From Candidatus Peregrinibacteria bacterium RIFOXYB2_FULL_33_20 (GTDB lineage: Bacteria; Patescibacteriota; Gracilibacteria; UBA1369; GWF2-33-10): a stretch of DNA of 58,354 bases. Location: the NCBI GenBank assembly GCA_001788835.1, contig MFXK01000011.1, forward strand, positions 1-58,354, read 5' to 3'. Below are positions 1 to 58,354 of this stretch, in pieces (positions within the stretch are counted from its first letter, which is position 1; each line of letters begins with the position of its first letter). Under the pieces are notes generated by a model. That model was not told where the DNA came from. It ran no database searches and was given only the letters and a program-made list of their open reading frames with translations. Made by a program: the position numbers and the translations under genes.

Positions 1-146
1 CTGGATATTATAAATTTGTACACTATTGAAGTTAGTCCTCTACTGGATTCCTGCCTTCGCAGGAATGACTGCTGACGATAAATTAAAATTTCTTCAAACC
101 ATTTTATCTTTGATCCATCAAAAGCTTTTTCTAATTTTTTCAACAT
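1..146 (-). CDS. Partial ORF at window edge, unknown product
   Basis: An ATG at 146 opens a reading frame of 48 codons that is still open at base 1, so the gene, if real, continues outside the window. The product begins MLKKLEKAFDGSKIKWFEEI and is lysine/glutamate rich. Residues about 26-35 (QSFLRRQESS) are encoded by the palindromic element at 47-69, so the coding sequence carries that repeat or is broken by it. It lies downstream of guaA on the same strand, with a 20-bp palindrome just upstream of the start. I do not recognise the family. Short length and the repeat keep confidence low. Confidence 0.3.
   Translation of the reverse strand, partial: MLKKLEKAFDGSKIKWFEEILIYRQQSFLRRQESSRGLTSIVYKFIIS
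47..69. repeat. Short palindromic element, copy 1
   Basis: The core ATTCCTGCCTTCGCAGGAAT followed by GAC can form a hairpin (ATTCCTGC/GCAGGAAT). The same core recurs at 1334-1356, and variants occur at 927-949 and 29480-29502. Here it is read on the minus strand as SFLRRQES within the edge ORF. Confidence 0.85.
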
Positions 147-154
147 TTTAAATT

Positions 155-186
155 ATATAGGTAATTACCTATATTTTACCTATATC
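155..186. promoter_or_regulatory. 20-bp perfect palindrome with adjacent half-site
   Basis: ATATAGGTAATTACCTATAT at 155-174 is a perfect dyad. It is followed directly by a second TTTACCTATAT half-site. It lies 9 bases upstream of the ATG of the edge ORF, in the gap between guaA and that ORF. Position and symmetry suggest an operator for a dimeric repressor controlling the edge gene (inference). A second, weaker TGTAATTACA dyad follows near 200-210. Confidence 0.4.
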
Positions 187-247
187 GCAAGAAACAAGTG
201 TAATTACATCTATTTTACACTCATTTTACGCCTTTGCTAAAACTATT

Positions 248-2212
248 TCATTCCCACTCAATCGTAGCAGGTGGTTTATTGGTAATGTCATAAAAGACTG
301 CGGATATTTCTTTGTCTTTCATAATTTCTTTTGCTAATTCACGAACTTGTTCCATTGGCAATTGTGCAAAATTGGCTGTCATGGCTTCTTCCGAACAAAC
401 TGGACGAAGAATAATAGATTCGTTACCTTGATTAAATTTTTTTCTTCCTCGTATTAAAGCAAATCCATCTTTTAAATCAAATGCTGGATTATCTATCGCT
501 AGAGGCACAAGCACAACTGGCATCTGCCAAACCCGTCCTTCGTTAGGCTTCGGAGGGTAAACCTGTCTAGACGTGTCCACTTTGTCTAGCCATTTCATTG
601 CAATTGAATCTGCTTCTTGCAAACACTGAATACGATCTGAACTTAAAACTCCTTTTACTGGTAATGCATTATTTAAATTATTCGGACTGATTAAATATAA
701 AACTCTATTTATTTCTGAAAATTTATTTGTAATTGCTGGTGAAAGTTCAGCAAGTTTTTGAAAATCTTTTGCATCTCCAATTAAAACCACCGGCTTTTTA
801 TAAGTACGAAAATCTCCTTGAACTCCAACAGATTTGATAGGCAGTACTTTTGCCTTAAAATTTGTATTAGCTAAAAAATTATTTATTTCATCGTTTAAAT
901 TTTTAAAATTTATCGAGTTTTTTAAGATTCCTGTTTGCACAGGAATGACAGTCGAATTACACAAAATCCTCACTCCAAGTCCAGGACCAGGAAAAGGATG
1001 TCTGGAAATTAATTTGGAAGGCAAGCCCAAAGCAAGACCAACTTCCCTCACCTCATCTTTATACAAATCCTTAATTGGTTCTATCAGAAGTCCCTGCTTA
1101 ATCAAATCTTCAATTTCAGGAACTCTATTATGGTGAGTTTTGATTTTATGTGAATTTTTTGTTCCTCCTGATTCAATAGTGTCTGGATAAATTGTACCTT
1201 GACCAAGTAGCCAATTTTCTGGATTTAAATTTAATGATTTTGCAATTTCCGCCTGAACTTCCAAAAAACATGCACCAATAATTTGTCTTTTTTGTTCTGG
1301 CTCTGTAACAGCGAAATCCCCATGACCTTTAAGATTCCTGCCTTCGCAGGAATGACAAAGGGCTTTCAAAAAATATTCTTTTGCATCCCAAACATTTATT
1401 GCAATTCCTGCATTTTCTAACATTTCTTTCACTTCTTCAGCTTCGTTTTTCCTCATAAGTCCAGTATCAATCAAATAACCAATTACTCGTTTTTGTCCCA
1501 AGGCTTTCACCAACAAACTATATGCAACGCTACTATCAACCCCACCACTAATCAACATAAACACATTTCTATCTCCAACCTGCTTTTTAATATCTTCAAC
1601 AATTTTTTCAATAAAACTTTGCTTATTCCAGTCTCTTTTTGCTCCAGTTAAATCAATAAAATTATTTAAAATTTGCATTCCTTTTTCGCTATGCACAACC
1701 TCAGGATGAAATTGTATGCCGTAAAAATTCTTTTTCAAATCAGCCACAACCGAATATGGATCATCTTTGGAAGATGCCAAAATTTCAAAATTGTCTGCTA
1801 ATTTTGTAACTTTGTCATTATGACTCATCCATACAACAGTTTTTTCATTTTTTTTAAATTTTTTTAAAATTCCCTCTGGCTTCAAAATTTCCATTTCAGC
1901 CTTGCCAAATTCAGCGCCAATAAAATCTCCTTTTTCAACAGTTCCGCCTAAAAGATGTGTTATTAATTGATGGCCATAACAAATGCCCAAAATTGGGAGG
2001 CCTAATTCAAAAATTCTTTTGTCTAGACTTGGAGACCCCTCTTCATACACTGATTCTGGCCCTCCTGATAAAATTATTCCTTTATATTCTTTCAACTTTT
2101 CAAGCAAGATATTATTATCCAGAATTTCACTATAAACGTTCAAATTCCTAATTCGTCTGGCAATCAAATGAGCATACTGGCTTCCGAAGTCAATAATGGC
2201 GATTTTGTGCAT
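248..2212 (-). CDS. guaA: GMP synthase (glutamine-hydrolysing), long form
   Basis: Converts XMP to GMP using ATP and glutamine. The class I glutamine amidotransferase domain comes first (about residues 1-195), with the nucleophile Cys in GICYGHQL and His in FHPEVVHSE. The ATP pyrophosphatase domain follows, with P-loop SGGVDSS near residue 224, and the C-terminus ends in the family signature KPPATIEWE. At 654 residues it is far longer than the usual bacterial enzyme (about 515-525). After SVGVQGDFRTY it has an extra region with QMPVVLVPL, resembling the dimerisation insert of the long, human-type enzyme. Two segments (about 294-303 CHSCEGRNLK and about 423-431) are encoded by palindromic repeats inserted in frame in loops. 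No Shine-Dalgarno precedes the ATG. Confidence 0.97.
   Translation of the reverse strand: MHKIAIIDFGSQYAHLIARRIRNLNVYSEILDNNILLEKLKEYKGIILSGGPESVYEEGSPSLDKRIFELGLPILGICYGHQLITHLLGGTVEKGDFIGAEFGKAEMEILKPEGILKKFKKNEKTVVWMSHNDKVTKLADNFEILASSKDDPYSVVADLKKNFYGIQFHPEVVHSEKGMQILNNFIDLTGAKRDWNKQSFIEKIVEDIKKQVGDRNVFMLISGGVDSSVAYSLLVKALGQKRVIGYLIDTGLMRKNEAEEVKEMLENAGIAINVWDAKEYFLKALCHSCEGRNLKGHGDFAVTEPEQKRQIIGACFLEVQAEIAKSLNLNPENWLLGQGTIYPDTIESGGTKNSHKIKTHHNRVPEIEDLIKQGLLIEPIKDLYKDEVREVGLALGLPSKLISRHPFPGPGLGVRILCNSTVIPVQTGILKNSINFKNLNDEINNFLANTNFKAKVLPIKSVGVQGDFRTYKKPVVLIGDAKDFQKLAELSPAITNKFSEINRVLYLISPNNLNNALPVKGVLSSDRIQCLQEADSIAMKWLDKVDTSRQVYPPKPNEGRVWQMPVVLVPLAIDNPAFDLKDGFALIRGRKKFNQGNESIILRPVCSEEAMTANFAQLPMEQVRELAKEIMKDKEISAVFYDITNKPPATIEWE
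927..949. repeat. Short palindromic element, copy 2, inside guaA
   Basis: ATTCCTGTTTGCACAGGAAT plus GAC is a variant of the 47-69 element with a changed stem and loop. The stem still pairs (TTCCTGT/ACAGGAA). On the guaA strand it is read as VIPVQTGI, just after the conserved HPFPGPGLGVRIL stretch, at a point where ordinary GMP synthases have no such residues. Confidence 0.8.
1334..1356. repeat. Short palindromic element, copy 3, inside guaA
   Basis: Identical in its 23-base core to the copy at 47-69. On the guaA strand it is read as CHSCEGRN, between the conserved blocks ending FLKAL and starting TEPEQKRQIIG. This is a second reading frame of the element compared with copy 2. Confidence 0.85.
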
Positions 2213-2271
2213 ATTTTATTGTAAATACATTTTAACTCTATCAAAAATCTTTAGATTTCCAACCCATTTTA

Positions 2272-2280
2272 TGCTAAAAT
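2272..2280 (+). promoter_or_regulatory. Extended -10 promoter element
   Basis: TGCTAAAAT matches an extended -10 (TGN plus TANNNT), 32 bases before the ATG at 2313. No convincing -35 is visible. It is the likely promoter of the LysM-like coiled-coil gene. Confidence 0.35.
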
Positions 2281-2312
2281 AATAAGATTTAACTACTTAA
2301 CAAATAATATTT

Positions 2313-4265
2313 ATGGCTCCTACAGAAAATTCCTCTGAGATTAGTTCTACTGAATTAATTATAGATCACGAAGTTGGAAAAGGAGAGACTCTTTGGTGGT
2401 ATTTACATAAAGCCTGTAGTTTTGATCAAGACACAACTCAAAAAATCATTGAAGAGCTAAAAAAACAAACCGATATTGTTGGAAAAAATTTAAAAGAGGC
2501 TCAAAACAATAATCTGCCCATGTATCTAGAAAATGGTGATTTAAAATTAAGAAAAGGAACAATTTTACCAGCTAAAAATTTAAAAGAAGCTTTTAGTAAG
2601 GCCGTAAAAAATAAATTATATATTTTAGCCGAGGAAATGGAAGAAGCTAAAATGAAAGAATTAGAAAAAAATTCAACTGAATTATTAGCGTATTTACAAA
2701 AAAATTACCCAAATTATGAATTTGTAAGGCACTCCGATGGGATAGAGATACAAACTAAAAATGGCGAATCAATTGTAAGTTTAACTCGTGATGATAATGG
2801 TTGGTCTCTTGAAGGGACCCCCTCCAAAGTTTACACTTTAAATCCTGATTTTAAAGGTTTTATTTATGAAAAGGACGTGCCAGAAAGAATTTTTAGAGCT
2901 AATGGGCTTAAAGAAATATTTCCAAAATTAGATGTAACTCTAGCCAAAGCAGAAGAATATTTCCAAAACTTAGAACAGCGTGAAAATGAGACCTATTCAA
3001 ATTTAGAGCCCCTAAAAGCGCAAATATTAAGCAAGCTAGACAAAATATATGCAAAAGTACCAAATTTGCAAGGAATTTTTAATGAATATCAAAAAGAGCC
3101 AAATTATACTGACCCTAACAAAATACACGAATTAATAACAGATCTTAGTAGAGCAAACATAAAAGATTATGCCATTGTTTATGCGCAGGCAATATTTTTT
3201 ACAAAATATTTAAATGGTTTAAATGAGCATACAGGTACAATGGAAGAAAGAGAGGAAAGGCTTGGAACTTTAAATCGTACTTTAGAAAATATTAATAACG
3301 ATTTACAAGATATAGTAGCTAGTTATAGCAAAGAGCCTGAAATGCTTCCTGAACAAGCTCAATCTTTTAGTCAAAAACTCAAAATGTCAGTCGCACTTCT
3401 TATGGCTGAACTAACTTCTGAAAAAAATGATGTGTCTTTTGCCAAAACTAAAGTAGAAAAACTGAATGTCCAAATTACCAATTTACAACAAAGAATCAAA
3501 GAGGAAGAGCAAAGGAAAAAACAACTAAGAACAGATCGTGATGAAGCTCCTGCAAAATACAGAGAAGCCGTCCTTCGGGTTAATGAAGCCTCTAAAGATT
3601 ATGCCGCCTGCCTTCTAGCCAATAAAATTATCGAAACATTAAAAACTAACCATAACGCTAGTTTTAAGACTATAAAATTTTCTAAAGAAAAAGCTCAATA
3701 TTGTATAATAACTAATGAAAATCAAGAGTTAGACTTACCAAAAGATCCTTTAGAATTAACAACTGGATATAATATTTTATTAAATTTACCTGAAAATCTC
3801 GACAGGATAAACCAATTTATCAATAATCCTGAGTCAGATAAGAATATGAAATTACAATACGAAACTACCATAAAAGAACGCGATGATAGGCAAAAAGCCA
3901 TACGTCAAACAAGTTTTGATTATGATAGAATGATTGAAAACTTAAATTCTCCAGAAAAAGATCCTGGTTTGAAATTAGAAACTCAACTTAAAGATGTCAA
4001 AAAGAATTTAGCACAAGCTAAAAAAGAATTACAATCTAAATCAGAAGCGTTAAAGCAAAAAACTTTTGAACAGGTAAAAAAATTAATTGAATTTGTGGCG
4101 GGAGAAAAATATTTATCAATTGATTTATCGACAACAAAAAACCTCAAAAAAGATGAGCGCGGTTTAGTTATAATCAACAATGATAAAAGCGAAATAACAA
4201 TATTATCGCCTGAGGAACTACAAATACCGGAAATTCAGGGTTTGCTAACTGAATCAGGTTTATAA
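2313..4265 (+). CDS. Hypothetical protein with LysM-like N-terminus and coiled coils
   Basis: A 650-residue protein of unknown function. The N-terminal stretch (about 17-90) starts HEVGKGETLWWYL and ends LRKGTILPAKNL. This resembles the start (KGDTLW) and end of a LysM peptidoglycan-binding module, but with a longer middle. Two long charged segments, about 310-440 (KLNVQITNLQQRIKEEEQRK and around it) and about 520-605 (LKDVKKNLAQAKKELQSK), have the heptad-like pattern of coiled coils. No signal peptide or membrane segment is visible, so a cell-wall role would need a non-classical export route. The gene stands alone between guaA (opposite strand) and the phosphatase gene. The LysM reading is inference. 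Confidence 0.75.
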   Translation: MAPTENSSEISSTELIIDHEVGKGETLWWYLHKACSFDQDTTQKIIEELKKQTDIVGKNLKEAQNNNLPMYLENGDLKLRKGTILPAKNLKEAFSKAVKNKLYILAEEMEEAKMKELEKNSTELLAYLQKNYPNYEFVRHSDGIEIQTKNGESIVSLTRDDNGWSLEGTPSKVYTLNPDFKGFIYEKDVPERIFRANGLKEIFPKLDVTLAKAEEYFQNLEQRENETYSNLEPLKAQILSKLDKIYAKVPNLQGIFNEYQKEPNYTDPNKIHELITDLSRANIKDYAIVYAQAIFFTKYLNGLNEHTGTMEEREERLGTLNRTLENINNDLQDIVASYSKEPEMLPEQAQSFSQKLKMSVALLMAELTSEKNDVSFAKTKVEKLNVQITNLQQRIKEEEQRKKQLRTDRDEAPAKYREAVLRVNEASKDYAACLLANKIIETLKTNHNASFKTIKFSKEKAQYCIITNENQELDLPKDPLELTTGYNILLNLPENLDRINQFINNPESDKNMKLQYETTIKERDDRQKAIRQTSFDYDRMIENLNSPEKDPGLKLETQLKDVKKNLAQAKKELQSKSEALKQKTFEQVKKLIEFVAGEKYLSIDLSTTKNLKKDERGLVIINNDKSEITILSPEELQIPEIQGLLTESGL

Positions 4266-4335
4266 AAATTTAAATTAGTGTTTTTTTTACTGAAGTTTTC
4301 TATTAAACTTTTAAATGAGTCGCTAATTTAGAAAA

Positions 4336-5169
4336 ATGAATTTTCTCAATTTCACCATCAACCTCGCCCTTCAGGCCGGTAAGATTCTGCAAAAATACTA
4401 CGGAACTGATCTTAAAATCCAAACCAAATCATCATATAGAGATATGGTAACTCAGGCTGACAAGGAAAGTGAAGTTTTGATTGAAAAACTAATTAAAGAA
4501 AATTTCCCTAATCATCGCATTCTTGGCGAAGAAAGCACTCCAAACTCACAGCCAAAAACTCAAAGCTCCTCTTACCGCTGGATTATTGATCCTCTTGATG
4601 GAACAGCAAATTTTACAAAAAATATACCATTTTTTGCGGTTTCGATTGGGTTAGAAAAAGCTCAAAAAATGATAATTGGCATAGTATACAATCCCATCCT
4701 AAATCAGATGTTTTTTGCAGAAAAAGGCTCTGGAGCTTACTTAGCTTGGGATAAAAATAAACCATTAAAAACTATTAAAAATGTACAAAAAAATGCCAAA
4801 AAAATGCATGTTTCTGAAACAAAAACCGTCAAAAATTCTATGATGTCTACAGGCTTCATTCCTTCAAACGAAACACATCTTGAAGAAAACCTGCAGCTAT
4901 TTGCCCGCCTCTCCAAAAACGCTAAAGCTCTGCGCAGAATGGGAGCGGCAGCCCTGGATTTGTGTTTTGTGGCAGCCGGATGGTTTGACGGATTTTGGGA
5001 ATACGACTTATGTCCGTGGGATGTTGCGGCTGGAAGTTTAATCATCCAAGAAGCTGGAGGCAACGTTACAAATTTCGACGGATCAAAATTTGATTTAAAT
5101 TTAGGTAAAATTTTAGCTACAAACGGTAAAATTCACAAGGAAATGATAAAAACCCTCAAATTATCTTGA
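4336..5169 (+). CDS. suhB: Inositol monophosphatase family protein
   Basis: A Mg2+-dependent phosphatase of the inositol monophosphatase fold, 277 residues, the usual family length. The metal-binding motifs are present in order: GEES near residue 64, IDPLDGTANF near 88-97, and WDVAAGSLIIQEAGG near 231-245. Members hydrolyse inositol phosphates, 3'-phosphoadenosine phosphate or fructose-1,6-bisphosphate, and the sequence alone does not settle the substrate. A separate class I FBPase is encoded at 43816, which makes FBP less likely as its main substrate. The plus strand is strongly C-rich here although the gene is on the plus strand, consistent with a lagging-strand position. The symbol is given by family resemblance only. 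Confidence 0.85.
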   Translation: MNFLNFTINLALQAGKILQKYYGTDLKIQTKSSYRDMVTQADKESEVLIEKLIKENFPNHRILGEESTPNSQPKTQSSSYRWIIDPLDGTANFTKNIPFFAVSIGLEKAQKMIIGIVYNPILNQMFFAEKGSGAYLAWDKNKPLKTIKNVQKNAKKMHVSETKTVKNSMMSTGFIPSNETHLEENLQLFARLSKNAKALRRMGAAALDLCFVAAGWFDGFWEYDLCPWDVAAGSLIIQEAGGNVTNFDGSKFDLNLGKILATNGKIHKEMIKTLKLS

Positions 5170-5176
5170 TACTAAA

Positions 5177-5253
5177 TGGTCGGGGTGAAAGGACTTGAAC
5201 CTTCGACCTCACGGTCCCAAACCGCGCGCACTAGCCAACTGTGCTACACCCCG
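5177..5253 (-). tRNA. tRNA-Pro (anticodon TGG), CCA encoded
   Basis: Read on the minus strand the 77-base gene starts CGGGGTG and ends CACCCCG-A-CCA, giving a 7-bp acceptor stem. The D arm contains AGTTGG, the anticodon loop is TTTGGGA (anticodon TGG) on a CGCGG/CCGTG stem, and the T arm contains GGTTCAAGTCC. The 5' terminal C paired with G is typical of bacterial tRNA-Pro. The 3' CCA is encoded in the DNA (5177-5179). It lies between the phosphatase gene and the dCMP deaminase gene. Confidence 0.95.
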
Positions 5254-5308
5254 GCAAAAAAGAGTATATGTAAGCTTTAAATTTAAGTCAATTTGTTTAT
5301 GCTATAAT

Positions 5309-5866
5309 CTATTTTACCACAATTTTTGTCCCATACTGAAACTTATCATCAATAATATCATGTTCACCCCATTCTTTGGCAAAATCAGAAATTTTAAAAA
5401 TTTTATATTTGCCATTTTTAAGCGAACAAATTACACGATCAAGTCCGCAATTTAATAGCATTTTTTTACATATAAAACAGGGGAAAGCATCAATCATCTG
5501 CTCGGTAACTTTTCCATTCTCATCTTTTATTCTTCCATAAATATACATGTCGCCGCCTAACAAACTTACCCCGGCCCGAGCCGCATTAATTATTGCATTT
5601 TGTTCCGCATGAACAGATCTACACATTTCATATCGATGTCCCGATGGAATCCCTAATTTTTTTCTCAAACAGAAACCATGTTCAATTGAACTTTTTGTCC
5701 CTCTTGGCGCACCAACATAACCGGTAGCCACCACCTGATCGTCACGAATAATTACAGCTCCAATTTCAACTTTCAAACAGGTACCACGGCTACACACGCT
5801 TTTAGCTAAATCAAGGTAGTATTGATCTTTGGATGGCCTTGTATCTTTAATTTTTTTTGTAGACAT
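5309..5866 (-). CDS. dCMP deaminase (ComEB-like)
   Basis: A zinc-dependent deoxycytidylate deaminase making dUMP for dTMP synthesis. The catalytic and zinc motifs are CRSVHAEQNAI (His and Glu) and PCFICKKML (two Cys). The substrate-recognition region GYVGAPRGTKSS also fits the family. I chose ATG at 5866 (MSTKKIKDTRPSKDQYY) because dCMP deaminases begin just before the RPSxxxYY block. An in-frame GTG at 5926 would add 20 residues and overlap the upstream kinase stop as GTGA, so a coupled start there is possible. The product is 185 residues from the ATG. It sits last in a block with the kinase, ybeY and mfd. Confidence 0.9.
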   Translation of the reverse strand: MSTKKIKDTRPSKDQYYLDLAKSVCSRGTCLKVEIGAVIIRDDQVVATGYVGAPRGTKSSIEHGFCLRKKLGIPSGHRYEMCRSVHAEQNAIINAARAGVSLLGGDMYIYGRIKDENGKVTEQMIDAFPCFICKKMLLNCGLDRVICSLKNGKYKIFKISDFAKEWGEHDIIDDKFQYGTKIVVK

Positions 5867-5922
5867 GGAAATAAATTTTAAATTAAGAAAATTGTTATTT
5901 TGACCTTTAGCGACTTCCTCCT

Positions 5923-6471
5923 TCACACTTTCACGCTTCTCAAAAAACTATTTTTAAATTCCTCCAGCGTTCCATTATTACTTACCACAATATCAGCCAT
6001 TTTTATACATTTCGCCACCTGTTGTCCGTCTTCCGGTTCATTTAAGCCAAGTTCCCTATCAATTTTTTTTAAAACTTCCTCTTTGCTAACAGGATCATTA
6101 GCTCTAGCACGGCTTAAAATTCTTTTTACCAGTAAATTTTTGTCTACTTCAATGGCCACAATCAAAGTGTCTTTTTGTTTCCTAAGTTCCAAAATTTCCA
6201 CAGGATTGCGTATGCCATCCACTACCCAATTTTGATTGGCTGAATCTTTAATCATCTGTAAAGCTTTTTTTGCCAAAATTCCCGCTCCGCCTATTTTTCT
6301 CATACCATTTCCCACCATCATTAAATTTTCTCTTGTTTCTTCAATTCCCCGTTGTTTGGCTTCGGTTCGCACCATAGAAGACAAAGTCACATAATCAAAA
6401 CCTTTGGCCTGCAAAAGCTTGACGATTTCACCTTTACCGCAACCCATGGAACCGGTAAGACCAAAGATCAT
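5923..6471 (-). CDS. UPF0200 / dephospho-CoA-kinase-like nucleotide kinase
   Basis: A P-loop kinase of 182 residues, with Walker A GLTGSMGCGKGE at residues 4-15. Other family landmarks are VVDGIRNPVEI, RARANDPVSKEEVLKKIDREL (lid region) and a closing VVSNNGTLEEF. The pattern DGIR..EV with NNGTLEEF resembles the UPF0200 kinases best known from archaea, related to dephospho-CoA kinase and nucleoside monophosphate kinases. Next to dCMP deaminase, a deoxynucleotide kinase role is plausible (inference). A dephospho-CoA kinase role cannot be excluded. Its stop lies 56 bases before the deaminase ATG. Confidence 0.8.
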   Translation of the reverse strand: MIFGLTGSMGCGKGEIVKLLQAKGFDYVTLSSMVRTEAKQRGIEETRENLMMVGNGMRKIGGAGILAKKALQMIKDSANQNWVVDGIRNPVEILELRKQKDTLIVAIEVDKNLLVKRILSRARANDPVSKEEVLKKIDRELGLNEPEDGQQVAKCIKMADIVVSNNGTLEEFKNSFLRSVKV

Positions 6472-6483
6472 ATAAAAAATTTG

Positions 6484-6562
6484 TAATCAGTAATCGGTAG
6501 TCCGTAAGACTGTAGCTAACTGACTACTCACTACTGACTACTGACTTCTGACTGCTCACTAC
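6484..6562. repeat. AT(C)AGT/ACTGACTAC degenerate repeat tract
   Basis: The gap between ybeY and the kinase gene is filled with units of the form CAGTAATC, GGTAGTC and then ACTGACTACTCACTACTGAC. The two halves are roughly inverted, so a long imperfect hairpin is possible. A similar tract lies at 31076-31141, and a short related direct repeat lies inside argS at 25850-25887. Confidence 0.65.
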
Positions 6563-6592
6563 ATCCTTTTTTCATCCTAGCACTTAAATTTC

Positions 6593-7015
6593 TTATTTCA
6601 AAATTTTATCCGCAACACTGTTCATCTCATTTTCCTCCTTATCCGTATGATGATCATAGCCAAAAATATGTAAAAGTCCATGAGTAAATAAAAACTTTAG
6701 TTCATATTCCAAGCTATGATTTAAATCCTGAGCTTGTTTTTTGGCGGTATCAAATGAAATAAAAATTTCCCCTAAATAGTTTTCTTTTGGGTTTTTTTCA
6801 GACTCGTTAAAAGCAAAGGAAATAACATCAGTAGCCTGATTTTTGTTTCGGTAAATTTTATTAATTTTTTTGATTTCCTGATCATTTACCAAGATTAGCC
6901 CTAAATTAACATTTTTTTTGAATTTCAACGCTTTTTCCGTTTTTTTTATTAAACCTTTAAACATCCTTTCAGAAATTTTTTGCTTGATAGTATTGGTAAA
7001 AATTAAATTTATCAT
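6593..7015 (-). CDS. ybeY: Endoribonuclease YbeY (rRNA maturation)
   Basis: A metal-dependent RNase involved in 16S rRNA 3'-end maturation and ribosome quality control. The diagnostic zinc motif HGLLHIFGYDH is near residues 111-121, preceded by NKNQATDVISFAFNE, the conserved ATDVLSFP-like block. At 140 residues it is a normal length. It follows mfd by 25 bases on the same strand, so the two are probably co-transcribed. The repeat tract follows it. Confidence 0.95.
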   Translation of the reverse strand: MINLIFTNTIKQKISERMFKGLIKKTEKALKFKKNVNLGLILVNDQEIKKINKIYRNKNQATDVISFAFNESEKNPKENYLGEIFISFDTAKKQAQDLNHSLEYELKFLFTHGLLHIFGYDHHTDKEENEMNSVADKILK

Positions 7016-7040
7016 AAAACTAATAATCTTCTTTTAAAAT

Positions 7041-10000
7041 TTATTTCCCTGCTTCAAATGTACAGCCCAATCTTTCCAGAGACATTTCTAAGCCCTCAAT
7101 CCAGTTTAAGCCAAGATCAGGCGATTTAATGCGTAATTTATTACTAGTAATTTGCCATTTACTATTAATATCAATCATATTCATGATATTTTCTGGCTTA
7201 ACCTTATCGGTCATAAAAAGCACAATTTGACTGTTTTTCTTATCATGTAAGTTTTCCGCCTTAATTAAAGATATGTGTGCTTTTTTAGCCAACATTTTGA
7301 GTTCAAGCACTTTAAATAAATTTGCCACTTCCATAGGATAACGCCCGTAATCCTCAATCAGATCAGCTCGTAATTCTTCCAAATATTCTTTACTATCAGC
7401 CGATGACAGTCTTTGATATACGGCAATTTTTTCTTTGGTATTTGGAATGTATAAATCAGGAATAAAAGCCGGCACTGGCAACTCAATAGTTACGTCTTCC
7501 ACTTCAGATGATTCTGCGCATACGCCTTGCTTCAAATCTTCTACCGCTTGATTTAGCAATCTTACGAAATGGCTAACTCCAACCACATTTAAAGTACCAT
7601 GCTGGTGCACTCCCAAAATTTCTCCTGCACCCCTAATTTCTAAGTCTTTCATGGCAATTTGAAAGCCACTGCCAAGTTCAGTTGCTTCTACCAGAGCTCT
7701 TAGTCTTTTTTTGGCATCAACTTTTAATCTTTGCGCGTGATATAAAAAATAAGCATAAGCCTGTTTACGACTTCTACCTACTCGACCACGAAGCTGATAA
7801 AGCTGAGCCAAACCAAATCTTTCCGCGTCACTAACTATCAGCGTATTAGCGTTAGGTAAATCAATACCATTTTCAATAATCATGGAACTAACCAAAATAT
7901 CATAACGCCCTTCTTTGAAGTCCAAAATGTTCTTTTCCAGTAGTTCCGGCTTAAGTTTACCATGAGTGACCACGATTCTGGCGTTGGGCAATAAGCTTCG
8001 CAATTTATGAGCTGCACTTTCTATGGTTTGCACTCGATTATGTAAAAAATACACCTGCCCTCCCCTAGCTAATTCGCGATTAATTGCTTCAGAAATTAAA
8101 CCATTAGAGAAGCGACGCACTTCGGTAATAATAGGCAATCTGCCTGGCGGTGGAGTGGTGATGGTGGTGATATCCCTTAACCCATTTAAACTGATATTAA
8201 GTGTTCTAGGGATTGGCGTAGCGGTTAATGTTAAAATATCCACTTCAGCACGCATTTTTTTCAAAACCTCTTTTTGTTTCACCCCAAAACGCTGTTCTTC
8301 ATCAATCATTACCAGGCCCAAATTGCTAAACTCTATATCTTTTTGCAACAGTCGATGCGTCCCAATGACAACATCGACTAATCCCTTTTTTAGTTTTTTT
8401 AACACCTCTTCTTGTTCTTTTTGGCTTCTAAAACGACTTAACATCTCCACTCTAACGCCAAATTGATTCATTCTGGAACAGAAAAATTTATAATGCTGAT
8501 CAGCTAAAATGGTAATTGGCGAAATAAAAGCTACCTGCCTGCCACCCTGAACAGCCTTAAATGCCGCCCTGATGGCCACCTCGGTTTTACCAAATCCCAC
8601 GTCTCCACAAATCAAACGATCCATTGGCTTATCCTGTTCCATGTCTTTTTTCACATCTAAAATTGCTTTAATTTGACCCGGAGTTTCCGTGTAAGGAAAA
8701 GTTTCCTCAAATTTCTGTTGCAATTCATTATCTTTGGTAAAAGCATGTCCCTTGGCCTGTTCACGCTTTGCATAAAGATCGAGTAATTCTCTAGCTACCT
8801 CCTGCGTTTCTTTCTTCACCTTACTCACCAAATTTTTCCACTCGATTGAGCCAAGTCTAGTCAACCTTGGCTCCTGATCAGCTGCTCCAATGTATTTATT
8901 AACTTTTTCCGCCTGATCAATAGGCACATACAATTTATCGCCCTCCGCATAAGCAACCTTAAGATACTCTCTGGTCACATTATCAATTGTCCGCTTCTCA
9001 ATGCCTTGAAAAATACCAATGCCATGATCAACATGCACCACATAATCATTCCTTTTTAAGCTGGTTAAAAAATCCAAATACACGTTTTTGTCGTTTTTTT
9101 TCTTTTCTTTATTTTCCTCTTTAATGCCCAATAAATTCTTATCAGTAATCACTGTCAATTTTAGTCGAGGATTTTGAAAAGACTCCACAAAAAAATCATC
9201 TTTATCAATAGTCTGTAATCGCAACTGTCCATTTGGCACGTCAAAATCAAAAGCTTCATCGACTAAATAAGGAATATTTTGATCTTTAAATAACTTTTCT
9301 AAATAATCAGAGTGTTTGGTCGCGATAAAGACTTTCCAGCCTGATGATATTTTTTCTTTAAGGTCAGCCGCTAAATCAAGCAAATTTTGATATTTAAGCA
9401 AAGAAAAAGTATGGAGATGATAATGGTTTGCATCGTCCTCCATAAATGGCGTAATGGTAATTTTTCTACTTTCAGGATTAAGATTTTTCAAAAACAATTC
9501 CACCTCTTCTTCGTGTTCATCCAACACCTCCCATTCATCCTCAACAAATAAATCGCGATTTTCAATATAATCCATAAATCCTTGTTTTTTAAGTTCAACA
9601 TTAATCGGCAAGACGTCAATGCTTTTTATTTTCGCACTGGTAGCTTGCTGTTTTTCATCCAAAACAAAAATATTTTCAATTTTATCATAAACTAAATCCA
9701 ACATAAAAATTTGGTCATATCCAATGGGTGCAAGATGCATAATTTCGCCTTTTTTATAATATTCACCCTGACTGATTTCCGGATGCTGAGACACCCGGTA
9801 ACCCAAAGAAATTAAAAACTGACAAAGTTTAAGAGCGTCAAATTCTTCTTTTTCCGTCAACACCAGCTTCTTACCGGTTAAGGCGCTTTTGTTGGGAAAT
9901 GGCCGCAACAAATCCTCGTAGGTCAAAACAAAAAAGCGGCTTTTTTCTTGATTCAAAATCTGCGCCGCAAAATTTACCAGTTGCGTCTTTTTTTGAACTT

Positions 10001-10268
10001 CGTTACCGGACTCGCAAAAACTATTTAATATCGGCTTATCAGTCCACTTCTGCAAATTAGGAAAAAGAATTTCTCTTTCCGTTTCAGCACTGGCCACCCA
10101 AAAAATATTGCCTTGATATTTTCTAAGTAGTCCTGATAGTAAAAAAGCTTTTACCGAAGCGTTGGCCGCCCCGGAAATGCTTATTTTTTGATTCTCAGAA
10201 AAAATTTTAGCCACCTCGCTTTCCGCTTTTGGAAAAAATTTAATCAATTCTGTAAGATCTTTTGACAA
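7041..10268 (-). CDS. mfd: Transcription-repair coupling factor
   Basis: A DNA translocase that removes stalled RNA polymerase and recruits UvrA. In order: the UvrB-like N-terminal region, the RNA-polymerase-interacting domain around NDYVVHVDHGIGIFQGI, helicase motif I GDVGFGKTE, the DEEQ box MIDEEQRFG, motif III LTATPIPRTL, motif VI QLRGRVGRS and a C-terminal TRCF domain. It is 1075 residues, slightly shorter than the E. coli protein. The start is TTG (MSKDLTELIKFF); no ATG lies near the conserved beginning and no Shine-Dalgarno is seen. uvrB is also in this window (38030-40015), so nucleotide excision repair is probably intact. Confidence 0.97.
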   Translation of the reverse strand: MSKDLTELIKFFPKAESEVAKIFSENQKISISGAANASVKAFLLSGLLRKYQGNIFWVASAETEREILFPNLQKWTDKPILNSFCESGNEVQKKTQLVNFAAQILNQEKSRFFVLTYEDLLRPFPNKSALTGKKLVLTEKEEFDALKLCQFLISLGYRVSQHPEISQGEYYKKGEIMHLAPIGYDQIFMLDLVYDKIENIFVLDEKQQATSAKIKSIDVLPINVELKKQGFMDYIENRDLFVEDEWEVLDEHEEEVELFLKNLNPESRKITITPFMEDDANHYHLHTFSLLKYQNLLDLAADLKEKISSGWKVFIATKHSDYLEKLFKDQNIPYLVDEAFDFDVPNGQLRLQTIDKDDFFVESFQNPRLKLTVITDKNLLGIKEENKEKKKNDKNVYLDFLTSLKRNDYVVHVDHGIGIFQGIEKRTIDNVTREYLKVAYAEGDKLYVPIDQAEKVNKYIGAADQEPRLTRLGSIEWKNLVSKVKKETQEVARELLDLYAKREQAKGHAFTKDNELQQKFEETFPYTETPGQIKAILDVKKDMEQDKPMDRLICGDVGFGKTEVAIRAAFKAVQGGRQVAFISPITILADQHYKFFCSRMNQFGVRVEMLSRFRSQKEQEEVLKKLKKGLVDVVIGTHRLLQKDIEFSNLGLVMIDEEQRFGVKQKEVLKKMRAEVDILTLTATPIPRTLNISLNGLRDITTITTPPPGRLPIITEVRRFSNGLISEAINRELARGGQVYFLHNRVQTIESAAHKLRSLLPNARIVVTHGKLKPELLEKNILDFKEGRYDILVSSMIIENGIDLPNANTLIVSDAERFGLAQLYQLRGRVGRSRKQAYAYFLYHAQRLKVDAKKRLRALVEATELGSGFQIAMKDLEIRGAGEILGVHQHGTLNVVGVSHFVRLLNQAVEDLKQGVCAESSEVEDVTIELPVPAFIPDLYIPNTKEKIAVYQRLSSADSKEYLEELRADLIEDYGRYPMEVANLFKVLELKMLAKKAHISLIKAENLHDKKNSQIVLFMTDKVKPENIMNMIDINSKWQITSNKLRIKSPDLGLNWIEGLEMSLERLGCTFEAGK

Positions 10269-10476
10269 TTACTTGTTTGTTAAGAATAAAATTTCTGTCC
10301 CGAGAATTAAAAATTTGAAATTTTGGAACATTTTTCGCAACACAATTCGCAAAACACTAAGCAAAACCTATAGTCAAAAACTATATCATTATTTGTAGTA
10401 ATTAAATTTCAAAATCTAAAAAACTTTCCGTAAAATAAGTTTTAACTGGTTTCCTTCGTCAATAAAAACCTATGGC

Positions 10477-11574
10477 TTATCTAAGCGGCATAATTATATT
10501 TATATATCCTTCTTTATTCAAGGGTTTTATTGCCACCGGGGTAAGTTTTTCTCCCATTTCAATCTGAACCTTGGCTGTTTCTATATTATTTAAAACGTCA
10601 ATTAAATAATTAGCGTTAATAAAAACTTTAGTGTTTTGCCCATCAATATTGGCTGGTAAATCCTCCTTCGACTCACCGGAAAGAGTCTTTTCTGTAAATA
10701 AATGAAGAGTGTTATCATTGGTGGTGCTCATATTAATGCTGCCATTCTTTTCCACCGCAAAAATAGAAAGTTTTCTAAGGGCAATTAGTAAATCAGCTTT
10801 ATCTATGTCAACTTTTACATTAAACCCTTTAGGAATAATTGGGCTATAGTCAGGAAAAGCGCCCTCTATCAGTTTAGAAATTAATTTAACATTTTCCCAC
10901 TCAAACACCACTTGATTTTTGGCAAAATAAATTTTTGCCTTTTCTTCGCCGCTAATAATTTTTGATAATTCTAATAAAGTTTTGGCTGGGATGACTGACT
11001 TAATATTTTCCTTGTCTGAATTTTTTAATTTTAACTTTCTTTCTGATAATCTATAACTATCAGTTGCGGCTAATTTTATTTCATCTCCTTCTTTTTCAAA
11101 AAGCACACCAGTCAAAATTGGCCTTGCTTGGTTATTACTAGCGGCAAAAACTATCTGAGAAATCAAAAGTTTTAAATCATTAGCCTTAATATCAACTTCG
11201 GTATCTTTTTCAATTTTCGGGATAATCGGAAATTCATCTACCGCTATGCCTTTAATCTTGGTTTCAGAAATACCTTGTGACAAAACCAAAACTCCACTGG
11301 CTTCTAGCTGAACTGATAAATCGGCATCTTTTAGTAACCCAATGTAAGATGACAAAATTTTCACCGGTACTGTAAATCCGCCCTCGTTTTCTATTTTTGC
11401 TTCAAAACTAGACTGAATGGCTATTTCCAAATTTGTACCACTTAAAGTAACTTTGCCGTTTTCCGCTTTAATCATTACGTTATTTAAAATTGGCAAGGTG
11501 TTGTTTAGTTGTATTGCCCTATTAACATTCTGTAAACTAGCAAAAAATATTTTTTGCTGACATTTAAACTTCAT
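10477..11574 (-). CDS. dnaN: DNA polymerase III beta subunit (sliding clamp)
   Basis: The processivity clamp of the replicative polymerase, 365 residues, three repeated clamp domains. Recognisable blocks include the N-terminal LPILNNVMIKAENGKVTLSGTN, the central QARPILTGVLFE, LAATDSYRLSERK and the C-terminal PVAIKPL...YINIIMPLR, close to the family ending MPMR. dnaA does not flank it here. The upstream region (11575-12241) is the only long non-coding stretch in the window and looks like an origin. The ATG is preceded only by A/T-rich sequence. Confidence 0.97.
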   Translation of the reverse strand: MKFKCQQKIFFASLQNVNRAIQLNNTLPILNNVMIKAENGKVTLSGTNLEIAIQSSFEAKIENEGGFTVPVKILSSYIGLLKDADLSVQLEASGVLVLSQGISETKIKGIAVDEFPIIPKIEKDTEVDIKANDLKLLISQIVFAASNNQARPILTGVLFEKEGDEIKLAATDSYRLSERKLKLKNSDKENIKSVIPAKTLLELSKIISGEEKAKIYFAKNQVVFEWENVKLISKLIEGAFPDYSPIIPKGFNVKVDIDKADLLIALRKLSIFAVEKNGSINMSTTNDNTLHLFTEKTLSGESKEDLPANIDGQNTKVFINANYLIDVLNNIETAKVQIEMGEKLTPVAIKPLNKEGYINIIMPLR

Positions 11575-12241
11575 AAAAATTTTAATTTAAATTAAATTCA
11601 AGTGTTAGTGTATTATAAGTTTTGTTTAAAAAAAAGCTTAAATTTTAAAAAAATCAATAATTAAATATCTAGAAATAAATTAATAAATTAAATTTTAAAA
11701 ATTAGTAGTAGTTATAGGGACTTGTGAAATAGAAAAAAAGTGGTGCTTTGTTGTTTTACGTTAATGACTTGTAAATTTCTTTTTAGTAGACAGGATTTTG
11801 ACACAAGATAGACAAAAAAAGTATTCATAAAAAGTCTTTATTATAAAGAAAAACTTTTCCACAGAGAGAAGATAATGTTTGCGTGAATATAGACAAAAAA
11901 AATTCAAACTAAACTTCTTAAAAAGTATTTCTATGGCTGAATAAAGTGAACAAAAAAAACACTCAAGATGACAAAAATGATTCAGTGCGGTTTCTGTGGA
12001 AAACTCGCTGAAAAAGCAGTTTTTGAGATAGAGTAAGTTTAATTGTAATTATTAGTTTTGTGGGAAAAATTTTCTATTTTGTTCTTGTTGCATAAAAAGA
12101 TATGCACAAGATTAGCAATGAAAAAATTAAATTTGTTATAAATATCCTTGCCAAATCATGAAAACGCTGAAATTAAGAATAAAATGCTGTTTGACAAATT
12201 CAAAAAACATGATAGCATGTCAATCTGTAAAATTTAAAACC
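11575..12241. other. Candidate replication origin region next to dnaN
   Basis: The 667 bases between dnaN and the divergent 515-residue gene hold no convincing ORF. The part next to dnaN (about 11575-11700) is almost pure A/T, like a DNA-unwinding element. DnaA-box-like 9-mers (consensus TTATNCACA) occur at 11855-11863 (TTTTCCACA), 11995-12003 (the same on the other strand) and 12100-12108 (ATATGCACA), each with one mismatch. ATAGACAAAAAAA recurs at 11808 and 11889, with a relative near 11946. By eye the plus strand is C-rich to the left and tends to be G-rich to the right, even in minus-strand genes such as rnj and mraY, as expected at an origin. Cumulative skew was not computed. Confidence 0.4.
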
Positions 12242-13789
12242 ATGAATAACGTATTGCGGTCTATGCCATATCTTGGAGAATTTGATCCGACAATTCAACG
12301 GGAAAATTTTGGAACAGCAATAAGCTATTTAAATGCTATTAATCAACAGGAAGGAATTGGACCTTTATCGGCGGAAGTGAGAAGAGTGTTATCTTTTTCA
12401 TTAGCGATGGGTCTTCGTGAATTTGATGAATTAGGACGGTTTAGGCCAGAGTATAGGCAAGGGTTGGCTTATTCGCCTGATGCCTTTACGGAAAGATATG
12501 AGTTCATTGATTTATCTGGGCATCTTCAGTTAAACCATAATATTCTAAATTTATCTTTTAGTGATATAAAGCCAGCTTTGTATGATGCAAGATATTATAG
12601 ACCCAGTATTGAATCGATTGTACAAACAAGAATACAAGTTGTTCGAGCCGTTACTGCTGAACTAGGATTTGGGACTTTTCATTCTGGAGAACTTGTGACT
12701 TTTGATGATTATAAACAATATCTTGAACGATTCCATCCAGATCTTTTAGCGATAATTTTACAACACGTTTTTGCAATAGAACCAAGCACTCATTGCACGG
12801 GACCTTGTGTAAAGAATTGTTTTGCCGGAGCTTTTAGTGGGAATGGCCAGCACATGCCATTTTCGGTAGTTGAATTGTTATTAAAAACTATACAAAATTA
12901 TCAGTTCAAAAAAGAAGTGGCTTTTTATGGACCTACAGATTTAGTTGATTATCAAGATGGCGAACATGATGGAGTGGATTTGTTAAAAATGCATAGTAGG
13001 ATATTAGGGGAAATTTCACCTGTTTCCATTGCTTTTCGCACCACAAGAAGAGCCCTTAGTTTTTTATATAAATTATTAAAGGCAGATAATTTAATTCTTG
13101 ATAGAATTTCCAGACTTTCAACTGGCATTGAAGATACAGCAGTTGACGATTTGATTAGTAAATTAAAAAATTATGCAAAAGAGCAGAAAGGTGGATGTTT
13201 TGATTCAGATATGGAAAGGGCTTTAAGAAAAGCATGTGTAATTGGTGAAAAACCTAAAGGCGCTTTAACGTTAGGTAATGCAGTGATCGCTGAGACAGCA
13301 GAACGTGACATTGATAATATTCAAATAGGATGCGTACATGGAATTAGTTTTAGAGCCGGTAAGGGATTTATTGCCACCACTATGCGTCCGCCTTCTAAAT
13401 TATTTCCTATTGGCCTAATAGAGTGGCGATTAATTCCGGATTTACAAGGGAACATATGTATTCCGAGACTTACTTATTTAGAAGATTATAATTTGCCAAC
13501 CCCTGAACAATTTAGGGCTGTGGTTGTCGCTCCTAAATTTATTGTCGCTAATAATAATTCTGGTAAAATTGTGAGCGAAGATACAAATGAGTCACAAGCT
13601 GAAATTGATTTAAGAATATTAAGTGATTTTAGAAGAAATGTTGTTGAAGAATTTAAAGCTAAATGCCAGGACCAAACTTTATCTGATCAAGAGCAAAGAG
13701 TATTAATTTATAATATTATCAATAGACTTAGATTTGGCAGATATAGTAATAGCTTGATTTTACAAAAATTATGTAGGAATCTGATTTGA
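12242..13789 (+). CDS. Hypothetical protein with CX3CX3C motif, possibly radical-SAM-like
   Basis: I do not recognise this 515-residue protein. The central motif CTGPCVKNCFAG has three cysteines spaced CX3CX3C. It is followed by a helix-like stretch and then EVAFYGPTDLVDY. This order recalls a radical SAM barrel (cluster cysteines, then a glycine-containing strand), but the canonical spacing is CX3CX2C. More cysteines occur downstream (GGCFDSD, RKACVIG, IGCVHG). No signal peptide is visible. I chose ATG 12242 (MNNVLRSMPYLGEFDP) because it follows the AAAATTTAAAACC leader seen before other genes. In-frame ATGs at 12158 and 12209 would add a cysteine- and lysine-rich stretch. It stands alone beside the candidate origin. 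Confidence 0.75.
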   Translation: MNNVLRSMPYLGEFDPTIQRENFGTAISYLNAINQQEGIGPLSAEVRRVLSFSLAMGLREFDELGRFRPEYRQGLAYSPDAFTERYEFIDLSGHLQLNHNILNLSFSDIKPALYDARYYRPSIESIVQTRIQVVRAVTAELGFGTFHSGELVTFDDYKQYLERFHPDLLAIILQHVFAIEPSTHCTGPCVKNCFAGAFSGNGQHMPFSVVELLLKTIQNYQFKKEVAFYGPTDLVDYQDGEHDGVDLLKMHSRILGEISPVSIAFRTTRRALSFLYKLLKADNLILDRISRLSTGIEDTAVDDLISKLKNYAKEQKGGCFDSDMERALRKACVIGEKPKGALTLGNAVIAETAERDIDNIQIGCVHGISFRAGKGFIATTMRPPSKLFPIGLIEWRLIPDLQGNICIPRLTYLEDYNLPTPEQFRAVVVAPKFIVANNNSGKIVSEDTNESQAEIDLRILSDFRRNVVEEFKAKCQDQTLSDQEQRVLIYNIINRLRFGRYSNSLILQKLCRNLI

Positions 13790-13806
13790 TGATTATTTAA
13801 AATTAT

Positions 13807-15873
13807 CTATCTTACCACCTCAATAATCGGCATAACAAGTGGAGCGCGGTCAAGTTTTCTGCTGATGAAGTTAGTTAAAGTTCTGGCGATGTAGTATTTT
13901 AATTCTCCAAGGTCGGATTTGGGGTTTTTGGTGGTAAATTCGTTAAAATTTTTCATGAAATTTTCGATAATTTTTGGTTCAAAGGTGCTGATTTCGTTAT
14001 CATAAAAAAGCCCTTTGGAATATAAGAAAGGAGTTTTGAATAATTTTTTATTTTTATAAATTTTGATATGAACCACCAAGACTCCGCCTTCGCTTAAGAT
14101 TTTTCTGTCTTTTAAAACAATTGATCCATCTACCCCCTTGGAATTACCGTCCACAATCACATATCTTGCTGGTAATCTTTCTTTTAATCTGTTAATATGG
14201 CTGTTATGAATTTCCAAAATATCGCCGTTATCTATTAAGAATATATTGTTTTTGTCTATGCCTTCAGACATGGCAATGTCTCGATGCGAGGAACGCATGA
14301 AATGATTGCCGTGAATTGGGGCGAAATGTTTGGGCTTAATAAGCCTGATCAGCTCTTTGCATTCTTCGACATAAGCATGGCCGGAAGTGTGGACAGGGAT
14401 GATGTTACTATGAATAATTTTGGCGCCAAGTCGACTTAAATTATCAATCATATTGTGTACCTCAACTTCATTACCTGGGATTGGTGAAGAGGAAAAAATG
14501 ACCGTGTCAGTTGCTAAAATTTTAAAATATTCATGTTCTTCTTTGATCATTTTAATTATGGAAGCCTGCGTTTCACCTTGACTGCCAGTGCAGATAATCA
14601 TGGATGAGGACAGGGGGGTGTTTTTGGCTTCCTTAGAGTCTTTAATCAGACCTTCGGGATATTTGATATAACCTAAATCTTTAGCGATTCTTAAATTGGT
14701 TTCTATGCTTCGGCCGCTGACAAAGACAGTTTTATGATGTTTGATGGCTGAATTTAATAATTCCTGCATTCGGCCTAATTGTGAAGAAAAAGTGGCGACA
14801 ATGATACGGTGCTGGCATTGGCTGATAATTTTGTCTAAATTTTCCGCAATTATTTTGTCAGGAATGCTTTTACCTGGTTTCATGGTATTGGTGCTGTCGG
14901 AAAGAAGTAAATCAATATTTTTTTCTCCTAATTTTCTCATTTTTTCTAAATCTTGGGGAATGCCATCAGAAGATTCATCACAAAATTTGAAGTCTCCTGA
15001 ATGCACGAAACTGCCAGTATCAGTTTTGACATAAACACCAACGCTATCTGGTATGCTGTGAGCTACCCGGAAGAAACCCACTTTTATTCCGCCAAACACC
15101 AAAGTTTCCATGGGGTTGAAGGTTTGGACATTGACTAGTTTATTTAGTTTAAATTCTTCCAAGCGGTTTTTGATCAGGCCGGCAGTGAGTTTGGTAGCGT
15201 AAATTGGAGGCAGGCCTAGTTTTTCAATCACATAAGGAATAGCACCGATGTGATCAAGATGGCCGTGGGTGATAACGATTCCTTTTAAATTTTGCGCATG
15301 TTTATAAACATATTCAAGGTCAGGTATAAAATAATTAACGCCTAGAGAGTCCCGGCCAGGAAAAGCCAAGCCTAAATCAATCAAAATCATGTCCTGTCCG
15401 TATTCCACTAGCATACAATTTTGTCCCACTTCATTAGTGCCACCAACCGGAGAAATTCTTAATTTGGGAGGTTCATTTTTGCTGGGGCCCTGATAAAAAG
15501 GCCTGGAGCTATCAAATCCGATTAAACCACGGGGATTGGGGGAAAATTTTAAATTTTGCTTGGGGTTTGATTTGGGATTGAATTTAGAATTGTTTTTTTC
15601 AGGTTTTTCAAAGCTATTATTTTTTTTAAAAGACCTTTCAAAAGACTTATTTGGTTGTTTAAAATTAGCATTTGAATTTTTGAAAGGGCGATTTTTTTTA
15701 TTTTTCGGGAAGTTTCTAAATTTTTTATGATCATCAAATCCGTTAGATCCTGTATTTGGATTGGAAAAGATTTTTAAGATCGGTTTTTTTTGCGTATTTT
15801 GCGCTGGTTGTGTTTGGTGATTTTTTGGTTTTAAGCTGATTTTTTCGCTTAGCCAATCGGAAAATAATTTCAA
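13807..15873 (-). CDS. rnj: Ribonuclease J
   Basis: A metallo-beta-lactamase/beta-CASP ribonuclease with 5'-3' exo- and endonuclease activity on mRNA and rRNA. The metal motif THGHLDHIGAIPY, the SGDFKF block and a late HGNHFM are all present, as is the RNase J C-terminal domain. The protein is 688 residues, about 130 longer than usual. The extra is an N-terminal extension (about 15-135) rich in Asn, Lys, Phe, Pro and Ser (NKSFERSFKKNNSFEKPEKN and similar) that looks disordered and RNA-binding. The catalytic part begins near RISPVGGTNEVGQNCML. Its stop lies 17 bases from the stop of the convergent CX3CX3C gene. It follows carB by 78 bases on the same strand. Confidence 0.96.
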   Translation of the reverse strand: MKLFSDWLSEKISLKPKNHQTQPAQNTQKKPILKIFSNPNTGSNGFDDHKKFRNFPKNKKNRPFKNSNANFKQPNKSFERSFKKNNSFEKPEKNNSKFNPKSNPKQNLKFSPNPRGLIGFDSSRPFYQGPSKNEPPKLRISPVGGTNEVGQNCMLVEYGQDMILIDLGLAFPGRDSLGVNYFIPDLEYVYKHAQNLKGIVITHGHLDHIGAIPYVIEKLGLPPIYATKLTAGLIKNRLEEFKLNKLVNVQTFNPMETLVFGGIKVGFFRVAHSIPDSVGVYVKTDTGSFVHSGDFKFCDESSDGIPQDLEKMRKLGEKNIDLLLSDSTNTMKPGKSIPDKIIAENLDKIISQCQHRIIVATFSSQLGRMQELLNSAIKHHKTVFVSGRSIETNLRIAKDLGYIKYPEGLIKDSKEAKNTPLSSSMIICTGSQGETQASIIKMIKEEHEYFKILATDTVIFSSSPIPGNEVEVHNMIDNLSRLGAKIIHSNIIPVHTSGHAYVEECKELIRLIKPKHFAPIHGNHFMRSSHRDIAMSEGIDKNNIFLIDNGDILEIHNSHINRLKERLPARYVIVDGNSKGVDGSIVLKDRKILSEGGVLVVHIKIYKNKKLFKTPFLYSKGLFYDNEISTFEPKIIENFMKNFNEFTTKNPKSDLGELKYYIARTLTNFISRKLDRAPLVMPIIEVVR

Positions 15874-15951
15874 AATATAAATTTAATATCTAAAAGCGCT
15901 TTTATTTTATAGGAAAATTAAATTTTTAGCGATGAAAAATAATAATATTTC

Positions 15952-18900
15952 TTATACATACTCGTCCCATGATTTAATTTTGATGTCGGCTGGGGTAAGT
16001 AATTTTAAGGTTTTGACAATTAATTTGGCGACCTGCAGATTGGTGATAAGCGGGATATTAAGGTCTATGGCGGCACGACGAATTAAATAGCCGGCCGTGA
16101 CTTCTTCATGCGAATAATTGCGCGGCACATTAATTACTAAATCAAATTTTTTTTGTTGCAAATATTTAAGTAAATTAGGGGATTGTTTTTCTTGAGCTTT
16201 ATAAACAAGAGTAGTTTTGATGTTTGATTGATTGAGAAGTTCATGAGTGCCTTTGGTGGCGTAAAGTTTAAATCCCATATCAGTTAAAGTTTTAGCACTA
16301 TTAATGAAATCCGCTTTATCTTCTAATTTGCCGATAGAAAGTAAAATGCTTTGCCGAGGGATTTTGAAACCTACAGAAATCATGGCTTTAAGGAAGGCCT
16401 CTTCCAGATTATCGCCGAAACAGGCTACTTCGCCTGTCGATGCCATTTCCACGCCCAAGACCGGATCTGCACCTTTCAGTCGGGAAAATGAGAATTGGGG
16501 AGCTTTGACTGCTACATGGTCGAGGTCCAGAGTTTGATAATGTTCTTTCCGGTAAGTTTTGGGCTTTACTTTCCCTAAAAAAGCTTTGGTAGCAATATCA
16601 ATCAAATCATGTCCAGTAACCTTGGATGAGAAAGGAAAACTTCGAGAAGCGCGAAGATTACACTCAATGACCTTGATGTCGTTGTTTTTGGCAATTAATT
16701 GAATATTGAAAGGGCCGGTGATTTCGAGGCCTTTGGCGATTTTTTTGGCGATCTGTTTAATGCGGCGGATAGTTTCCAGATAAATTTTTTGCGGCGGCAT
16801 AATAATTGTGGCGTCTCCGGAATGAACGCCGGCATTTTCTACATGTTCACCGATGGTATAAATGATGAGTTCGCCTTTGTAGGCTACGCCGTCAAATTCA
16901 ATTTCTTTGGCGTTTAACAAAAATTTGCTGATAACGACCGGTGCTTCTGTGGAAATTTTAGCGGCTTTCATCAGATAATTTTGTAAATCTGCTTCATTTT
17001 GAGCCACGCTCATGGCCGCTCCGGATAAAACATAGGAAGGTCGAACCAAAACTGGATAGCCCACTTTTTTGGCGAAATTAAAAGCCTGTTTGATATCCGA
17101 AAATCCTTTCCACTCTGGCTGATCAATATTTAAATTATCGAGCAGTTTGGAAAACAAATTGCGACTTTCAGCTTTGTGAATGTTTTTGGGGTCGGTGCCA
17201 AAAATTTTTACTTTTTCTTTGTAAAGTTTCATTACTAAATTATTGGGGATTTGTCCGCCCATGGAAACCACCACGCTGTAAGGATTTTCTTTTTCGTAAA
17301 TATCCAAAACCCTTTCCAGCGATAATTCATCAAAATACAGTTTATCGCAAATATCATAATCAGTAGATACGGTTTCAGGGTTATAATTGATCATGATGGT
17401 TTCAAAATTTTCTTTTTGCAAAGTTTTGACACAATTGACGCAACATAAATCAAATTCTACCGAAGAACCAATACAGTATGGTCCTGATCCCAACACAATC
17501 GCCTTTTTTTTCTTGGATTTAAAGCTGATATCGTCTTTAGTTGCGTGATAAGTCAAATACAAATAATTTGTACTGGCTGGATATTCGGCTGCCAGAGTAT
17601 CAATTTGTTTAACGTATGGAATAAGGTCAAATTTTTTTCTCATTGTCCTGATTTCATTTTCTGCCTGGCCCAAGATACTACCGATTTGCCGGTCAGAAAA
17701 TCCCTGTTTTTTGGCTCGCAGTAATAAACTTTTATTTACAGCTGATTTTTTATTTTTATAGTTTGCTAGTTCCCGTTCTGTTTCAATTATGTTTTTCAAT
17801 TTATATAAAAACCAGCAGTCAATGCCTGATAATTGGTTTATCTTTTCTACGCTCCAGTTATTTTGCAGGGCTTGAGCGACGGCAATAATGCGCTTGGGAG
17901 TCGGTTTTTTGATTTCATTTTCTAAATTTTTACTATCAATATTCAAAATCTCATTAGCCACCAGGCCGTGGAAACCAATTTGAAGCATACGCAAACCTTT
18001 TTGGATCACCTCTTCAAAACTGCGACCTAAAGCCATAATTTCCCCTACGGATTTCATTTCCGTGGAAATTTGCTTGGAAACTTTACGGAATTTATCCAGA
18101 TCCCAGCGCGGGATTTTCAAAGCTACATAATCAAGCGCCGGCTCAAAACAAGCAGATGTACATTTGGTAATGGAGTTTTTGATTTCAGTTAATTTGTAGC
18201 CCAAAGCTAATTTGGCGGCGATATAGGCTAAAGGATAACCGGTAGCCTTGGAAGCTAAGGCTGATGAGCGTGATAGCCTGGCATTGACTTCAATCACGCG
18301 ATAGTTATCTGATTTTGGGTCAAGAGCGTATTGAATATTACACTCGCCCACAATTTGGAAATGTCTGATGACCTTAATGCCGATTTCTCTTAATTTATGA
18401 TATTCGTGATTGTTCAAGGTTTGGGAAGGAGCAATAACAATACTTTCACCAGTATGAATCCCAAGCGGATCAAAATTTTCCATATTGCAAACAGTTACAC
18501 AATTATCTGAAGAATCTCGGATAACTTCATATTCGATTTCTTTCCAGCCACTTAAATTTTCTTCAACCAAAACTTGCGGGCTGAAGGCAAAAGCGCTGTC
18601 TAGTAATTTATCTAATTCTTTTTTGTTGTTAGCACAGCCAGAACCTTTGCCGCCAAGGGCAAAAGCTGCTCTGATAATTACCGGATAACCGATTTTTTCC
18701 GCGGCTTTAAGTGCTGATTTTTTGTCTACGCAGGGAATGCTTTTGGGAACATTAATGCCGATTTTATTTAGTTCTTTATTAAAAAGTTCGCGATCTTCAG
18801 TTAATTTAATAGTTTCTATAGAAGTTCCTAAAACCTTTAATTTATGTTTTTTTAAAAGTCCTTGGTCATAAAGTTCCACGCCACAATTTAAGGCTGACTG

Positions 18901-19182
18901 TCCACCAAAACTCAAAAGCAAGCCATCTGGTTTTTCTTTGGCAATCACTTTTTCTACAAATTCCGCATTGATCGGTAAAAAATAGATTTTATCGGCCAAA
19001 CCTTTACTGGTTTGATTGGTGGCGATGTTTGGATTGATCAATATCACCTTGACACCTTCTTCTTTCAAAGCTTTTATCGCCTGCGAACCAGAATAATCAA
19101 ATTCTCCAGCTTCTCCGATTTTTAAAGCGCCGGAGCCAAGAATAAGTACTTTCTTAGGTTTTGTTAATGATGGTTTGCTCAA
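15952..19182 (-). CDS. carB: Carbamoyl-phosphate synthase large subunit
   Basis: Makes carbamoyl phosphate for pyrimidine and arginine synthesis. The two homologous ATP-grasp halves are both visible: VLILGSGALKIGEAGEFDYS at the start and VLGSGPYCIGSSVEFDLC near residue 560. An oligomerisation segment lies between them and an MGS-like regulatory domain at the C-terminus (about 940-1076). It is 1076 residues, the normal length. The N-terminal wording (AGEFDYSGSQAIKALKEEG, NPNIATNQTSKGLADKIYFLP) is closer, from memory, to the Bacteroidetes/eukaryotic CAD type than to E. coli CarB. No carA (glutaminase subunit) is in the window. Confidence 0.96.
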   Translation of the reverse strand: MSKPSLTKPKKVLILGSGALKIGEAGEFDYSGSQAIKALKEEGVKVILINPNIATNQTSKGLADKIYFLPINAEFVEKVIAKEKPDGLLLSFGGQSALNCGVELYDQGLLKKHKLKVLGTSIETIKLTEDRELFNKELNKIGINVPKSIPCVDKKSALKAAEKIGYPVIIRAAFALGGKGSGCANNKKELDKLLDSAFAFSPQVLVEENLSGWKEIEYEVIRDSSDNCVTVCNMENFDPLGIHTGESIVIAPSQTLNNHEYHKLREIGIKVIRHFQIVGECNIQYALDPKSDNYRVIEVNARLSRSSALASKATGYPLAYIAAKLALGYKLTEIKNSITKCTSACFEPALDYVALKIPRWDLDKFRKVSKQISTEMKSVGEIMALGRSFEEVIQKGLRMLQIGFHGLVANEILNIDSKNLENEIKKPTPKRIIAVAQALQNNWSVEKINQLSGIDCWFLYKLKNIIETERELANYKNKKSAVNKSLLLRAKKQGFSDRQIGSILGQAENEIRTMRKKFDLIPYVKQIDTLAAEYPASTNYLYLTYHATKDDISFKSKKKKAIVLGSGPYCIGSSVEFDLCCVNCVKTLQKENFETIMINYNPETVSTDYDICDKLYFDELSLERVLDIYEKENPYSVVVSMGGQIPNNLVMKLYKEKVKIFGTDPKNIHKAESRNLFSKLLDNLNIDQPEWKGFSDIKQAFNFAKKVGYPVLVRPSYVLSGAAMSVAQNEADLQNYLMKAAKISTEAPVVISKFLLNAKEIEFDGVAYKGELIIYTIGEHVENAGVHSGDATIIMPPQKIYLETIRRIKQIAKKIAKGLEITGPFNIQLIAKNNDIKVIECNLRASRSFPFSSKVTGHDLIDIATKAFLGKVKPKTYRKEHYQTLDLDHVAVKAPQFSFSRLKGADPVLGVEMASTGEVACFGDNLEEAFLKAMISVGFKIPRQSILLSIGKLEDKADFINSAKTLTDMGFKLYATKGTHELLNQSNIKTTLVYKAQEKQSPNLLKYLQQKKFDLVINVPRNYSHEEVTAGYLIRRAAIDLNIPLITNLQVAKLIVKTLKLLTPADIKIKSWDEYV

Positions 19183-19251
19183 TTTTTCAAAAAATTATCT
19201 TTTTCTTGCGCAGTTTAGCAAAATGATTCTTAGCGGGCAAGCAAGTTTAAA

Positions 19252-21648
19252 TTAAACTTCAAATCCTCCCAAGTTTTTTATTTTATTTTCTAATGTAGAA
19301 TTTAAAATGTCTTTTTTACTAATTTCCAAATTAAAACTAGTAATTTCTGCTTGAAAATTACTTAAATCATTTATTAATGAAGTTTTCATTTCATCTGTTA
19401 TATCTTCTGAAATACCATCTAAACTATCAAGTATATCTATAATATATTGAAAATCTTGGTTAGGATTTAAATTTGTTAAATATGATTGGTTTCTTGCCTC
19501 TTTTAATAATCTAAGGCGAAATACAGGATGAGCAAGTTTAATTGTTTCTGCAATTCTTTGATTTAATCCTTCTGTGTTTAATAAATCTTTTGACGTACCC
19601 CATTCTGTTGCTACATGCCTGACCTGTCCAAGTGTTTGAGTTACTCCTTCATTTTGCACTCCAGTCGCTATTTTTGATACTAAAAATTTCGCCCAATAAT
19701 GTCCAGCTTCATCTTTTACAGGTGTTTGTTTTGGCCAAAAATATAAATTGTTTGAATCCCATCCATTTGGCACAGCATGCAGATTATTATTATTTGGCAT
19801 AATTGGGTTGCCATTTTCATCCTTATTACACAAAACATATTCTTGTAATGTTGATTTAACGGTTACTATTGATCCGGATCTTGATTCCTTACCTTCTTCT
19901 AACATACGACCATAACTTGCATTAGCCCCTTCAGCAAAATTACTTTGTCCTCCCGGACCACTTAAAGGTCGACCATTTACAGTAAAAGCCGTGACCTGTC
20001 CTCCAATTGTAACTGTTAAGCCCATATTTATAGCTTTCATATTGTCTATTTTAGCTATTTTTGTTGGGTTATTTACGTTAACAGTAGCGTCAACATAAAA
20101 TAATTGAGGATATTTTGCCATAAAATTGATTAATTTTTGACTACCAACAACAATTCCAACAGTAATTTTTCTGCCTTTTTGGATAAAGCATTCAATATTT
20201 GTGCGCCCTTGCTCAGTTGAATCATCAAAATAAGCACAAATTCCATCTGCTAATACTTCAGAATGTATATTCACATCAATTCCATTTTTTTTTAAAGATT
20301 CCATTAATAAAGTAGGAATAGCACCAATCCCCATTTGCACAGTGTCCCCACTTTGAATTAAAGTAGCTAGATTTTCGACAATTTTTTGATTTATTTGATC
20401 TGTTTTCGATGTCTCTAATTGTTTTTCATTTTCTAAAGTCCCACTCTCAGCTTGTTTAACCTTTTTAGAATCTCCATTTGGAGTAGCCTTAAGATCACTT
20501 CTTCCTTGGACAAAACATACTTTTAAATTATTTTGTCTTAATTCCTTTAAATTTATTTCTGGACCTGGCATATAAGGCAGAGCAGGATTAACTTCAAATA
20601 TAATTCTACCGCCAGTTTTTAACATGCCTTTTATCATTGCAATTGTAACACCAACATCAAATCCTAAATTAATTATGCCATTAACTGGCGGTGGTATTTG
20701 AATAATGGCTGTATTAAATTTATATTCGCCATTTTCAATAGCCAGTGCTTGTTGGTACAGCGGATTATAAACAACATCAGTAGGATTTTTTCGGGAACAA
20801 TGACGAGTCCTAAAAAAAGGAATATGCCTTAAATAAGCCTGATATTCCTCTACCGTCAAATTAGCTTGCTTTAATAACTCATCAGATGGCGTACATGCTC
20901 CACAACTTAATAAAGCACTAGTAACCGCAAAATGTGAAAGTTCCAAACCTTTAACTTTCTGGTCTAATGTTTTTTTTGAATCAACTAATTCATCATTTAC
21001 ACGTTTTACTAATGCTTTGGCAGTGACAATTGGGCCTGTAGCATTAGAGTTTAAACAAATTTTGGAATTTGTTTCAATTCCCGCTACAGCTTGTTCCGCT
21101 GTTTTACATTCAAATTCATATTTTGCTATTTCTGTTTGCCAGTCCCGACCTTCTTTAAAATTATATCCCCCCGATAAGATTTCTGCTGATTGAATCATGT
21201 GTTCAACAGTTTGAGTTAGCATAGCAAGATCATAAGCCATATCTGTACCATGAGAAGGACTAGCATTTGGACTAATGCCTGCTTGTTTTTGTCTTAAATT
21301 TTTTAAAACCTCTTTTAATTCCTCTAAATTCTCTCTTTCTTGCTCATTTAATTCCAATGGGACTTGATTTCTCTGGTTTTGAGATTTCATTCGTGCTTGA
21401 GCATTTGTTAAGAATTTTTGACGGAATGGTTGAGCTAAACATTCAATACTTTCCTGTATTAAATGCGGAGTATCTCCAATTGCAAACATTGTTAATAAAC
21501 TTGCTATTTTTTGACGTGAATTTTTTTGTTGAGCAATTATTTTTAGCAATCCTTTTAAAAAAATTTCTAAATCTTCTGAACTTTGAGCTAATCCAGTCAA
21601 TTGTTCTGTGATTGCACTTAAATTCGTTACGGCATCTGTTGTGACCAT
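19252..21648 (-). CDS. Acetyl-CoA hydrolase/transferase family protein with large extensions
   Basis: Residues about 185-725 match the acetyl-CoA hydrolase / 4-hydroxybutyrate CoA-transferase family. Landmarks are the substrate half (FFRTRHCSRKNPTDVVYNPLYQ, GVTIAMIKGMLKTGGRIIFEVN) and the catalytic half with MGIGAIPTLLMESL and the likely CoA-thioester Glu in IHSEVLADG (near residue 461). IGGQVTAFTVNGRPLSGPGGQ and a closing IKLAHPVFRLRLLKEA complete it. Family members are about 430-550 residues; this protein has 798. The extra N-terminal ~185 residues are helical and Gln/Glu rich, a charged linker (KATPNGDSKKVKQAESGTLE) sits mid-protein, and about 70 residues follow the normal end. The acyl substrate is unknown. 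Such an enzyme is unexpected in a genome that otherwise looks metabolically reduced. Confidence 0.85.
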   Translation of the reverse strand: MVTTDAVTNLSAITEQLTGLAQSSEDLEIFLKGLLKIIAQQKNSRQKIASLLTMFAIGDTPHLIQESIECLAQPFRQKFLTNAQARMKSQNQRNQVPLELNEQERENLEELKEVLKNLRQKQAGISPNASPSHGTDMAYDLAMLTQTVEHMIQSAEILSGGYNFKEGRDWQTEIAKYEFECKTAEQAVAGIETNSKICLNSNATGPIVTAKALVKRVNDELVDSKKTLDQKVKGLELSHFAVTSALLSCGACTPSDELLKQANLTVEEYQAYLRHIPFFRTRHCSRKNPTDVVYNPLYQQALAIENGEYKFNTAIIQIPPPVNGIINLGFDVGVTIAMIKGMLKTGGRIIFEVNPALPYMPGPEINLKELRQNNLKVCFVQGRSDLKATPNGDSKKVKQAESGTLENEKQLETSKTDQINQKIVENLATLIQSGDTVQMGIGAIPTLLMESLKKNGIDVNIHSEVLADGICAYFDDSTEQGRTNIECFIQKGRKITVGIVVGSQKLINFMAKYPQLFYVDATVNVNNPTKIAKIDNMKAINMGLTVTIGGQVTAFTVNGRPLSGPGGQSNFAEGANASYGRMLEEGKESRSGSIVTVKSTLQEYVLCNKDENGNPIMPNNNNLHAVPNGWDSNNLYFWPKQTPVKDEAGHYWAKFLVSKIATGVQNEGVTQTLGQVRHVATEWGTSKDLLNTEGLNQRIAETIKLAHPVFRLRLLKEARNQSYLTNLNPNQDFQYIIDILDSLDGISEDITDEMKTSLINDLSNFQAEITSFNLEISKKDILNSTLENKIKNLGGFEV

Positions 21649-21707
21649 AACAAAAAAATTAGTATTTTTTATAAAGATACTAATATATAAAATTTATTTA
21701 CAATATG

Positions 21708-22809
21708 TCAAATTTTTGATGAAGTTTTCAATTTTGCCTCTATAAATTCTTGTACTAGTTCGCCATCAAGCATTTTGCTAACTTGGCTGGTTTCGTAATC
21801 GGTGCGGTGGTCTTTAACCATTTGGTAAGGTTGCATGACATAGGAGCGAATTTGGTTGCCCCAGGAACCCTTCACAACATCCCCTTTGATTTGGGTGATT
21901 GATTCCAATTGTTGTTCCTCTTTGATTTGCAGAAGTTTTCCTTTAAGCATATTCATGGCCTGCTCTTTGTTTTGTAATTGACTTCTTTGCGTCTGGCATT
22001 GAACAACTATTCCGGTTGGAAGGTGTGTGATTCTTATTGCAGATTCAACTTTGTTTACATTCTGACCGCCAGCTCCTCCAGATCGAAATGTATCAATTTT
22101 TATTTCACCTGGATCAATTTCTATAGAATTGTCATTTTCAACTTCAGGGATCACTTCTACTAGTGCAAAAGATGTTTCACGCGAATGTTTGGCGTTAAAA
22201 GGAGAAAGTCGAACCAGCCTATGCACTCCCCTTTCGTTTTTTAAATATCCATAGGCAAAGGATCCATTGAATTTTATTGCAATTTTTTTAATTCCAGCCT
22301 CTTCTCCATCATTTTTATCCAAAATTTCTGTTTTAAAATCTTGAATTTCTCCATACCTCAAATACATTCTGGAAAGCATGGAAGACCAATCCTGAGCTTC
22401 AGTTCCGCCAGTTCCAGCGTGAATGGTTAAAATCGCATTATTTTGATCAAATTCGCCATTAAGATATAGATTAATAGATGCTTTTTCAAAGGTTTTCTCT
22501 AAAACTGCAAAATTTTGCTCAATTTCCGCAAAATCTGCTGAATTTTCTGTAACTAAATCTAAAAGTTCTAAATTTGCTTGAGAGTCGCTTTCCAAAATTT
22601 CCCAAATTTCAATCTGTTTTTGAATATTTGCAAATTCTTTGGAAATTTTTTGCGCTTCTTCGGGACTATTCCAAAAATCAGGAGCGTCCATTTTCATTTT
22701 CAATTTTTCATTTTCAATTTTTAATTTATCGATGTCAAAGAAAGTCCTTTCCTTCTTTTATTTGAGAAAGCAGTTCTGTAAGGTGTTGTTTTAAAACTGA
22801 TTTTTCCAT
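21708..22809 (-). CDS. prfB: Peptide chain release factor 2, programmed +1 frameshift
   Basis: RF2 ends translation at UGA and UAA. The main reading frame (21708-22736) has the PCRF domain, the RF2-type codon-recognition region and the peptidyl-hydrolase motif [14 protein letters not shown]. That frame has no good start: its first Met is a TTG at 22703, deep inside the normal N-terminal domain. A short frame begins at ATG 22809 ([20 protein letters not shown]) and reaches an in-frame UGA at 22735-22737 after 24 codons. The stop sits in CTTTGAC (22740 to 22734), the classical RF2 slip site, preceded by AAGGAAAGGA. A +1 shift at CTT joins the frames exactly (then [11 protein letters not shown]). 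RF2 scarcity would favour the shift, giving autoregulation. Confidence 0.95.
22734..22752 (-). promoter_or_regulatory. RF2 +1 frameshift signal
   Basis: On the minus strand, GGAAAGGA is followed by CTTT and the slip codon with stop, CTTTGAC. This is the arrangement known from bacterial prfB: an internal anti-16S sequence, then CUU and a UGA with poor 3' context. It is one of the few Shine-Dalgarno-like sequences in the window. Confidence 0.9.
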
Positions 22810-22924
22810 TTTTTGAAAGGAAAAGGAGTAGGTGCAGATTTAGAATAAAGGAAAAAAGAAAAAATATAAAGTTTGGTTTGGGTAACTGCTCACTATGTTT
22901 TTAGGATTCAGGTGGAAAATAAAA

Positions 22925-24208
22925 TCATTCCCCCATCTTCTCCGCAATAAAATCAAAGGCTTTTTCGGTGCGGTAGGTTAATTCATAAAAATGAGTATGT
23001 TTGCGGTCTTCTAGTTTTTCTGTATAAAAATCTTTGTCTTCTTTATTTGGATAAAAAGATGGCGTGAAATTAATATCAAAATCTTTTGTTTGTTTATTAA
23101 TTTGATTTAATAAATTATCCAAATATTTAGCATTATATTGCAAATTATATTCATCGTCATAACCAGCCGCCTGACCATCAAAATAAATATAGCTATCTTT
23201 CCAAATGGCTGGAGTTTTTAAAATATTATCTGAAACATCATTAACAAGCCAATCCAAAAGATCTTTTGGGTTAATCATGCCGTAAGGATTTAATACAAAA
23301 TCAATATTTTCATCCTCAGAACTGCAAACAGAATATGTATTAGAAACTTTATTATAATTCCTAATAGAATTTTTATCCATAACGGCTGATAAGGCAAATA
23401 AAATATTAGTTAATTTGGGAATTGTCCAAGAATAAAGACCATTTTCTGTGCTTACTTCATCTTTAACAACAGAATTATCAAATTTATATTCCAACATGCC
23501 TTTGTCATCACGCTCATTTTCAGCTACAACTTTTAACGTCAAACCGCTCGAAGCTATCCATGAAGTAACTGGATTATTAGCGGCAACTATCCCGTATGAA
23601 ACATTTTCAGCCACTGTAGGACTATAGATTTGTGATAATCTTAAGGCCGCATAAGCACCCATAGAATGCCCTGTAAGAGCACGTTTATATGGATTTTGAG
23701 AAAATTTTATTCCATATGTTTTTTCTATATAATTTGGTATTTCTTCAACTGCCCATTGCCCCAAAGCACCAGTATAACTTGAATCAATAAAAAAAGTACC
23801 ATTTAAACAATTAGTGCCGTCAATCATTAACACCACCCAATCTTTCGCTTCTTCTCTCTTTTTTTGTTCGTTAATTAAAACCTGATTAAGTATTTTAATA
23901 TAATTACTGGTTTGATTACTAGTCATATTGATAATACCATTTACATCTGTTTCAGCATTTAAATTATAATTGTAACCATGAAAATAAAGAATTAATGGGT
24001 ATTCTTTGCTACTGTCAATATTTGCAGGTGCAAACATAATAATTGGTCTTTCTGTGCCATCATAATCGCCGTTTGAAGCTGGCATTACAAATCGATGCGC
24101 TATATAATCACTTGTAAGAGTATTTTCTGGAGTTTTTGCTAACGAAAATGGTAAAAATATACCAATAACAATACTTAAAAGAGCCATATAAATAAGTAAT
24201 TTTTTCAT
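22925..24208 (-). CDS. Secreted alpha/beta-hydrolase (esterase-like)
   Basis: An exported serine hydrolase of about 427 residues. The N-terminus MKKLLIYMALLSIVIGIFLPFSLA is a typical signal peptide with probable cleavage after LA. The oxyanion region YPLILYFHGYNYN and the nucleophile elbow GHSMGAYAALRL (GXSXG) identify an alpha/beta-hydrolase similar to predicted esterases and PHB-depolymerase-like proteins. The catalytic His may be in KHTHFYELTYR near the C-terminus. I used ATG 24208; an in-frame TTG two codons upstream only adds Met-His. Tandem with the LPKTG protein on the same strand, it may act on the cell surface. Substrate unknown. Confidence 0.85.
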   Translation of the reverse strand: MKKLLIYMALLSIVIGIFLPFSLAKTPENTLTSDYIAHRFVMPASNGDYDGTERPIIMFAPANIDSSKEYPLILYFHGYNYNLNAETDVNGIINMTSNQTSNYIKILNQVLINEQKKREEAKDWVVLMIDGTNCLNGTFFIDSSYTGALGQWAVEEIPNYIEKTYGIKFSQNPYKRALTGHSMGAYAALRLSQIYSPTVAENVSYGIVAANNPVTSWIASSGLTLKVVAENERDDKGMLEYKFDNSVVKDEVSTENGLYSWTIPKLTNILFALSAVMDKNSIRNYNKVSNTYSVCSSEDENIDFVLNPYGMINPKDLLDWLVNDVSDNILKTPAIWKDSYIYFDGQAAGYDDEYNLQYNAKYLDNLLNQINKQTKDFDINFTPSFYPNKEDKDFYTEKLEDRKHTHFYELTYRTEKAFDFIAEKMGE

Positions 24209-24330
24209 ATGCAAAAATTATTATTAAGTTAAAAATTAATTTAGTTAATTCTTATTCTTAAAGCCCCACAATAACAATATTTTATGTCAAGTTGCTCTTG
24301 CGTTGATTGATAAATATTGGTCTAAATTAC

Positions 24331-24358
24331 AAAAATCCCAACTAGTTTTTAGTTGGGA
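24331..24358 (-). terminator. Rho-independent terminator after the LPKTG gene
   Basis: On the minus strand TCCCAACTA (24358-24350) pairs perfectly with TAGTTGGGA (24344-24336) around a 5-base loop, followed by TTTTT (24335-24331). It lies 44 bases beyond the stop of the FN3/LPKTG gene. It therefore separates that gene from the esterase gene downstream. Confidence 0.8.
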
Positions 24359-24402
24359 CTTTTGAGAGAACGTTTTTGTTTTTGTGTTTTTTTGAAGGCT
24401 GA

Positions 24403-25479
24403 TTATTTTTTCTTTTTAGAAATAAGACCGCCAATGCCGAAGGAAATCGCGATCAAACCGGCAAGTCCAGCGCCTGTTTTTGGTAAAGTGATCGAAGTGA
24501 CTAGGCCTTCGGTTTCTTTACCAGTTAAATCTTTGGCTGTTAATTTGAAGGTATAGGTTTTGCCTGGAATAAGATTGGCAATTAAATATTCTCTAACTTT
24601 CGAACCAAGGCTTAAACCTTTGGCGTATTGTTTGCCGCCGTCTTCACTTTGATATAAAACCTGATCACTTAGATTGTCGGCACCCTGAGTAACATCCCAT
24701 TTAACTCTTACTTTATTTTGTTCTTCCACTTTGGCCACAAAATTAGCAATTATTGGTGCTAGCAAAGTTGATAACTGTTCGGTTGGTTGCGTGGTGGTAA
24801 CTGTAGCTTCGATAGTGTTGCTATCAGTATTAGTTTGACTTGCCTCATTACTAATTTGGGATTCCGAATTAGTAGTAGAATTATCTTGAGCAGTAGCGGT
24901 GTCTACAGTGTTGTCAGTAGTATTTTCTGGCTGCGCTATCGTTTCAGAGGGTTCATCATTAGTTGATGTGCTGGCGGTGGTATCTTCGTTATTTAACGAG
25001 TTATTATCTTGCGAATCAATGTTTTCGGAATTTTGGTTATCTGTTGATGTGGTGGCGGCTTGATCTATCATGGCGCTGGAAGGTGTAGCGCTTACTTCCA
25101 TACTGTAAAATTCACTTTCATTTCCAGCCTGATCCAAAGCAGTGATGGAAAAATAATAGGTAACATTATTATCAAGTTCATCAACTGTGGCAGTTAAAAC
25201 ATTATCAACATCTTTGGTATACATATAAGTACCACCGTCTTTGGTGACAGAATCAAGTCCATAATTAATGCGATAGCCAGTTACGCCAGTATCATCAGTG
25301 GCCGCATCCCAAGTTAGAGTTGCTGATTGATCATTAGCAATGGCTTTGATGCCTTCAACATCGCTAGGAGGAGTGATATCAGCGTCAGCGCCATAAGCAA
25401 ATGGAGCAGAATATATGAAAGTAAATAAGCTAATTAAGCTTATAAAGATAGGCAATATTTTTTTGTATGTGTTTTTCAT
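24403..25479 (-). CDS. Surface protein: signal peptide, two FN3 domains, LPKTG anchor
   Basis: A predicted cell-surface adhesin-like protein of 358 residues. The signal peptide (MKNTYKKILPIFISLISLFT..., cleavage near AYGA) leads into a fibronectin type III domain (about 36-132). A Ser/Thr/Asn/Gln-rich linker of about 100 residues (TSTDNQNSENIDSQDNNSLN and similar) and a second FN3 domain (about 235-330) follow. The C-terminus is LPKTG, a hydrophobic stretch and KKKK: the complete layout of a sortase sorting signal. It implies covalent attachment to peptidoglycan by a sortase not seen in this window. An extended -10 lies about 50 bases upstream and a terminator follows. Confidence 0.9.
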   Translation of the reverse strand: MKNTYKKILPIFISLISLFTFIYSAPFAYGADADITPPSDVEGIKAIANDQSATLTWDAATDDTGVTGYRINYGLDSVTKDGGTYMYTKDVDNVLTATVDELDNNVTYYFSITALDQAGNESEFYSMEVSATPSSAMIDQAATTSTDNQNSENIDSQDNNSLNNEDTTASTSTNDEPSETIAQPENTTDNTVDTATAQDNSTTNSESQISNEASQTNTDSNTIEATVTTTQPTEQLSTLLAPIIANFVAKVEEQNKVRVKWDVTQGADNLSDQVLYQSEDGGKQYAKGLSLGSKVREYLIANLIPGKTYTFKLTAKDLTGKETEGLVTSITLPKTGAGLAGLIAISFGIGGLISKKKK

Positions 25480-25529
25480 TTTGGAAGAAATAAAGTTTAA
25501 AAGGTAAAATGATTTTGTTAAATCAGATA

Positions 25530-25538
25530 ATTATAACA
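25530..25538 (-). promoter_or_regulatory. Extended -10 promoter element for the LPKTG gene
   Basis: Read on the minus strand, TGTTATAAT is a perfect TGN-TATAAT, about 50 bases before the ATG at 25479. No good -35 is visible at the usual distance, which extended -10 promoters tolerate. Confidence 0.55.
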
Positions 25539-25669
25539 TAAAAATTAATTTTATTGGGAATTATTATATTGACCAATCCAAGAAAACATTGTTTGAATTG
25601 AGATTTATCAGTTAAAGTTCTTTTAAAAGTGGGATTTTTTTTGTAGTTTTGTTATAGATAAAAAATTAT

Positions 25670-27436
25670 ATGATTCAATTAATAAAAAACTCATTACAAA
25701 AAGCGGTTTTGGAAATCTATCCTGATTTTTCAGGGGAAATTGAATTAGATGAGCCAAAAGATAAATTACATGGAGATTTTTCCAGTAATATTGCAATGAA
25801 AATTGCCAAAGATTTAGGTAAAAATCCAAGGGAAGTGGCAAATGAAATTAGTGATAAATGGTCAGTGGCAAGTGATAAGTGGTCAGTTTATTTTGAGCAG
25901 GTGGAAATAGCTGGGCCTGGATTTATAAATTTTAAACTTTCTAAAAAAGGTTTAAGTGAATTTTTAGGAAATATTTTAAAGACAAAAGATGATTTAATTG
26001 GGACAAAATTATTAGAAAAACAGAAGTTTTTCGTGGAATTTGCGCATCCCAATACACATAAGGCTTTTCATATTGGCCATTTAAGAAATATTTGTTTGGG
26101 CGAATCTTTGGTCAGAATTTTTGAATCACATGGTGCTGAAGTTTTTCGTGCAAATTATCAGGGAGATATTGGTCCGCATGTGGCTAAATGTATTTGGGCC
26201 ATACAAAGAGAAGGCATTCCTGAAAATTTAAATGATGCGCAGAAGAGAGCCGAATTTTTGGGCAAGGTCTATGCCATAGGAGGCAAGGCTTATGAAAATG
26301 ATGAAAAAGCAAAAGCAGAAATTATTGAGATTAATAAAGATATATATATAGGGGAAAATCAAAATTTAATTAAATTATATAAAATGACAAGGCAGTGGAG
26401 CCTTGATTATTTTGAAATTATTTATGCAAAGCTTGGGACAAAGAAATTTGATAGGTTGTTTTTTGAAAGTGAAGTTTTTCAAAATGGCAAGAAAATCGTT
26501 GAAGAAAATTTAGGCAAAATTTTTACAAAATCAGAAGGAGCCATAGTTTTCGAAGGAGAGAAATATGGTTTGCATACCAGGGTTTTTGTAACGAAAAATA
26601 ATACTGCGACTTATGAAGGCAAAGAGCTTGGTTTGGCTTTTAAAGAGTATGAAGCTTGTCCGGATATGGATAAAAAAGTTCATATTGTTGCCAATGAACA
26701 AAGCGGATATTTTCAGGTGCTCTTCAAAGTGATTGAGATGCTTTTGCCGAAGCTTATTGGCAAACAGGTTCATGTTGATTATGGAATAGTTAAACTTACA
26801 ACAGGCAAGATGTCATCAAGGACCGGCGATGTAATTACAGCGGAATGGCTTATTGATGAATTAAAAAATGAAATTGCCAATGTTATCAAAAAATCAGAAG
26901 AATTTAATTTAGATGAAATTGAAAATATTAAAGAAAAAGTGGCGATTGGGGCAATTAAATTTGTGATGCTTTATAGTGCTTCGAAAAATGACATATCATT
27001 TGACTTGAAAAAAGCGGTCAGATTGGATGGAGATAGCGGACCATATATTCAGTATGCTTATGCGAGAATAAGAGCGATTTTGAGAAGAAAAGAAGACAAA
27101 TCCCCCCAGCCCCCTTTGTCCAGGGGGAGTAAAAGTCCCCTTGATAAAGGGGATTTAGGGGATTTGCCTTTCAATGAGAAGGATTTTGGACTGATTAGAA
27201 AGCTTTTGTATTTTGAAAAGGCAGTGAAAAATTCAACCTTAAACTATTCACCACATTTTATTTGTCATTATCTTTTGGATTTAACTTCTGAATTTTCATC
27301 ATGGTACGCAGTGAATAGGGTTTTGGATGAGAAAGAGGATTTAAAAAATGCCAGACTCCAACTCTTGGAAGCTGTGTCAAAAGTTTTCAAAAATGGATTA
27401 TATTTGTTAGGGATTGAGACGTTGGAAAGGATGTAG
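25670..27436 (+). CDS. argS: Arginyl-tRNA synthetase
   Basis: Class I synthetase charging tRNA-Arg. The N-terminal additional domain (about 1-115) is followed by the HIGH motif in FAHPNTHKAFHIGHLRN and the KMSS-like motif TGKMSSRTGDV. The DALR anticodon-binding domain closes the protein. It is 588 residues, a normal length. Two insertions are odd. Residues about 61-73 hold a duplicated SDKWSVA unit from a 17-base direct repeat (25850-25887). Residues about 477-499 (KSPQPPLSRGSKSPLDKGDL and following) come from a 68-base GC-rich inverted repeat at 27098-27165. Both keep the frame and fall between conserved blocks. Confidence 0.96.
   Translation: MIQLIKNSLQKAVLEIYPDFSGEIELDEPKDKLHGDFSSNIAMKIAKDLGKNPREVANEISDKWSVASDKWSVYFEQVEIAGPGFINFKLSKKGLSEFLGNILKTKDDLIGTKLLEKQKFFVEFAHPNTHKAFHIGHLRNICLGESLVRIFESHGAEVFRANYQGDIGPHVAKCIWAIQREGIPENLNDAQKRAEFLGKVYAIGGKAYENDEKAKAEIIEINKDIYIGENQNLIKLYKMTRQWSLDYFEIIYAKLGTKKFDRLFFESEVFQNGKKIVEENLGKIFTKSEGAIVFEGEKYGLHTRVFVTKNNTATYEGKELGLAFKEYEACPDMDKKVHIVANEQSGYFQVLFKVIEMLLPKLIGKQVHVDYGIVKLTTGKMSSRTGDVITAEWLIDELKNEIANVIKKSEEFNLDEIENIKEKVAIGAIKFVMLYSASKNDISFDLKKAVRLDGDSGPYIQYAYARIRAILRRKEDKSPQPPLSRGSKSPLDKGDLGDLPFNEKDFGLIRKLLYFEKAVKNSTLNYSPHFICHYLLDLTSEFSSWYAVNRVLDEKEDLKNARLQLLEAVSKVFKNGLYLLGIETLERM
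25850..25887. repeat. 17-base direct repeat inside argS
   Basis: AGTGATAAATGGTCAGT (25850-25866) and AGTGATAAGTGGTCAGT (25871-25887) differ by one base and are spaced 21 bases apart, a multiple of three. They give SDKWSVASDKWSV in ArgS. The units resemble the (AGT)CAGT-type tracts at 6484-6562 and 31076-31141. Confidence 0.8.
27098..27165. repeat. GC-rich composite inverted repeat inside argS
   Basis: AAATCCCC at 27098 is matched by GGGGATTT ending at 27165. Between them are two internal hairpins (CCCCCTTTGTCCAGGGGG and TCCCCTTGATAAAGGGGA). The tract is much richer in G+C than the surrounding gene and keeps the ArgS frame open. It looks like a small mobile palindromic element. Confidence 0.8.
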
Positions 27437-27488
27437 GGGAAATTTTTTGCTTTGGCGGATTTAGAAGATGTTTTTTAGTATAAGAAAA

Positions 27489-28124
27489 TTACCATTTATC
27501 ATCATCAGTTACATCATAAATTTGATTTGGGCTGTGAGGGTTTACCCACATAATTCGAGATTGCCCTGTGGTTAATAAGTTGGTGGTGACTGTGGCAGTG
27601 AATAAATGATCTATTTTATAACCATTTATTGGGGTTGTATTGGGGGCTAAAACTATAGCATTTGTAGATATGCCTGTTTGGTTATACCATGAATATTTGC
27701 ATGCTGATCCTTCATCAGGCATGTCAGTAGCAAGCATGTAAATGACAGGTGATTGGCCTTTGTTTTCAAAAAAAGATCTTAATGTCCATCCAACAATTCC
27801 TAGCCTATTTGGACTTTTAGATAATTCAGCATCTTTTCTGAACGAATATCCTTTTAATATAAATTTTCTATCCAATAATTCTGGAGAACCATCATTCATA
27901 ATTTGACGACAAAGATCTCTAAAACTAATGATGGGGACTCTTAATCTATCTGTAGTAAGTTTAGCTAAACGATCTATTTCGGTGGGTGTTAAACGTTGAG
28001 CTATTATTATTGGTGGTGCTTGCATAGCAAAAGCATCCCATTGTTGTTGACTGCTTATATAGCTAGCCATTCCCTCAATTAGCTTATCTCTATCGGTTAT
28101 TATATTTTGCTCTACTGTGATCAT
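27489..28124 (-). CDS. Hypothetical protein, unknown family
   Basis: A 211-residue protein I do not recognise. It has no signal peptide, membrane segment or obvious catalytic motif. It is moderately hydrophobic and mixed alpha/beta in appearance. Notable stretches are IIIAQRLTPTEIDRLAKLTT, RFRDLCRQ-like helices and a C-terminal half with YSWYNQTGISTNAIVLAPNT and HLFTATVTTNLLTTGQSRIM, possibly a beta-rich ligand-binding domain. Lys is rarer and Gln/Thr more common than in neighbouring housekeeping genes. It is transcribed divergently from the ATP synthase operon. The length of the open frame and good codon use support a real gene. Confidence 0.65.
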   Translation of the reverse strand: MITVEQNIITDRDKLIEGMASYISSQQQWDAFAMQAPPIIIAQRLTPTEIDRLAKLTTDRLRVPIISFRDLCRQIMNDGSPELLDRKFILKGYSFRKDAELSKSPNRLGIVGWTLRSFFENKGQSPVIYMLATDMPDEGSACKYSWYNQTGISTNAIVLAPNTTPINGYKIDHLFTATVTTNLLTTGQSRIMWVNPHSPNQIYDVTDDDKW

Positions 28125-28235
28125 TATTTTATGGTGTTTAGGGTTTTAAATTATACCTTAAATTCCAATTTTGTAAAATATTAAATTTCCATTAAATTTT
28201 AACATTCTTTGCCTTATAAAAAAAAATTTTAAGGC

Positions 28236-28264
28236 TTGACTTTTTTCTTTAGCATTTTTAAAAT
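28236..28264 (+). promoter_or_regulatory. Sigma70-type promoter of the ATP synthase operon
   Basis: TTGACT (28236-28241) and TAAAAT (28259-28264) are separated by exactly 17 bases, close to the TTGACA/TATAAT consensus. Transcription would start near 28271, leaving a leader of about 130 bases before atpI. A small inverted repeat (GCCTTA...TAAGGC, 28211-28235) abuts the -35. Confidence 0.7.
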
Positions 28265-28399
28265 CCTCCAGACGTTAAATTAAGAATAATTAATTAATTA
28301 ATTTTTTTTGTTAAAAATTCGTATTTTTTGATAAAAAATTTCTTGCGAAACTGGCTGAGTAATATAAACTAATGATGCTATTAATTTAAATTTAGATTT

Positions 28400-28648
28400 A
28401 TGGGAAAAACAGAAGATAAGCGGTTAGCGGAAAACTATGATAAATATTTCAAATCAAAAAGACTGCAGGCTTCAATGTATACTTTTAGTATCACGTTGAG
28501 CAATGTCGCCTTCTTTTCTTTCTTAGGCTACCTTGTTGATAAATACTTCCCAACTGAACCATACGGCCTGATTGTCGGGATTGTAATTTCTTTTCCCATC
28601 GGACAATTCATGGTTTATAAAAAACTAAAGCAATTACTTAAAAAATAA
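28400..28648 (+). CDS. atpI: ATP synthase protein I-like (AtpI/AtpZ family)
   Basis: A small membrane protein of 82 residues with two predicted transmembrane helices (about 27-47 and 56-74). The second contains GLIVGIVISFPIGQFMVYKKL. Position as the first gene of the operon, directly before atpB, and the two-helix layout match AtpI/AtpZ, an accessory factor in c-ring assembly and stability. Its stop overlaps the atpB start (TAATG), implying translational coupling. The sequence itself is weakly conserved, so the assignment leans on position. Confidence 0.8.
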   Translation: MGKTEDKRLAENYDKYFKSKRLQASMYTFSITLSNVAFFSFLGYLVDKYFPTEPYGLIVGIVISFPIGQFMVYKKLKQLLKK

Positions 28649-29472
28649 TGTCAGAAATAGAAATAAATGTCGAAAATGTTCAGGCTGAAACCAGCGAAGG
28701 TCATTCCGGAGTGCATGTCCCGGCTTTGAAGCCGGAAACCTTGTTTAATATCGGGCCGATAACAGTAAGTAATGCCATGTTTTCTGGTTTTATAGTTACG
28801 ATTTTGATCTGTATTTTGATTGCTTATGTGAAAAAACATATTCGTTTAGTGCCAACCAGAGTTCAGGTCGTGGCTGAAGCGGTGGTAAATATGTTTTATG
28901 AACCATTAATTGATGCTTATCATGATCGTGCCTTAGCCAAAAAACATGCGGCTATTATTACCAGTTTTTTTATTTTGATTATTGTTAGTAATTTATTGCC
29001 AGCCTTGCCAATTATACCTAGTTTGCGATGGGGGCATGAGGTGGAAGTTGCTAGACCAGTTACTTCCCATTATTCTTTTACTTTGGCGTTGGCGATGATA
29101 AGCTTGGTTATTGCTCACATCCTTGGATTAGCTCATCATGGCTGGGGGCATGTGGGTAAATTTTTTAAATTTGCAGAACTTTTCAAAATAAAAAAAATAA
29201 TGGATCTCCCTAATGTGCTTATTGAAATATTTGTTGGCATACTTGAAGTGTTTGGGGAATTTTCAAAAATTATTTCACTGGCTTCCAGGTTGTTTGGTAA
29301 TTTGCTTGCGCACGAAGCGATTATGGCGGTGATTTTTGGCATTTCGGTTTATACGCAATTTTTGGCGCCGATCCCTTTTTATTTGCTAGGATTTTTGGTA
29401 GCCTTCATTCAGGCAACAGTGTTTTCATTGCTGAGCATGACAATATTGATTTCTCATGTAAAAGGACACTAG
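28648..29472 (+). CDS. atpB: ATP synthase Fo subunit a
   Basis: The stator half of the proton channel, an integral membrane protein of 274 residues with about five to six transmembrane helices. The essential arginine is in SLASRLFGNLLAHE, the equivalent of E. coli LRLFGN with R210. The N-terminal region before the first helix is His-containing and faces out or in without a clear signal. It overlaps atpI by one base. The 110-base gap to atpE carries a palindromic element (29480-29502). Confidence 0.95.
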   Translation: MSEIEINVENVQAETSEGHSGVHVPALKPETLFNIGPITVSNAMFSGFIVTILICILIAYVKKHIRLVPTRVQVVAEAVVNMFYEPLIDAYHDRALAKKHAAIITSFFILIIVSNLLPALPIIPSLRWGHEVEVARPVTSHYSFTLALAMISLVIAHILGLAHHGWGHVGKFFKFAELFKIKKIMDLPNVLIEIFVGILEVFGEFSKIISLASRLFGNLLAHEAIMAVIFGISVYTQFLAPIPFYLLGFLVAFIQATVFSLLSMTILISHVKGH

Positions 29473-29479
29473 TTACCAT

Positions 29480-29502
29480 GTCATTCCCGCCAAAGCGGGA
29501 AT
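29480..29502. repeat. Short palindromic element, copy 4, between atpB and atpE
   Basis: GTCATTCCCGCCAAAGCGGG followed by AAT is the element of 47-69 in the opposite orientation, with compensating stem changes (CCCGC/GCGGG). That covariation supports a selected or mechanistically required hairpin. It is followed by a partial second inverted arm around 29510-29545. Confidence 0.75.
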
Positions 29503-29582
29503 CTTAAGATTTATAAGCCTTTAAGATTCCAATTTTTGCGGGGATTACCCTTTAAATTTATTATTTTTTAATTTTCATTTTT

Positions 29583-29816
29583 ATGGAATTATCAGTTATA
29601 AAAGCTATTGCAGCAGCAGTATGTATTGCCGTTTCAACAATATCTCCAGCTATAGCTCAAGGTAAAATCGGTTCCAGCGCTTTGGAGTCAATGGCTAGGA
29701 ACCCTCAAATTGCAGATAAAATTGGTTCCAGTATGATTTTGGCAATGGCGTTGGCAGAAGCTCTTACTATTTACGGATTAGTAGTGTCTTTGATTATTCT
29801 TTTCGTTTTGAAATAA
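29583..29816 (+). CDS. atpE: ATP synthase Fo subunit c
   Basis: The rotor-ring subunit, 77 residues forming a two-helix hairpin. Helix 1 includes ISPAIAQGKIGSSA, the polar loop is ESMARNPQ (the conserved RxPE/Q region), and helix 2 carries the ion-binding carboxylate in ALAEALTIYGLVV. The context AEALTIYGLVV resembles cyanobacterial and chloroplast proton-type rings. The Ser-Thr pair after Glu that marks sodium rings (as in Ilyobacter) is absent, so proton coupling is inferred. Confidence 0.95.
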   Translation: MELSVIKAIAAAVCIAVSTISPAIAQGKIGSSALESMARNPQIADKIGSSMILAMALAEALTIYGLVVSLIILFVLK

Positions 29817-29860
29817 AGTAAAGTTTAGCGATTTTCTTTTTACTTTCAACTTTTTTTAAT

Positions 29861-30358
29861 ATGGAAGCTTTAAATTTACTCGGTATTGATCCATGGAGCA
29901 TATTTGTATATATAATTAATTTTGGGTTAATTCTTTTCGTGGTTTGGAAATTTTTTACCAATCCCATTATTGAAACCTTGGATAAACGCAAAAATCAAAT
30001 TGAAAATAATATTTCTGAAGCGGATAAATTAAAACATGAATTGATGAAACAAAAAGAAAGGATGAATAAAGAAAAAGAAGAATTAAAACAGTCTATGGAA
30101 AGCGAAATGGACGCTTTAAAAAAAGATTTAGAAAATAAAAGAAAAGAAGCGGAAACTGATATTGAGAAGAAACGAAATAGAATGCTGGAAGAAGTAAAAA
30201 AGACCATTGAGGAAGAAAAAAGCAGCATTAAAGACAGTGTGAAAGAGGAAGTTTTGAACATGGTTAAGAGAATGATTCTTCATGTTGTTTCTAATAAAAT
30301 TTCACCAGAAGTAATTGCTGGCAGTGTTAATGAGGCCTGGGATATGTATAAAAAATAA
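29861..30358 (+). CDS. atpF: ATP synthase Fo subunit b
   Basis: The peripheral stalk subunit, 165 residues: one N-terminal transmembrane helix (about 11-30, IFVYIINFGLILFVVWKF) followed by a long, highly charged coiled coil (Lys/Glu rich, about 35-130). The cytoplasmic stalk connects to delta. It is spaced 9 bases before atpH. Only one b-type gene is present, so the stalk is probably a homodimer. Confidence 0.93.
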   Translation: MEALNLLGIDPWSIFVYIINFGLILFVVWKFFTNPIIETLDKRKNQIENNISEADKLKHELMKQKERMNKEKEELKQSMESEMDALKKDLENKRKEAETDIEKKRNRMLEEVKKTIEEEKSSIKDSVKEEVLNMVKRMILHVVSNKISPEVIAGSVNEAWDMYKK

Positions 30359-30367
30359 ATTTTATTT

Positions 30368-31042
30368 ATGTTGCAAGTTTTGACAGTATCGGTAATCAGA
30401 GATTTGTTAGTTTTATTGGGTCATAATAGAGATTTTTTTCAGCTAGCTCGCGAGGGAAAATCATCCAGACTTAAGATGGCATTGGGGCAAAGTTATCCGT
30501 CAATTTTTGCTGATTATTTATTGAAAATGTCCGAGAAAGAATTTTTTCATGATTTAAAAGCCAGTGTCGGTTTTTTAAAAAATAAAAGCCTTGATGCTGA
30601 TAATGGATTTTTTAAAGCTATTATCAAGTATATTGCGGAAGAATTTGCTTACTTAATTGATGACTTAGATGATGATTTCTTTTTTACTGATTTGAAGAAA
30701 AGACATGAATATTTAGCAAAAATATTTCCACATCAAAATTTTTTGGCTCAAAATTTGTCAGAATTAATAGCTTTTTCCACTTACCAGGAATTAAATGAAT
30801 TATGCTATCAGGCTTTGGCACAGATTTGCGATTCCAGGCTGATTATTGTGCAATCACCTATCCAAATTATCGGCGTTTTGAAAAAAGATATTAGAAAATA
30901 TTTTTTAGATAAATATGCCTATTCTTTTGTGGACTTCAGGGTAGAAAAAGATATTATTGGCGGAGTCAGAATAGTTTCCGCTGGAGATGTTGACGATTAT
31001 TCTTGGGCTGATAAAATAAAAAAACTGAGTTTGAAAGTGTGA
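30368..31042 (+). CDS. atpH: ATP synthase F1 subunit delta
   Basis: Connects the peripheral stalk to the top of the alpha3beta3 head. The protein is 224 residues, longer than the usual ~180. The C-terminal signature is recognisable as IIGGVRIVSAGDVDDYSWADKIKKL (normally GGxxIRIGDxxxDxSxxxxL). The N-terminal domain is strongly divergent. Identity rests on that signature and on its place between atpF and atpA. Confidence 0.85.
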   Translation: MLQVLTVSVIRDLLVLLGHNRDFFQLAREGKSSRLKMALGQSYPSIFADYLLKMSEKEFFHDLKASVGFLKNKSLDADNGFFKAIIKYIAEEFAYLIDDLDDDFFFTDLKKRHEYLAKIFPHQNFLAQNLSELIAFSTYQELNELCYQALAQICDSRLIIVQSPIQIIGVLKKDIRKYFLDKYAYSFVDFRVEKDIIGGVRIVSAGDVDDYSWADKIKKLSLKV

Positions 31043-31075
31043 AGGAGGGGAAAGGAGAGGAAAAGAGGATGTAGC

Positions 31076-31141
31076 CAGAAATAAGTAGTCAGAAGTCAGT
31101 TCGAACCGACTACCGACTAGTGATTACTGACAATTGATCAC
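31076..31141. repeat. Degenerate AGTCAGT/ACTGAC repeat tract between atpH and atpA
   Basis: AAGTAGTCAGAAGTCAG is followed by roughly inverted units (CCGACTACCGACTAGTGATT), so a long imperfect hairpin can form. It is the same style as the tract at 6484-6562. A purine-rich stretch (31043-31070) precedes it. Confidence 0.6.
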
Positions 31142-31175
31142 AACATTTAAATTTAAAACTTAAAATTTCAAAACC

Positions 31176-32684
31176 ATGTCTACAGACACCTTAAATTCAT
31201 TTTTAGAAAATATTGAGCAAGCTTTTTTAATACAAGATAGTTCGGGAAATGCTGAACAAGGGAAATTTGGAGTCGTCGGTTCATTTAAAGATGGCGTTAT
31301 CCAAATCAAGGGGTTGCCTGGCTTAAAAATGGGCGAAATTGTCAGTATCCAGAATACTGATGTTGAAGCTTTAGTGTTAAATTTGGAAAAAGATTTGGCT
31401 TATGCTGTGGTTTTGCAATCAAGTTCGGCGGTCAAAGAAGGTTTTTTGGTCCAGTCAAAAGGTCAAACTTTGAGTATGCCGGTGGCTGATGACTTGATTG
31501 GTAGAGTATTGGATCCGTTAGGTAAACCTATTGATGGTGGTTCACCGGTGAAAGCTTCCAAACGTTATCCTCATGAAAAAATTGCGCCAGGCGTGATGGC
31601 CAGAAAATCTGTTCACCAGCCAGTACAAACTGGATTAGTGGCCGTTGATTCCTTGATCCCTATCGGTAGAGGACAAAGAGAACTTATTATTGGTGATAGG
31701 CAGTCAGGCAAAACTACTATCGCCATAGATACAATTTTGAATCAAAAAGATCAGAACATGATTTGTATTTATGTGGCTATTGGCCAAAGAGAGTCAAGAA
31801 CAGCACAAATTTATAATACTTTGAAAGCCCAGGGTGCGATGGATTATAGTTTGATTGTTTCAGCGCCAGCTGCTTCATCAGCCGTGCTACAATTTTTAGC
31901 GCCATATGCTGGATGCGCTATCGCTGAATATTTTATGGATCAAGGAAAAGATGTGCTGATTGTTTATGATGATTTATCAAAACATGCGGTGGCTTATCGT
32001 GAAATGTCTTTACTACTCAGAAGACCGCCGGGACGTGAAGCTTATCCAGGCGATGTTTTTTATTTACATTCTAGATTATTGGAAAGAGCTGCTAAACTTA
32101 ATGATCAGCAAGGTGGCGGTAGTATTACGGCTTTGCCAATTATTGAAACGCAGGCGGGTGATGTTTCTGCTTATATTCCAACTAACGTGATTTCCATTAC
32201 TGACGGACAAATATTTTTGGATACAGACTTATTTAATCGAGGCGTCAGACCAGCCATAAATGTTGGTATTTCAGTTTCACGTGTGGGTGGAGCGGCGCAA
32301 ACTAAAATTATGAAAAAAAGTTCCGGAACTTTGAAACTAGAATTGGCTTCTTATTATGAATTGGAAGCTTTCGCTCAGTTTGCTTCTGATCTGGAAGAAT
32401 CAACCAAAAAGACCTTGGTTCGCGGTAAAAGAATTGTGGAAGCATTGAAGCAAAAACAGGGCTCTCCTTATAAGTTATGGCAGGAAGTGGTTATAATTTG
32501 GGCGGCTACCAAAGGTTATTTAGATAAATTAAATGAAAAAGACGTTACTCATAAAATTGCTCAATTATTGGTAAAAGTGGAGGTGGATAATAAAGATTTA
32601 ACCAAAATGATTATGGAGAAAAAAGAACTATCAGATGAAATTAAAGAAGGGTTGGATAAGGCGGTTAAGTCTTTTTTTGAATAA
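31176..32684 (+). CDS. atpA: ATP synthase F1 subunit alpha
   Basis: The regulatory nucleotide-binding subunit of the F1 head, 502 residues, normal length. The Walker A motif is GDRQSGKTT, with [10 protein letters not shown] and the [24 protein letters not shown] block following. [16 protein letters not shown] carries the conserved Arg of the family. No Shine-Dalgarno; the leader is AAATTTCAAAACC. It begins the F1 part of the operon after a 133-base repeat-bearing gap. Confidence 0.98.
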
Positions 32685-32687
32685 AAA

Positions 32688-32726
32688 CTCACCCTTGATT
32701 ACTCTCTTGAAAGAGAGGGAAGGGAG
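32688..32726. repeat. Palindromic repeat between atpA and atpG
   Basis: CTCACCCTTGATTACTCTCT then TGAAAGAGAGGGAAGGGAG. The core CTCTCT-TGAA-AGAGAG is a perfect hairpin, with outer complementary CCTT/AAGG arms. It lies 4 bases after the atpA stop. It is unlike the other repeat families here, and there is no T-run, so termination is unlikely. Confidence 0.65.
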
Positions 32727-32770
32727 ACAAAAAATTTAAAGTTCAAAATTTAGAATTTAAAATTTCTTAA

Positions 32771-33679
32771 GTGGCAAATTTACTTTTAATTCGGAAAAAG
32801 ATTAAATCTGTACGCAATACTCGCAAGATAACCAAGGCAATGCAATTGGTGGCGGCCAGTAAAATGCGTGTCTTTCAGAAAAAAGCGATTCATGCCAGAA
32901 TGTACAGCCAGGAATTGTTAAATATTTTGAGACTTAATTTAGCAGATATTAAGGATACTATTCTAACTAAAACGCGAAAAAATGGTAAAAAATTATTTAT
33001 TTTATATAGTTCTGACAAAGGGTTATGCGGTCCACTTAATTCTAGAATGATCAAAGGCTTGTTTAATTCTAAAGTTTGGAATGAACTGTCAGTCCATGAA
33101 CGTTTGTTAATCACAGTTGGTAAAAAAAGCTATGATTACGCTAATTATAATAAAATTAACGTGGAAAAACACTTTAAAGGCTTAAAGGAAGACATGACAC
33201 CGGTTGATGCTTTGGCGATTATTGATGAGATTATGGCTTACTGGAAAACAGAAGACGTTAAAGAAATCATTATGGTCGCGCCTCATTATAAAAGTCCTTT
33301 GGTGTTTTATCCAATGTTAAAAACTTATTTGCCTTTTTCCGAAGATATGATTCATAGACATATAGCGGCAGAAGAAATTGCGGAAGGTAAAACTGATGAA
33401 GATCGAACTTTTAGGAAAGAAGAATTTATGCTTTATGAACCAAGCAAAGAAGAATTTAAAGAAAGTTTGATTCAGCAAATTATCCAAACTTTGTTTACTC
33501 AAGCTTTTTTTGAACTGAAAGCAGCGGAATATTCAAGTCGAATGATTGCGATGCAAAGTGCTACAGATGCGGCTGATGATATGGTGGATAAATTGACTTT
33601 GTCTTTAAATAAAGCTCGTCAGGCAATCATTACCCAAGAAATTGCTGAAATCGTCGGAGGCAGTGCGGTCTTAAATTAA
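32771..33679 (+). CDS. atpG: ATP synthase F1 subunit gamma
   Basis: The central rotor shaft, 302 residues. The N-terminal helix IRKKIKSVRNTRKITKAMQLVAASKMR and the C-terminal helix (SRMIAMQSATDAADDMVDKL) are the conserved parts that run through the head; the middle is the Rossmann-like globular domain (SSDKGLCGPLN). The start is GTG (MANLLLIRKK). The C-terminus ends EIAEIVGGSAVLN, as in most gammas. Confidence 0.97.
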   Translation: MANLLLIRKKIKSVRNTRKITKAMQLVAASKMRVFQKKAIHARMYSQELLNILRLNLADIKDTILTKTRKNGKKLFILYSSDKGLCGPLNSRMIKGLFNSKVWNELSVHERLLITVGKKSYDYANYNKINVEKHFKGLKEDMTPVDALAIIDEIMAYWKTEDVKEIIMVAPHYKSPLVFYPMLKTYLPFSEDMIHRHIAAEEIAEGKTDEDRTFRKEEFMLYEPSKEEFKESLIQQIIQTLFTQAFFELKAAEYSSRMIAMQSATDAADDMVDKLTLSLNKARQAIITQEIAEIVGGSAVLN

Positions 33680-33693
33680 ATTTTTAATTTTGG

Positions 33694-33716
33694 ATTCTTA
33701 ATTTTTAATTAAGAAT
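33694..33716. repeat. AT-rich inverted repeat between atpG and atpD
   Basis: ATTCTTAA (33694-33701) and TTAAGAAT (33709-33716) form a perfect 8-bp stem with a 7-base loop. Tandem AATTTAAA units follow. Similar TTCTTAATT/AATTAAGAA pairs occur at 42040-42079. Confidence 0.55.
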
Positions 33717-33720
33717 TTAA

Positions 33721-35151
<1,431 letters not shown>

Positions 35152-35161
35152 TGAATGGACA

Positions 35162-35620
35162 GTGTCACTCAAATTAAAATTTTTCAAATTGCACACTCAT
35201 TTCAAATTAACAATTCGCACTCCTGAAGCAGAAATTTTGGAAACAGAAACGCCGTCTTTATATTTAAGCAATGATTTGGGGGATTTTATGATTTTACCTG
35301 ATCATGCGTCTTTTTCTTCCACGATTGGCTATAGTCCGGTTTTTATTAGTCATAAAGAAGTGATTGAAGAATATAGTGTGAGAAACGGTTTGCTGACTTT
35401 TTCCAACGCGCAAAATCAAGCTACGATTCTTTGTTTTGAAGCGAAGAAAAAAGAAGAAGTTGATTATAGCAGTGTAAAAAAATATTTGAAGTTAATTGAG
35501 GAAAAATTGGCTCAGCACGAATTTAGCGAGCTTAATGAATATCAATATAAATTTTTACAAAATGAGAAAGTGGTACTAGTTAAGCAAATTGAAAACGCGG
35601 AAAAGACTGTGGAAAAATAA
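35162..35620 (+). CDS. atpC: ATP synthase F1 subunit epsilon
   Basis: The inhibitory and rotor-foot subunit. The N-terminal beta-sandwich is visible as LTIRTPEAEILETETPSLYL...GDFMILPDHASFSSTIGYSPV, and a C-terminal helical pair follows. The family starts just before the LTIxTPE block. I chose GTG 35162, 10 bases after the atpD stop. The frame is open back to a TTG at 35129, which would overlap atpD by 23 bases. About 152 residues from GTG. It is the last gene of the operon. Confidence 0.88.
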   Translation: MSLKLKFFKLHTHFKLTIRTPEAEILETETPSLYLSNDLGDFMILPDHASFSSTIGYSPVFISHKEVIEEYSVRNGLLTFSNAQNQATILCFEAKKKEEVDYSSVKKYLKLIEEKLAQHEFSELNEYQYKFLQNEKVVLVKQIENAEKTVEK

Positions 35621-35684
35621 ATTTTTACTGTTATTTTTATTGCGAAGGAGGAAAATGTTTGTTTTTATAAACCTGATTTATTTG

Positions 35685-35703
35685 TCCTAAAAAAGATTTA
35701 GGA
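35685..35703 (+). terminator. Possible weak terminator after atpC
   Basis: TCCTAAA (35685-35691) pairs with TTTAGGA (35697-35703) around a 5-base loop, followed by GTATTTT rather than a clean T-run. An outer AAAATGTTT/AAACATTTT pair surrounds it. It is the only hairpin between atpC and the nitroreductase gene. Confidence 0.35.
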
Positions 35704-35740
35704 GTATTTTAATAAACATTTTATTTGTTAATTTCATGAT

Positions 35741-36376
35741 ATGGAACAAAGCATTTTGGACAAATTAAACTGGCGATATGCCACCAAAAAATTTGACCCT
35801 AATAAAAATTTACCAGAGAAAGATCTTAATATTTTATTGGAAAGTTTAAGATTATCAGCTTCTTCTTTTGGACTTCAGCCCTGGAAATTCGTACATATTC
35901 GAAATAAAGATTTACGAGCAAAGCTCAAAGAACCAGCCTGGGATCAAGCGCAAATTATTGACGCTTCGGATTTAATTGTGTTTTGTGGGCTTAAAAATTT
36001 GAATAAAAATTATGTGGAAAAATTTATTGCCCAGGTGGCGCGAGTGAGAGGAGTAGATTTTTCCAGTTTAGATGGATATAAAAAAATAATGGTTGATTTT
36101 GTGGAAGGCTTGAGTTCAGAACAGTTAGAGGCTTGGATTTCCAAGCAGGTTTATATTGCCTTGGGCAATTTGTTAACAATTTGCGCCTTGAACAATATTG
36201 ATGCTTGTCCGATGGAGGGGTTTGATCCGGTTAAATTTGATGAAGTTTTAGGTTTAGAGAAAAACGGAATAACGTCAAAAGTTTTATGTACAATTGGCTA
36301 TAGATCAAAACAAGATCAGTATGCCACTTTGAAAAAAGTTAGATTTTCGAAAGAAGAGGTGGTGATAGAGATGTAA
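35741..36376 (+). CDS. Nitroreductase family protein (FMN-dependent oxidoreductase)
   Basis: A 211-residue NAD(P)H-dependent flavin oxidoreductase of the NfsB-like type. FMN-binding landmarks are RYATKKFDPNKNLPEKDLNILLES at the N-terminus, SASSFGLQPWKFVHI, and the C-terminal half with CPMEGFDPVKFDEVLGL and the closing GYRSKQDQYATLKKVRFSKEEVV. Family members reduce quinones, nitro-aromatics or flavins; the natural substrate is not evident. It follows the ATP synthase operon by 120 bases. Confidence 0.92.
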   Translation: MEQSILDKLNWRYATKKFDPNKNLPEKDLNILLESLRLSASSFGLQPWKFVHIRNKDLRAKLKEPAWDQAQIIDASDLIVFCGLKNLNKNYVEKFIAQVARVRGVDFSSLDGYKKIMVDFVEGLSSEQLEAWISKQVYIALGNLLTICALNNIDACPMEGFDPVKFDEVLGLEKNGITSKVLCTIGYRSKQDQYATLKKVRFSKEEVVIEM

Positions 36377-36412
36377 GGTGGCATTTAAAATTTTTGTCAA
36401 AAATTTTGTTTT

Positions 36413-36829
36413 TTAATTCATTACTGGAGATAAAAAACCGCAATTGACTAAATTCTCTTCATTTTTCTTAGTGGATGTACCATGTTGGCTTAAGATAACA
36501 AGGGCTTCGGTAAGACCATTCATACATATCCATAAAGCATAATTTAGCGTGTTAGAAAAATTAGGTAAGCGTGATTCATATTGATTACCAAAGAATTTTA
36601 CAGGAACAGCTATTAAATATATTCGACTATCATTATCTCTAAGTAATTTTTCTACTTCAGCCAAGTCTGAACGACCAATTTCATTAAATACATTTACTAA
36701 AAATTGAGCTACAACAGTGGCGTTGTTGTACTGTGGTTGTTTGATAGTTCTTTCCAGAATGGTGAGTGCCTGTCGAATTTTTTCTATATCTTCAGGTGAG
36801 TAGGTTGTAGTTTTTTGCCGATCAATCAT
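36413..36829 (-). CDS. Hypothetical protein, unknown family
   Basis: A 138-residue protein without recognised domain. The first half looks helical (SPEDIEKIRQALTILERTIK, FLVNVFNEIGRSDLAEVEKL); the second half contains RIYLIAVPVKFFGNQYES. No signal peptide or membrane span. It sits alone on the minus strand between the nitroreductase and the PLP-enzyme genes. Its Gln/Asn/Thr content is like that of the other orphans in the window (27489, 49330, 54873). Confidence 0.6.
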   Translation of the reverse strand: MIDRQKTTTYSPEDIEKIRQALTILERTIKQPQYNNATVVAQFLVNVFNEIGRSDLAEVEKLLRDNDSRIYLIAVPVKFFGNQYESRLPNFSNTLNYALWICMNGLTEALVILSQHGTSTKKNEENLVNCGFLSPVMN

Positions 36830-36978
36830 ATTTTGAAAATATATATTTTTGAGTTTCGTTTAACATTTAGGTATAATCGATGCTTAACACTGCTATAATA
36901 TGCTGAAGGTGATTACTATGCAAGTTGGCGGCTTAGTATAAATGTAAAATTTTGAATTATCATTCGTACTTTTTGGTG

Positions 36979-36984
36979 TATAAT
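36979..36984 (+). promoter_or_regulatory. TATAAT -10 box before the PLP enzyme
   Basis: A perfect TATAAT lies 22 bases before the ATG at 37007. No clear TTGACA is present at 16-18 bases upstream. It would give a very short leader. Confidence 0.4.
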
Positions 36985-37006
36985 TTGGACAGTTTTTTTT
37001 TGAATT

Positions 37007-38035
37007 ATGCTGGATTTTTCGCACTACATTTCGACCGATAAGAAGGGAATTTGGAGGTATCAAGTTTTGCTTGGAGGAAAAAGGAAGAAGGAAAAAGGGG
37101 GGGATTTTTTGAAATTAAATTTAGAAAATAAACTAACTCCTTTCGAAAAAGGAGAGGATTTGGGAAAAATTTTAGGTATAGAAAATGTGTATTTAAAAAG
37201 AGAAGATTTGAATGAGTTGGGGTCTTTTAAATCACGATCTTTGGCTTATCAGGTTTCATATTACAAAAACTTAGGTTATAAAAGTTTAGTAATTTCGTCG
37301 TCTGGCAATGGGGCAATTTGTGCGGCGAAGTATTGTGATTTGGCGGGGATTAAACTTTTTTGTTTTATTTCGAAAGAAACAGATTTAGGCAAAAAAGCAA
37401 TTTTGGCTGAGACTAATGCAATTGTTGTCGAGACAGAAAGAGCTATTCGATTTGGAAGTTACGTTTCTGCAAAATATAAAATGCCGAATTTGAGGCCGTC
37501 TGTTGATGATGTGTCTTTGATTGGGTTTGAGAGTTTGGCGTATGAGATTTGGGAGCAAATTAGAATGACAGATGTTTTTTTGGTTTTTAGTTTTGTGACC
37601 AGCGGATCATCGTTTATTGGCATGTATAACGGATTTAAAAAACTTTTGGAGCTAGGGGCCTTGAAAAAATTACCAAGAATGTTTGCCGTGCAGGGTGGCG
37701 CAGGAAAATTGGGAGTGAAAAATAGCAGAAGAATGGCTGAAATTTTGAGAATTGTCAAAGAAACTGGAGGGCGGATGATAGAAGTTACGGCAGAAGAGAT
37801 CTTAAAGCAACATAGACAATGTCTAGACATAAGTAGACAGGTATCGGAAGAGGGGATGGCAGTCTTGGCGGCAATAACTCACTCCATATCCTTTCTTAAA
37901 AAAGATAGGACAGGTTTAAATGTAGTTGCTATTATGTCTGGTAAAAATTGGCTGAAAAATGTGAAACAAAAAAGAAAATTTTTGAAGGCTGAAAGTTTTG
38001 AAGAAGTGGATCGGATAGTTAAAATTATTTTATAA
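37007..38035 (+). CDS. PLP-dependent fold-type II enzyme, threonine synthase-like
   Basis: A 342-residue member of the threonine synthase / tryptophan-synthase-beta superfamily. The PLP lysine is in NELGSFKSRSLAYQ (normally GSFKDRG) and the phosphate-binding loop is SSSGNGAICAAKYC (normally SSGNTGxxxAAY). The N-terminal KLTPFEKGEDLGKILGIENV fits the threonine-synthase substrate loop. Residues after the PLP lysine differ from the consensus, so the reaction may be threonine synthase, a threonine dehydratase or another beta-replacement enzyme. No other threonine pathway genes are near. It overlaps the uvrB stop by 6 bases on the opposite strand. Confidence 0.85.
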   Translation: MLDFSHYISTDKKGIWRYQVLLGGKRKKEKGGDFLKLNLENKLTPFEKGEDLGKILGIENVYLKREDLNELGSFKSRSLAYQVSYYKNLGYKSLVISSSGNGAICAAKYCDLAGIKLFCFISKETDLGKKAILAETNAIVVETERAIRFGSYVSAKYKMPNLRPSVDDVSLIGFESLAYEIWEQIRMTDVFLVFSFVTSGSSFIGMYNGFKKLLELGALKKLPRMFAVQGGAGKLGVKNSRRMAEILRIVKETGGRMIEVTAEEILKQHRQCLDISRQVSEEGMAVLAAITHSISFLKKDRTGLNVVAIMSGKNWLKNVKQKRKFLKAESFEEVDRIVKIIL

Positions 38036-40015
38036 TTTTCTTTTTAACTCCTCAATTTCATCTCTCAAATCAGCGGCTTTTTCAAATTCCATGTTTTCTA
38101 CGGCTAATTCCATTTCCGCTTCTAATTGCTTGATGAAATCCCTGATGGCCTCTTTTGGCAATTTTTGCTCTTTTCTTCTTCTATTATTAGCATCTGGATC
38201 TTTCCCGCCCATGCTGATGTCCTTAACGGCCTTTTTGATAGTTTCAGGGGTAATGTTGTGTTTTTCGTTGTAAGCCATTTGAACGGCACGACGCCTGTTG
38301 GTTTCATCTAAAGCGCTCTGCATGGCCGGAGTCATTTTGTCGGCGTACATTACAACATAACCGTTGATATTTCTGGCGGCGCGACCAATGGTTTGAATCA
38401 AGCTGGTGGTTGACCGTAAAAATCCTTGTTTGTCAGCATCTAGAATGGCAATAAATGAAACTTCTGGCAGATCTAAGCCTTCTCGTAATAAATTTATTCC
38501 CACTACCACATCAATTTCGCCCAGCCTTAATGATCGTAAAATTTCAATGCGCTCCATGGTATCAATATCAGAATGCAGATATCTAACTTTGACATTGGCG
38601 TTTAGCAAAAATTCAGTCAGTTTTTCGGAATCTTTTTTGGTCAAAGTGGTGATGAGAATGCGATCTCCTATGGCAATACGATTCTTGATTTCTTTCAAAA
38701 TTTCATCAATTTGATGGGCGGTTGGTTTTACTTCGACTATTGGGTCAAGTAGTCCGGTCGGACGGATGATTTGTTCCACAAGGTTTTCTTTTTTAGTGTG
38801 TTCAAATTCGTATTTGCCTGGAGTGGCGGAAATAAACATGGCATTTTTCATATATTTCTCAAATTCTTCAAACTTTAATGGCCGGTTATCAAAAGAAGAT
38901 GGTAATCTGAAACCATAATCTACTAAATTTTTTTTTCTGGAAAAATTGCCATTATACATACCTCCAACCTGTGGGATCGTAATATGAGATTCATCAATCA
39001 TTAGAAGAAAATCATCTGGAAAGTAATCAAGCAAAGTGCAGGAAGCCTGTCCAGGTTCAAGTCCGTTCAAATATCTGGTGTAGTTTTCAACACCGCTGCA
39101 ATAGCCAGTTTCCATCATAATTTCTATATCATATTCTGTTCTGGTTTTGATTCTTTCGGCTTCAGCTAATTTGCCCATTTTCAAAAATTCCTGATATCTG
39201 ATTTCCAAATCTTTTTTGATTTGTTCCACGGATTTTTCGATTTTTTCTTTGGTGGTGACATCATGCTTGGCCGGGAAGATAATTACATTGTTCATTTCAT
39301 TATAAACCTCGCCGGTAAAATGATCGATTTCCGTGATTTTTTCAATTTCATCACCAAAAAATTCCAACCGATAGGCGATATCTCCGCCAGGTGGGAAAAT
39401 TTCCAAAACATCTCCCAAGACATGAAACATTCCCTGTTCAAAAGTTAATTGGGACCGGCGATACTGAATTTCCGTTAATTTGCGTAATAATTTGTCCCTT
39501 TGGATATTTTCGCCGACTTTGAGTTCAATAGCCAAAGCGCCATAATCGTCAACCGAACCCAATCCGTAAATACAAGATACTGAAGACACAATAATCACAT
39601 CACGCCTAGTTAAAAGATTCATGGTAGCGGCATGGCGGTATTTTTCAATTTCCTGATTGATGGAGGCGTCTTTTTCAATATAAGTATCTGAATGAGCGAT
39701 ATAGGCTTCAGGCTGGTAATAATCATAATATGAGACGAAATAACTCACCGCATTATTTGGAAAAAATTCTCGAAATTCGCTACAGAGCTGAGCAGCTAAA
39801 GTTTTGTTATGAGTTAAGACTAGGGTCGGCCTTTGTAATTTATTAATGACATTGGCCATGGTAAACGTTTTACCAGAACCGGTGATACCCAAAAGCGTAT
39901 GAAACGGAATATTTTTTTCAAAACCTTTGATTAGTTTTTTTATAGCCTGAGGTTGATCTCCAGACGGTTGGTACGGCGAAACAAGATTGAATTTTTTATC
40001 TATTTTTTTAAGCAT
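38030..40015 (-). CDS. uvrB: Excinuclease ABC subunit B
   Basis: Damage-verification helicase of nucleotide excision repair, 661 residues. Walker A LGITGSGKTFTM, the beta-hairpin region YYDYYQPEAYI, the helicase motif DADKQGFLRS and QTIGRAARN, and a C-terminal UVR domain (LEAEMELAVENMEFEKAADL) that binds UvrC are all present. It acts with Mfd encoded at 7041-10268. It follows efp on the same strand by 81 bases. Confidence 0.98.
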   Translation of the reverse strand: MLKKIDKKFNLVSPYQPSGDQPQAIKKLIKGFEKNIPFHTLLGITGSGKTFTMANVINKLQRPTLVLTHNKTLAAQLCSEFREFFPNNAVSYFVSYYDYYQPEAYIAHSDTYIEKDASINQEIEKYRHAATMNLLTRRDVIIVSSVSCIYGLGSVDDYGALAIELKVGENIQRDKLLRKLTEIQYRRSQLTFEQGMFHVLGDVLEIFPPGGDIAYRLEFFGDEIEKITEIDHFTGEVYNEMNNVIIFPAKHDVTTKEKIEKSVEQIKKDLEIRYQEFLKMGKLAEAERIKTRTEYDIEIMMETGYCSGVENYTRYLNGLEPGQASCTLLDYFPDDFLLMIDESHITIPQVGGMYNGNFSRKKNLVDYGFRLPSSFDNRPLKFEEFEKYMKNAMFISATPGKYEFEHTKKENLVEQIIRPTGLLDPIVEVKPTAHQIDEILKEIKNRIAIGDRILITTLTKKDSEKLTEFLLNANVKVRYLHSDIDTMERIEILRSLRLGEIDVVVGINLLREGLDLPEVSFIAILDADKQGFLRSTTSLIQTIGRAARNINGYVVMYADKMTPAMQSALDETNRRRAVQMAYNEKHNITPETIKKAVKDISMGGKDPDANNRRRKEQKLPKEAIRDFIKQLEAEMELAVENMEFEKAADLRDEIEELKRKL

Positions 40016-40096
40016 TATATTTTATAAACACAATGAAAAGATGCTTTTGCAATTTTATCAGAAAATTTTTTTTATACAATAAATTATTTAATCCGC

Positions 40097-40663
40097 TTAT
40101 TCCTGAACTCTTTCGCAGTATTCTAAGGTTTCGGTGTTGATTTTGATCAGGTCGTTTTCATTGATAAAAAGAGGGACATTAATAGTTAATCCTGTAGACA
40201 CAGTGGCTGGTTTGTAAGCGGTACCAGAAGCTGTATCACCTTTCAAACCCGGCTGGGTTTCAATTACTTTCAAATTCATTTTTGGCGGTACGCAAACGCT
40301 GATTGGCCGGTCTTCGAACATTTGAATATCAATATCAGTCCCTTCAATTAAGAAATATTTTTGATCACCGATCATTTCCTGATCCAAGTCAAACTGCTCG
40401 TAAGTTTCGTTATTCATAAAAGTATAAGCTCCGCTGTTTTCATATAAATACTGGCATTTAACAAATTTAATATCCGCAGCCTCAATTTTGTCATTGCCAT
40501 GAAAAGTTTTCATAATGTTGATACCGGTTTTTAGGTTTTTAAGGGTGCATTTGGCAACTGCCTGGCCTTGTGATTTTTTGGAAAATAAAAATTTAGTTAC
40601 TAAACAAGGATCGCCAGCGTCAATAATAATTTTGTTTTGGATTTGAGAAAGTGGGTAAAACAT
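40097..40663 (-). CDS. efp: Elongation factor P, variant loop
   Basis: Rescues ribosomes stalled at polyproline stretches. The protein is 188 residues with three beta-barrel domains; the FMNNETYEQFDL and ETQPGLKGDTASG...KPATVSTGL blocks are diagnostic. The exposed loop that normally reads PGKGQA reads KSQGQA here (residues 30-35). An ungapped alignment with E. coli from GxPxxV to LKNLKTG puts Gln32 at the position of modified Lys34. The lysine-modifying (EpmA) and arginine-rhamnosylating (EarP) routes are therefore ruled out for this protein. Confidence 0.96.
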   Translation of the reverse strand: MFYPLSQIQNKIIIDAGDPCLVTKFLFSKKSQGQAVAKCTLKNLKTGINIMKTFHGNDKIEAADIKFVKCQYLYENSGAYTFMNNETYEQFDLDQEMIGDQKYFLIEGTDIDIQMFEDRPISVCVPPKMNLKVIETQPGLKGDTASGTAYKPATVSTGLTINVPLFINENDLIKINTETLEYCERVQE

Positions 40664-40835
40664 TATAAAAATTTTAAATTATATAGATGGTCAAATTTTG
40701 GTACAGGTATAATAGAGATGATTTTGCTTTTTGCAAAACAAAATTAAATTGATTTATTTGACAATAATTGACTTACGAGGAAAAATTGTTAAACTTTGAT
40801 TGCTTGACTAATAGTTCTTAAAAAAAGTTTAATAT

Positions 40836-41252
40836 ATGATCGGTATTTCTTCCAAGGTAGATTACGCCTTAATTACAATTGTGGAATTAGCGGCGGCAAA
40901 AAATGGCAAATTTTTGTCTTTAAGTGAAATTGCTAAAAAAAGACACATGTCCGCTAATTATTTGGCGCAATTAATGCTGGCTTTAAAAAAGAAAGGCCTT
41001 ATTGAAAGTAAAGAAGGTAAAGCCGGCGGGCATCGTTTGGCTAAATCGCTTGATAAAATTTTTTTGGTTGATGTAATGTCCGCTTTTGAAGGTGGAATTG
41101 CTTTGTCGCCATGTTTGCATCGGTCAGGGAGATGCAAAACTCAGGCTGTCTGCACGGTTAAGCATGTATGGCGCAAGGTCCAAAATGATTTTGTTGATTA
41201 TGCCAGTCATAAAACTTTGAGCGAATTACTACTCCAAAAATTTCTAATTTAG
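40836..41252 (+). CDS. Rrf2/IscR family transcriptional regulator
   Basis: A winged-helix regulator of 138 residues. The N-terminal DNA-binding region is SSKVDYALITIVELAAAKNG...LSLSEIAKKRHMSANYLAQLML, followed by the wing GGHRLAKS. Three cysteines in CLHRSGRCKTQAVC (spacing CX6CX5C, about residues 94-107) match the [Fe-S]-ligating position of IscR/NsrR-type sensors. It lies 29 bases before sufC on the same strand and very probably controls it in response to Fe-S status. Three TTGAC boxes (near 40758, 40769 and 40804) upstream could be promoter or operator parts. Confidence 0.92.
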   Translation: MIGISSKVDYALITIVELAAAKNGKFLSLSEIAKKRHMSANYLAQLMLALKKKGLIESKEGKAGGHRLAKSLDKIFLVDVMSAFEGGIALSPCLHRSGRCKTQAVCTVKHVWRKVQNDFVDYASHKTLSELLLQKFLI

Positions 41253-41281
41253 AATTTAAAATCTTCCGCAAGGGTTATTTT

Positions 41282-42046
41282 ATGCCTAGAATTTTACTTA
41301 ATGTCGTTGATTTGCATGCAGAGATTGATAATAAAGTAGTGTTGAAAGGGCTTAATCTTAAAATTCACGAAGGCGAAATTCATACTATTATGGGGCCGAA
41401 TGGTTCGGGTAAAAGCACTTTGTTAATGACTCTTATGGGTCATCCGAAATACCAAATTACCCAAGGGGAAATTATTTTTAAAGGCAAGAGTTTAGGAGAG
41501 ATGAGTGTTAGCGATAGGGCCATAAATGGCTTATTTCTGTCTTTCCAATATCCCAGAGAAATTAGCATCCAAGTCGGATCATATTTACGAACCATTTATA
41601 ATCACTATCAGCAAATTTTGGATTCTAAATTTGAGATCTTATCAGTATTTAAATTTCAAAAATTGTTAAGTGAGAAAATTTCTGAGTTAAAAATAGATAG
41701 AAAATTTATATATAGGAATTTAAATGAAGGTTTTTCAGGCGGTGAAAAGAAAAAAATGGAAATTTTGCAAATGGCTCTTTTAAATCCAAATTTGGCGATG
41801 TTGGACGAGATTGATTCAGGACTGGATGTCGATGCTTTGAAGGTGGTTTCAAATGGGGTTAATAAAATTAAAGATAAAAAAATGGGAATTTTACTGGTCA
41901 CTCATTATCAAAGAATTTTGAAATATATTGATACGGATTTTGTGCATGTCATGAAAGATGGTAAAATTGTTGCTTCTGGAGATAAAAAATTTGCAAAAAA
42001 ATTGGAGAAAGAGGGGTATGAGGGAATAGAAATTTTAAATTCTTAA
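41282..42046 (+). CDS. sufC: Fe-S cluster assembly ATPase SufC
   Basis: ABC-type ATPase of the SufBCD scaffold complex, 254 residues. It shows Walker A GPNGSGKST, the SufC-typical FLSFQYPREI segment, signature motif FSGGEKKKMEIL and Walker B LAMLDEIDSGLD. An H-loop His is in LLVTHYQRIL. Unusually, sufB, sufD, sufS or sufU do not follow: the next gene is an aldolase. The partners must be elsewhere or missing. Confidence 0.95.
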   Translation: MPRILLNVVDLHAEIDNKVVLKGLNLKIHEGEIHTIMGPNGSGKSTLLMTLMGHPKYQITQGEIIFKGKSLGEMSVSDRAINGLFLSFQYPREISIQVGSYLRTIYNHYQQILDSKFEILSVFKFQKLLSEKISELKIDRKFIYRNLNEGFSGGEKKKMEILQMALLNPNLAMLDEIDSGLDVDALKVVSNGVNKIKDKKMGILLVTHYQRILKYIDTDFVHVMKDGKIVASGDKKFAKKLEKEGYEGIEILNS

Positions 42047-42079
42047 TTTTGAATTTTGAATTTAAAAAACAATTAAGAA
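42040..42079. repeat. AT-rich inverted repeat at the end of sufC
   Basis: TTCTTAATT (42040-42048, overlapping the sufC stop) is the exact reverse complement of AATTAAGAA (42071-42079), with 22 bases between. Sequence and style match 33694-33716. Confidence 0.5.
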
Positions 42080-42158
42080 GAAAAAACTAGATTTTGTTTT
42101 GTAAATTTATTTTTTTAAAGATATATTTTTGATGAATTTAAAATTTAAAATTTCCTTT

Positions 42159-43094
42159 ATGGATCAACTTCGTTTTTTCCGACATTGCAATTTCAGTTCT
42201 GGTGAATTAGCGAGAATTAGGCAAATTTTGAGACCAAATGGCACAACAATGATTTTACCTTACGATCAGTTTATTGAGCATGACTGTCGGCATTTGGAAG
42301 CAAAATCTGACGCTGGAAATCCTGATTATATTATTAATTTAGCTTTGAAAGGACAATATAATGCTATTGCCATTCATTACGGTTTGGCAAAAAGATTTTG
42401 GTCTAAATATGATGGTCAAATACCTTTAATTTTAAAAATAAATGGCAAAACTTCTATTCCGTCTGATAAACACGCTTTAAGCACTTATACGTCTTACGTT
42501 GAAGATGCAGTGAAAATAGGAGCGGTTGCGGTTGGATATACGATGTATTATGGATCAACAAGACAAGATGAAGATTTGCCACAATTAGCAACTGTTAGGA
42601 AAGTGTGCGAACAATATGGTATGCCTTTGATTGTGTGGGCTTATCCAAGAGGTGAAGCTATGGAGGCAAAAGGTGGCAAAGACAGTAACTATGCTTTGGA
42701 ATCAGCGGCCAGGCTGGCGATGGAAATGGGGGCCACGATTATTAAATCAAATTTACCAAAAACTGCAAAAACTGACTTTTTTGAGAATGAAAAGGTTCCA
42801 GAATATTATCGAAATTTAGAAAAAGAATTACAAACGTTAAATCCAGCAAAACAAAAAACGGAAAGGGCAAGAAGAGTTGTATCTTCAGCGCAAGGAGTGC
42901 CTGTATTATTTAGCGGTGGAGATTTGATAGAAGGATCAGCTTTGGATGATAACTCAAATGCGTGTATTGAAGGAGGATGCCTTGGATTTATTTATGGCAG
43001 AAATATGTGGAAAAGACCTGAAAATGAAGCTATGCAAATGAGTACAGAATTACAGAAATTATTGGACAGTAAAGGCAAACCAATGTTTGCATAA
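42159..43094 (+). CDS. fbaB: Class I fructose-bisphosphate aldolase (DhnA/FbaB type)
   Basis: Cleaves or forms fructose-1,6-bisphosphate through a Schiff base. The catalytic Lys is in ATIIKSNLPK, and the phosphate-binding region is VLFSGGDLIEGSAL and GCLGFIYGRNMWKRP. The protein is about 311 residues from ATG 42159 (MDQLRFFRHCNFSSGELARI), which follows the AATTTAAAATTTCCTTT leader typical here. The frame also opens at TTG 42129 and ATG 42132. Together with FBPase at 43816 it forms the fructose-6-phosphate end of gluconeogenesis. Confidence 0.92.
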   Translation: MDQLRFFRHCNFSSGELARIRQILRPNGTTMILPYDQFIEHDCRHLEAKSDAGNPDYIINLALKGQYNAIAIHYGLAKRFWSKYDGQIPLILKINGKTSIPSDKHALSTYTSYVEDAVKIGAVAVGYTMYYGSTRQDEDLPQLATVRKVCEQYGMPLIVWAYPRGEAMEAKGGKDSNYALESAARLAMEMGATIIKSNLPKTAKTDFFENEKVPEYYRNLEKELQTLNPAKQKTERARRVVSSAQGVPVLFSGGDLIEGSALDDNSNACIEGGCLGFIYGRNMWKRPENEAMQMSTELQKLLDSKGKPMFA

Positions 43095-43111
43095 ATTTTT
43101 AAATTTGTATT

Positions 43112-43771
43112 ATGGAAGCTTTAGATATTGAACCTGTTTTAAATAGACCTAAAGGAATTTTTCGCAGAATAGCTGATACGGCAATTCGTTCAGCTATCAA
43201 AAGTCTTTTGCTTTGGTTCCCGAATGAGGTAATCAGCAATGGCATTAATAATTTTTTTACATATATAATTGATGATGAACGAGCGTTTGAAGATAGAATG
43301 AATTTAGACGCTTTTGTAAATAGAATGGCGGATTTAATCAAACGACAAACCATTGGAAGGATATCTAGCTCGCAAGAAAGACCTCAAATCAGGGATTATT
43401 TGAAGAGATCACTGCTGCTTCTGCCTTCGGGCGCTTTAAATTGTCTGTATTTAGAAAAACAGAGCATTATTCAAAGCACTATTGATGATAATATTTCTGG
43501 TAATGAGGAAAGGAAAAAAAAATTTATATTCTGGTTGACTGAAGCTAGCAAAGCTATTTCCGCACTTGGAAATAAACAAGTTGAAAAAGCTTTGCGATCA
43601 GGGGATAACGCTGAATTTTTGATACAACTACAAGCTAGGACACAGAATGTAGCGGTAGCGATGTTTTTGATGGATATCTTTGCCAATAATAACCGGCAAG
43701 CAATTTTACCGGAAATAAATTTAGTGGTTTTGCAGGTACTGAGGGAAATTGAGAAAACAAATTACTGTTGA
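43112..43771 (+). CDS. Hypothetical helical protein, unknown family
   Basis: A 219-residue protein predicted to be all helical (RRIADTAIRSAIKSLLLWF, ERKKKFIFWLTEASKAISAL, LINLVVLQVLREIEK-like). No catalytic motif, signal peptide or clear transmembrane span is visible, though residues 20-35 are amphipathic. It lies 17 bases after the aldolase gene and 44 bases before fbp, so it is probably co-transcribed with both. It might therefore serve sugar-phosphate metabolism, but I cannot name a function. Confidence 0.65.
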   Translation: MEALDIEPVLNRPKGIFRRIADTAIRSAIKSLLLWFPNEVISNGINNFFTYIIDDERAFEDRMNLDAFVNRMADLIKRQTIGRISSSQERPQIRDYLKRSLLLLPSGALNCLYLEKQSIIQSTIDDNISGNEERKKKFIFWLTEASKAISALGNKQVEKALRSGDNAEFLIQLQARTQNVAVAMFLMDIFANNNRQAILPEINLVVLQVLREIEKTNYC

Positions 43772-43815
43772 TTTTTTTAAATCAATTTTTTTATTTCATT
43801 TTAAATTTTCCATTT

Positions 43816-44709
43816 ATGGCTACTTTAGTGCAATATCTTAAGTCACAAGATGTCGAATCAAGTTTAATGGAAATTTTTTTAGCTTTTGAAAAAGCTGTGA
43901 AAGAAATTGCCAAAGCCATTAATTTTTCTGATGGCGGATATGCTGGCTCGCAAAATGCTTCGGGAGAAGAACAATTAGCTTTGGATATTTTGTCAGATCA
44001 GATTTTGGAAAAAGCTTTTAAAAAGACTGAGAAAGTTTATTTAGTGGCTTCAGAAGAAAAGGAAGAGGCGATAATTTTAAATGAAAATGGACAATATAGT
44101 GTGGCTTATGATCCTTTGGATGGATCTTCTTTGGTTAATGTAAATTTTGCAGTTGGTACAATTTTAGGTGTTTTTAAATTTAAAGAATTTTTAGGCAAAA
44201 CTCCAAAAGAAATGTCAGCGGCCGCTTTTGCAGTTTATGGCCCAAGAACAACCATAGTTTTATCAATTGGGAATGGGACTCATGAATTTACTTTGCGCCA
44301 TTCCGAATTTGTGATGACTAGAGAAAATTTAAAAATAAAAGAAAATACAAAAATTTTTGCACCTGGGAATTTAAAAGCGGCTATTACGGAAAATTGGTAT
44401 AGGAATATTCTGAAGTATTGGCTTGATAGCGCCTATAAACTTAGATATTCGGGGGGGATGGTCCCTGATATTAATCATATTTTAGTTAAAGGTGAAGGAA
44501 TTTTTGCCTATCCTGGGACAAAAAAAGAGCCTGATGGCAAGTTAAGGTTGTTATTTGAATGCGGGCCAATGGCTTATTTAATTGAAAACGCAAGAGGAGC
44601 AGCCTGTGATGGTAAAATTTCGATTTTAGACAAACAAATTAGCTCAATTCATCAAAGAACCCCAATATTTATCGGTTCGAAAGCAGAAGTAGAAAGATGT
44701 AAAATGTAA
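43816..44709 (+). CDS. fbp: Fructose-1,6-bisphosphatase, class 1
   Basis: Hydrolyses fructose-1,6-bisphosphate to fructose-6-phosphate. It is 297 residues from ATG 43816 (MATLVQYLKSQDVESSLMEI). An upstream frame start at 43768 would add a hydrophobic tail that is not family-like. Metal and substrate motifs are VASEEKEE, AYDPLDGSSLVNVNFAVGTI and the C-terminal FECGPMAYLIENARGAACDG. It is placed with the class I aldolase gene, which suggests coordinate gluconeogenic use. Confidence 0.95.
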   Translation: MATLVQYLKSQDVESSLMEIFLAFEKAVKEIAKAINFSDGGYAGSQNASGEEQLALDILSDQILEKAFKKTEKVYLVASEEKEEAIILNENGQYSVAYDPLDGSSLVNVNFAVGTILGVFKFKEFLGKTPKEMSAAAFAVYGPRTTIVLSIGNGTHEFTLRHSEFVMTRENLKIKENTKIFAPGNLKAAITENWYRNILKYWLDSAYKLRYSGGMVPDINHILVKGEGIFAYPGTKKEPDGKLRLLFECGPMAYLIENARGAACDGKISILDKQISSIHQRTPIFIGSKAEVERCKM

Positions 44710-44755
44710 CTTCTTTCAAATTGCAGACGTTTTAATTTAAAGATAGTATTGAATT

Positions 44756-45328
44756 ATGGATAAAGATAAAAATAATCTAAATTTAGAAATAGATGCTTTA
44801 GTCATTCGTTTACAGCAAGATGATAAAGAAGCTTTTTCCGATTTTTATAATTTATTAGTCAAACAACTATATCGATATTTGTTTTTTTCTGTTGATAAGC
44901 ATGATATTGATGATTTAATTGCGGTAATTTTTATAAAAGTTTGGGAAAAAATTAAATTTTATCAAGTCAAAGGTGATGCTAGTTTCAAATCATGGTTTTT
45001 TCGGTTAGCCAAAAATACGGTAATTGATTTTTATCGATCTTCCAAAGTTGTGTATGAATTAAAAGATTTTTTGCCAGATAATTCGGAAAAGAACGATCCT
45101 TATCAAAATACTAAAGAGAAGTTAATGCAGGAAAAATTGAAAAAGTGCTTAGATAAACTGAATGAAAACTATCGTGAATTTTTAACTTTGAAGTTTTTGG
45201 GAGAATTCTCCAATAAAGAAATCGCCGAAATTTTGAAAAAAAATGAAAGCAGTTTAAGAGTATTGCAATTTAGAGCTTTGGTGGCTTTAAAAAAAATTAT
45301 TGAAGAAGAAGGAGGAATAGATTTTTAG
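44756..45328 (+). CDS. ECF-type sigma factor (sigma-70 family)
   Basis: A 190-residue extracytoplasmic-function-type sigma factor. Region 2 spans about 25-95 (FSDFYNLLVKQLYRYLFFSV, DDLIAVIFIKVWEKIKFYQ, FKSWFFRLAKNTVIDFYR). Region 4 spans about 125-180 (LDKLNENYREFLTLKFLGEF, SNKEIAEILKKNESSLRVLQ). There is no region 1.1 or 3. The next gene, 55 bases downstream, is a membrane protein with a FecR-like domain, the usual place for a cognate regulator. Its targets are unknown. Confidence 0.92.
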   Translation: MDKDKNNLNLEIDALVIRLQQDDKEAFSDFYNLLVKQLYRYLFFSVDKHDIDDLIAVIFIKVWEKIKFYQVKGDASFKSWFFRLAKNTVIDFYRSSKVVYELKDFLPDNSEKNDPYQNTKEKLMQEKLKKCLDKLNENYREFLTLKFLGEFSNKEIAEILKKNESSLRVLQFRALVALKKIIEEEGGIDF

Positions 45329-45383
45329 TGTAACACTTTGGTATTTAGATCCGTTTATTCATTAGACAACAATTTTACTTTAT

Positions 45384-47243
45384 ATGCAAAAGAAAAATGA
45401 TTTAGACAATTTGTTGCGTAAATGTGAGAAAATCTGTTCTGATGTTGATCTTGAACAAGATAAAATTTTGCATATTGAAAAATTTTTAAAACAAAAGATT
45501 TATACGAAAAATAATTTTGTTTTTAATTTGGAGCAAAGTTTAATCAATAAATGTAGGAATATTTTTGCTTCTGTTAATATAGATCAGATTTTGGCCGCCA
45601 AGATGAAGGAAACTATTTTCTATAATCTTTCTAATCGAAAGCCTTGGTATTTTTTTCATTTTATTTTTTCTCATAAAAAAATCTGGTCATTTCTTGTGCT
45701 ATTAGCTTTTACCGTGGGAATTTTTGGCTCATTGGTAATTACGACCGCACCTGAAGTTTACGCCAAAGAAACGATTTTGCACATTGAATCTGGCAATGTG
45801 GAAGTAAGAAGAGACGGACAGCCTATTAATCCTAGTAATGGATTTTTGGTTAAACAGGGTGATGTGATTAAGACTTTTGATAATGCGAATGTTTATTTAG
45901 AATATCCTAATGGCAATCGGTCAGATATGGATAGTAATACTTTTATTTATTTGGAAAGGCTGGATTTTAATCTTAGTGATGATACTAATTCGGATGTAAA
46001 AATTTATTTAAATGACGGCCGGTTACTCAATAATATTTATAATTCAATGTTAAGCGACAGTAGATTTGAAGTTGATGCTTTAAATGTGAACATTGAAGCG
46101 ATACAAGCGGTTTTTGATGTGGAATTAAATAAAATTAAAGAGCAAAAAGAAAGAAATGATGAGCAGCAAAATGAAATAAAAGTTTCTGTATTAAATTCTT
46201 TTGTTGACGTGAAGGTTAGCAATGATGAAACTGGCGAAATCGTTGCCAAAACTTTATTTGAAAATAATCAATTGCAAGCTAGTGGCAATGGTGAATATAA
46301 AACAGTTGATCTTAGCAATGAAGCGATTGAGAAGGATCAATGGTTAGCTAAAAAAATTAAAGAACAAAATCAAAGTAAAAAACAAATGGCTCAAAATACT
46401 GATAATCTCGGACCTGATAATTTGAGTCTGAAATCTATTGAAAATGTCGTTTCTTCTTTTTTGCCAAAGGATAAGAGAGAAGAGTTGAAGCAAGAATTAT
46501 CTGATATTCGGATTTTGTTTAAAAATGCTGAATATTATCGAAGCAAAGGTTTACTTGGCAATGCGGAAGACGTTCTAGAGGAAATTGAACAAAGGATGGA
46601 AAATATTTTCAAAACATATAATGATCTAAATTCGATCGATGAAGTAGCCGGTCAAATGGAGGAAATGATTGCTTATTATCGAAGATATAGGACAAGGTTA
46701 ATTCCTGGTATTTCTTATGATAAATATTTAAATAGCTTCAATAAGCTGGAACTTTTGATGATAGATGATGAATTGGGGCAAAATAAAATTAAATTAGACC
46801 AGGCTTTTGAAGATAGTTTGGTAGCTTTGAACGGCGATAATCTTGATACCCAAAATAAAGCGATCGTTCATTATATTGAACTGTTTGCAGAGGCTCTAAA
46901 TTTCGCAGCAGGTATGGATGAAGAAGATTTGAAAACAGATTTTTTAAAAAATTGTGCTGATAAAAGCCTTAATCTTGTTAAATCAATTGCTGTTAAATAT
47001 GGTAATGATAGCTATGAATATCAAAAACAAGCATTTGCCTGGCAAAGTAATATCCAAAATATCATTGAAGATTATTTAGATAATTCAGCTAATTTAGTGT
47101 TATCTAATATAAATAATCAAATTGCCGGTGTCTTGATTAATTTGACAGATAGTTCCAATACCCAAAGCAATATCGACACTTCTTCAGAAGCAGTGGATTC
47201 AATGGAAGCAACGCCTGAAGTGAAGAAAAACGGCAACAATTAA
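45384..47243 (+). CDS. Membrane protein with FecR-like domain, probable sigma-factor partner
   Basis: A 619-residue protein: a cytoplasmic N-terminus (1-92), one transmembrane helix (about 94-118, IWSFLVLLAFTVGIFGSLVI), then an extracytoplasmic part. After the helix comes a FecR-like domain (HIESGNVEVRRDGQPINP, VKQGDVIKTFDNANVYLEYP). A long helical, Glu/Lys-rich C-terminal region (about 330-570) follows. The layout matches anti-sigma/sensor proteins that relay surface signals to an ECF sigma factor, and it directly follows one. The N-terminus does not show a clear zinc-finger anti-sigma motif, so that role is inferred from context. Confidence 0.8.
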   Translation: MQKKNDLDNLLRKCEKICSDVDLEQDKILHIEKFLKQKIYTKNNFVFNLEQSLINKCRNIFASVNIDQILAAKMKETIFYNLSNRKPWYFFHFIFSHKKIWSFLVLLAFTVGIFGSLVITTAPEVYAKETILHIESGNVEVRRDGQPINPSNGFLVKQGDVIKTFDNANVYLEYPNGNRSDMDSNTFIYLERLDFNLSDDTNSDVKIYLNDGRLLNNIYNSMLSDSRFEVDALNVNIEAIQAVFDVELNKIKEQKERNDEQQNEIKVSVLNSFVDVKVSNDETGEIVAKTLFENNQLQASGNGEYKTVDLSNEAIEKDQWLAKKIKEQNQSKKQMAQNTDNLGPDNLSLKSIENVVSSFLPKDKREELKQELSDIRILFKNAEYYRSKGLLGNAEDVLEEIEQRMENIFKTYNDLNSIDEVAGQMEEMIAYYRRYRTRLIPGISYDKYLNSFNKLELLMIDDELGQNKIKLDQAFEDSLVALNGDNLDTQNKAIVHYIELFAEALNFAAGMDEEDLKTDFLKNCADKSLNLVKSIAVKYGNDSYEYQKQAFAWQSNIQNIIEDYLDNSANLVLSNINNQIAGVLINLTDSSNTQSNIDTSSEAVDSMEATPEVKKNGNN

Positions 47244-47257
47244 TCAGCAACTAACAA

Positions 47258-48319
47258 TCATAATAGTCCTGTGAGCCGCATAATTAAGCCTAAGATGGCC
47301 ACAAAAGCGCCGATGATCCAAAAGCGCATGGTAATTTGACTTTCCGGCCAGCCGAGATATTCAAAATGATGATGAAGGGGGGCAATGTGAAAGACTTTTT
47401 TGGTGCGAAATTTTTTGGAAAGCAATTGAATAATTACGGATAAAGTTTCCATGACAAAAATGAACATAATTAAAGGGAATACCGCTACAGAATCAGTTAA
47501 CATCGCAATCACCCCTAAGGTTGCTCCTAATGATAAAGCGCCGGTATCGCCCATATAAAATTTGGCCGGTGGAATATTGAACCACAGAAAAGCGGAAGTT
47601 GCGCCAATTATAATGGCACAAAAAGCGGTTAAAATGACTAAGCCTTTGGCATAAGAAATTGCAGCCAATACGCCAAAAGCAATAATACAGAGTCCTCCTG
47701 CTAAACCATCTAGCCCGTCAGTGATGTTGACCGCATTGGCAGAGGCGATAATTATGAATATAAATAAAGGAATATACCAAGCGCCTATATAAACGTCGCC
47801 AATGAAAGGCACGAAAATTTGATTAATGCCTAATTTAAAATGAAACCATAGCGCGCCTAGCACTGCAAACAAAGTTAGCCAAAACAATTTGGGCTTAATA
47901 TTAATTCCCTTGCATTTACCTAGTCCGGCGATATTAAAATAATCATCAATCAGACCCAGAAAAGCGGTAGCGATCAAAGTAAAAAGTGGCAAATAAGTTT
48001 CGTTCCTGTTTAGCAAAGATCGATCAGTCAGGCCAATTACATACAATAAATGTCCAAATAGAATAATAAATAAAGCGGTAGTCCAAATCATAATACCGCC
48101 CATAGTTGGTGTGCCGGACTTTTTGGCATGTAATTGATTAAATAATTTGGCTTGAGTGCCGTCGCTGGCTAATTCTCTAATTTGTTTTTTTAGTTTAAAT
48201 TTTTTTAGCACTTCAATTAAAATTGGCGCTACTAAAATTCCAAGGCCAAAAGCAAATAAATTTGAGCCAAGAATAATAAACAAATGTCGGACGGTAGTAG
48301 GAATTTCGAGAGAGAACAT
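47258..48319 (-). CDS. mraY: Phospho-N-acetylmuramoyl-pentapeptide-transferase
   Basis: Makes lipid I by moving phospho-MurNAc-pentapeptide to undecaprenyl phosphate. An integral membrane enzyme of 353 residues with about ten transmembrane helices. Conserved cytoplasmic motifs: GTPTMGGIMIW, LGLIDDYFNIAG (Asp pair), NAVNITDGLDGLAGG, and HHHFEYLGWPESQI at the end. The gene converges on the FecR-like gene with 14 bases between stops. The D,D-carboxypeptidase gene is 31 bases upstream on the same strand. Confidence 0.97.
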   Translation of the reverse strand: MFSLEIPTTVRHLFIILGSNLFAFGLGILVAPILIEVLKKFKLKKQIRELASDGTQAKLFNQLHAKKSGTPTMGGIMIWTTALFIILFGHLLYVIGLTDRSLLNRNETYLPLFTLIATAFLGLIDDYFNIAGLGKCKGINIKPKLFWLTLFAVLGALWFHFKLGINQIFVPFIGDVYIGAWYIPLFIFIIIASANAVNITDGLDGLAGGLCIIAFGVLAAISYAKGLVILTAFCAIIIGATSAFLWFNIPPAKFYMGDTGALSLGATLGVIAMLTDSVAVFPLIMFIFVMETLSVIIQLLSKKFRTKKVFHIAPLHHHFEYLGWPESQITMRFWIIGAFVAILGLIMRLTGLL

Positions 48320-48350
48320 GAGGAAAAAATTAGTTTTGCATCACTACCTT

Positions 48351-49250
48351 TTACCATATATAAGAATGCCATACCCAATCTATCAAAGTTTTAGATTCTT
48401 GAAAACGGTCTTTGCTGTTCAAAATCACGGTAATGATTTCATGGCCTTGATCATTCTTGGCTAAAGAAATGACGCATTCGCCTGCTTCATCAGTGCTACC
48501 GGTTTTTACACCATGGACATCCAAATAGCTATTTAAAAGTTTATTTGTATTTTTGATTTGTCTGGTAATGCCATTTTCGCTAGTGATAGTAATTTGTTTG
48601 TGATTAATAATATTTCTTATTAAAGGTTTTTGTAAGGCATAAGCAGTTAAATTGGTTAAATCCAAACTACTGGATTTTTGATCAGCAGATAGTCCGACCG
48701 GATCAGTGAAAATAGTGTTTTTTAGTCCCAATAATTTAGCTTTGTAATTCATTTTCTCCACAAATTTAGCACTTGACCCACTATTGGCGATTGCCAGGGC
48801 ATGAGCGGCATCATTACCGGAAGGAATAAGCATCAGGTATAGAAGATCTCTATAAGTTATTTTTTCTCCGGCATTTAAATAAACTTTGGAGCCTTCGATT
48901 TTAGTAGAAGCATTATCGATGGTCACTATTTCATCTAAATTATTTTCTTCAATGATAAGACTGGCCACCATTAATTTGACGATACTGGCAAAGGGTACGG
49001 CTTCATTAATATTTTTACCGTATAAAATCGTATGAGAGTCAAGATCCATGGCAATCGCTGATTTGGCATTAATTACCGGCTTAAATTCCTTTTTAATTTT
49101 TTGAGGGACAATCGAAGTTACTACTTGAAAAGCAGGATTGATTTGAAAGTTATGATTGGCAGGCACCTCAAATGAAGACAAAAGCGTTGGTATGAGAAAA
49201 AGCAACATGGCTTTAAAAATAAAAAAAGAATAACAATCAAAATATAGCAT
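48351..49250 (-). CDS. D-alanyl-D-alanine carboxypeptidase (serine type, DacF/PBP5-like)
   Basis: A penicillin-binding-type peptidase that trims peptidoglycan stem peptides. The three active-site motifs are in order: SIVK in PFASIVKLMVAS (SXXK), SGN in LIPSGNDAAHAL (SXN) and KTG in HGVKTGSTDEAG. An N-terminal hydrophobic segment (MLLFLIPTLLSSFEVPA, within the first 35 residues) is a signal peptide or anchor. ATG 49250 gives 299 residues; ATG 49208 would leave a tighter signal peptide. No C-terminal PBP5 amphipathic anchor is seen. Confidence 0.93.
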   Translation of the reverse strand: MLYFDCYSFFIFKAMLLFLIPTLLSSFEVPANHNFQINPAFQVVTSIVPQKIKKEFKPVINAKSAIAMDLDSHTILYGKNINEAVPFASIVKLMVASLIIEENNLDEIVTIDNASTKIEGSKVYLNAGEKITYRDLLYLMLIPSGNDAAHALAIANSGSSAKFVEKMNYKAKLLGLKNTIFTDPVGLSADQKSSSLDLTNLTAYALQKPLIRNIINHKQITITSENGITRQIKNTNKLLNSYLDVHGVKTGSTDEAGECVISLAKNDQGHEIITVILNSKDRFQESKTLIDWVWHSYIW

Positions 49251-49329
49251 TAATCAATATTTTCAACAAATTTAAGCTTATAGAAATATCAGGTTAAAAT
49301 GTCAAAGTTTAAATTCGTATTTATATCGT

Positions 49330-50280
49330 TCAAAGGTGTTTGGCCTCTTCAATACCGCCATTAACCGAAGCACGAAAACAGGCAGCCTTATCTTGGGCAT
49401 CAGCCTTGTAGCTAAGTAAGTAAACCATGCGTTCTATAGGGCCGAAATCGCCACCAAGCAAGAAAAGATCTTTTTCCTCTATTAAGACACCTTCTTCATC
49501 TAAAATAGTAACTAACCATTGTTCACTATCTATAATATCAGTTGCATCATCTTTAAATTTAATATCAAGTGGTTTACCTTTTTCTAAAGCATCTGCTATT
49601 CTAGTGGTCAAACTAGACAAATCAGTCCCTTTCATTCCTTTTGGCAATTGTGCCTTAAAAGCTTTTTTGCGTACATCAACGCTTAGTTCAAGATTATCCC
49701 AGGCTTCAGGTTTCATTATTTGTTCTCCTTGAAATAATTCCCATTTCCATTCCATTTTTTTAGATTCTGTTTCTGTAGCTAAATATTGAGCCACTTTTTC
49801 TTTTATATATAAATCTTGTTGTTGTTGATTAGGGATATTCATACGCTTTGGTTGGCCATTTATAAGTTTTCTTGCTAAGCCTAATCTGTTTGAAGTTGAA
49901 ACTAATTTAATTTGAAAAGTAAAAGGATTTATTTCATTTTTCATCATATAATCGACTTGCTCTTTGGTTAACTGTTTAAGAGCTGAGTTAAGAGAAGCTT
50001 CTCTGGAAGGAAATTGTGGCACGCCTTCTTCTTCAAATAATGGGGCGTTAACTAATCTTGTACGATCATAATTTTCTTCTATATTTTTTTTTACCCACTC
50101 AATTTGATGTCCTTCTAGCTTAGTTTCAAAGCTAATAGTTTCTTGAATTGGCGGTCTAACGGTTAATGTTGTTTTTTGAAATTGTTGACTTGCTTTACTT
50201 TGATCACCTGTTTCTAACTCTATAGAAAGTGAACCTAAAATTTCTGGGGCTGTTTGAGTTTGAGTAGGATTGTCATTCAT
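49330..50280 (-). CDS. Hypothetical protein, unknown family
   Basis: A 316-residue soluble protein I cannot place. The N-terminal 45 residues are Gln/Thr rich and probably disordered (NPTQTQTAPEILGSLSIELE). The middle holds charged helices (HQIEWVKKNIEENYDRTRLV, NSALKQLTKEQVDYMMKNEI) and the C-terminal third looks alpha/beta (WLVTILDEEGVLIEEKDLFL). No signal peptide, membrane segment or catalytic motif. It stands alone on the minus strand, divergent from rpmB. Confidence 0.65.
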   Translation of the reverse strand: MNDNPTQTQTAPEILGSLSIELETGDQSKASQQFQKTTLTVRPPIQETISFETKLEGHQIEWVKKNIEENYDRTRLVNAPLFEEEGVPQFPSREASLNSALKQLTKEQVDYMMKNEINPFTFQIKLVSTSNRLGLARKLINGQPKRMNIPNQQQQDLYIKEKVAQYLATETESKKMEWKWELFQGEQIMKPEAWDNLELSVDVRKKAFKAQLPKGMKGTDLSSLTTRIADALEKGKPLDIKFKDDATDIIDSEQWLVTILDEEGVLIEEKDLFLLGGDFGPIERMVYLLSYKADAQDKAACFRASVNGGIEEAKHL

Positions 50281-50492
50281 AATTTAATAATTGGTAGGGT
50301 GAAAATCAAATTATACCAAAAATAACATTAAAAGTCAATATCTAATACAATATTTGTAGAAATTTTTATAAAAATTTGCTTTTTTTGGAAAAATATATAA
50401 AATAAACAAGCTTAAAAAAATTAGTTTGTAAAGTTGTAAGAATAAACTTGTTATTTGATACTTTATGAACTTTAAAACTTTTAACTTATCTT

Positions 50493-50720
50493 ATGTCACG
50501 CGTTTGTCAACTTACAGGGAAAAGGCCAACCAGTGGTAATACCAGAAGCCATTCCATGAGAACTACCAAAAGAAGATTTTTGCCAAATCTTTTTAAGAGG
50601 ATTTTGGTTAATCCTTTTACCAAAGAGAAAGTTAAAGTCAAAATTTCTGCTTATGGGCTTAAGTGTTTGGTAAAAAATCCTTTGAAATACTGGAAAAAAC
50701 TGGAAAAAAATGTAAAATAA
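50493..50720 (+). CDS. rpmB: 50S ribosomal protein L28
   Basis: A large-subunit ribosomal protein of 75 residues. The signature is at the N-terminus: [20 protein letters not shown], then [12 protein letters not shown]. The first two zinc-type Cys positions of some L28 proteins are reduced to one here. The gene is followed by murB after 34 bases. Its leader is the usual T-rich sequence without Shine-Dalgarno. Confidence 0.96.
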
Positions 50721-50754
50721 ATCCGTAGAGCTTTAAATTTTTTGATTTTAGCTT

Positions 50755-51639
50755 ATGGAAGCCACATATCAGGCTTTAATTCAGCGTTTTTTAGAGATTA
50801 AAAAAGATGAACTTTTAAGTAAGCACACCACTTTGATGATTGGAGGGCAGGCTGATTTATTTTGGGAATGCCGAGATGTCCGCAAATTGCCGGAATTTTT
50901 AGATCATTTAAAAAAATTGTCGCTTAAATTTTTTATTTTAGGTGGCGGCAGTAATGTGCTTTTTGATTCTAGAGGTTTTAGGGGTTGCGTGATTAAAATT
51001 GTTGATAATAGTTTTGAGTTTGATGATGACAATCTAATTGCAGCTAGCGGGACCAGAATGACGATTTTAGCCAAAATGACCATGCAACAGGGCTTGTCTG
51101 GACTGGAATGGGCCAATGGTATTCCTGGAACTATTGGAGGGGCGGTGTTTGGTAATGCTGGTTGCCACGGACAGGATATTTCACGGAATTTAAGCAAAGC
51201 TGTTTTATATTCACCAAATAAAGGAATTTTTGAAGCTGAGAAAGGTTATTTTCAATTTAGTTACCGCCATAGTATTTTAAAAACAAGTCAGGATATTGTT
51301 TTGAAGGCATATTTGAAACTACAAAAAAAGGCGGTGAATTTTGAACAAAGCCAGCAAGCAGTTTCTTTCAGAAACGACAAACAGCCCTTTGGGTTAAGTA
51401 GTGGTTCGTTTTTTAAAAATTCTCTGAATGATAGCGCTGGACGATTGATTGAAGCGGTTGGCTTGAAAGGATGTCAAATTGGACAAGCGCAAATTTCCCC
51501 TAAACATGCCAATTTTTTTATGAATTTAGGGGGAGCCACTAGTGATGATATCTTGGCTTTGCGTGATTTAGCAAAACAAAAAGTAGCGGAAAAATTTCAT
51601 ATCAATTTGGAGGAGGAAGTCGTTATTGTTGATTGTTGA
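50755..51639 (+). CDS. murB: UDP-N-acetylenolpyruvoylglucosamine reductase
   Basis: FAD enzyme that completes UDP-MurNAc synthesis. FAD-binding motifs are TLMIGGQADLFWEC and FILGGGSNVLFDSRGFRG; EWANGIPGTIGGAVFGNAGC is the next conserved block. The catalytic region has the substrate Arg in FSYRHSIL and the proton-donor Ser in LSSGSFFKNS. At 294 residues it is the short, type II (Bacillus-like) form. With mraY and the carboxypeptidase it supports a full peptidoglycan pathway. Confidence 0.96.
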   Translation: MEATYQALIQRFLEIKKDELLSKHTTLMIGGQADLFWECRDVRKLPEFLDHLKKLSLKFFILGGGSNVLFDSRGFRGCVIKIVDNSFEFDDDNLIAASGTRMTILAKMTMQQGLSGLEWANGIPGTIGGAVFGNAGCHGQDISRNLSKAVLYSPNKGIFEAEKGYFQFSYRHSILKTSQDIVLKAYLKLQKKAVNFEQSQQAVSFRNDKQPFGLSSGSFFKNSLNDSAGRLIEAVGLKGCQIGQAQISPKHANFFMNLGGATSDDILALRDLAKQKVAEKFHINLEEEVVIVDC

Positions 51640-51759
51640 ACGTAGAGACGAAATTTTTTTGTCTGCACAAAGCAAGTTATGGACAGTTTACAGTTTCTTT
51701 ATTTCCCTATAAAATCTGTTTGTTAAGATTTTTTAAACAATCGTTTTTTAAAAAAATAT

Positions 51760-54507
51760 ATGAAAATTTCACTTCAATGGCTGCAAGAATTTGTTGATTT
51801 TAATATTATTGAAAAAGAATTTTTTAAAGACCTAATTGTCGGCGAAATTAAAGAAATTAATAAACACCCAGAAGCGGATAGTCTGAAAATTTTGAAATTA
51901 GATATTGGTAAAAATGAATACCAGCAAGTGGTTTGTGCTGGTACTAATGTTCAAGTTGGAGTAAAAACTCCAGTGATTTTGCCGGGCATGACTTTGCCCA
52001 ATGGCTTCACAGTGAAAACTGTAAAAATGCGAGGCATAGAAAGCAATGGCATGTGTTGCGGACCTGATGAGTTAAGGATACCGACAGAAAATCATGCCAA
52101 GGAAATTATGATTTTAAATACACAAGCTAAGCCAGGCACGCTGCTACTAGAAGTTTTGGAAAAAGGTTATTCTTCCCAGGAATTAAAAAATTTGTTAACC
52201 ATTCATACTGCGGAAATTGAAGGGATTGAATATCAAGGAAAATATCTTGATTATGTAGTCAGTGGTAAATGTCTTGAAGCAAAGAAAATTGAAGGGACTG
52301 ATAAATTGCATGTGGGAATTTTTGATATCGGCTGGAAAAAAATACAAATCGTCTATGGTAGCGTTTATTCAATCAAAGTTGGTGATATTGTGCCAGTGGC
52401 TTTGAATGGGGCTCATTTGCCGAAAGGAGAAATTAAGGCGACTGAATTTCTTGGTGTTAAATCTGAAGGGATGTTATGTGGCGATGACGAGCTTGGTATA
52501 GAAAAAAATACTTGGGAAGGAATTACCCGTTTGCCGGCAGATACCAAACTAGGTAAACCATTAGTGGAACTTTTGGGATTGATGCAGAGTGTAATTGAGG
52601 TTGATAACAAATCTTTGACGCATAGGCCTGATCTTTGGTGTCATTACGGATTTGCTCGTGAGCTATCTGCAATTTTAAATAAAAAATTAAAGCCTTTTAA
52701 AACTAAAGTTGAGTTTCCAAAAACCGGTGAAATGGTTGAGTTTGATATTCAGGCGCGAGAAGTGGTTAGGGGATCAAGTTTTTGTATTATTGATAGTGTA
52801 AAAATTGAGGAGTCGCCGCAATGGATCAAATCAAGATTAATGGCCACTGGCATCAGGCCAATTAATAATGTGGTGGATATCACTAATTATGTCATGATCG
52901 AAATTGGACAGCCAATGCATGCTTATGATTGTGATTTGACCGGCAACAAATTAGTGATTAGAAACGCTAAAGCTGGAGAGGTCTTGGAAACCATTGATCA
53001 TAAAAAACGAATTTTAACGCAGGAAGATATTATTATGGCTAATGACCAAGGGCCGCTTTTGGTGATCGGAGTGATGGGCGGCGCTAATTCAGAAATTTGT
53101 AACGAAACCACAAAAGTAATTTTTGAAGCGGGATGCTGGGATCCAACGATTGTCCGCAAAGCTTCGCAAAGAATTGGACTTAGGACAGAATCCTCACAAA
53201 GATTTGAAAAAAGTCTGCATCCTAAGATGTGTGAAATTGCTATTAAAAGAGCTTGTGAAATTTTATTGCAAATTTGCAAAAGCGCAAAATTAGTTGGGCC
53301 GATGACCAGTCAGATTTTGTGGGATCCGGGAGAAATAAATTTGGAAGTGGATCCTGTTAAAATTTGTTCCAAAATTGGGGTGGAAATTTCTGAAGATAAA
53401 ATGGCAGAAATTTTGAAATTTCTTGAATTTGAATGTCAAAAAACGCACGGCCAATTGAAGATCAAGGTGCCTTTCTTTCGCGCTACCAAGGATATCAGCA
53501 TTGAAGATGATATTGTGGAGGAAATTGCCAGAATTTATGGTTATGAAAATATCAAACCAAGCTTGCCACAGTTTCCGATTAAGACTCCTAACGATAATTA
53601 TGAAAGGATCAGGACCCATCAGGCGAGAAGAATTTTAAGTTTAGGTTTGGGGTTTAATGAAGCCATGAATTATTCTTTCTATAGTCAAGCAGATTTTCAA
53701 AATAGTCTGTTGGCGGAGAAAGACCATCTTAAAGTGGAAAATTATCTTTCGCTTGATCAAACTCATTTAAGGGTGAGTCTGATTCCCAATTTATTGAAAT
53801 CAGTTTTTCAAAATCAAAAATATCAAGAAGAATTTAAAATTTTTGAAATAGGCCGAACTTATATAGAAACAGGAGAGTTTATGCCGAAAGAAGAAAAAAA
53901 TATTGGGGCGATAATCGCTAATCAATCCAAAAATTATAAAAAAGAAATTTTTTATGAAGCCAAAGGTGCGGTAGAAATTTTTTTAAGAATCTTTGCAGTG
54001 AAAGGGGCCAGAATAGTCAGCGCCAAAAATCCGCCGACTTATGCTCACCCGAAGAAGTGTGCCGAAATTATGATTGGTAAGGATAATTTTGGGTATGTTT
54101 ATTGTTTAAATCCAGTGGTAAAGAAAAATTATGAATTAGAAGGAGAAGTGGCGGCTTTTGAGTTAAATTTAAGTAAATTAGCGCAATTAGGGGAAAGTTT
54201 GGCAAAATACAAACCATTACCTAAATATCCGGGTATTAATATTGACGTATCAGTAGTGATTCATAAAGCCAAAACTATTGCGGAAATTACAGAAGTTATC
54301 AGAAAAGCTGATAAGGTGTTGATTAAGGACATTAAATTATTTGATGTTTATGAGGATAAAAATTTAGGTGATGATAAAAAAGCTTTAGCTTTCAGTATTT
54401 TGCTTCAGGCTGAAGATCGGACTTTGACTGACGAAGAAATGGTTAGAGTCCAAAGTCAGGTATTTAAAGATTTAGAAAACATCGGAGGGGTGATCAGGGG
54501 AAAATAG
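51760..54507 (+). CDS. pheT: Phenylalanyl-tRNA synthetase beta subunit with two tRNA-binding domains
   Basis: Beta chain of the (alpha-beta)2 enzyme, 915 residues against the usual ~800. The extra length is an additional EMAPII-like tRNA-binding domain. Domain 1, about residues 22-112, runs VGEIKEINKHPEADSLKILK to GIESNGMCCGPDEL. Domain 2, about 164-275, runs VVSGKCLEAKKIEGTDKLHV to GVKSEGMLCGDDEL and is in the normal place. Domain 1 splits the N-terminal module: MKISLQWLQEFVD precedes it and ELKNLLTIHTAEIEGIEYQG follows it. B3/B4 (about 300-500), B5 (about 515-590), the catalytic-like fold and the C-terminal FDX-ACB domain (about 825-915) are present. pheS is not adjacent. Confidence 0.96.
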   Translation: MKISLQWLQEFVDFNIIEKEFFKDLIVGEIKEINKHPEADSLKILKLDIGKNEYQQVVCAGTNVQVGVKTPVILPGMTLPNGFTVKTVKMRGIESNGMCCGPDELRIPTENHAKEIMILNTQAKPGTLLLEVLEKGYSSQELKNLLTIHTAEIEGIEYQGKYLDYVVSGKCLEAKKIEGTDKLHVGIFDIGWKKIQIVYGSVYSIKVGDIVPVALNGAHLPKGEIKATEFLGVKSEGMLCGDDELGIEKNTWEGITRLPADTKLGKPLVELLGLMQSVIEVDNKSLTHRPDLWCHYGFARELSAILNKKLKPFKTKVEFPKTGEMVEFDIQAREVVRGSSFCIIDSVKIEESPQWIKSRLMATGIRPINNVVDITNYVMIEIGQPMHAYDCDLTGNKLVIRNAKAGEVLETIDHKKRILTQEDIIMANDQGPLLVIGVMGGANSEICNETTKVIFEAGCWDPTIVRKASQRIGLRTESSQRFEKSLHPKMCEIAIKRACEILLQICKSAKLVGPMTSQILWDPGEINLEVDPVKICSKIGVEISEDKMAEILKFLEFECQKTHGQLKIKVPFFRATKDISIEDDIVEEIARIYGYENIKPSLPQFPIKTPNDNYERIRTHQARRILSLGLGFNEAMNYSFYSQADFQNSLLAEKDHLKVENYLSLDQTHLRVSLIPNLLKSVFQNQKYQEEFKIFEIGRTYIETGEFMPKEEKNIGAIIANQSKNYKKEIFYEAKGAVEIFLRIFAVKGARIVSAKNPPTYAHPKKCAEIMIGKDNFGYVYCLNPVVKKNYELEGEVAAFELNLSKLAQLGESLAKYKPLPKYPGINIDVSVVIHKAKTIAEITEVIRKADKVLIKDIKLFDVYEDKNLGDDKKALAFSILLQAEDRTLTDEEMVRVQSQVFKDLENIGGVIRGK

Positions 54508-54552
54508 CTAGAAAAATAAAAGCTGGTAATTTTGTTAAAATTTTGTTAAAAT

Positions 54553-54586
54553 TAATTCTTATTTAATTAATTTAAGGTAAGAATTA
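54553..54586. repeat. 9-bp inverted repeat after pheT
   Basis: TAATTCTTA (54553-54561) and TAAGAATTA (54578-54586) are perfect inverted copies 16 bases apart. They are preceded by a tandem TTTTGTTAAAA duplication (about 54530-54551). It may be an operator for the small gene at 54652 or an AT-rich hairpin of the type seen at 33694 and 42040. Confidence 0.4.
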
Positions 54587-54651
54587 TGAATTTTTGCAGG
54601 AAATGCGAAACCAAGCATTTTCATTTTTTTTAATTTTATTATGATGCAAAT

Positions 54652-54867
54652 ATGAATTTAAATATTGATGAAATTATCGAATTGGCGAGATCCTGGGAAA
54701 TTAACGGCGAAATGCCTGAAATTTTGGAGGAGTTTTTGAATGTGCTTGCAGAAGAAGAAAACAAGAAATCACAAAGTCTCAAAAATGTAGAAATATACGG
54801 AGAAGATTTTATAATTGCTAGTTTGAAAGTGTTGACAGATAAACAGCCATCAATTTTAGATTGCTAA
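54652..54867 (+). CDS. Small acidic hypothetical protein
   Basis: A 71-residue protein beginning MNLNIDEIIELARSWEINGE, rich in Glu/Asp and helical by appearance, without cysteine motif (single C-terminal Cys), signal or membrane segment. I do not recognise the family. Size, acidity and the inverted repeat upstream would fit a small regulator or a toxin-antitoxin partner, but there is no direct evidence. It converges with the 269-residue orphan, with 5 bases between stops. Confidence 0.5.
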   Translation: MNLNIDEIIELARSWEINGEMPEILEEFLNVLAEEENKKSQSLKNVEIYGEDFIIASLKVLTDKQPSILDC

Positions 54868-54872
54868 TGGAT

Positions 54873-55682
54873 TTATTCTTTGTCAATTTGTTGTTTGTAT
54901 TGGTTAAACCAAATTAAACAGGCTTCTAATGATAAGGGCTCATATAGATTTATTGACGGCAAACGTCCCAAATATTTGAATAATGTTAGTGAGGCATATC
55001 CACTAATGTTACTAAAATACTTCATGGCTTGTGTTATGGCTTTTTTTGAATCCATTGATTCCGAAGCTGTTAATAATTGGGCTACAGCAGATATATCTTC
55101 AAAAGTGATAGTTTTTAAATATGCTATGATTTTTGATCTTAAAGTTTTAAATTCTTCAGTATTTCCTAATGTAGCATGAGGATTGGTTTCATCAAGAGAG
55201 CCAAATCCGTCTATCGTATCGCACAAATATGTAACTGCGTGCATTTTTTCAACCATATTAAAGTTATCAAATTTATCATGAATAACTATAGCCAGGTCTT
55301 TCATAAATTGATTTCTGTTATTACTGTCATATTTATCTAAAGGCGGAGGAAAATCTTTGTTTGTTGGTCTGCCAGGACTTGTTCCGCGAGAAAACAAATA
55401 ATGATACAGATAAGTTTCTATTACCTCTCTCGGGAAACGTATTTCGTGGTTTTGATTAAGCCAGGATAGGTGCAGGGAGAGTCTCCGTGATAATATTAGA
55501 TCTGCTATAGGGTCAATTTTCATTAAGGCGAGTTCGGCGTCTAAGACATGGTTGTTGTCGTGTGATTGTAGCTGGGGGTTTTCTGTAGATAAAGTACCCA
55601 CAATTTCTTCCGCGATTTGTCGTTCTACAGATTGGAATTTTCGTTCTATGTCTTCTAAGATAGGCATATAGTTTATAAACAT
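54873..55682 (-). CDS. Hypothetical helical protein, unknown family
   Basis: A 269-residue protein, largely helical, with no recognised motif. Visible features are HDNNHVLDAELALMKIDPIA, RFPREVIETYLYHYLFSRGT and a C-terminal helical part (AITQAMKYFSNISGYASLTL). An internal ATG (MPILEDIERKFQSVERQIAE, at 55667) could also be the start. No signal peptide. It is transcribed divergently from mutL with about 80 bases between. The many His/Asp/Asn residues could bind metal, but no standard HD or HxH motif is seen. Confidence 0.6.
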   Translation of the reverse strand: MFINYMPILEDIERKFQSVERQIAEEIVGTLSTENPQLQSHDNNHVLDAELALMKIDPIADLILSRRLSLHLSWLNQNHEIRFPREVIETYLYHYLFSRGTSPGRPTNKDFPPPLDKYDSNNRNQFMKDLAIVIHDKFDNFNMVEKMHAVTYLCDTIDGFGSLDETNPHATLGNTEEFKTLRSKIIAYLKTITFEDISAVAQLLTASESMDSKKAITQAMKYFSNISGYASLTLFKYLGRLPSINLYEPLSLEACLIWFNQYKQQIDKE

Positions 55683-55765
55683 CCTATAATTCTAGCATAA
55701 TTTAAATAAATTTAAAATTCTTAAAAACCATGTTAAGCTTTTTTCAGGCTTTCTTAAAAAAATTT

Positions 55766-57544
55766 ATGGGCAATATCAAAACTTTATCGGAGAATTTGAT
55801 TAACCAAATTGCGGCGGGAGAGGTCGTGGAGAGACCAGCTTCAATTGTGAAAGAATTAGTGGAAAATTCGATTGACGCCAAAGCTAATAAAATTGTTGTT
55901 ACTATTGAGAATGGAGGGAAGAAATTGATTAAGATTTCAGATAACGGCCTTGGCATGGACAGAGAGGATGTTCTTAAAGCTTTTGAAAGGCATGCCACCA
56001 GCAAAATTAAAGATTTGGATGATTTGTTTCAAATTCGCACTATGGGTTTTCGAGGGGAAGCTTTGGCTAGTATTGCTTCGGTTGCCAAAGTAGAGATTCA
56101 AACTAAAAGAAAAGAGGATGCTATCGGATCAAAATTGGAATGTGTGGGCGGTAAAATGTCTGTTTTGGAAGAGGTGGGAATGAGCGAAGGGACAGTGATT
56201 ACCGTGAAAGATGTTTTTTTTAATACTCCAGCCAGGCAGAAATTTCTTAAAACCGATGAGACAGAATTTACCAATATCACGAATATTTTAATTGATTTTG
56301 CGCTAGGCTATCCATGGATTGCCTTTAAGTTTATCAATAATGGCAAAGTTTATTTCGATCTGGAAATTACTGATGATTTAAGTTTCAGAATATCTCAAGT
56401 GCTGGGTAAAGATATTGCTAAAAAATTATTGAATGTTGATTTTTTTGGTGTTGATCCCAAGGTGACTGGCTATGTTGGTAGGCCGGAAATTGCCAGACGC
56501 ACCAGGCAAAGTCAGTATGTGTTTGTGAATGGCAGGGCGATCAGAGATGCTTTTATAAGTAATGCGGTAATGGAAGCTTTTCATTCTCTTTTGCCAGAGC
56601 GAAAATTTCCTATGTTTATACTTTTTCTTGAACTAGATCCAATGCTGGTGGATGTCAATGTCCATCCGCGTAAAACCGAAGTGCGTTTTGCTTATAAAAA
56701 TACCATTTATAGCATGGTGAAGGGAGCTGTAAAAGCAACTCTTGAGAAACAACACATTATTCCCGAAATTGACGATGTAGCACGGAGTTATTGGAATAAC
56801 GAAAAAGCGTATGGAGCGAAAAATCCTTTGGCTGAGTCTTTACCAGTAGCTGGCGTTGAAAAGAATTTAAATTCCGGAAATCTGAAAAGATTTAATGAAT
56901 CCAGTGAAATTAATAAAGCTTTAAGCTTTACGAAAATTTTTTTAGACATAAATTCAAGTAGTGATAGTAATCATGTCAAAGTTTTAGGCCAAGTTAAATT
57001 ATCATATATTTTGGCTTATGACGGCGAGGGGCTTTTTATTGTTGATCAACACGCCGCTCATGAACGGATTTTATACCAAAAATTAATTAGAACGGCTGAG
57101 CAAAAGACTCCAGCTAAACAATTATTATTAGTGCCGGAATTAGTACAATTATCAGTGGCAGAATTGGCTATGCTTAGACAAAATCAAAGCATTTTTAATA
57201 ATATTGGTTTTGATATGGAAGAATTTGGTCAGGATAGTTTCCAGATTACCGCTGTTCCCGCGGTCATCAAAAACAGCAATATCAAAGAAATTTTTATTAA
57301 TATTTTGGATGATATTTCAGCGGGTAAAATGGCTCATAAAATTCAGGATCCAGAGCATGAAATTATTTGTTATACGGCCTGTCGAAGTGCTATTAAATTC
57401 GGGCAAAAATTAGAATTAAGCGAACAAATTGCGTTGATTGAAGAATTGGAAAAACAAAGCCAAAAATCAACCTGTCCCCATGGTCGTCCAACCATGATCA
57501 GGTTGACGTTTGATGAGTTAGAGAAGAGATTTGGAAGAAAGTGA
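55766..57544 (+). CDS. mutL: DNA mismatch repair protein MutL
   Basis: GHKL ATPase coordinating mismatch repair, 592 residues from ATG 55766. That start gives MGNIKTLSENLINQIAAGEV, matching the family beginning; ATG 55730 would add 12 residues. N-terminal ATPase motifs: ENSIDAKA, ISDNGLGMD, TMGFRGEALASI. The C-terminal domain has DQHAAHERILYQ, CYTACRS and CPHGRPTMIRL, i.e. the endonuclease-type MutL. The last acid of the DQHA(X)2E(X)4E motif is Gln here. mutS is not in the window. Its stop touches that of the glycosyltransferase gene. Confidence 0.96.
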   Translation: MGNIKTLSENLINQIAAGEVVERPASIVKELVENSIDAKANKIVVTIENGGKKLIKISDNGLGMDREDVLKAFERHATSKIKDLDDLFQIRTMGFRGEALASIASVAKVEIQTKRKEDAIGSKLECVGGKMSVLEEVGMSEGTVITVKDVFFNTPARQKFLKTDETEFTNITNILIDFALGYPWIAFKFINNGKVYFDLEITDDLSFRISQVLGKDIAKKLLNVDFFGVDPKVTGYVGRPEIARRTRQSQYVFVNGRAIRDAFISNAVMEAFHSLLPERKFPMFILFLELDPMLVDVNVHPRKTEVRFAYKNTIYSMVKGAVKATLEKQHIIPEIDDVARSYWNNEKAYGAKNPLAESLPVAGVEKNLNSGNLKRFNESSEINKALSFTKIFLDINSSSDSNHVKVLGQVKLSYILAYDGEGLFIVDQHAAHERILYQKLIRTAEQKTPAKQLLLVPELVQLSVAELAMLRQNQSIFNNIGFDMEEFGQDSFQITAVPAVIKNSNIKEIFINILDDISAGKMAHKIQDPEHEIICYTACRSAIKFGQKLELSEQIALIEELEKQSQKSTCPHGRPTMIRLTFDELEKRFGRK

Positions 57545-58348
57545 TCATCTCCACCTCCAGAAATATTTGATGGCGCTTGAGACATGTAGCCAAAAGACTT
57601 TTTTGGTTAATAAGGTGAAAAATCCATCACCACTGAGTCTTTTATGAAAATGTAAAACAGAAACTTCCGGATAGTAAACGACCTTATATCCCGCCTTATG
57701 AACTCTCTGACATAAATCAAAATCTTCCATAAAAAGAAAATATCTTGGATCAAAACCTTTCAACTCATTATAAACTTTTTTTTGCATCAAAAAACATGCG
57801 CCAGTGACCAAATCTACATTTTGAATCTTATTATGATTAAAATCATGCATCAAATATTTACTTAATTTTTTCTTAAATTTAGGTAAATATTTCAGAGGAG
57901 TTCTTTTAATAATCACATCAGTAAAGGTCATAAAACGTCTGCATGATTCCTGAATATGACCATTATGATACATAAGTTTTGGGGCCAAAATTCCAATTTC
58001 TTCATGTTTTTTTAAATAATCCACCAGTTTCTGCAAAGAATCCTGATTTACAAATATATCTGGATTGCATATTAATATAAAATCACCTTTAGCATGTTTG
58101 ACTGCCAAATTATTAGCCTGGCCATAACCTAAATTTCGATCAGATTCAATTAACTTAATATCACGATTCAAATGAGCTTTTCTCAGATATTCAATACTTT
58201 CATCACTTGAAGCATTATCCACAAAAATAATTTCATAATCAAAATCAATTACGCTCTTTTGCAAAGCCTCCACACACATTCTAGGAAAATATTTGTGATT
58301 AAAATTAACAACAATTATTGAAAGAAATAGATTTTTTTTCATGTTCAT
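57545..58348 (-). CDS. Glycosyltransferase family 2
   Basis: A GT-A fold sugar transferase of 267 residues, similar to rhamnosyltransferase-like (WbbL-type) enzymes. N-terminal LSIIVVNFNHKYF and IIFVDNASSDESIEYL bind the nucleotide sugar. NLGYGQANNLAVKHAKGDFI precedes the metal site ICNPDIF (the NPD variant of DXD). The acceptor region is GFDPRYFLFMEDFDLCQRVH with the acidic ED catalytic pair. No membrane segment. It likely adds a sugar to a surface polysaccharide or glycolipid. The start may be ATG 58348 or ATG 58342. Confidence 0.93.
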   Translation of the reverse strand: MNMKKNLFLSIIVVNFNHKYFPRMCVEALQKSVIDFDYEIIFVDNASSDESIEYLRKAHLNRDIKLIESDRNLGYGQANNLAVKHAKGDFILICNPDIFVNQDSLQKLVDYLKKHEEIGILAPKLMYHNGHIQESCRRFMTFTDVIIKRTPLKYLPKFKKKLSKYLMHDFNHNKIQNVDLVTGACFLMQKKVYNELKGFDPRYFLFMEDFDLCQRVHKAGYKVVYYPEVSVLHFHKRLSGDGFFTLLTKKVFWLHVSSAIKYFWRWR

Positions 58349-58354
58349 TAAATA

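Follow-up and report, generated by a model that had tools for sequence, protein, structure and literature searches.

REPs of the CGTC-1 family, which includes Neisseria dRS3 and R. conorii RPE-6, are the closest described relatives of the palindrome analysed in this study; intragenic copies of CGTC-1 REPs are on record, and an associated transposase has not been reported for CGTC REPs (Di Nocera et al. 2013, PMC3733652). Double REP insertions have been published for R. conorii uvrB. Two further systems are similar in part: (i) the Rickettsia palindromic elements (RPEs), which lie in frame in conserved genes, at times several per gene, and (ii) the REPIN/RAYT system of GTAG REPs, with inverted hairpin pairs, a variable spacer and a nuclease gene bounded by its own hairpins.

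The palindrome described here was found in a window of 58,354 nucleotides (the whole stretch of DNA that was analysed) from Candidatus Peregrinibacteria bacterium RIFOXYB2_FULL_33_20. It has in common with the CGTC-1 REPs a GTC tag after T or C (the CGTC/TGTC tag by which that family is recognized), an 8-bp stem starting with AT, a 4-nt loop, inverted dimers, intragenic copies and the absence of RAYT, and it fits a CGTC-1-type REP of the same family as dRS3 and RPE-6. It differs in its host, whose phylum lies outside the five phyla of PMC3733652, in the tail of one of its two classes (mostly CTT in class B, mostly CCA in CGTC-1 REPs), and in the GIY-YIG nuclease gene that we propose as associate of REPs described in PMC3733652 as being without a transposase.

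The likeness to RPEs lies in the in-frame position within conserved genes, but the host is another one and the 27-bp unit is read in five frames. NCBIfam RPE models gave zero matches to the (short) hairpin-encoded peptides, so that membership in the RPE protein domains was dropped. In contrast to REPIN/RAYT, the partner gene encodes a GIY-YIG protein rather than an HUH/Y1 transposase, and the tag is GTC rather than GTAG. The Y1 (HUH) transposase/RAYT domain PF01797 is absent from this genome (96% complete), and RAYT was therefore rejected as mobiliser. An Rfam search of the window detected one tRNA only.

Structure and classes of the hairpin

The genome-wide survey, a pattern search combined with a scan of the stretches around the matches, revealed 91 hairpins. 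In the 27-bp unit the GTC tag precedes an 8-bp stem with a 4-nt loop, and a short tail follows; the 8+4+8 layout was built into the form of the search. The first two stem pairs are A-T and T-A in all 91 hairpins, while pairs 3, 6 and 8 vary mostly as compensated changes; copies 2 and 4 of the window likewise show compensated changes in the stem, as had been proposed.

Two classes were distinguished by their tails: class A (37 hairpins) with ATCCAG, and class B (54 hairpins) mostly with ATCTT. The CCA(G) tail is thus present in 37/37 class A hairpins by definition of the class. The tag of class B is usually preceded by T (51/54), whereas class A has mixed bases at this position (12 T and 11 C of 37). 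Class B hairpins occur as singles or as inverted pairs of 66–69 bp with an unconserved spacer of 12–15 bp; 16 tag-outward pairs were counted, alongside many single copies; in CGTC-1 REPs inverted dimers predominate. The classes also differ in location, since 31/54 class B but 0/37 class A hairpins lie inside genes (p=6e-10), although two of class A reach into the final codons of an ORF. The loop of the second hairpin holds a nested repeat, the palindrome-like GGAGTTTACCCCATACTTCGATATGGGG, in two class B pairs (L050 near C13:76216 and L066 near C25:7928).

The window carries four palindromes, whose coordinates had been given correctly in the preliminary description. The exact core occurs twice, where 0.02 occurrences are expected by shuffling. 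The features are as follows:

1–116, minus strand: remnant end of a multi-copy GIY-YIG element/MITE, recognized by comparison with other copies
43–69, minus strand: class A (CCAG-tailed) REP hairpin, non-coding, with the same flanks at C8, C12, C14, C27 and others
248–2212, minus strand: guaA, glutamine-hydrolysing GMP synthase, an ORF of 654 aa (NCBIfam NF000848, E=2.9e-164; Pfam GATase and GMP_synt_C)
about 431–487: guaA insert NPAFDLKDGFALIRGRKKF, about 19 aa
533–562: guaA insert VYPPKPNEGR, about 10 aa
923–949, minus strand: class B REP hairpin in guaA (GTCATTCCTGTGCAAACAGGAATCTTA), peptide VIPVQTGIL
1330–1356, minus strand: class B REP hairpin in guaA (GTCATTCCTGCGAAGGCAGGAATCTTA), peptide CHSCEGRNL
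29480–29548, plus strand: intergenic class B REP dimer, with an intact left hairpin (29480–29506) and a degenerate inverted partner (29522–29548)

The element at the contig start, which runs off the contig end, comprises an inner part (1–42), the hairpin (43–69) and an outer terminal inverted repeat (...TTGATCC) whose boundary we place by inference at about 116. The first copy had been regarded as coding, within an edge ORF read as SFLRRQES. This ORF was dropped as a gene because it belongs to the multi-copy repeat element, and, as hairpin 43–69 is an end of that element, SFLRRQES represents no protein insertion in the window; the same frame does occur in genes elsewhere in the genome, e.g. 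in Maf and NadC. The copy at 29480 had been located correctly but described incompletely, as it is one half of an intergenic dimer with a decayed partner.

Hairpins within guaA and other genes

Both guaA hairpins lie, in different frames, within one unbroken ORF, where the palindrome is read as HSCEGRNL and as VIPVQTGI, in agreement with the preliminary description. Relative to other GuaA proteins, the insert at hairpin 1330–1356 amounts to 14 aa (about 1316–1357) and that at 923–949, the last stem pair of which is compensated, to about 8 aa. In an alignment of 30 GuaA of the order, the 14-aa CHSCEGRNLKGHGD and VIPVQTGI stretches are unique to this protein, and about 29 relatives have empty sites at the same positions; one relative (G020) carries other extra residues near both of them. 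The best-matching solved GMP synthases are also without the two inserts. Judged from this alignment, the GuaA insertions are in frame and lineage-specific. The peptides could have turned up in other GuaA proteins, or the genome could have held no further copies; in fact they are absent from the former, and about 90 further copies are present in the latter.

Two more guaA inserts, those at 533–562 and about 431–487, are absent in relatives and have no REP resemblance. No second DNA copy of YPPKPNEG was found in the stretches around the hairpin copies, and its interpretation as a repeat copy was consequently dropped.

Genome-wide, guaA included, 37 class B hairpins fall in ORFs that are 100 aa or longer. 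After exclusion of N-terminal hairpins and of a single ORF lacking a Pfam match, 31 remain; these are located inside 22 genes that Pfam recognizes, one of them weakly. In this small genome the hairpin is inserted in frame into no fewer than 22 genes:

hairpin pair: phosphoglucose isomerase, glycosyltransferase, PrmC, PdxT
two hairpins: GuaA, DHFR, ATP-grasp protein
three hairpins: pyruvyl transferase
further genes with an in-gene hairpin: formiminotransferase, two Mur ligases, HisIE, HisA/F, HisH, Maf, WecG, O-antigen ligase, UvrC, Sua5, NadC, DUF167 protein, weakly matched acyltransferase

The presence of two copies in one gene, which had been singled out for guaA, is thus not unique. Empty sites were observed in relatives for hisA/F, maf, DHFR (two sites), prmC and pdxT, and one is likely for hisH; the hisIE insert is shared with the same-family genome G001. 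In-gene insertions of this type are a known kind of event, and the parallel with RPEs drawn previously stands as regards the in-frame, lineage-specific inserts and the RPE-6 family, but not for the edge copy, which is not coding. The preliminary description recognized neither the division into two classes nor the connection with GIY-YIG.

The element had further been described as open in all three frames of one strand. This is true but incomplete, since five of its six frames are stop-free. All five are used by the 37 hairpins (s0 8, s1 3, s2 8, a0 8, a1 10), and the sixth (a2), which carries TGA, is used in 0/37. A hairpin open in five frames survives in both orientations, hence the two different peptides of GuaA. 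In-gene copies would persist if the total length of the insert preserves the frame and if the protein tolerates the added residues. In this way many conserved enzymes, probably essential ones, can acquire short peptides from a 27-bp hairpin and not be destroyed by it.

The assembly consists of 42 contigs, with class A repeats at a number of contig ends, which could raise the suspicion that the in-gene copies are artefacts of assembly or annotation. We give this explanation a negligible probability, because the ORFs are open through the hairpins and have Pfam domains around them, and because the hisIE insert recurs in G001 at the same site.

Several genes showed other peculiarities. UvrC (806 aa, L066:3923-6340), with its REP hairpin at aa 706, has a GNAT acetyltransferase domain match at about aa 530–620, between the UvrC domains. 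An EPSP-synthase-family (MurA-like) ORF (L053:1554-3101) contains DUF559 (restriction-endonuclease-like) at aa 342–449, as if inserted, and the C-terminal NPPPTPPLQRRGEENLF of a TrpG-like protein (L085:928-1671) has the appearance of a further widespread repeat that is translated into protein.

The GIY-YIG unit and its REP ends

Class A hairpins bound an intact unit of 410 bp encoding a 95-aa protein, a predicted GIY-YIG nuclease by its match to PF01541 (E=1.6e-18), which extends across nearly the whole GIY-YIG domain. Units of about 184 bp have the same ends as the GIY-YIG unit but are without the gene; they were found at five places with unrelated flanks, the divergence starting at the GTC tags. 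The REP-bounded GIY-YIG unit and its derivatives therefore sit at several sites, and the ends retained by the 184-bp units suggest that a GIY-YIG-derived unit moved with the REP ends as its boundaries. No class B hairpin adjoining a GIY-YIG gene was seen in this genome. Most class A units lie within a longer element with the terminal inverted repeats GGATCAAGCGG...TTTGAAG (L054 C16:15300-16500, L043 C10:8900-10200).

We consider it probable, on the strength of these sequence comparisons, that the in-gene REPs are tolerated mobile hairpins and that the REP-bounded GIY-YIG nuclease is their mobiliser. The hairpin would spread as a tiny mobile unit, singly or in an inverted pair. The candidate mobiliser, a small nuclease encoded between hairpins of the same kind with tags outward, would recognise the hairpin and likely cut it at the tag or at the hairpin base, after which the hairpin would be copied into new sites. 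Class B may be moved in trans by the same GIY-YIG enzyme, or by a lost relative. It counts against such a role that GIY-YIG enzymes are nucleases for which, to our knowledge, no integration step is known, and that comparison of one genome per species revealed no recent movement.

Co-occurrence of REPs and the GIY-YIG gene in many phyla

When named genomes were scanned with an alignment of the 95-aa GIY-YIG protein, 80 loci from many phyla were obtained, those most similar to the query. Around these loci, the density of perfect GTC-tagged hairpins up to 300 bp from the gene is 28 times that found at distances above 1 kb. A hairpin lies within 150 bp of 33/80 GIY-YIG loci (41%) vs 18/276 control ORFs of the same loci (6.5%), and tag-outward hairpins on both sides were observed in 14/80 vs 0/276 (p=3e-10). 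The orientation of the hairpins at the GIY-YIG loci is biased (41:10, p=1.5e-5), and the left and right stems within a cassette match in 84% vs 54% after shuffling (p=5e-5). For an additional set of loci, taken from the host's phylum as a replicate, 17/24 GIY-YIG genes are flanked by hairpins, 10/24 on both sides and tag-outward.

Such proximity could also arise if the hairpins were ordinary regulatory or terminator-like REPs and if REPs in general preferred intergenic gaps beside small genes, and published REPs are indeed mostly intergenic and near gene ends. We judge this explanation to be quite improbable: the control ORFs of the same loci carry hairpins far less often, and never on both sides with tags outward, while class B hairpins lie inside genes in both orientations.

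Individual genomes illustrate the association. In Azospirillum lipoferum the GIY-YIG cassette separates sufB from sufC and has a REP pair at either end, and REPs are present at the GIY-YIG gene of N. gonorrhoeae, Sinorhizobium meliloti and Shinella. In Sphingobium and Novosphingobium, GTC-tagged hairpins of another stem sequence were identified by eye on both sides. In Planktothrix and R. tumorigenes the standard hairpin is absent at the GIY-YIG gene.

Among 380 genomes of the phylum, compared as one genome per species, 76 have both REPs and the GIY-YIG gene, 19 REPs only, 27 the gene only and 258 neither (odds ratio 38). Correction for descent was made at the family level only, where the corresponding numbers are 45, 7, 11 and 90 (p=7e-21). 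Of the 45 genomes of the phylum that carry five or more REPs, 5 are without the GIY-YIG subfamily, and G061, of the same order, has 30 REP matches and GIY-YIG proteins of other types only, which makes it a possible exception to the partnership.

The main rival explanation regards the GIY-YIG gene as a homing parasite that enters pre-existing REP pairs, the REPs themselves being spread otherwise (by replication slippage or an extinct transposase). Homing endonucleases exploit pre-existing sites, inverted REP pairs without the gene are common, and the REP-rich genomes lacking the subfamily would also be accounted for. This course of events nevertheless seems rather unlikely to us, since 45 of the 52 REP-bearing families have the gene, and the 184-bp units, with their preserved GIY-YIG unit ends, point to movement of a GIY-YIG-derived unit with the REP ends as boundaries.

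We retain the nuclease as candidate mobiliser and lean, with confidence a little above even, towards a wider proposal: that CGTC REPs across bacteria, including dRS3 and RPE-6, derive as non-autonomous forms from a widespread GIY-YIG cassette (nuclease gene and tag-outward hairpins), the enzyme of which mobilises hairpins in cis and in trans. A literature search within open-access papers, its scope excluding subscription papers and preprints, found no report of a link between GIY-YIG and REPs, and the GIY-YIG partnership of CGTC REPs appears to be new. The enzyme may be the long-missing spreader of this hairpin family; a hairpin-bounded nuclease gene in many phyla, co-occurring with the REPs genome by genome, offers a definite candidate for laboratory tests.

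Finally, the frame upstream of a GIY-YIG gene of G023 (L134:1423-1776) encodes DCHCEQSEAIS, which is similar to the peptide of a different common repeat, so that the nuclease may have partners in further repeat families as well.
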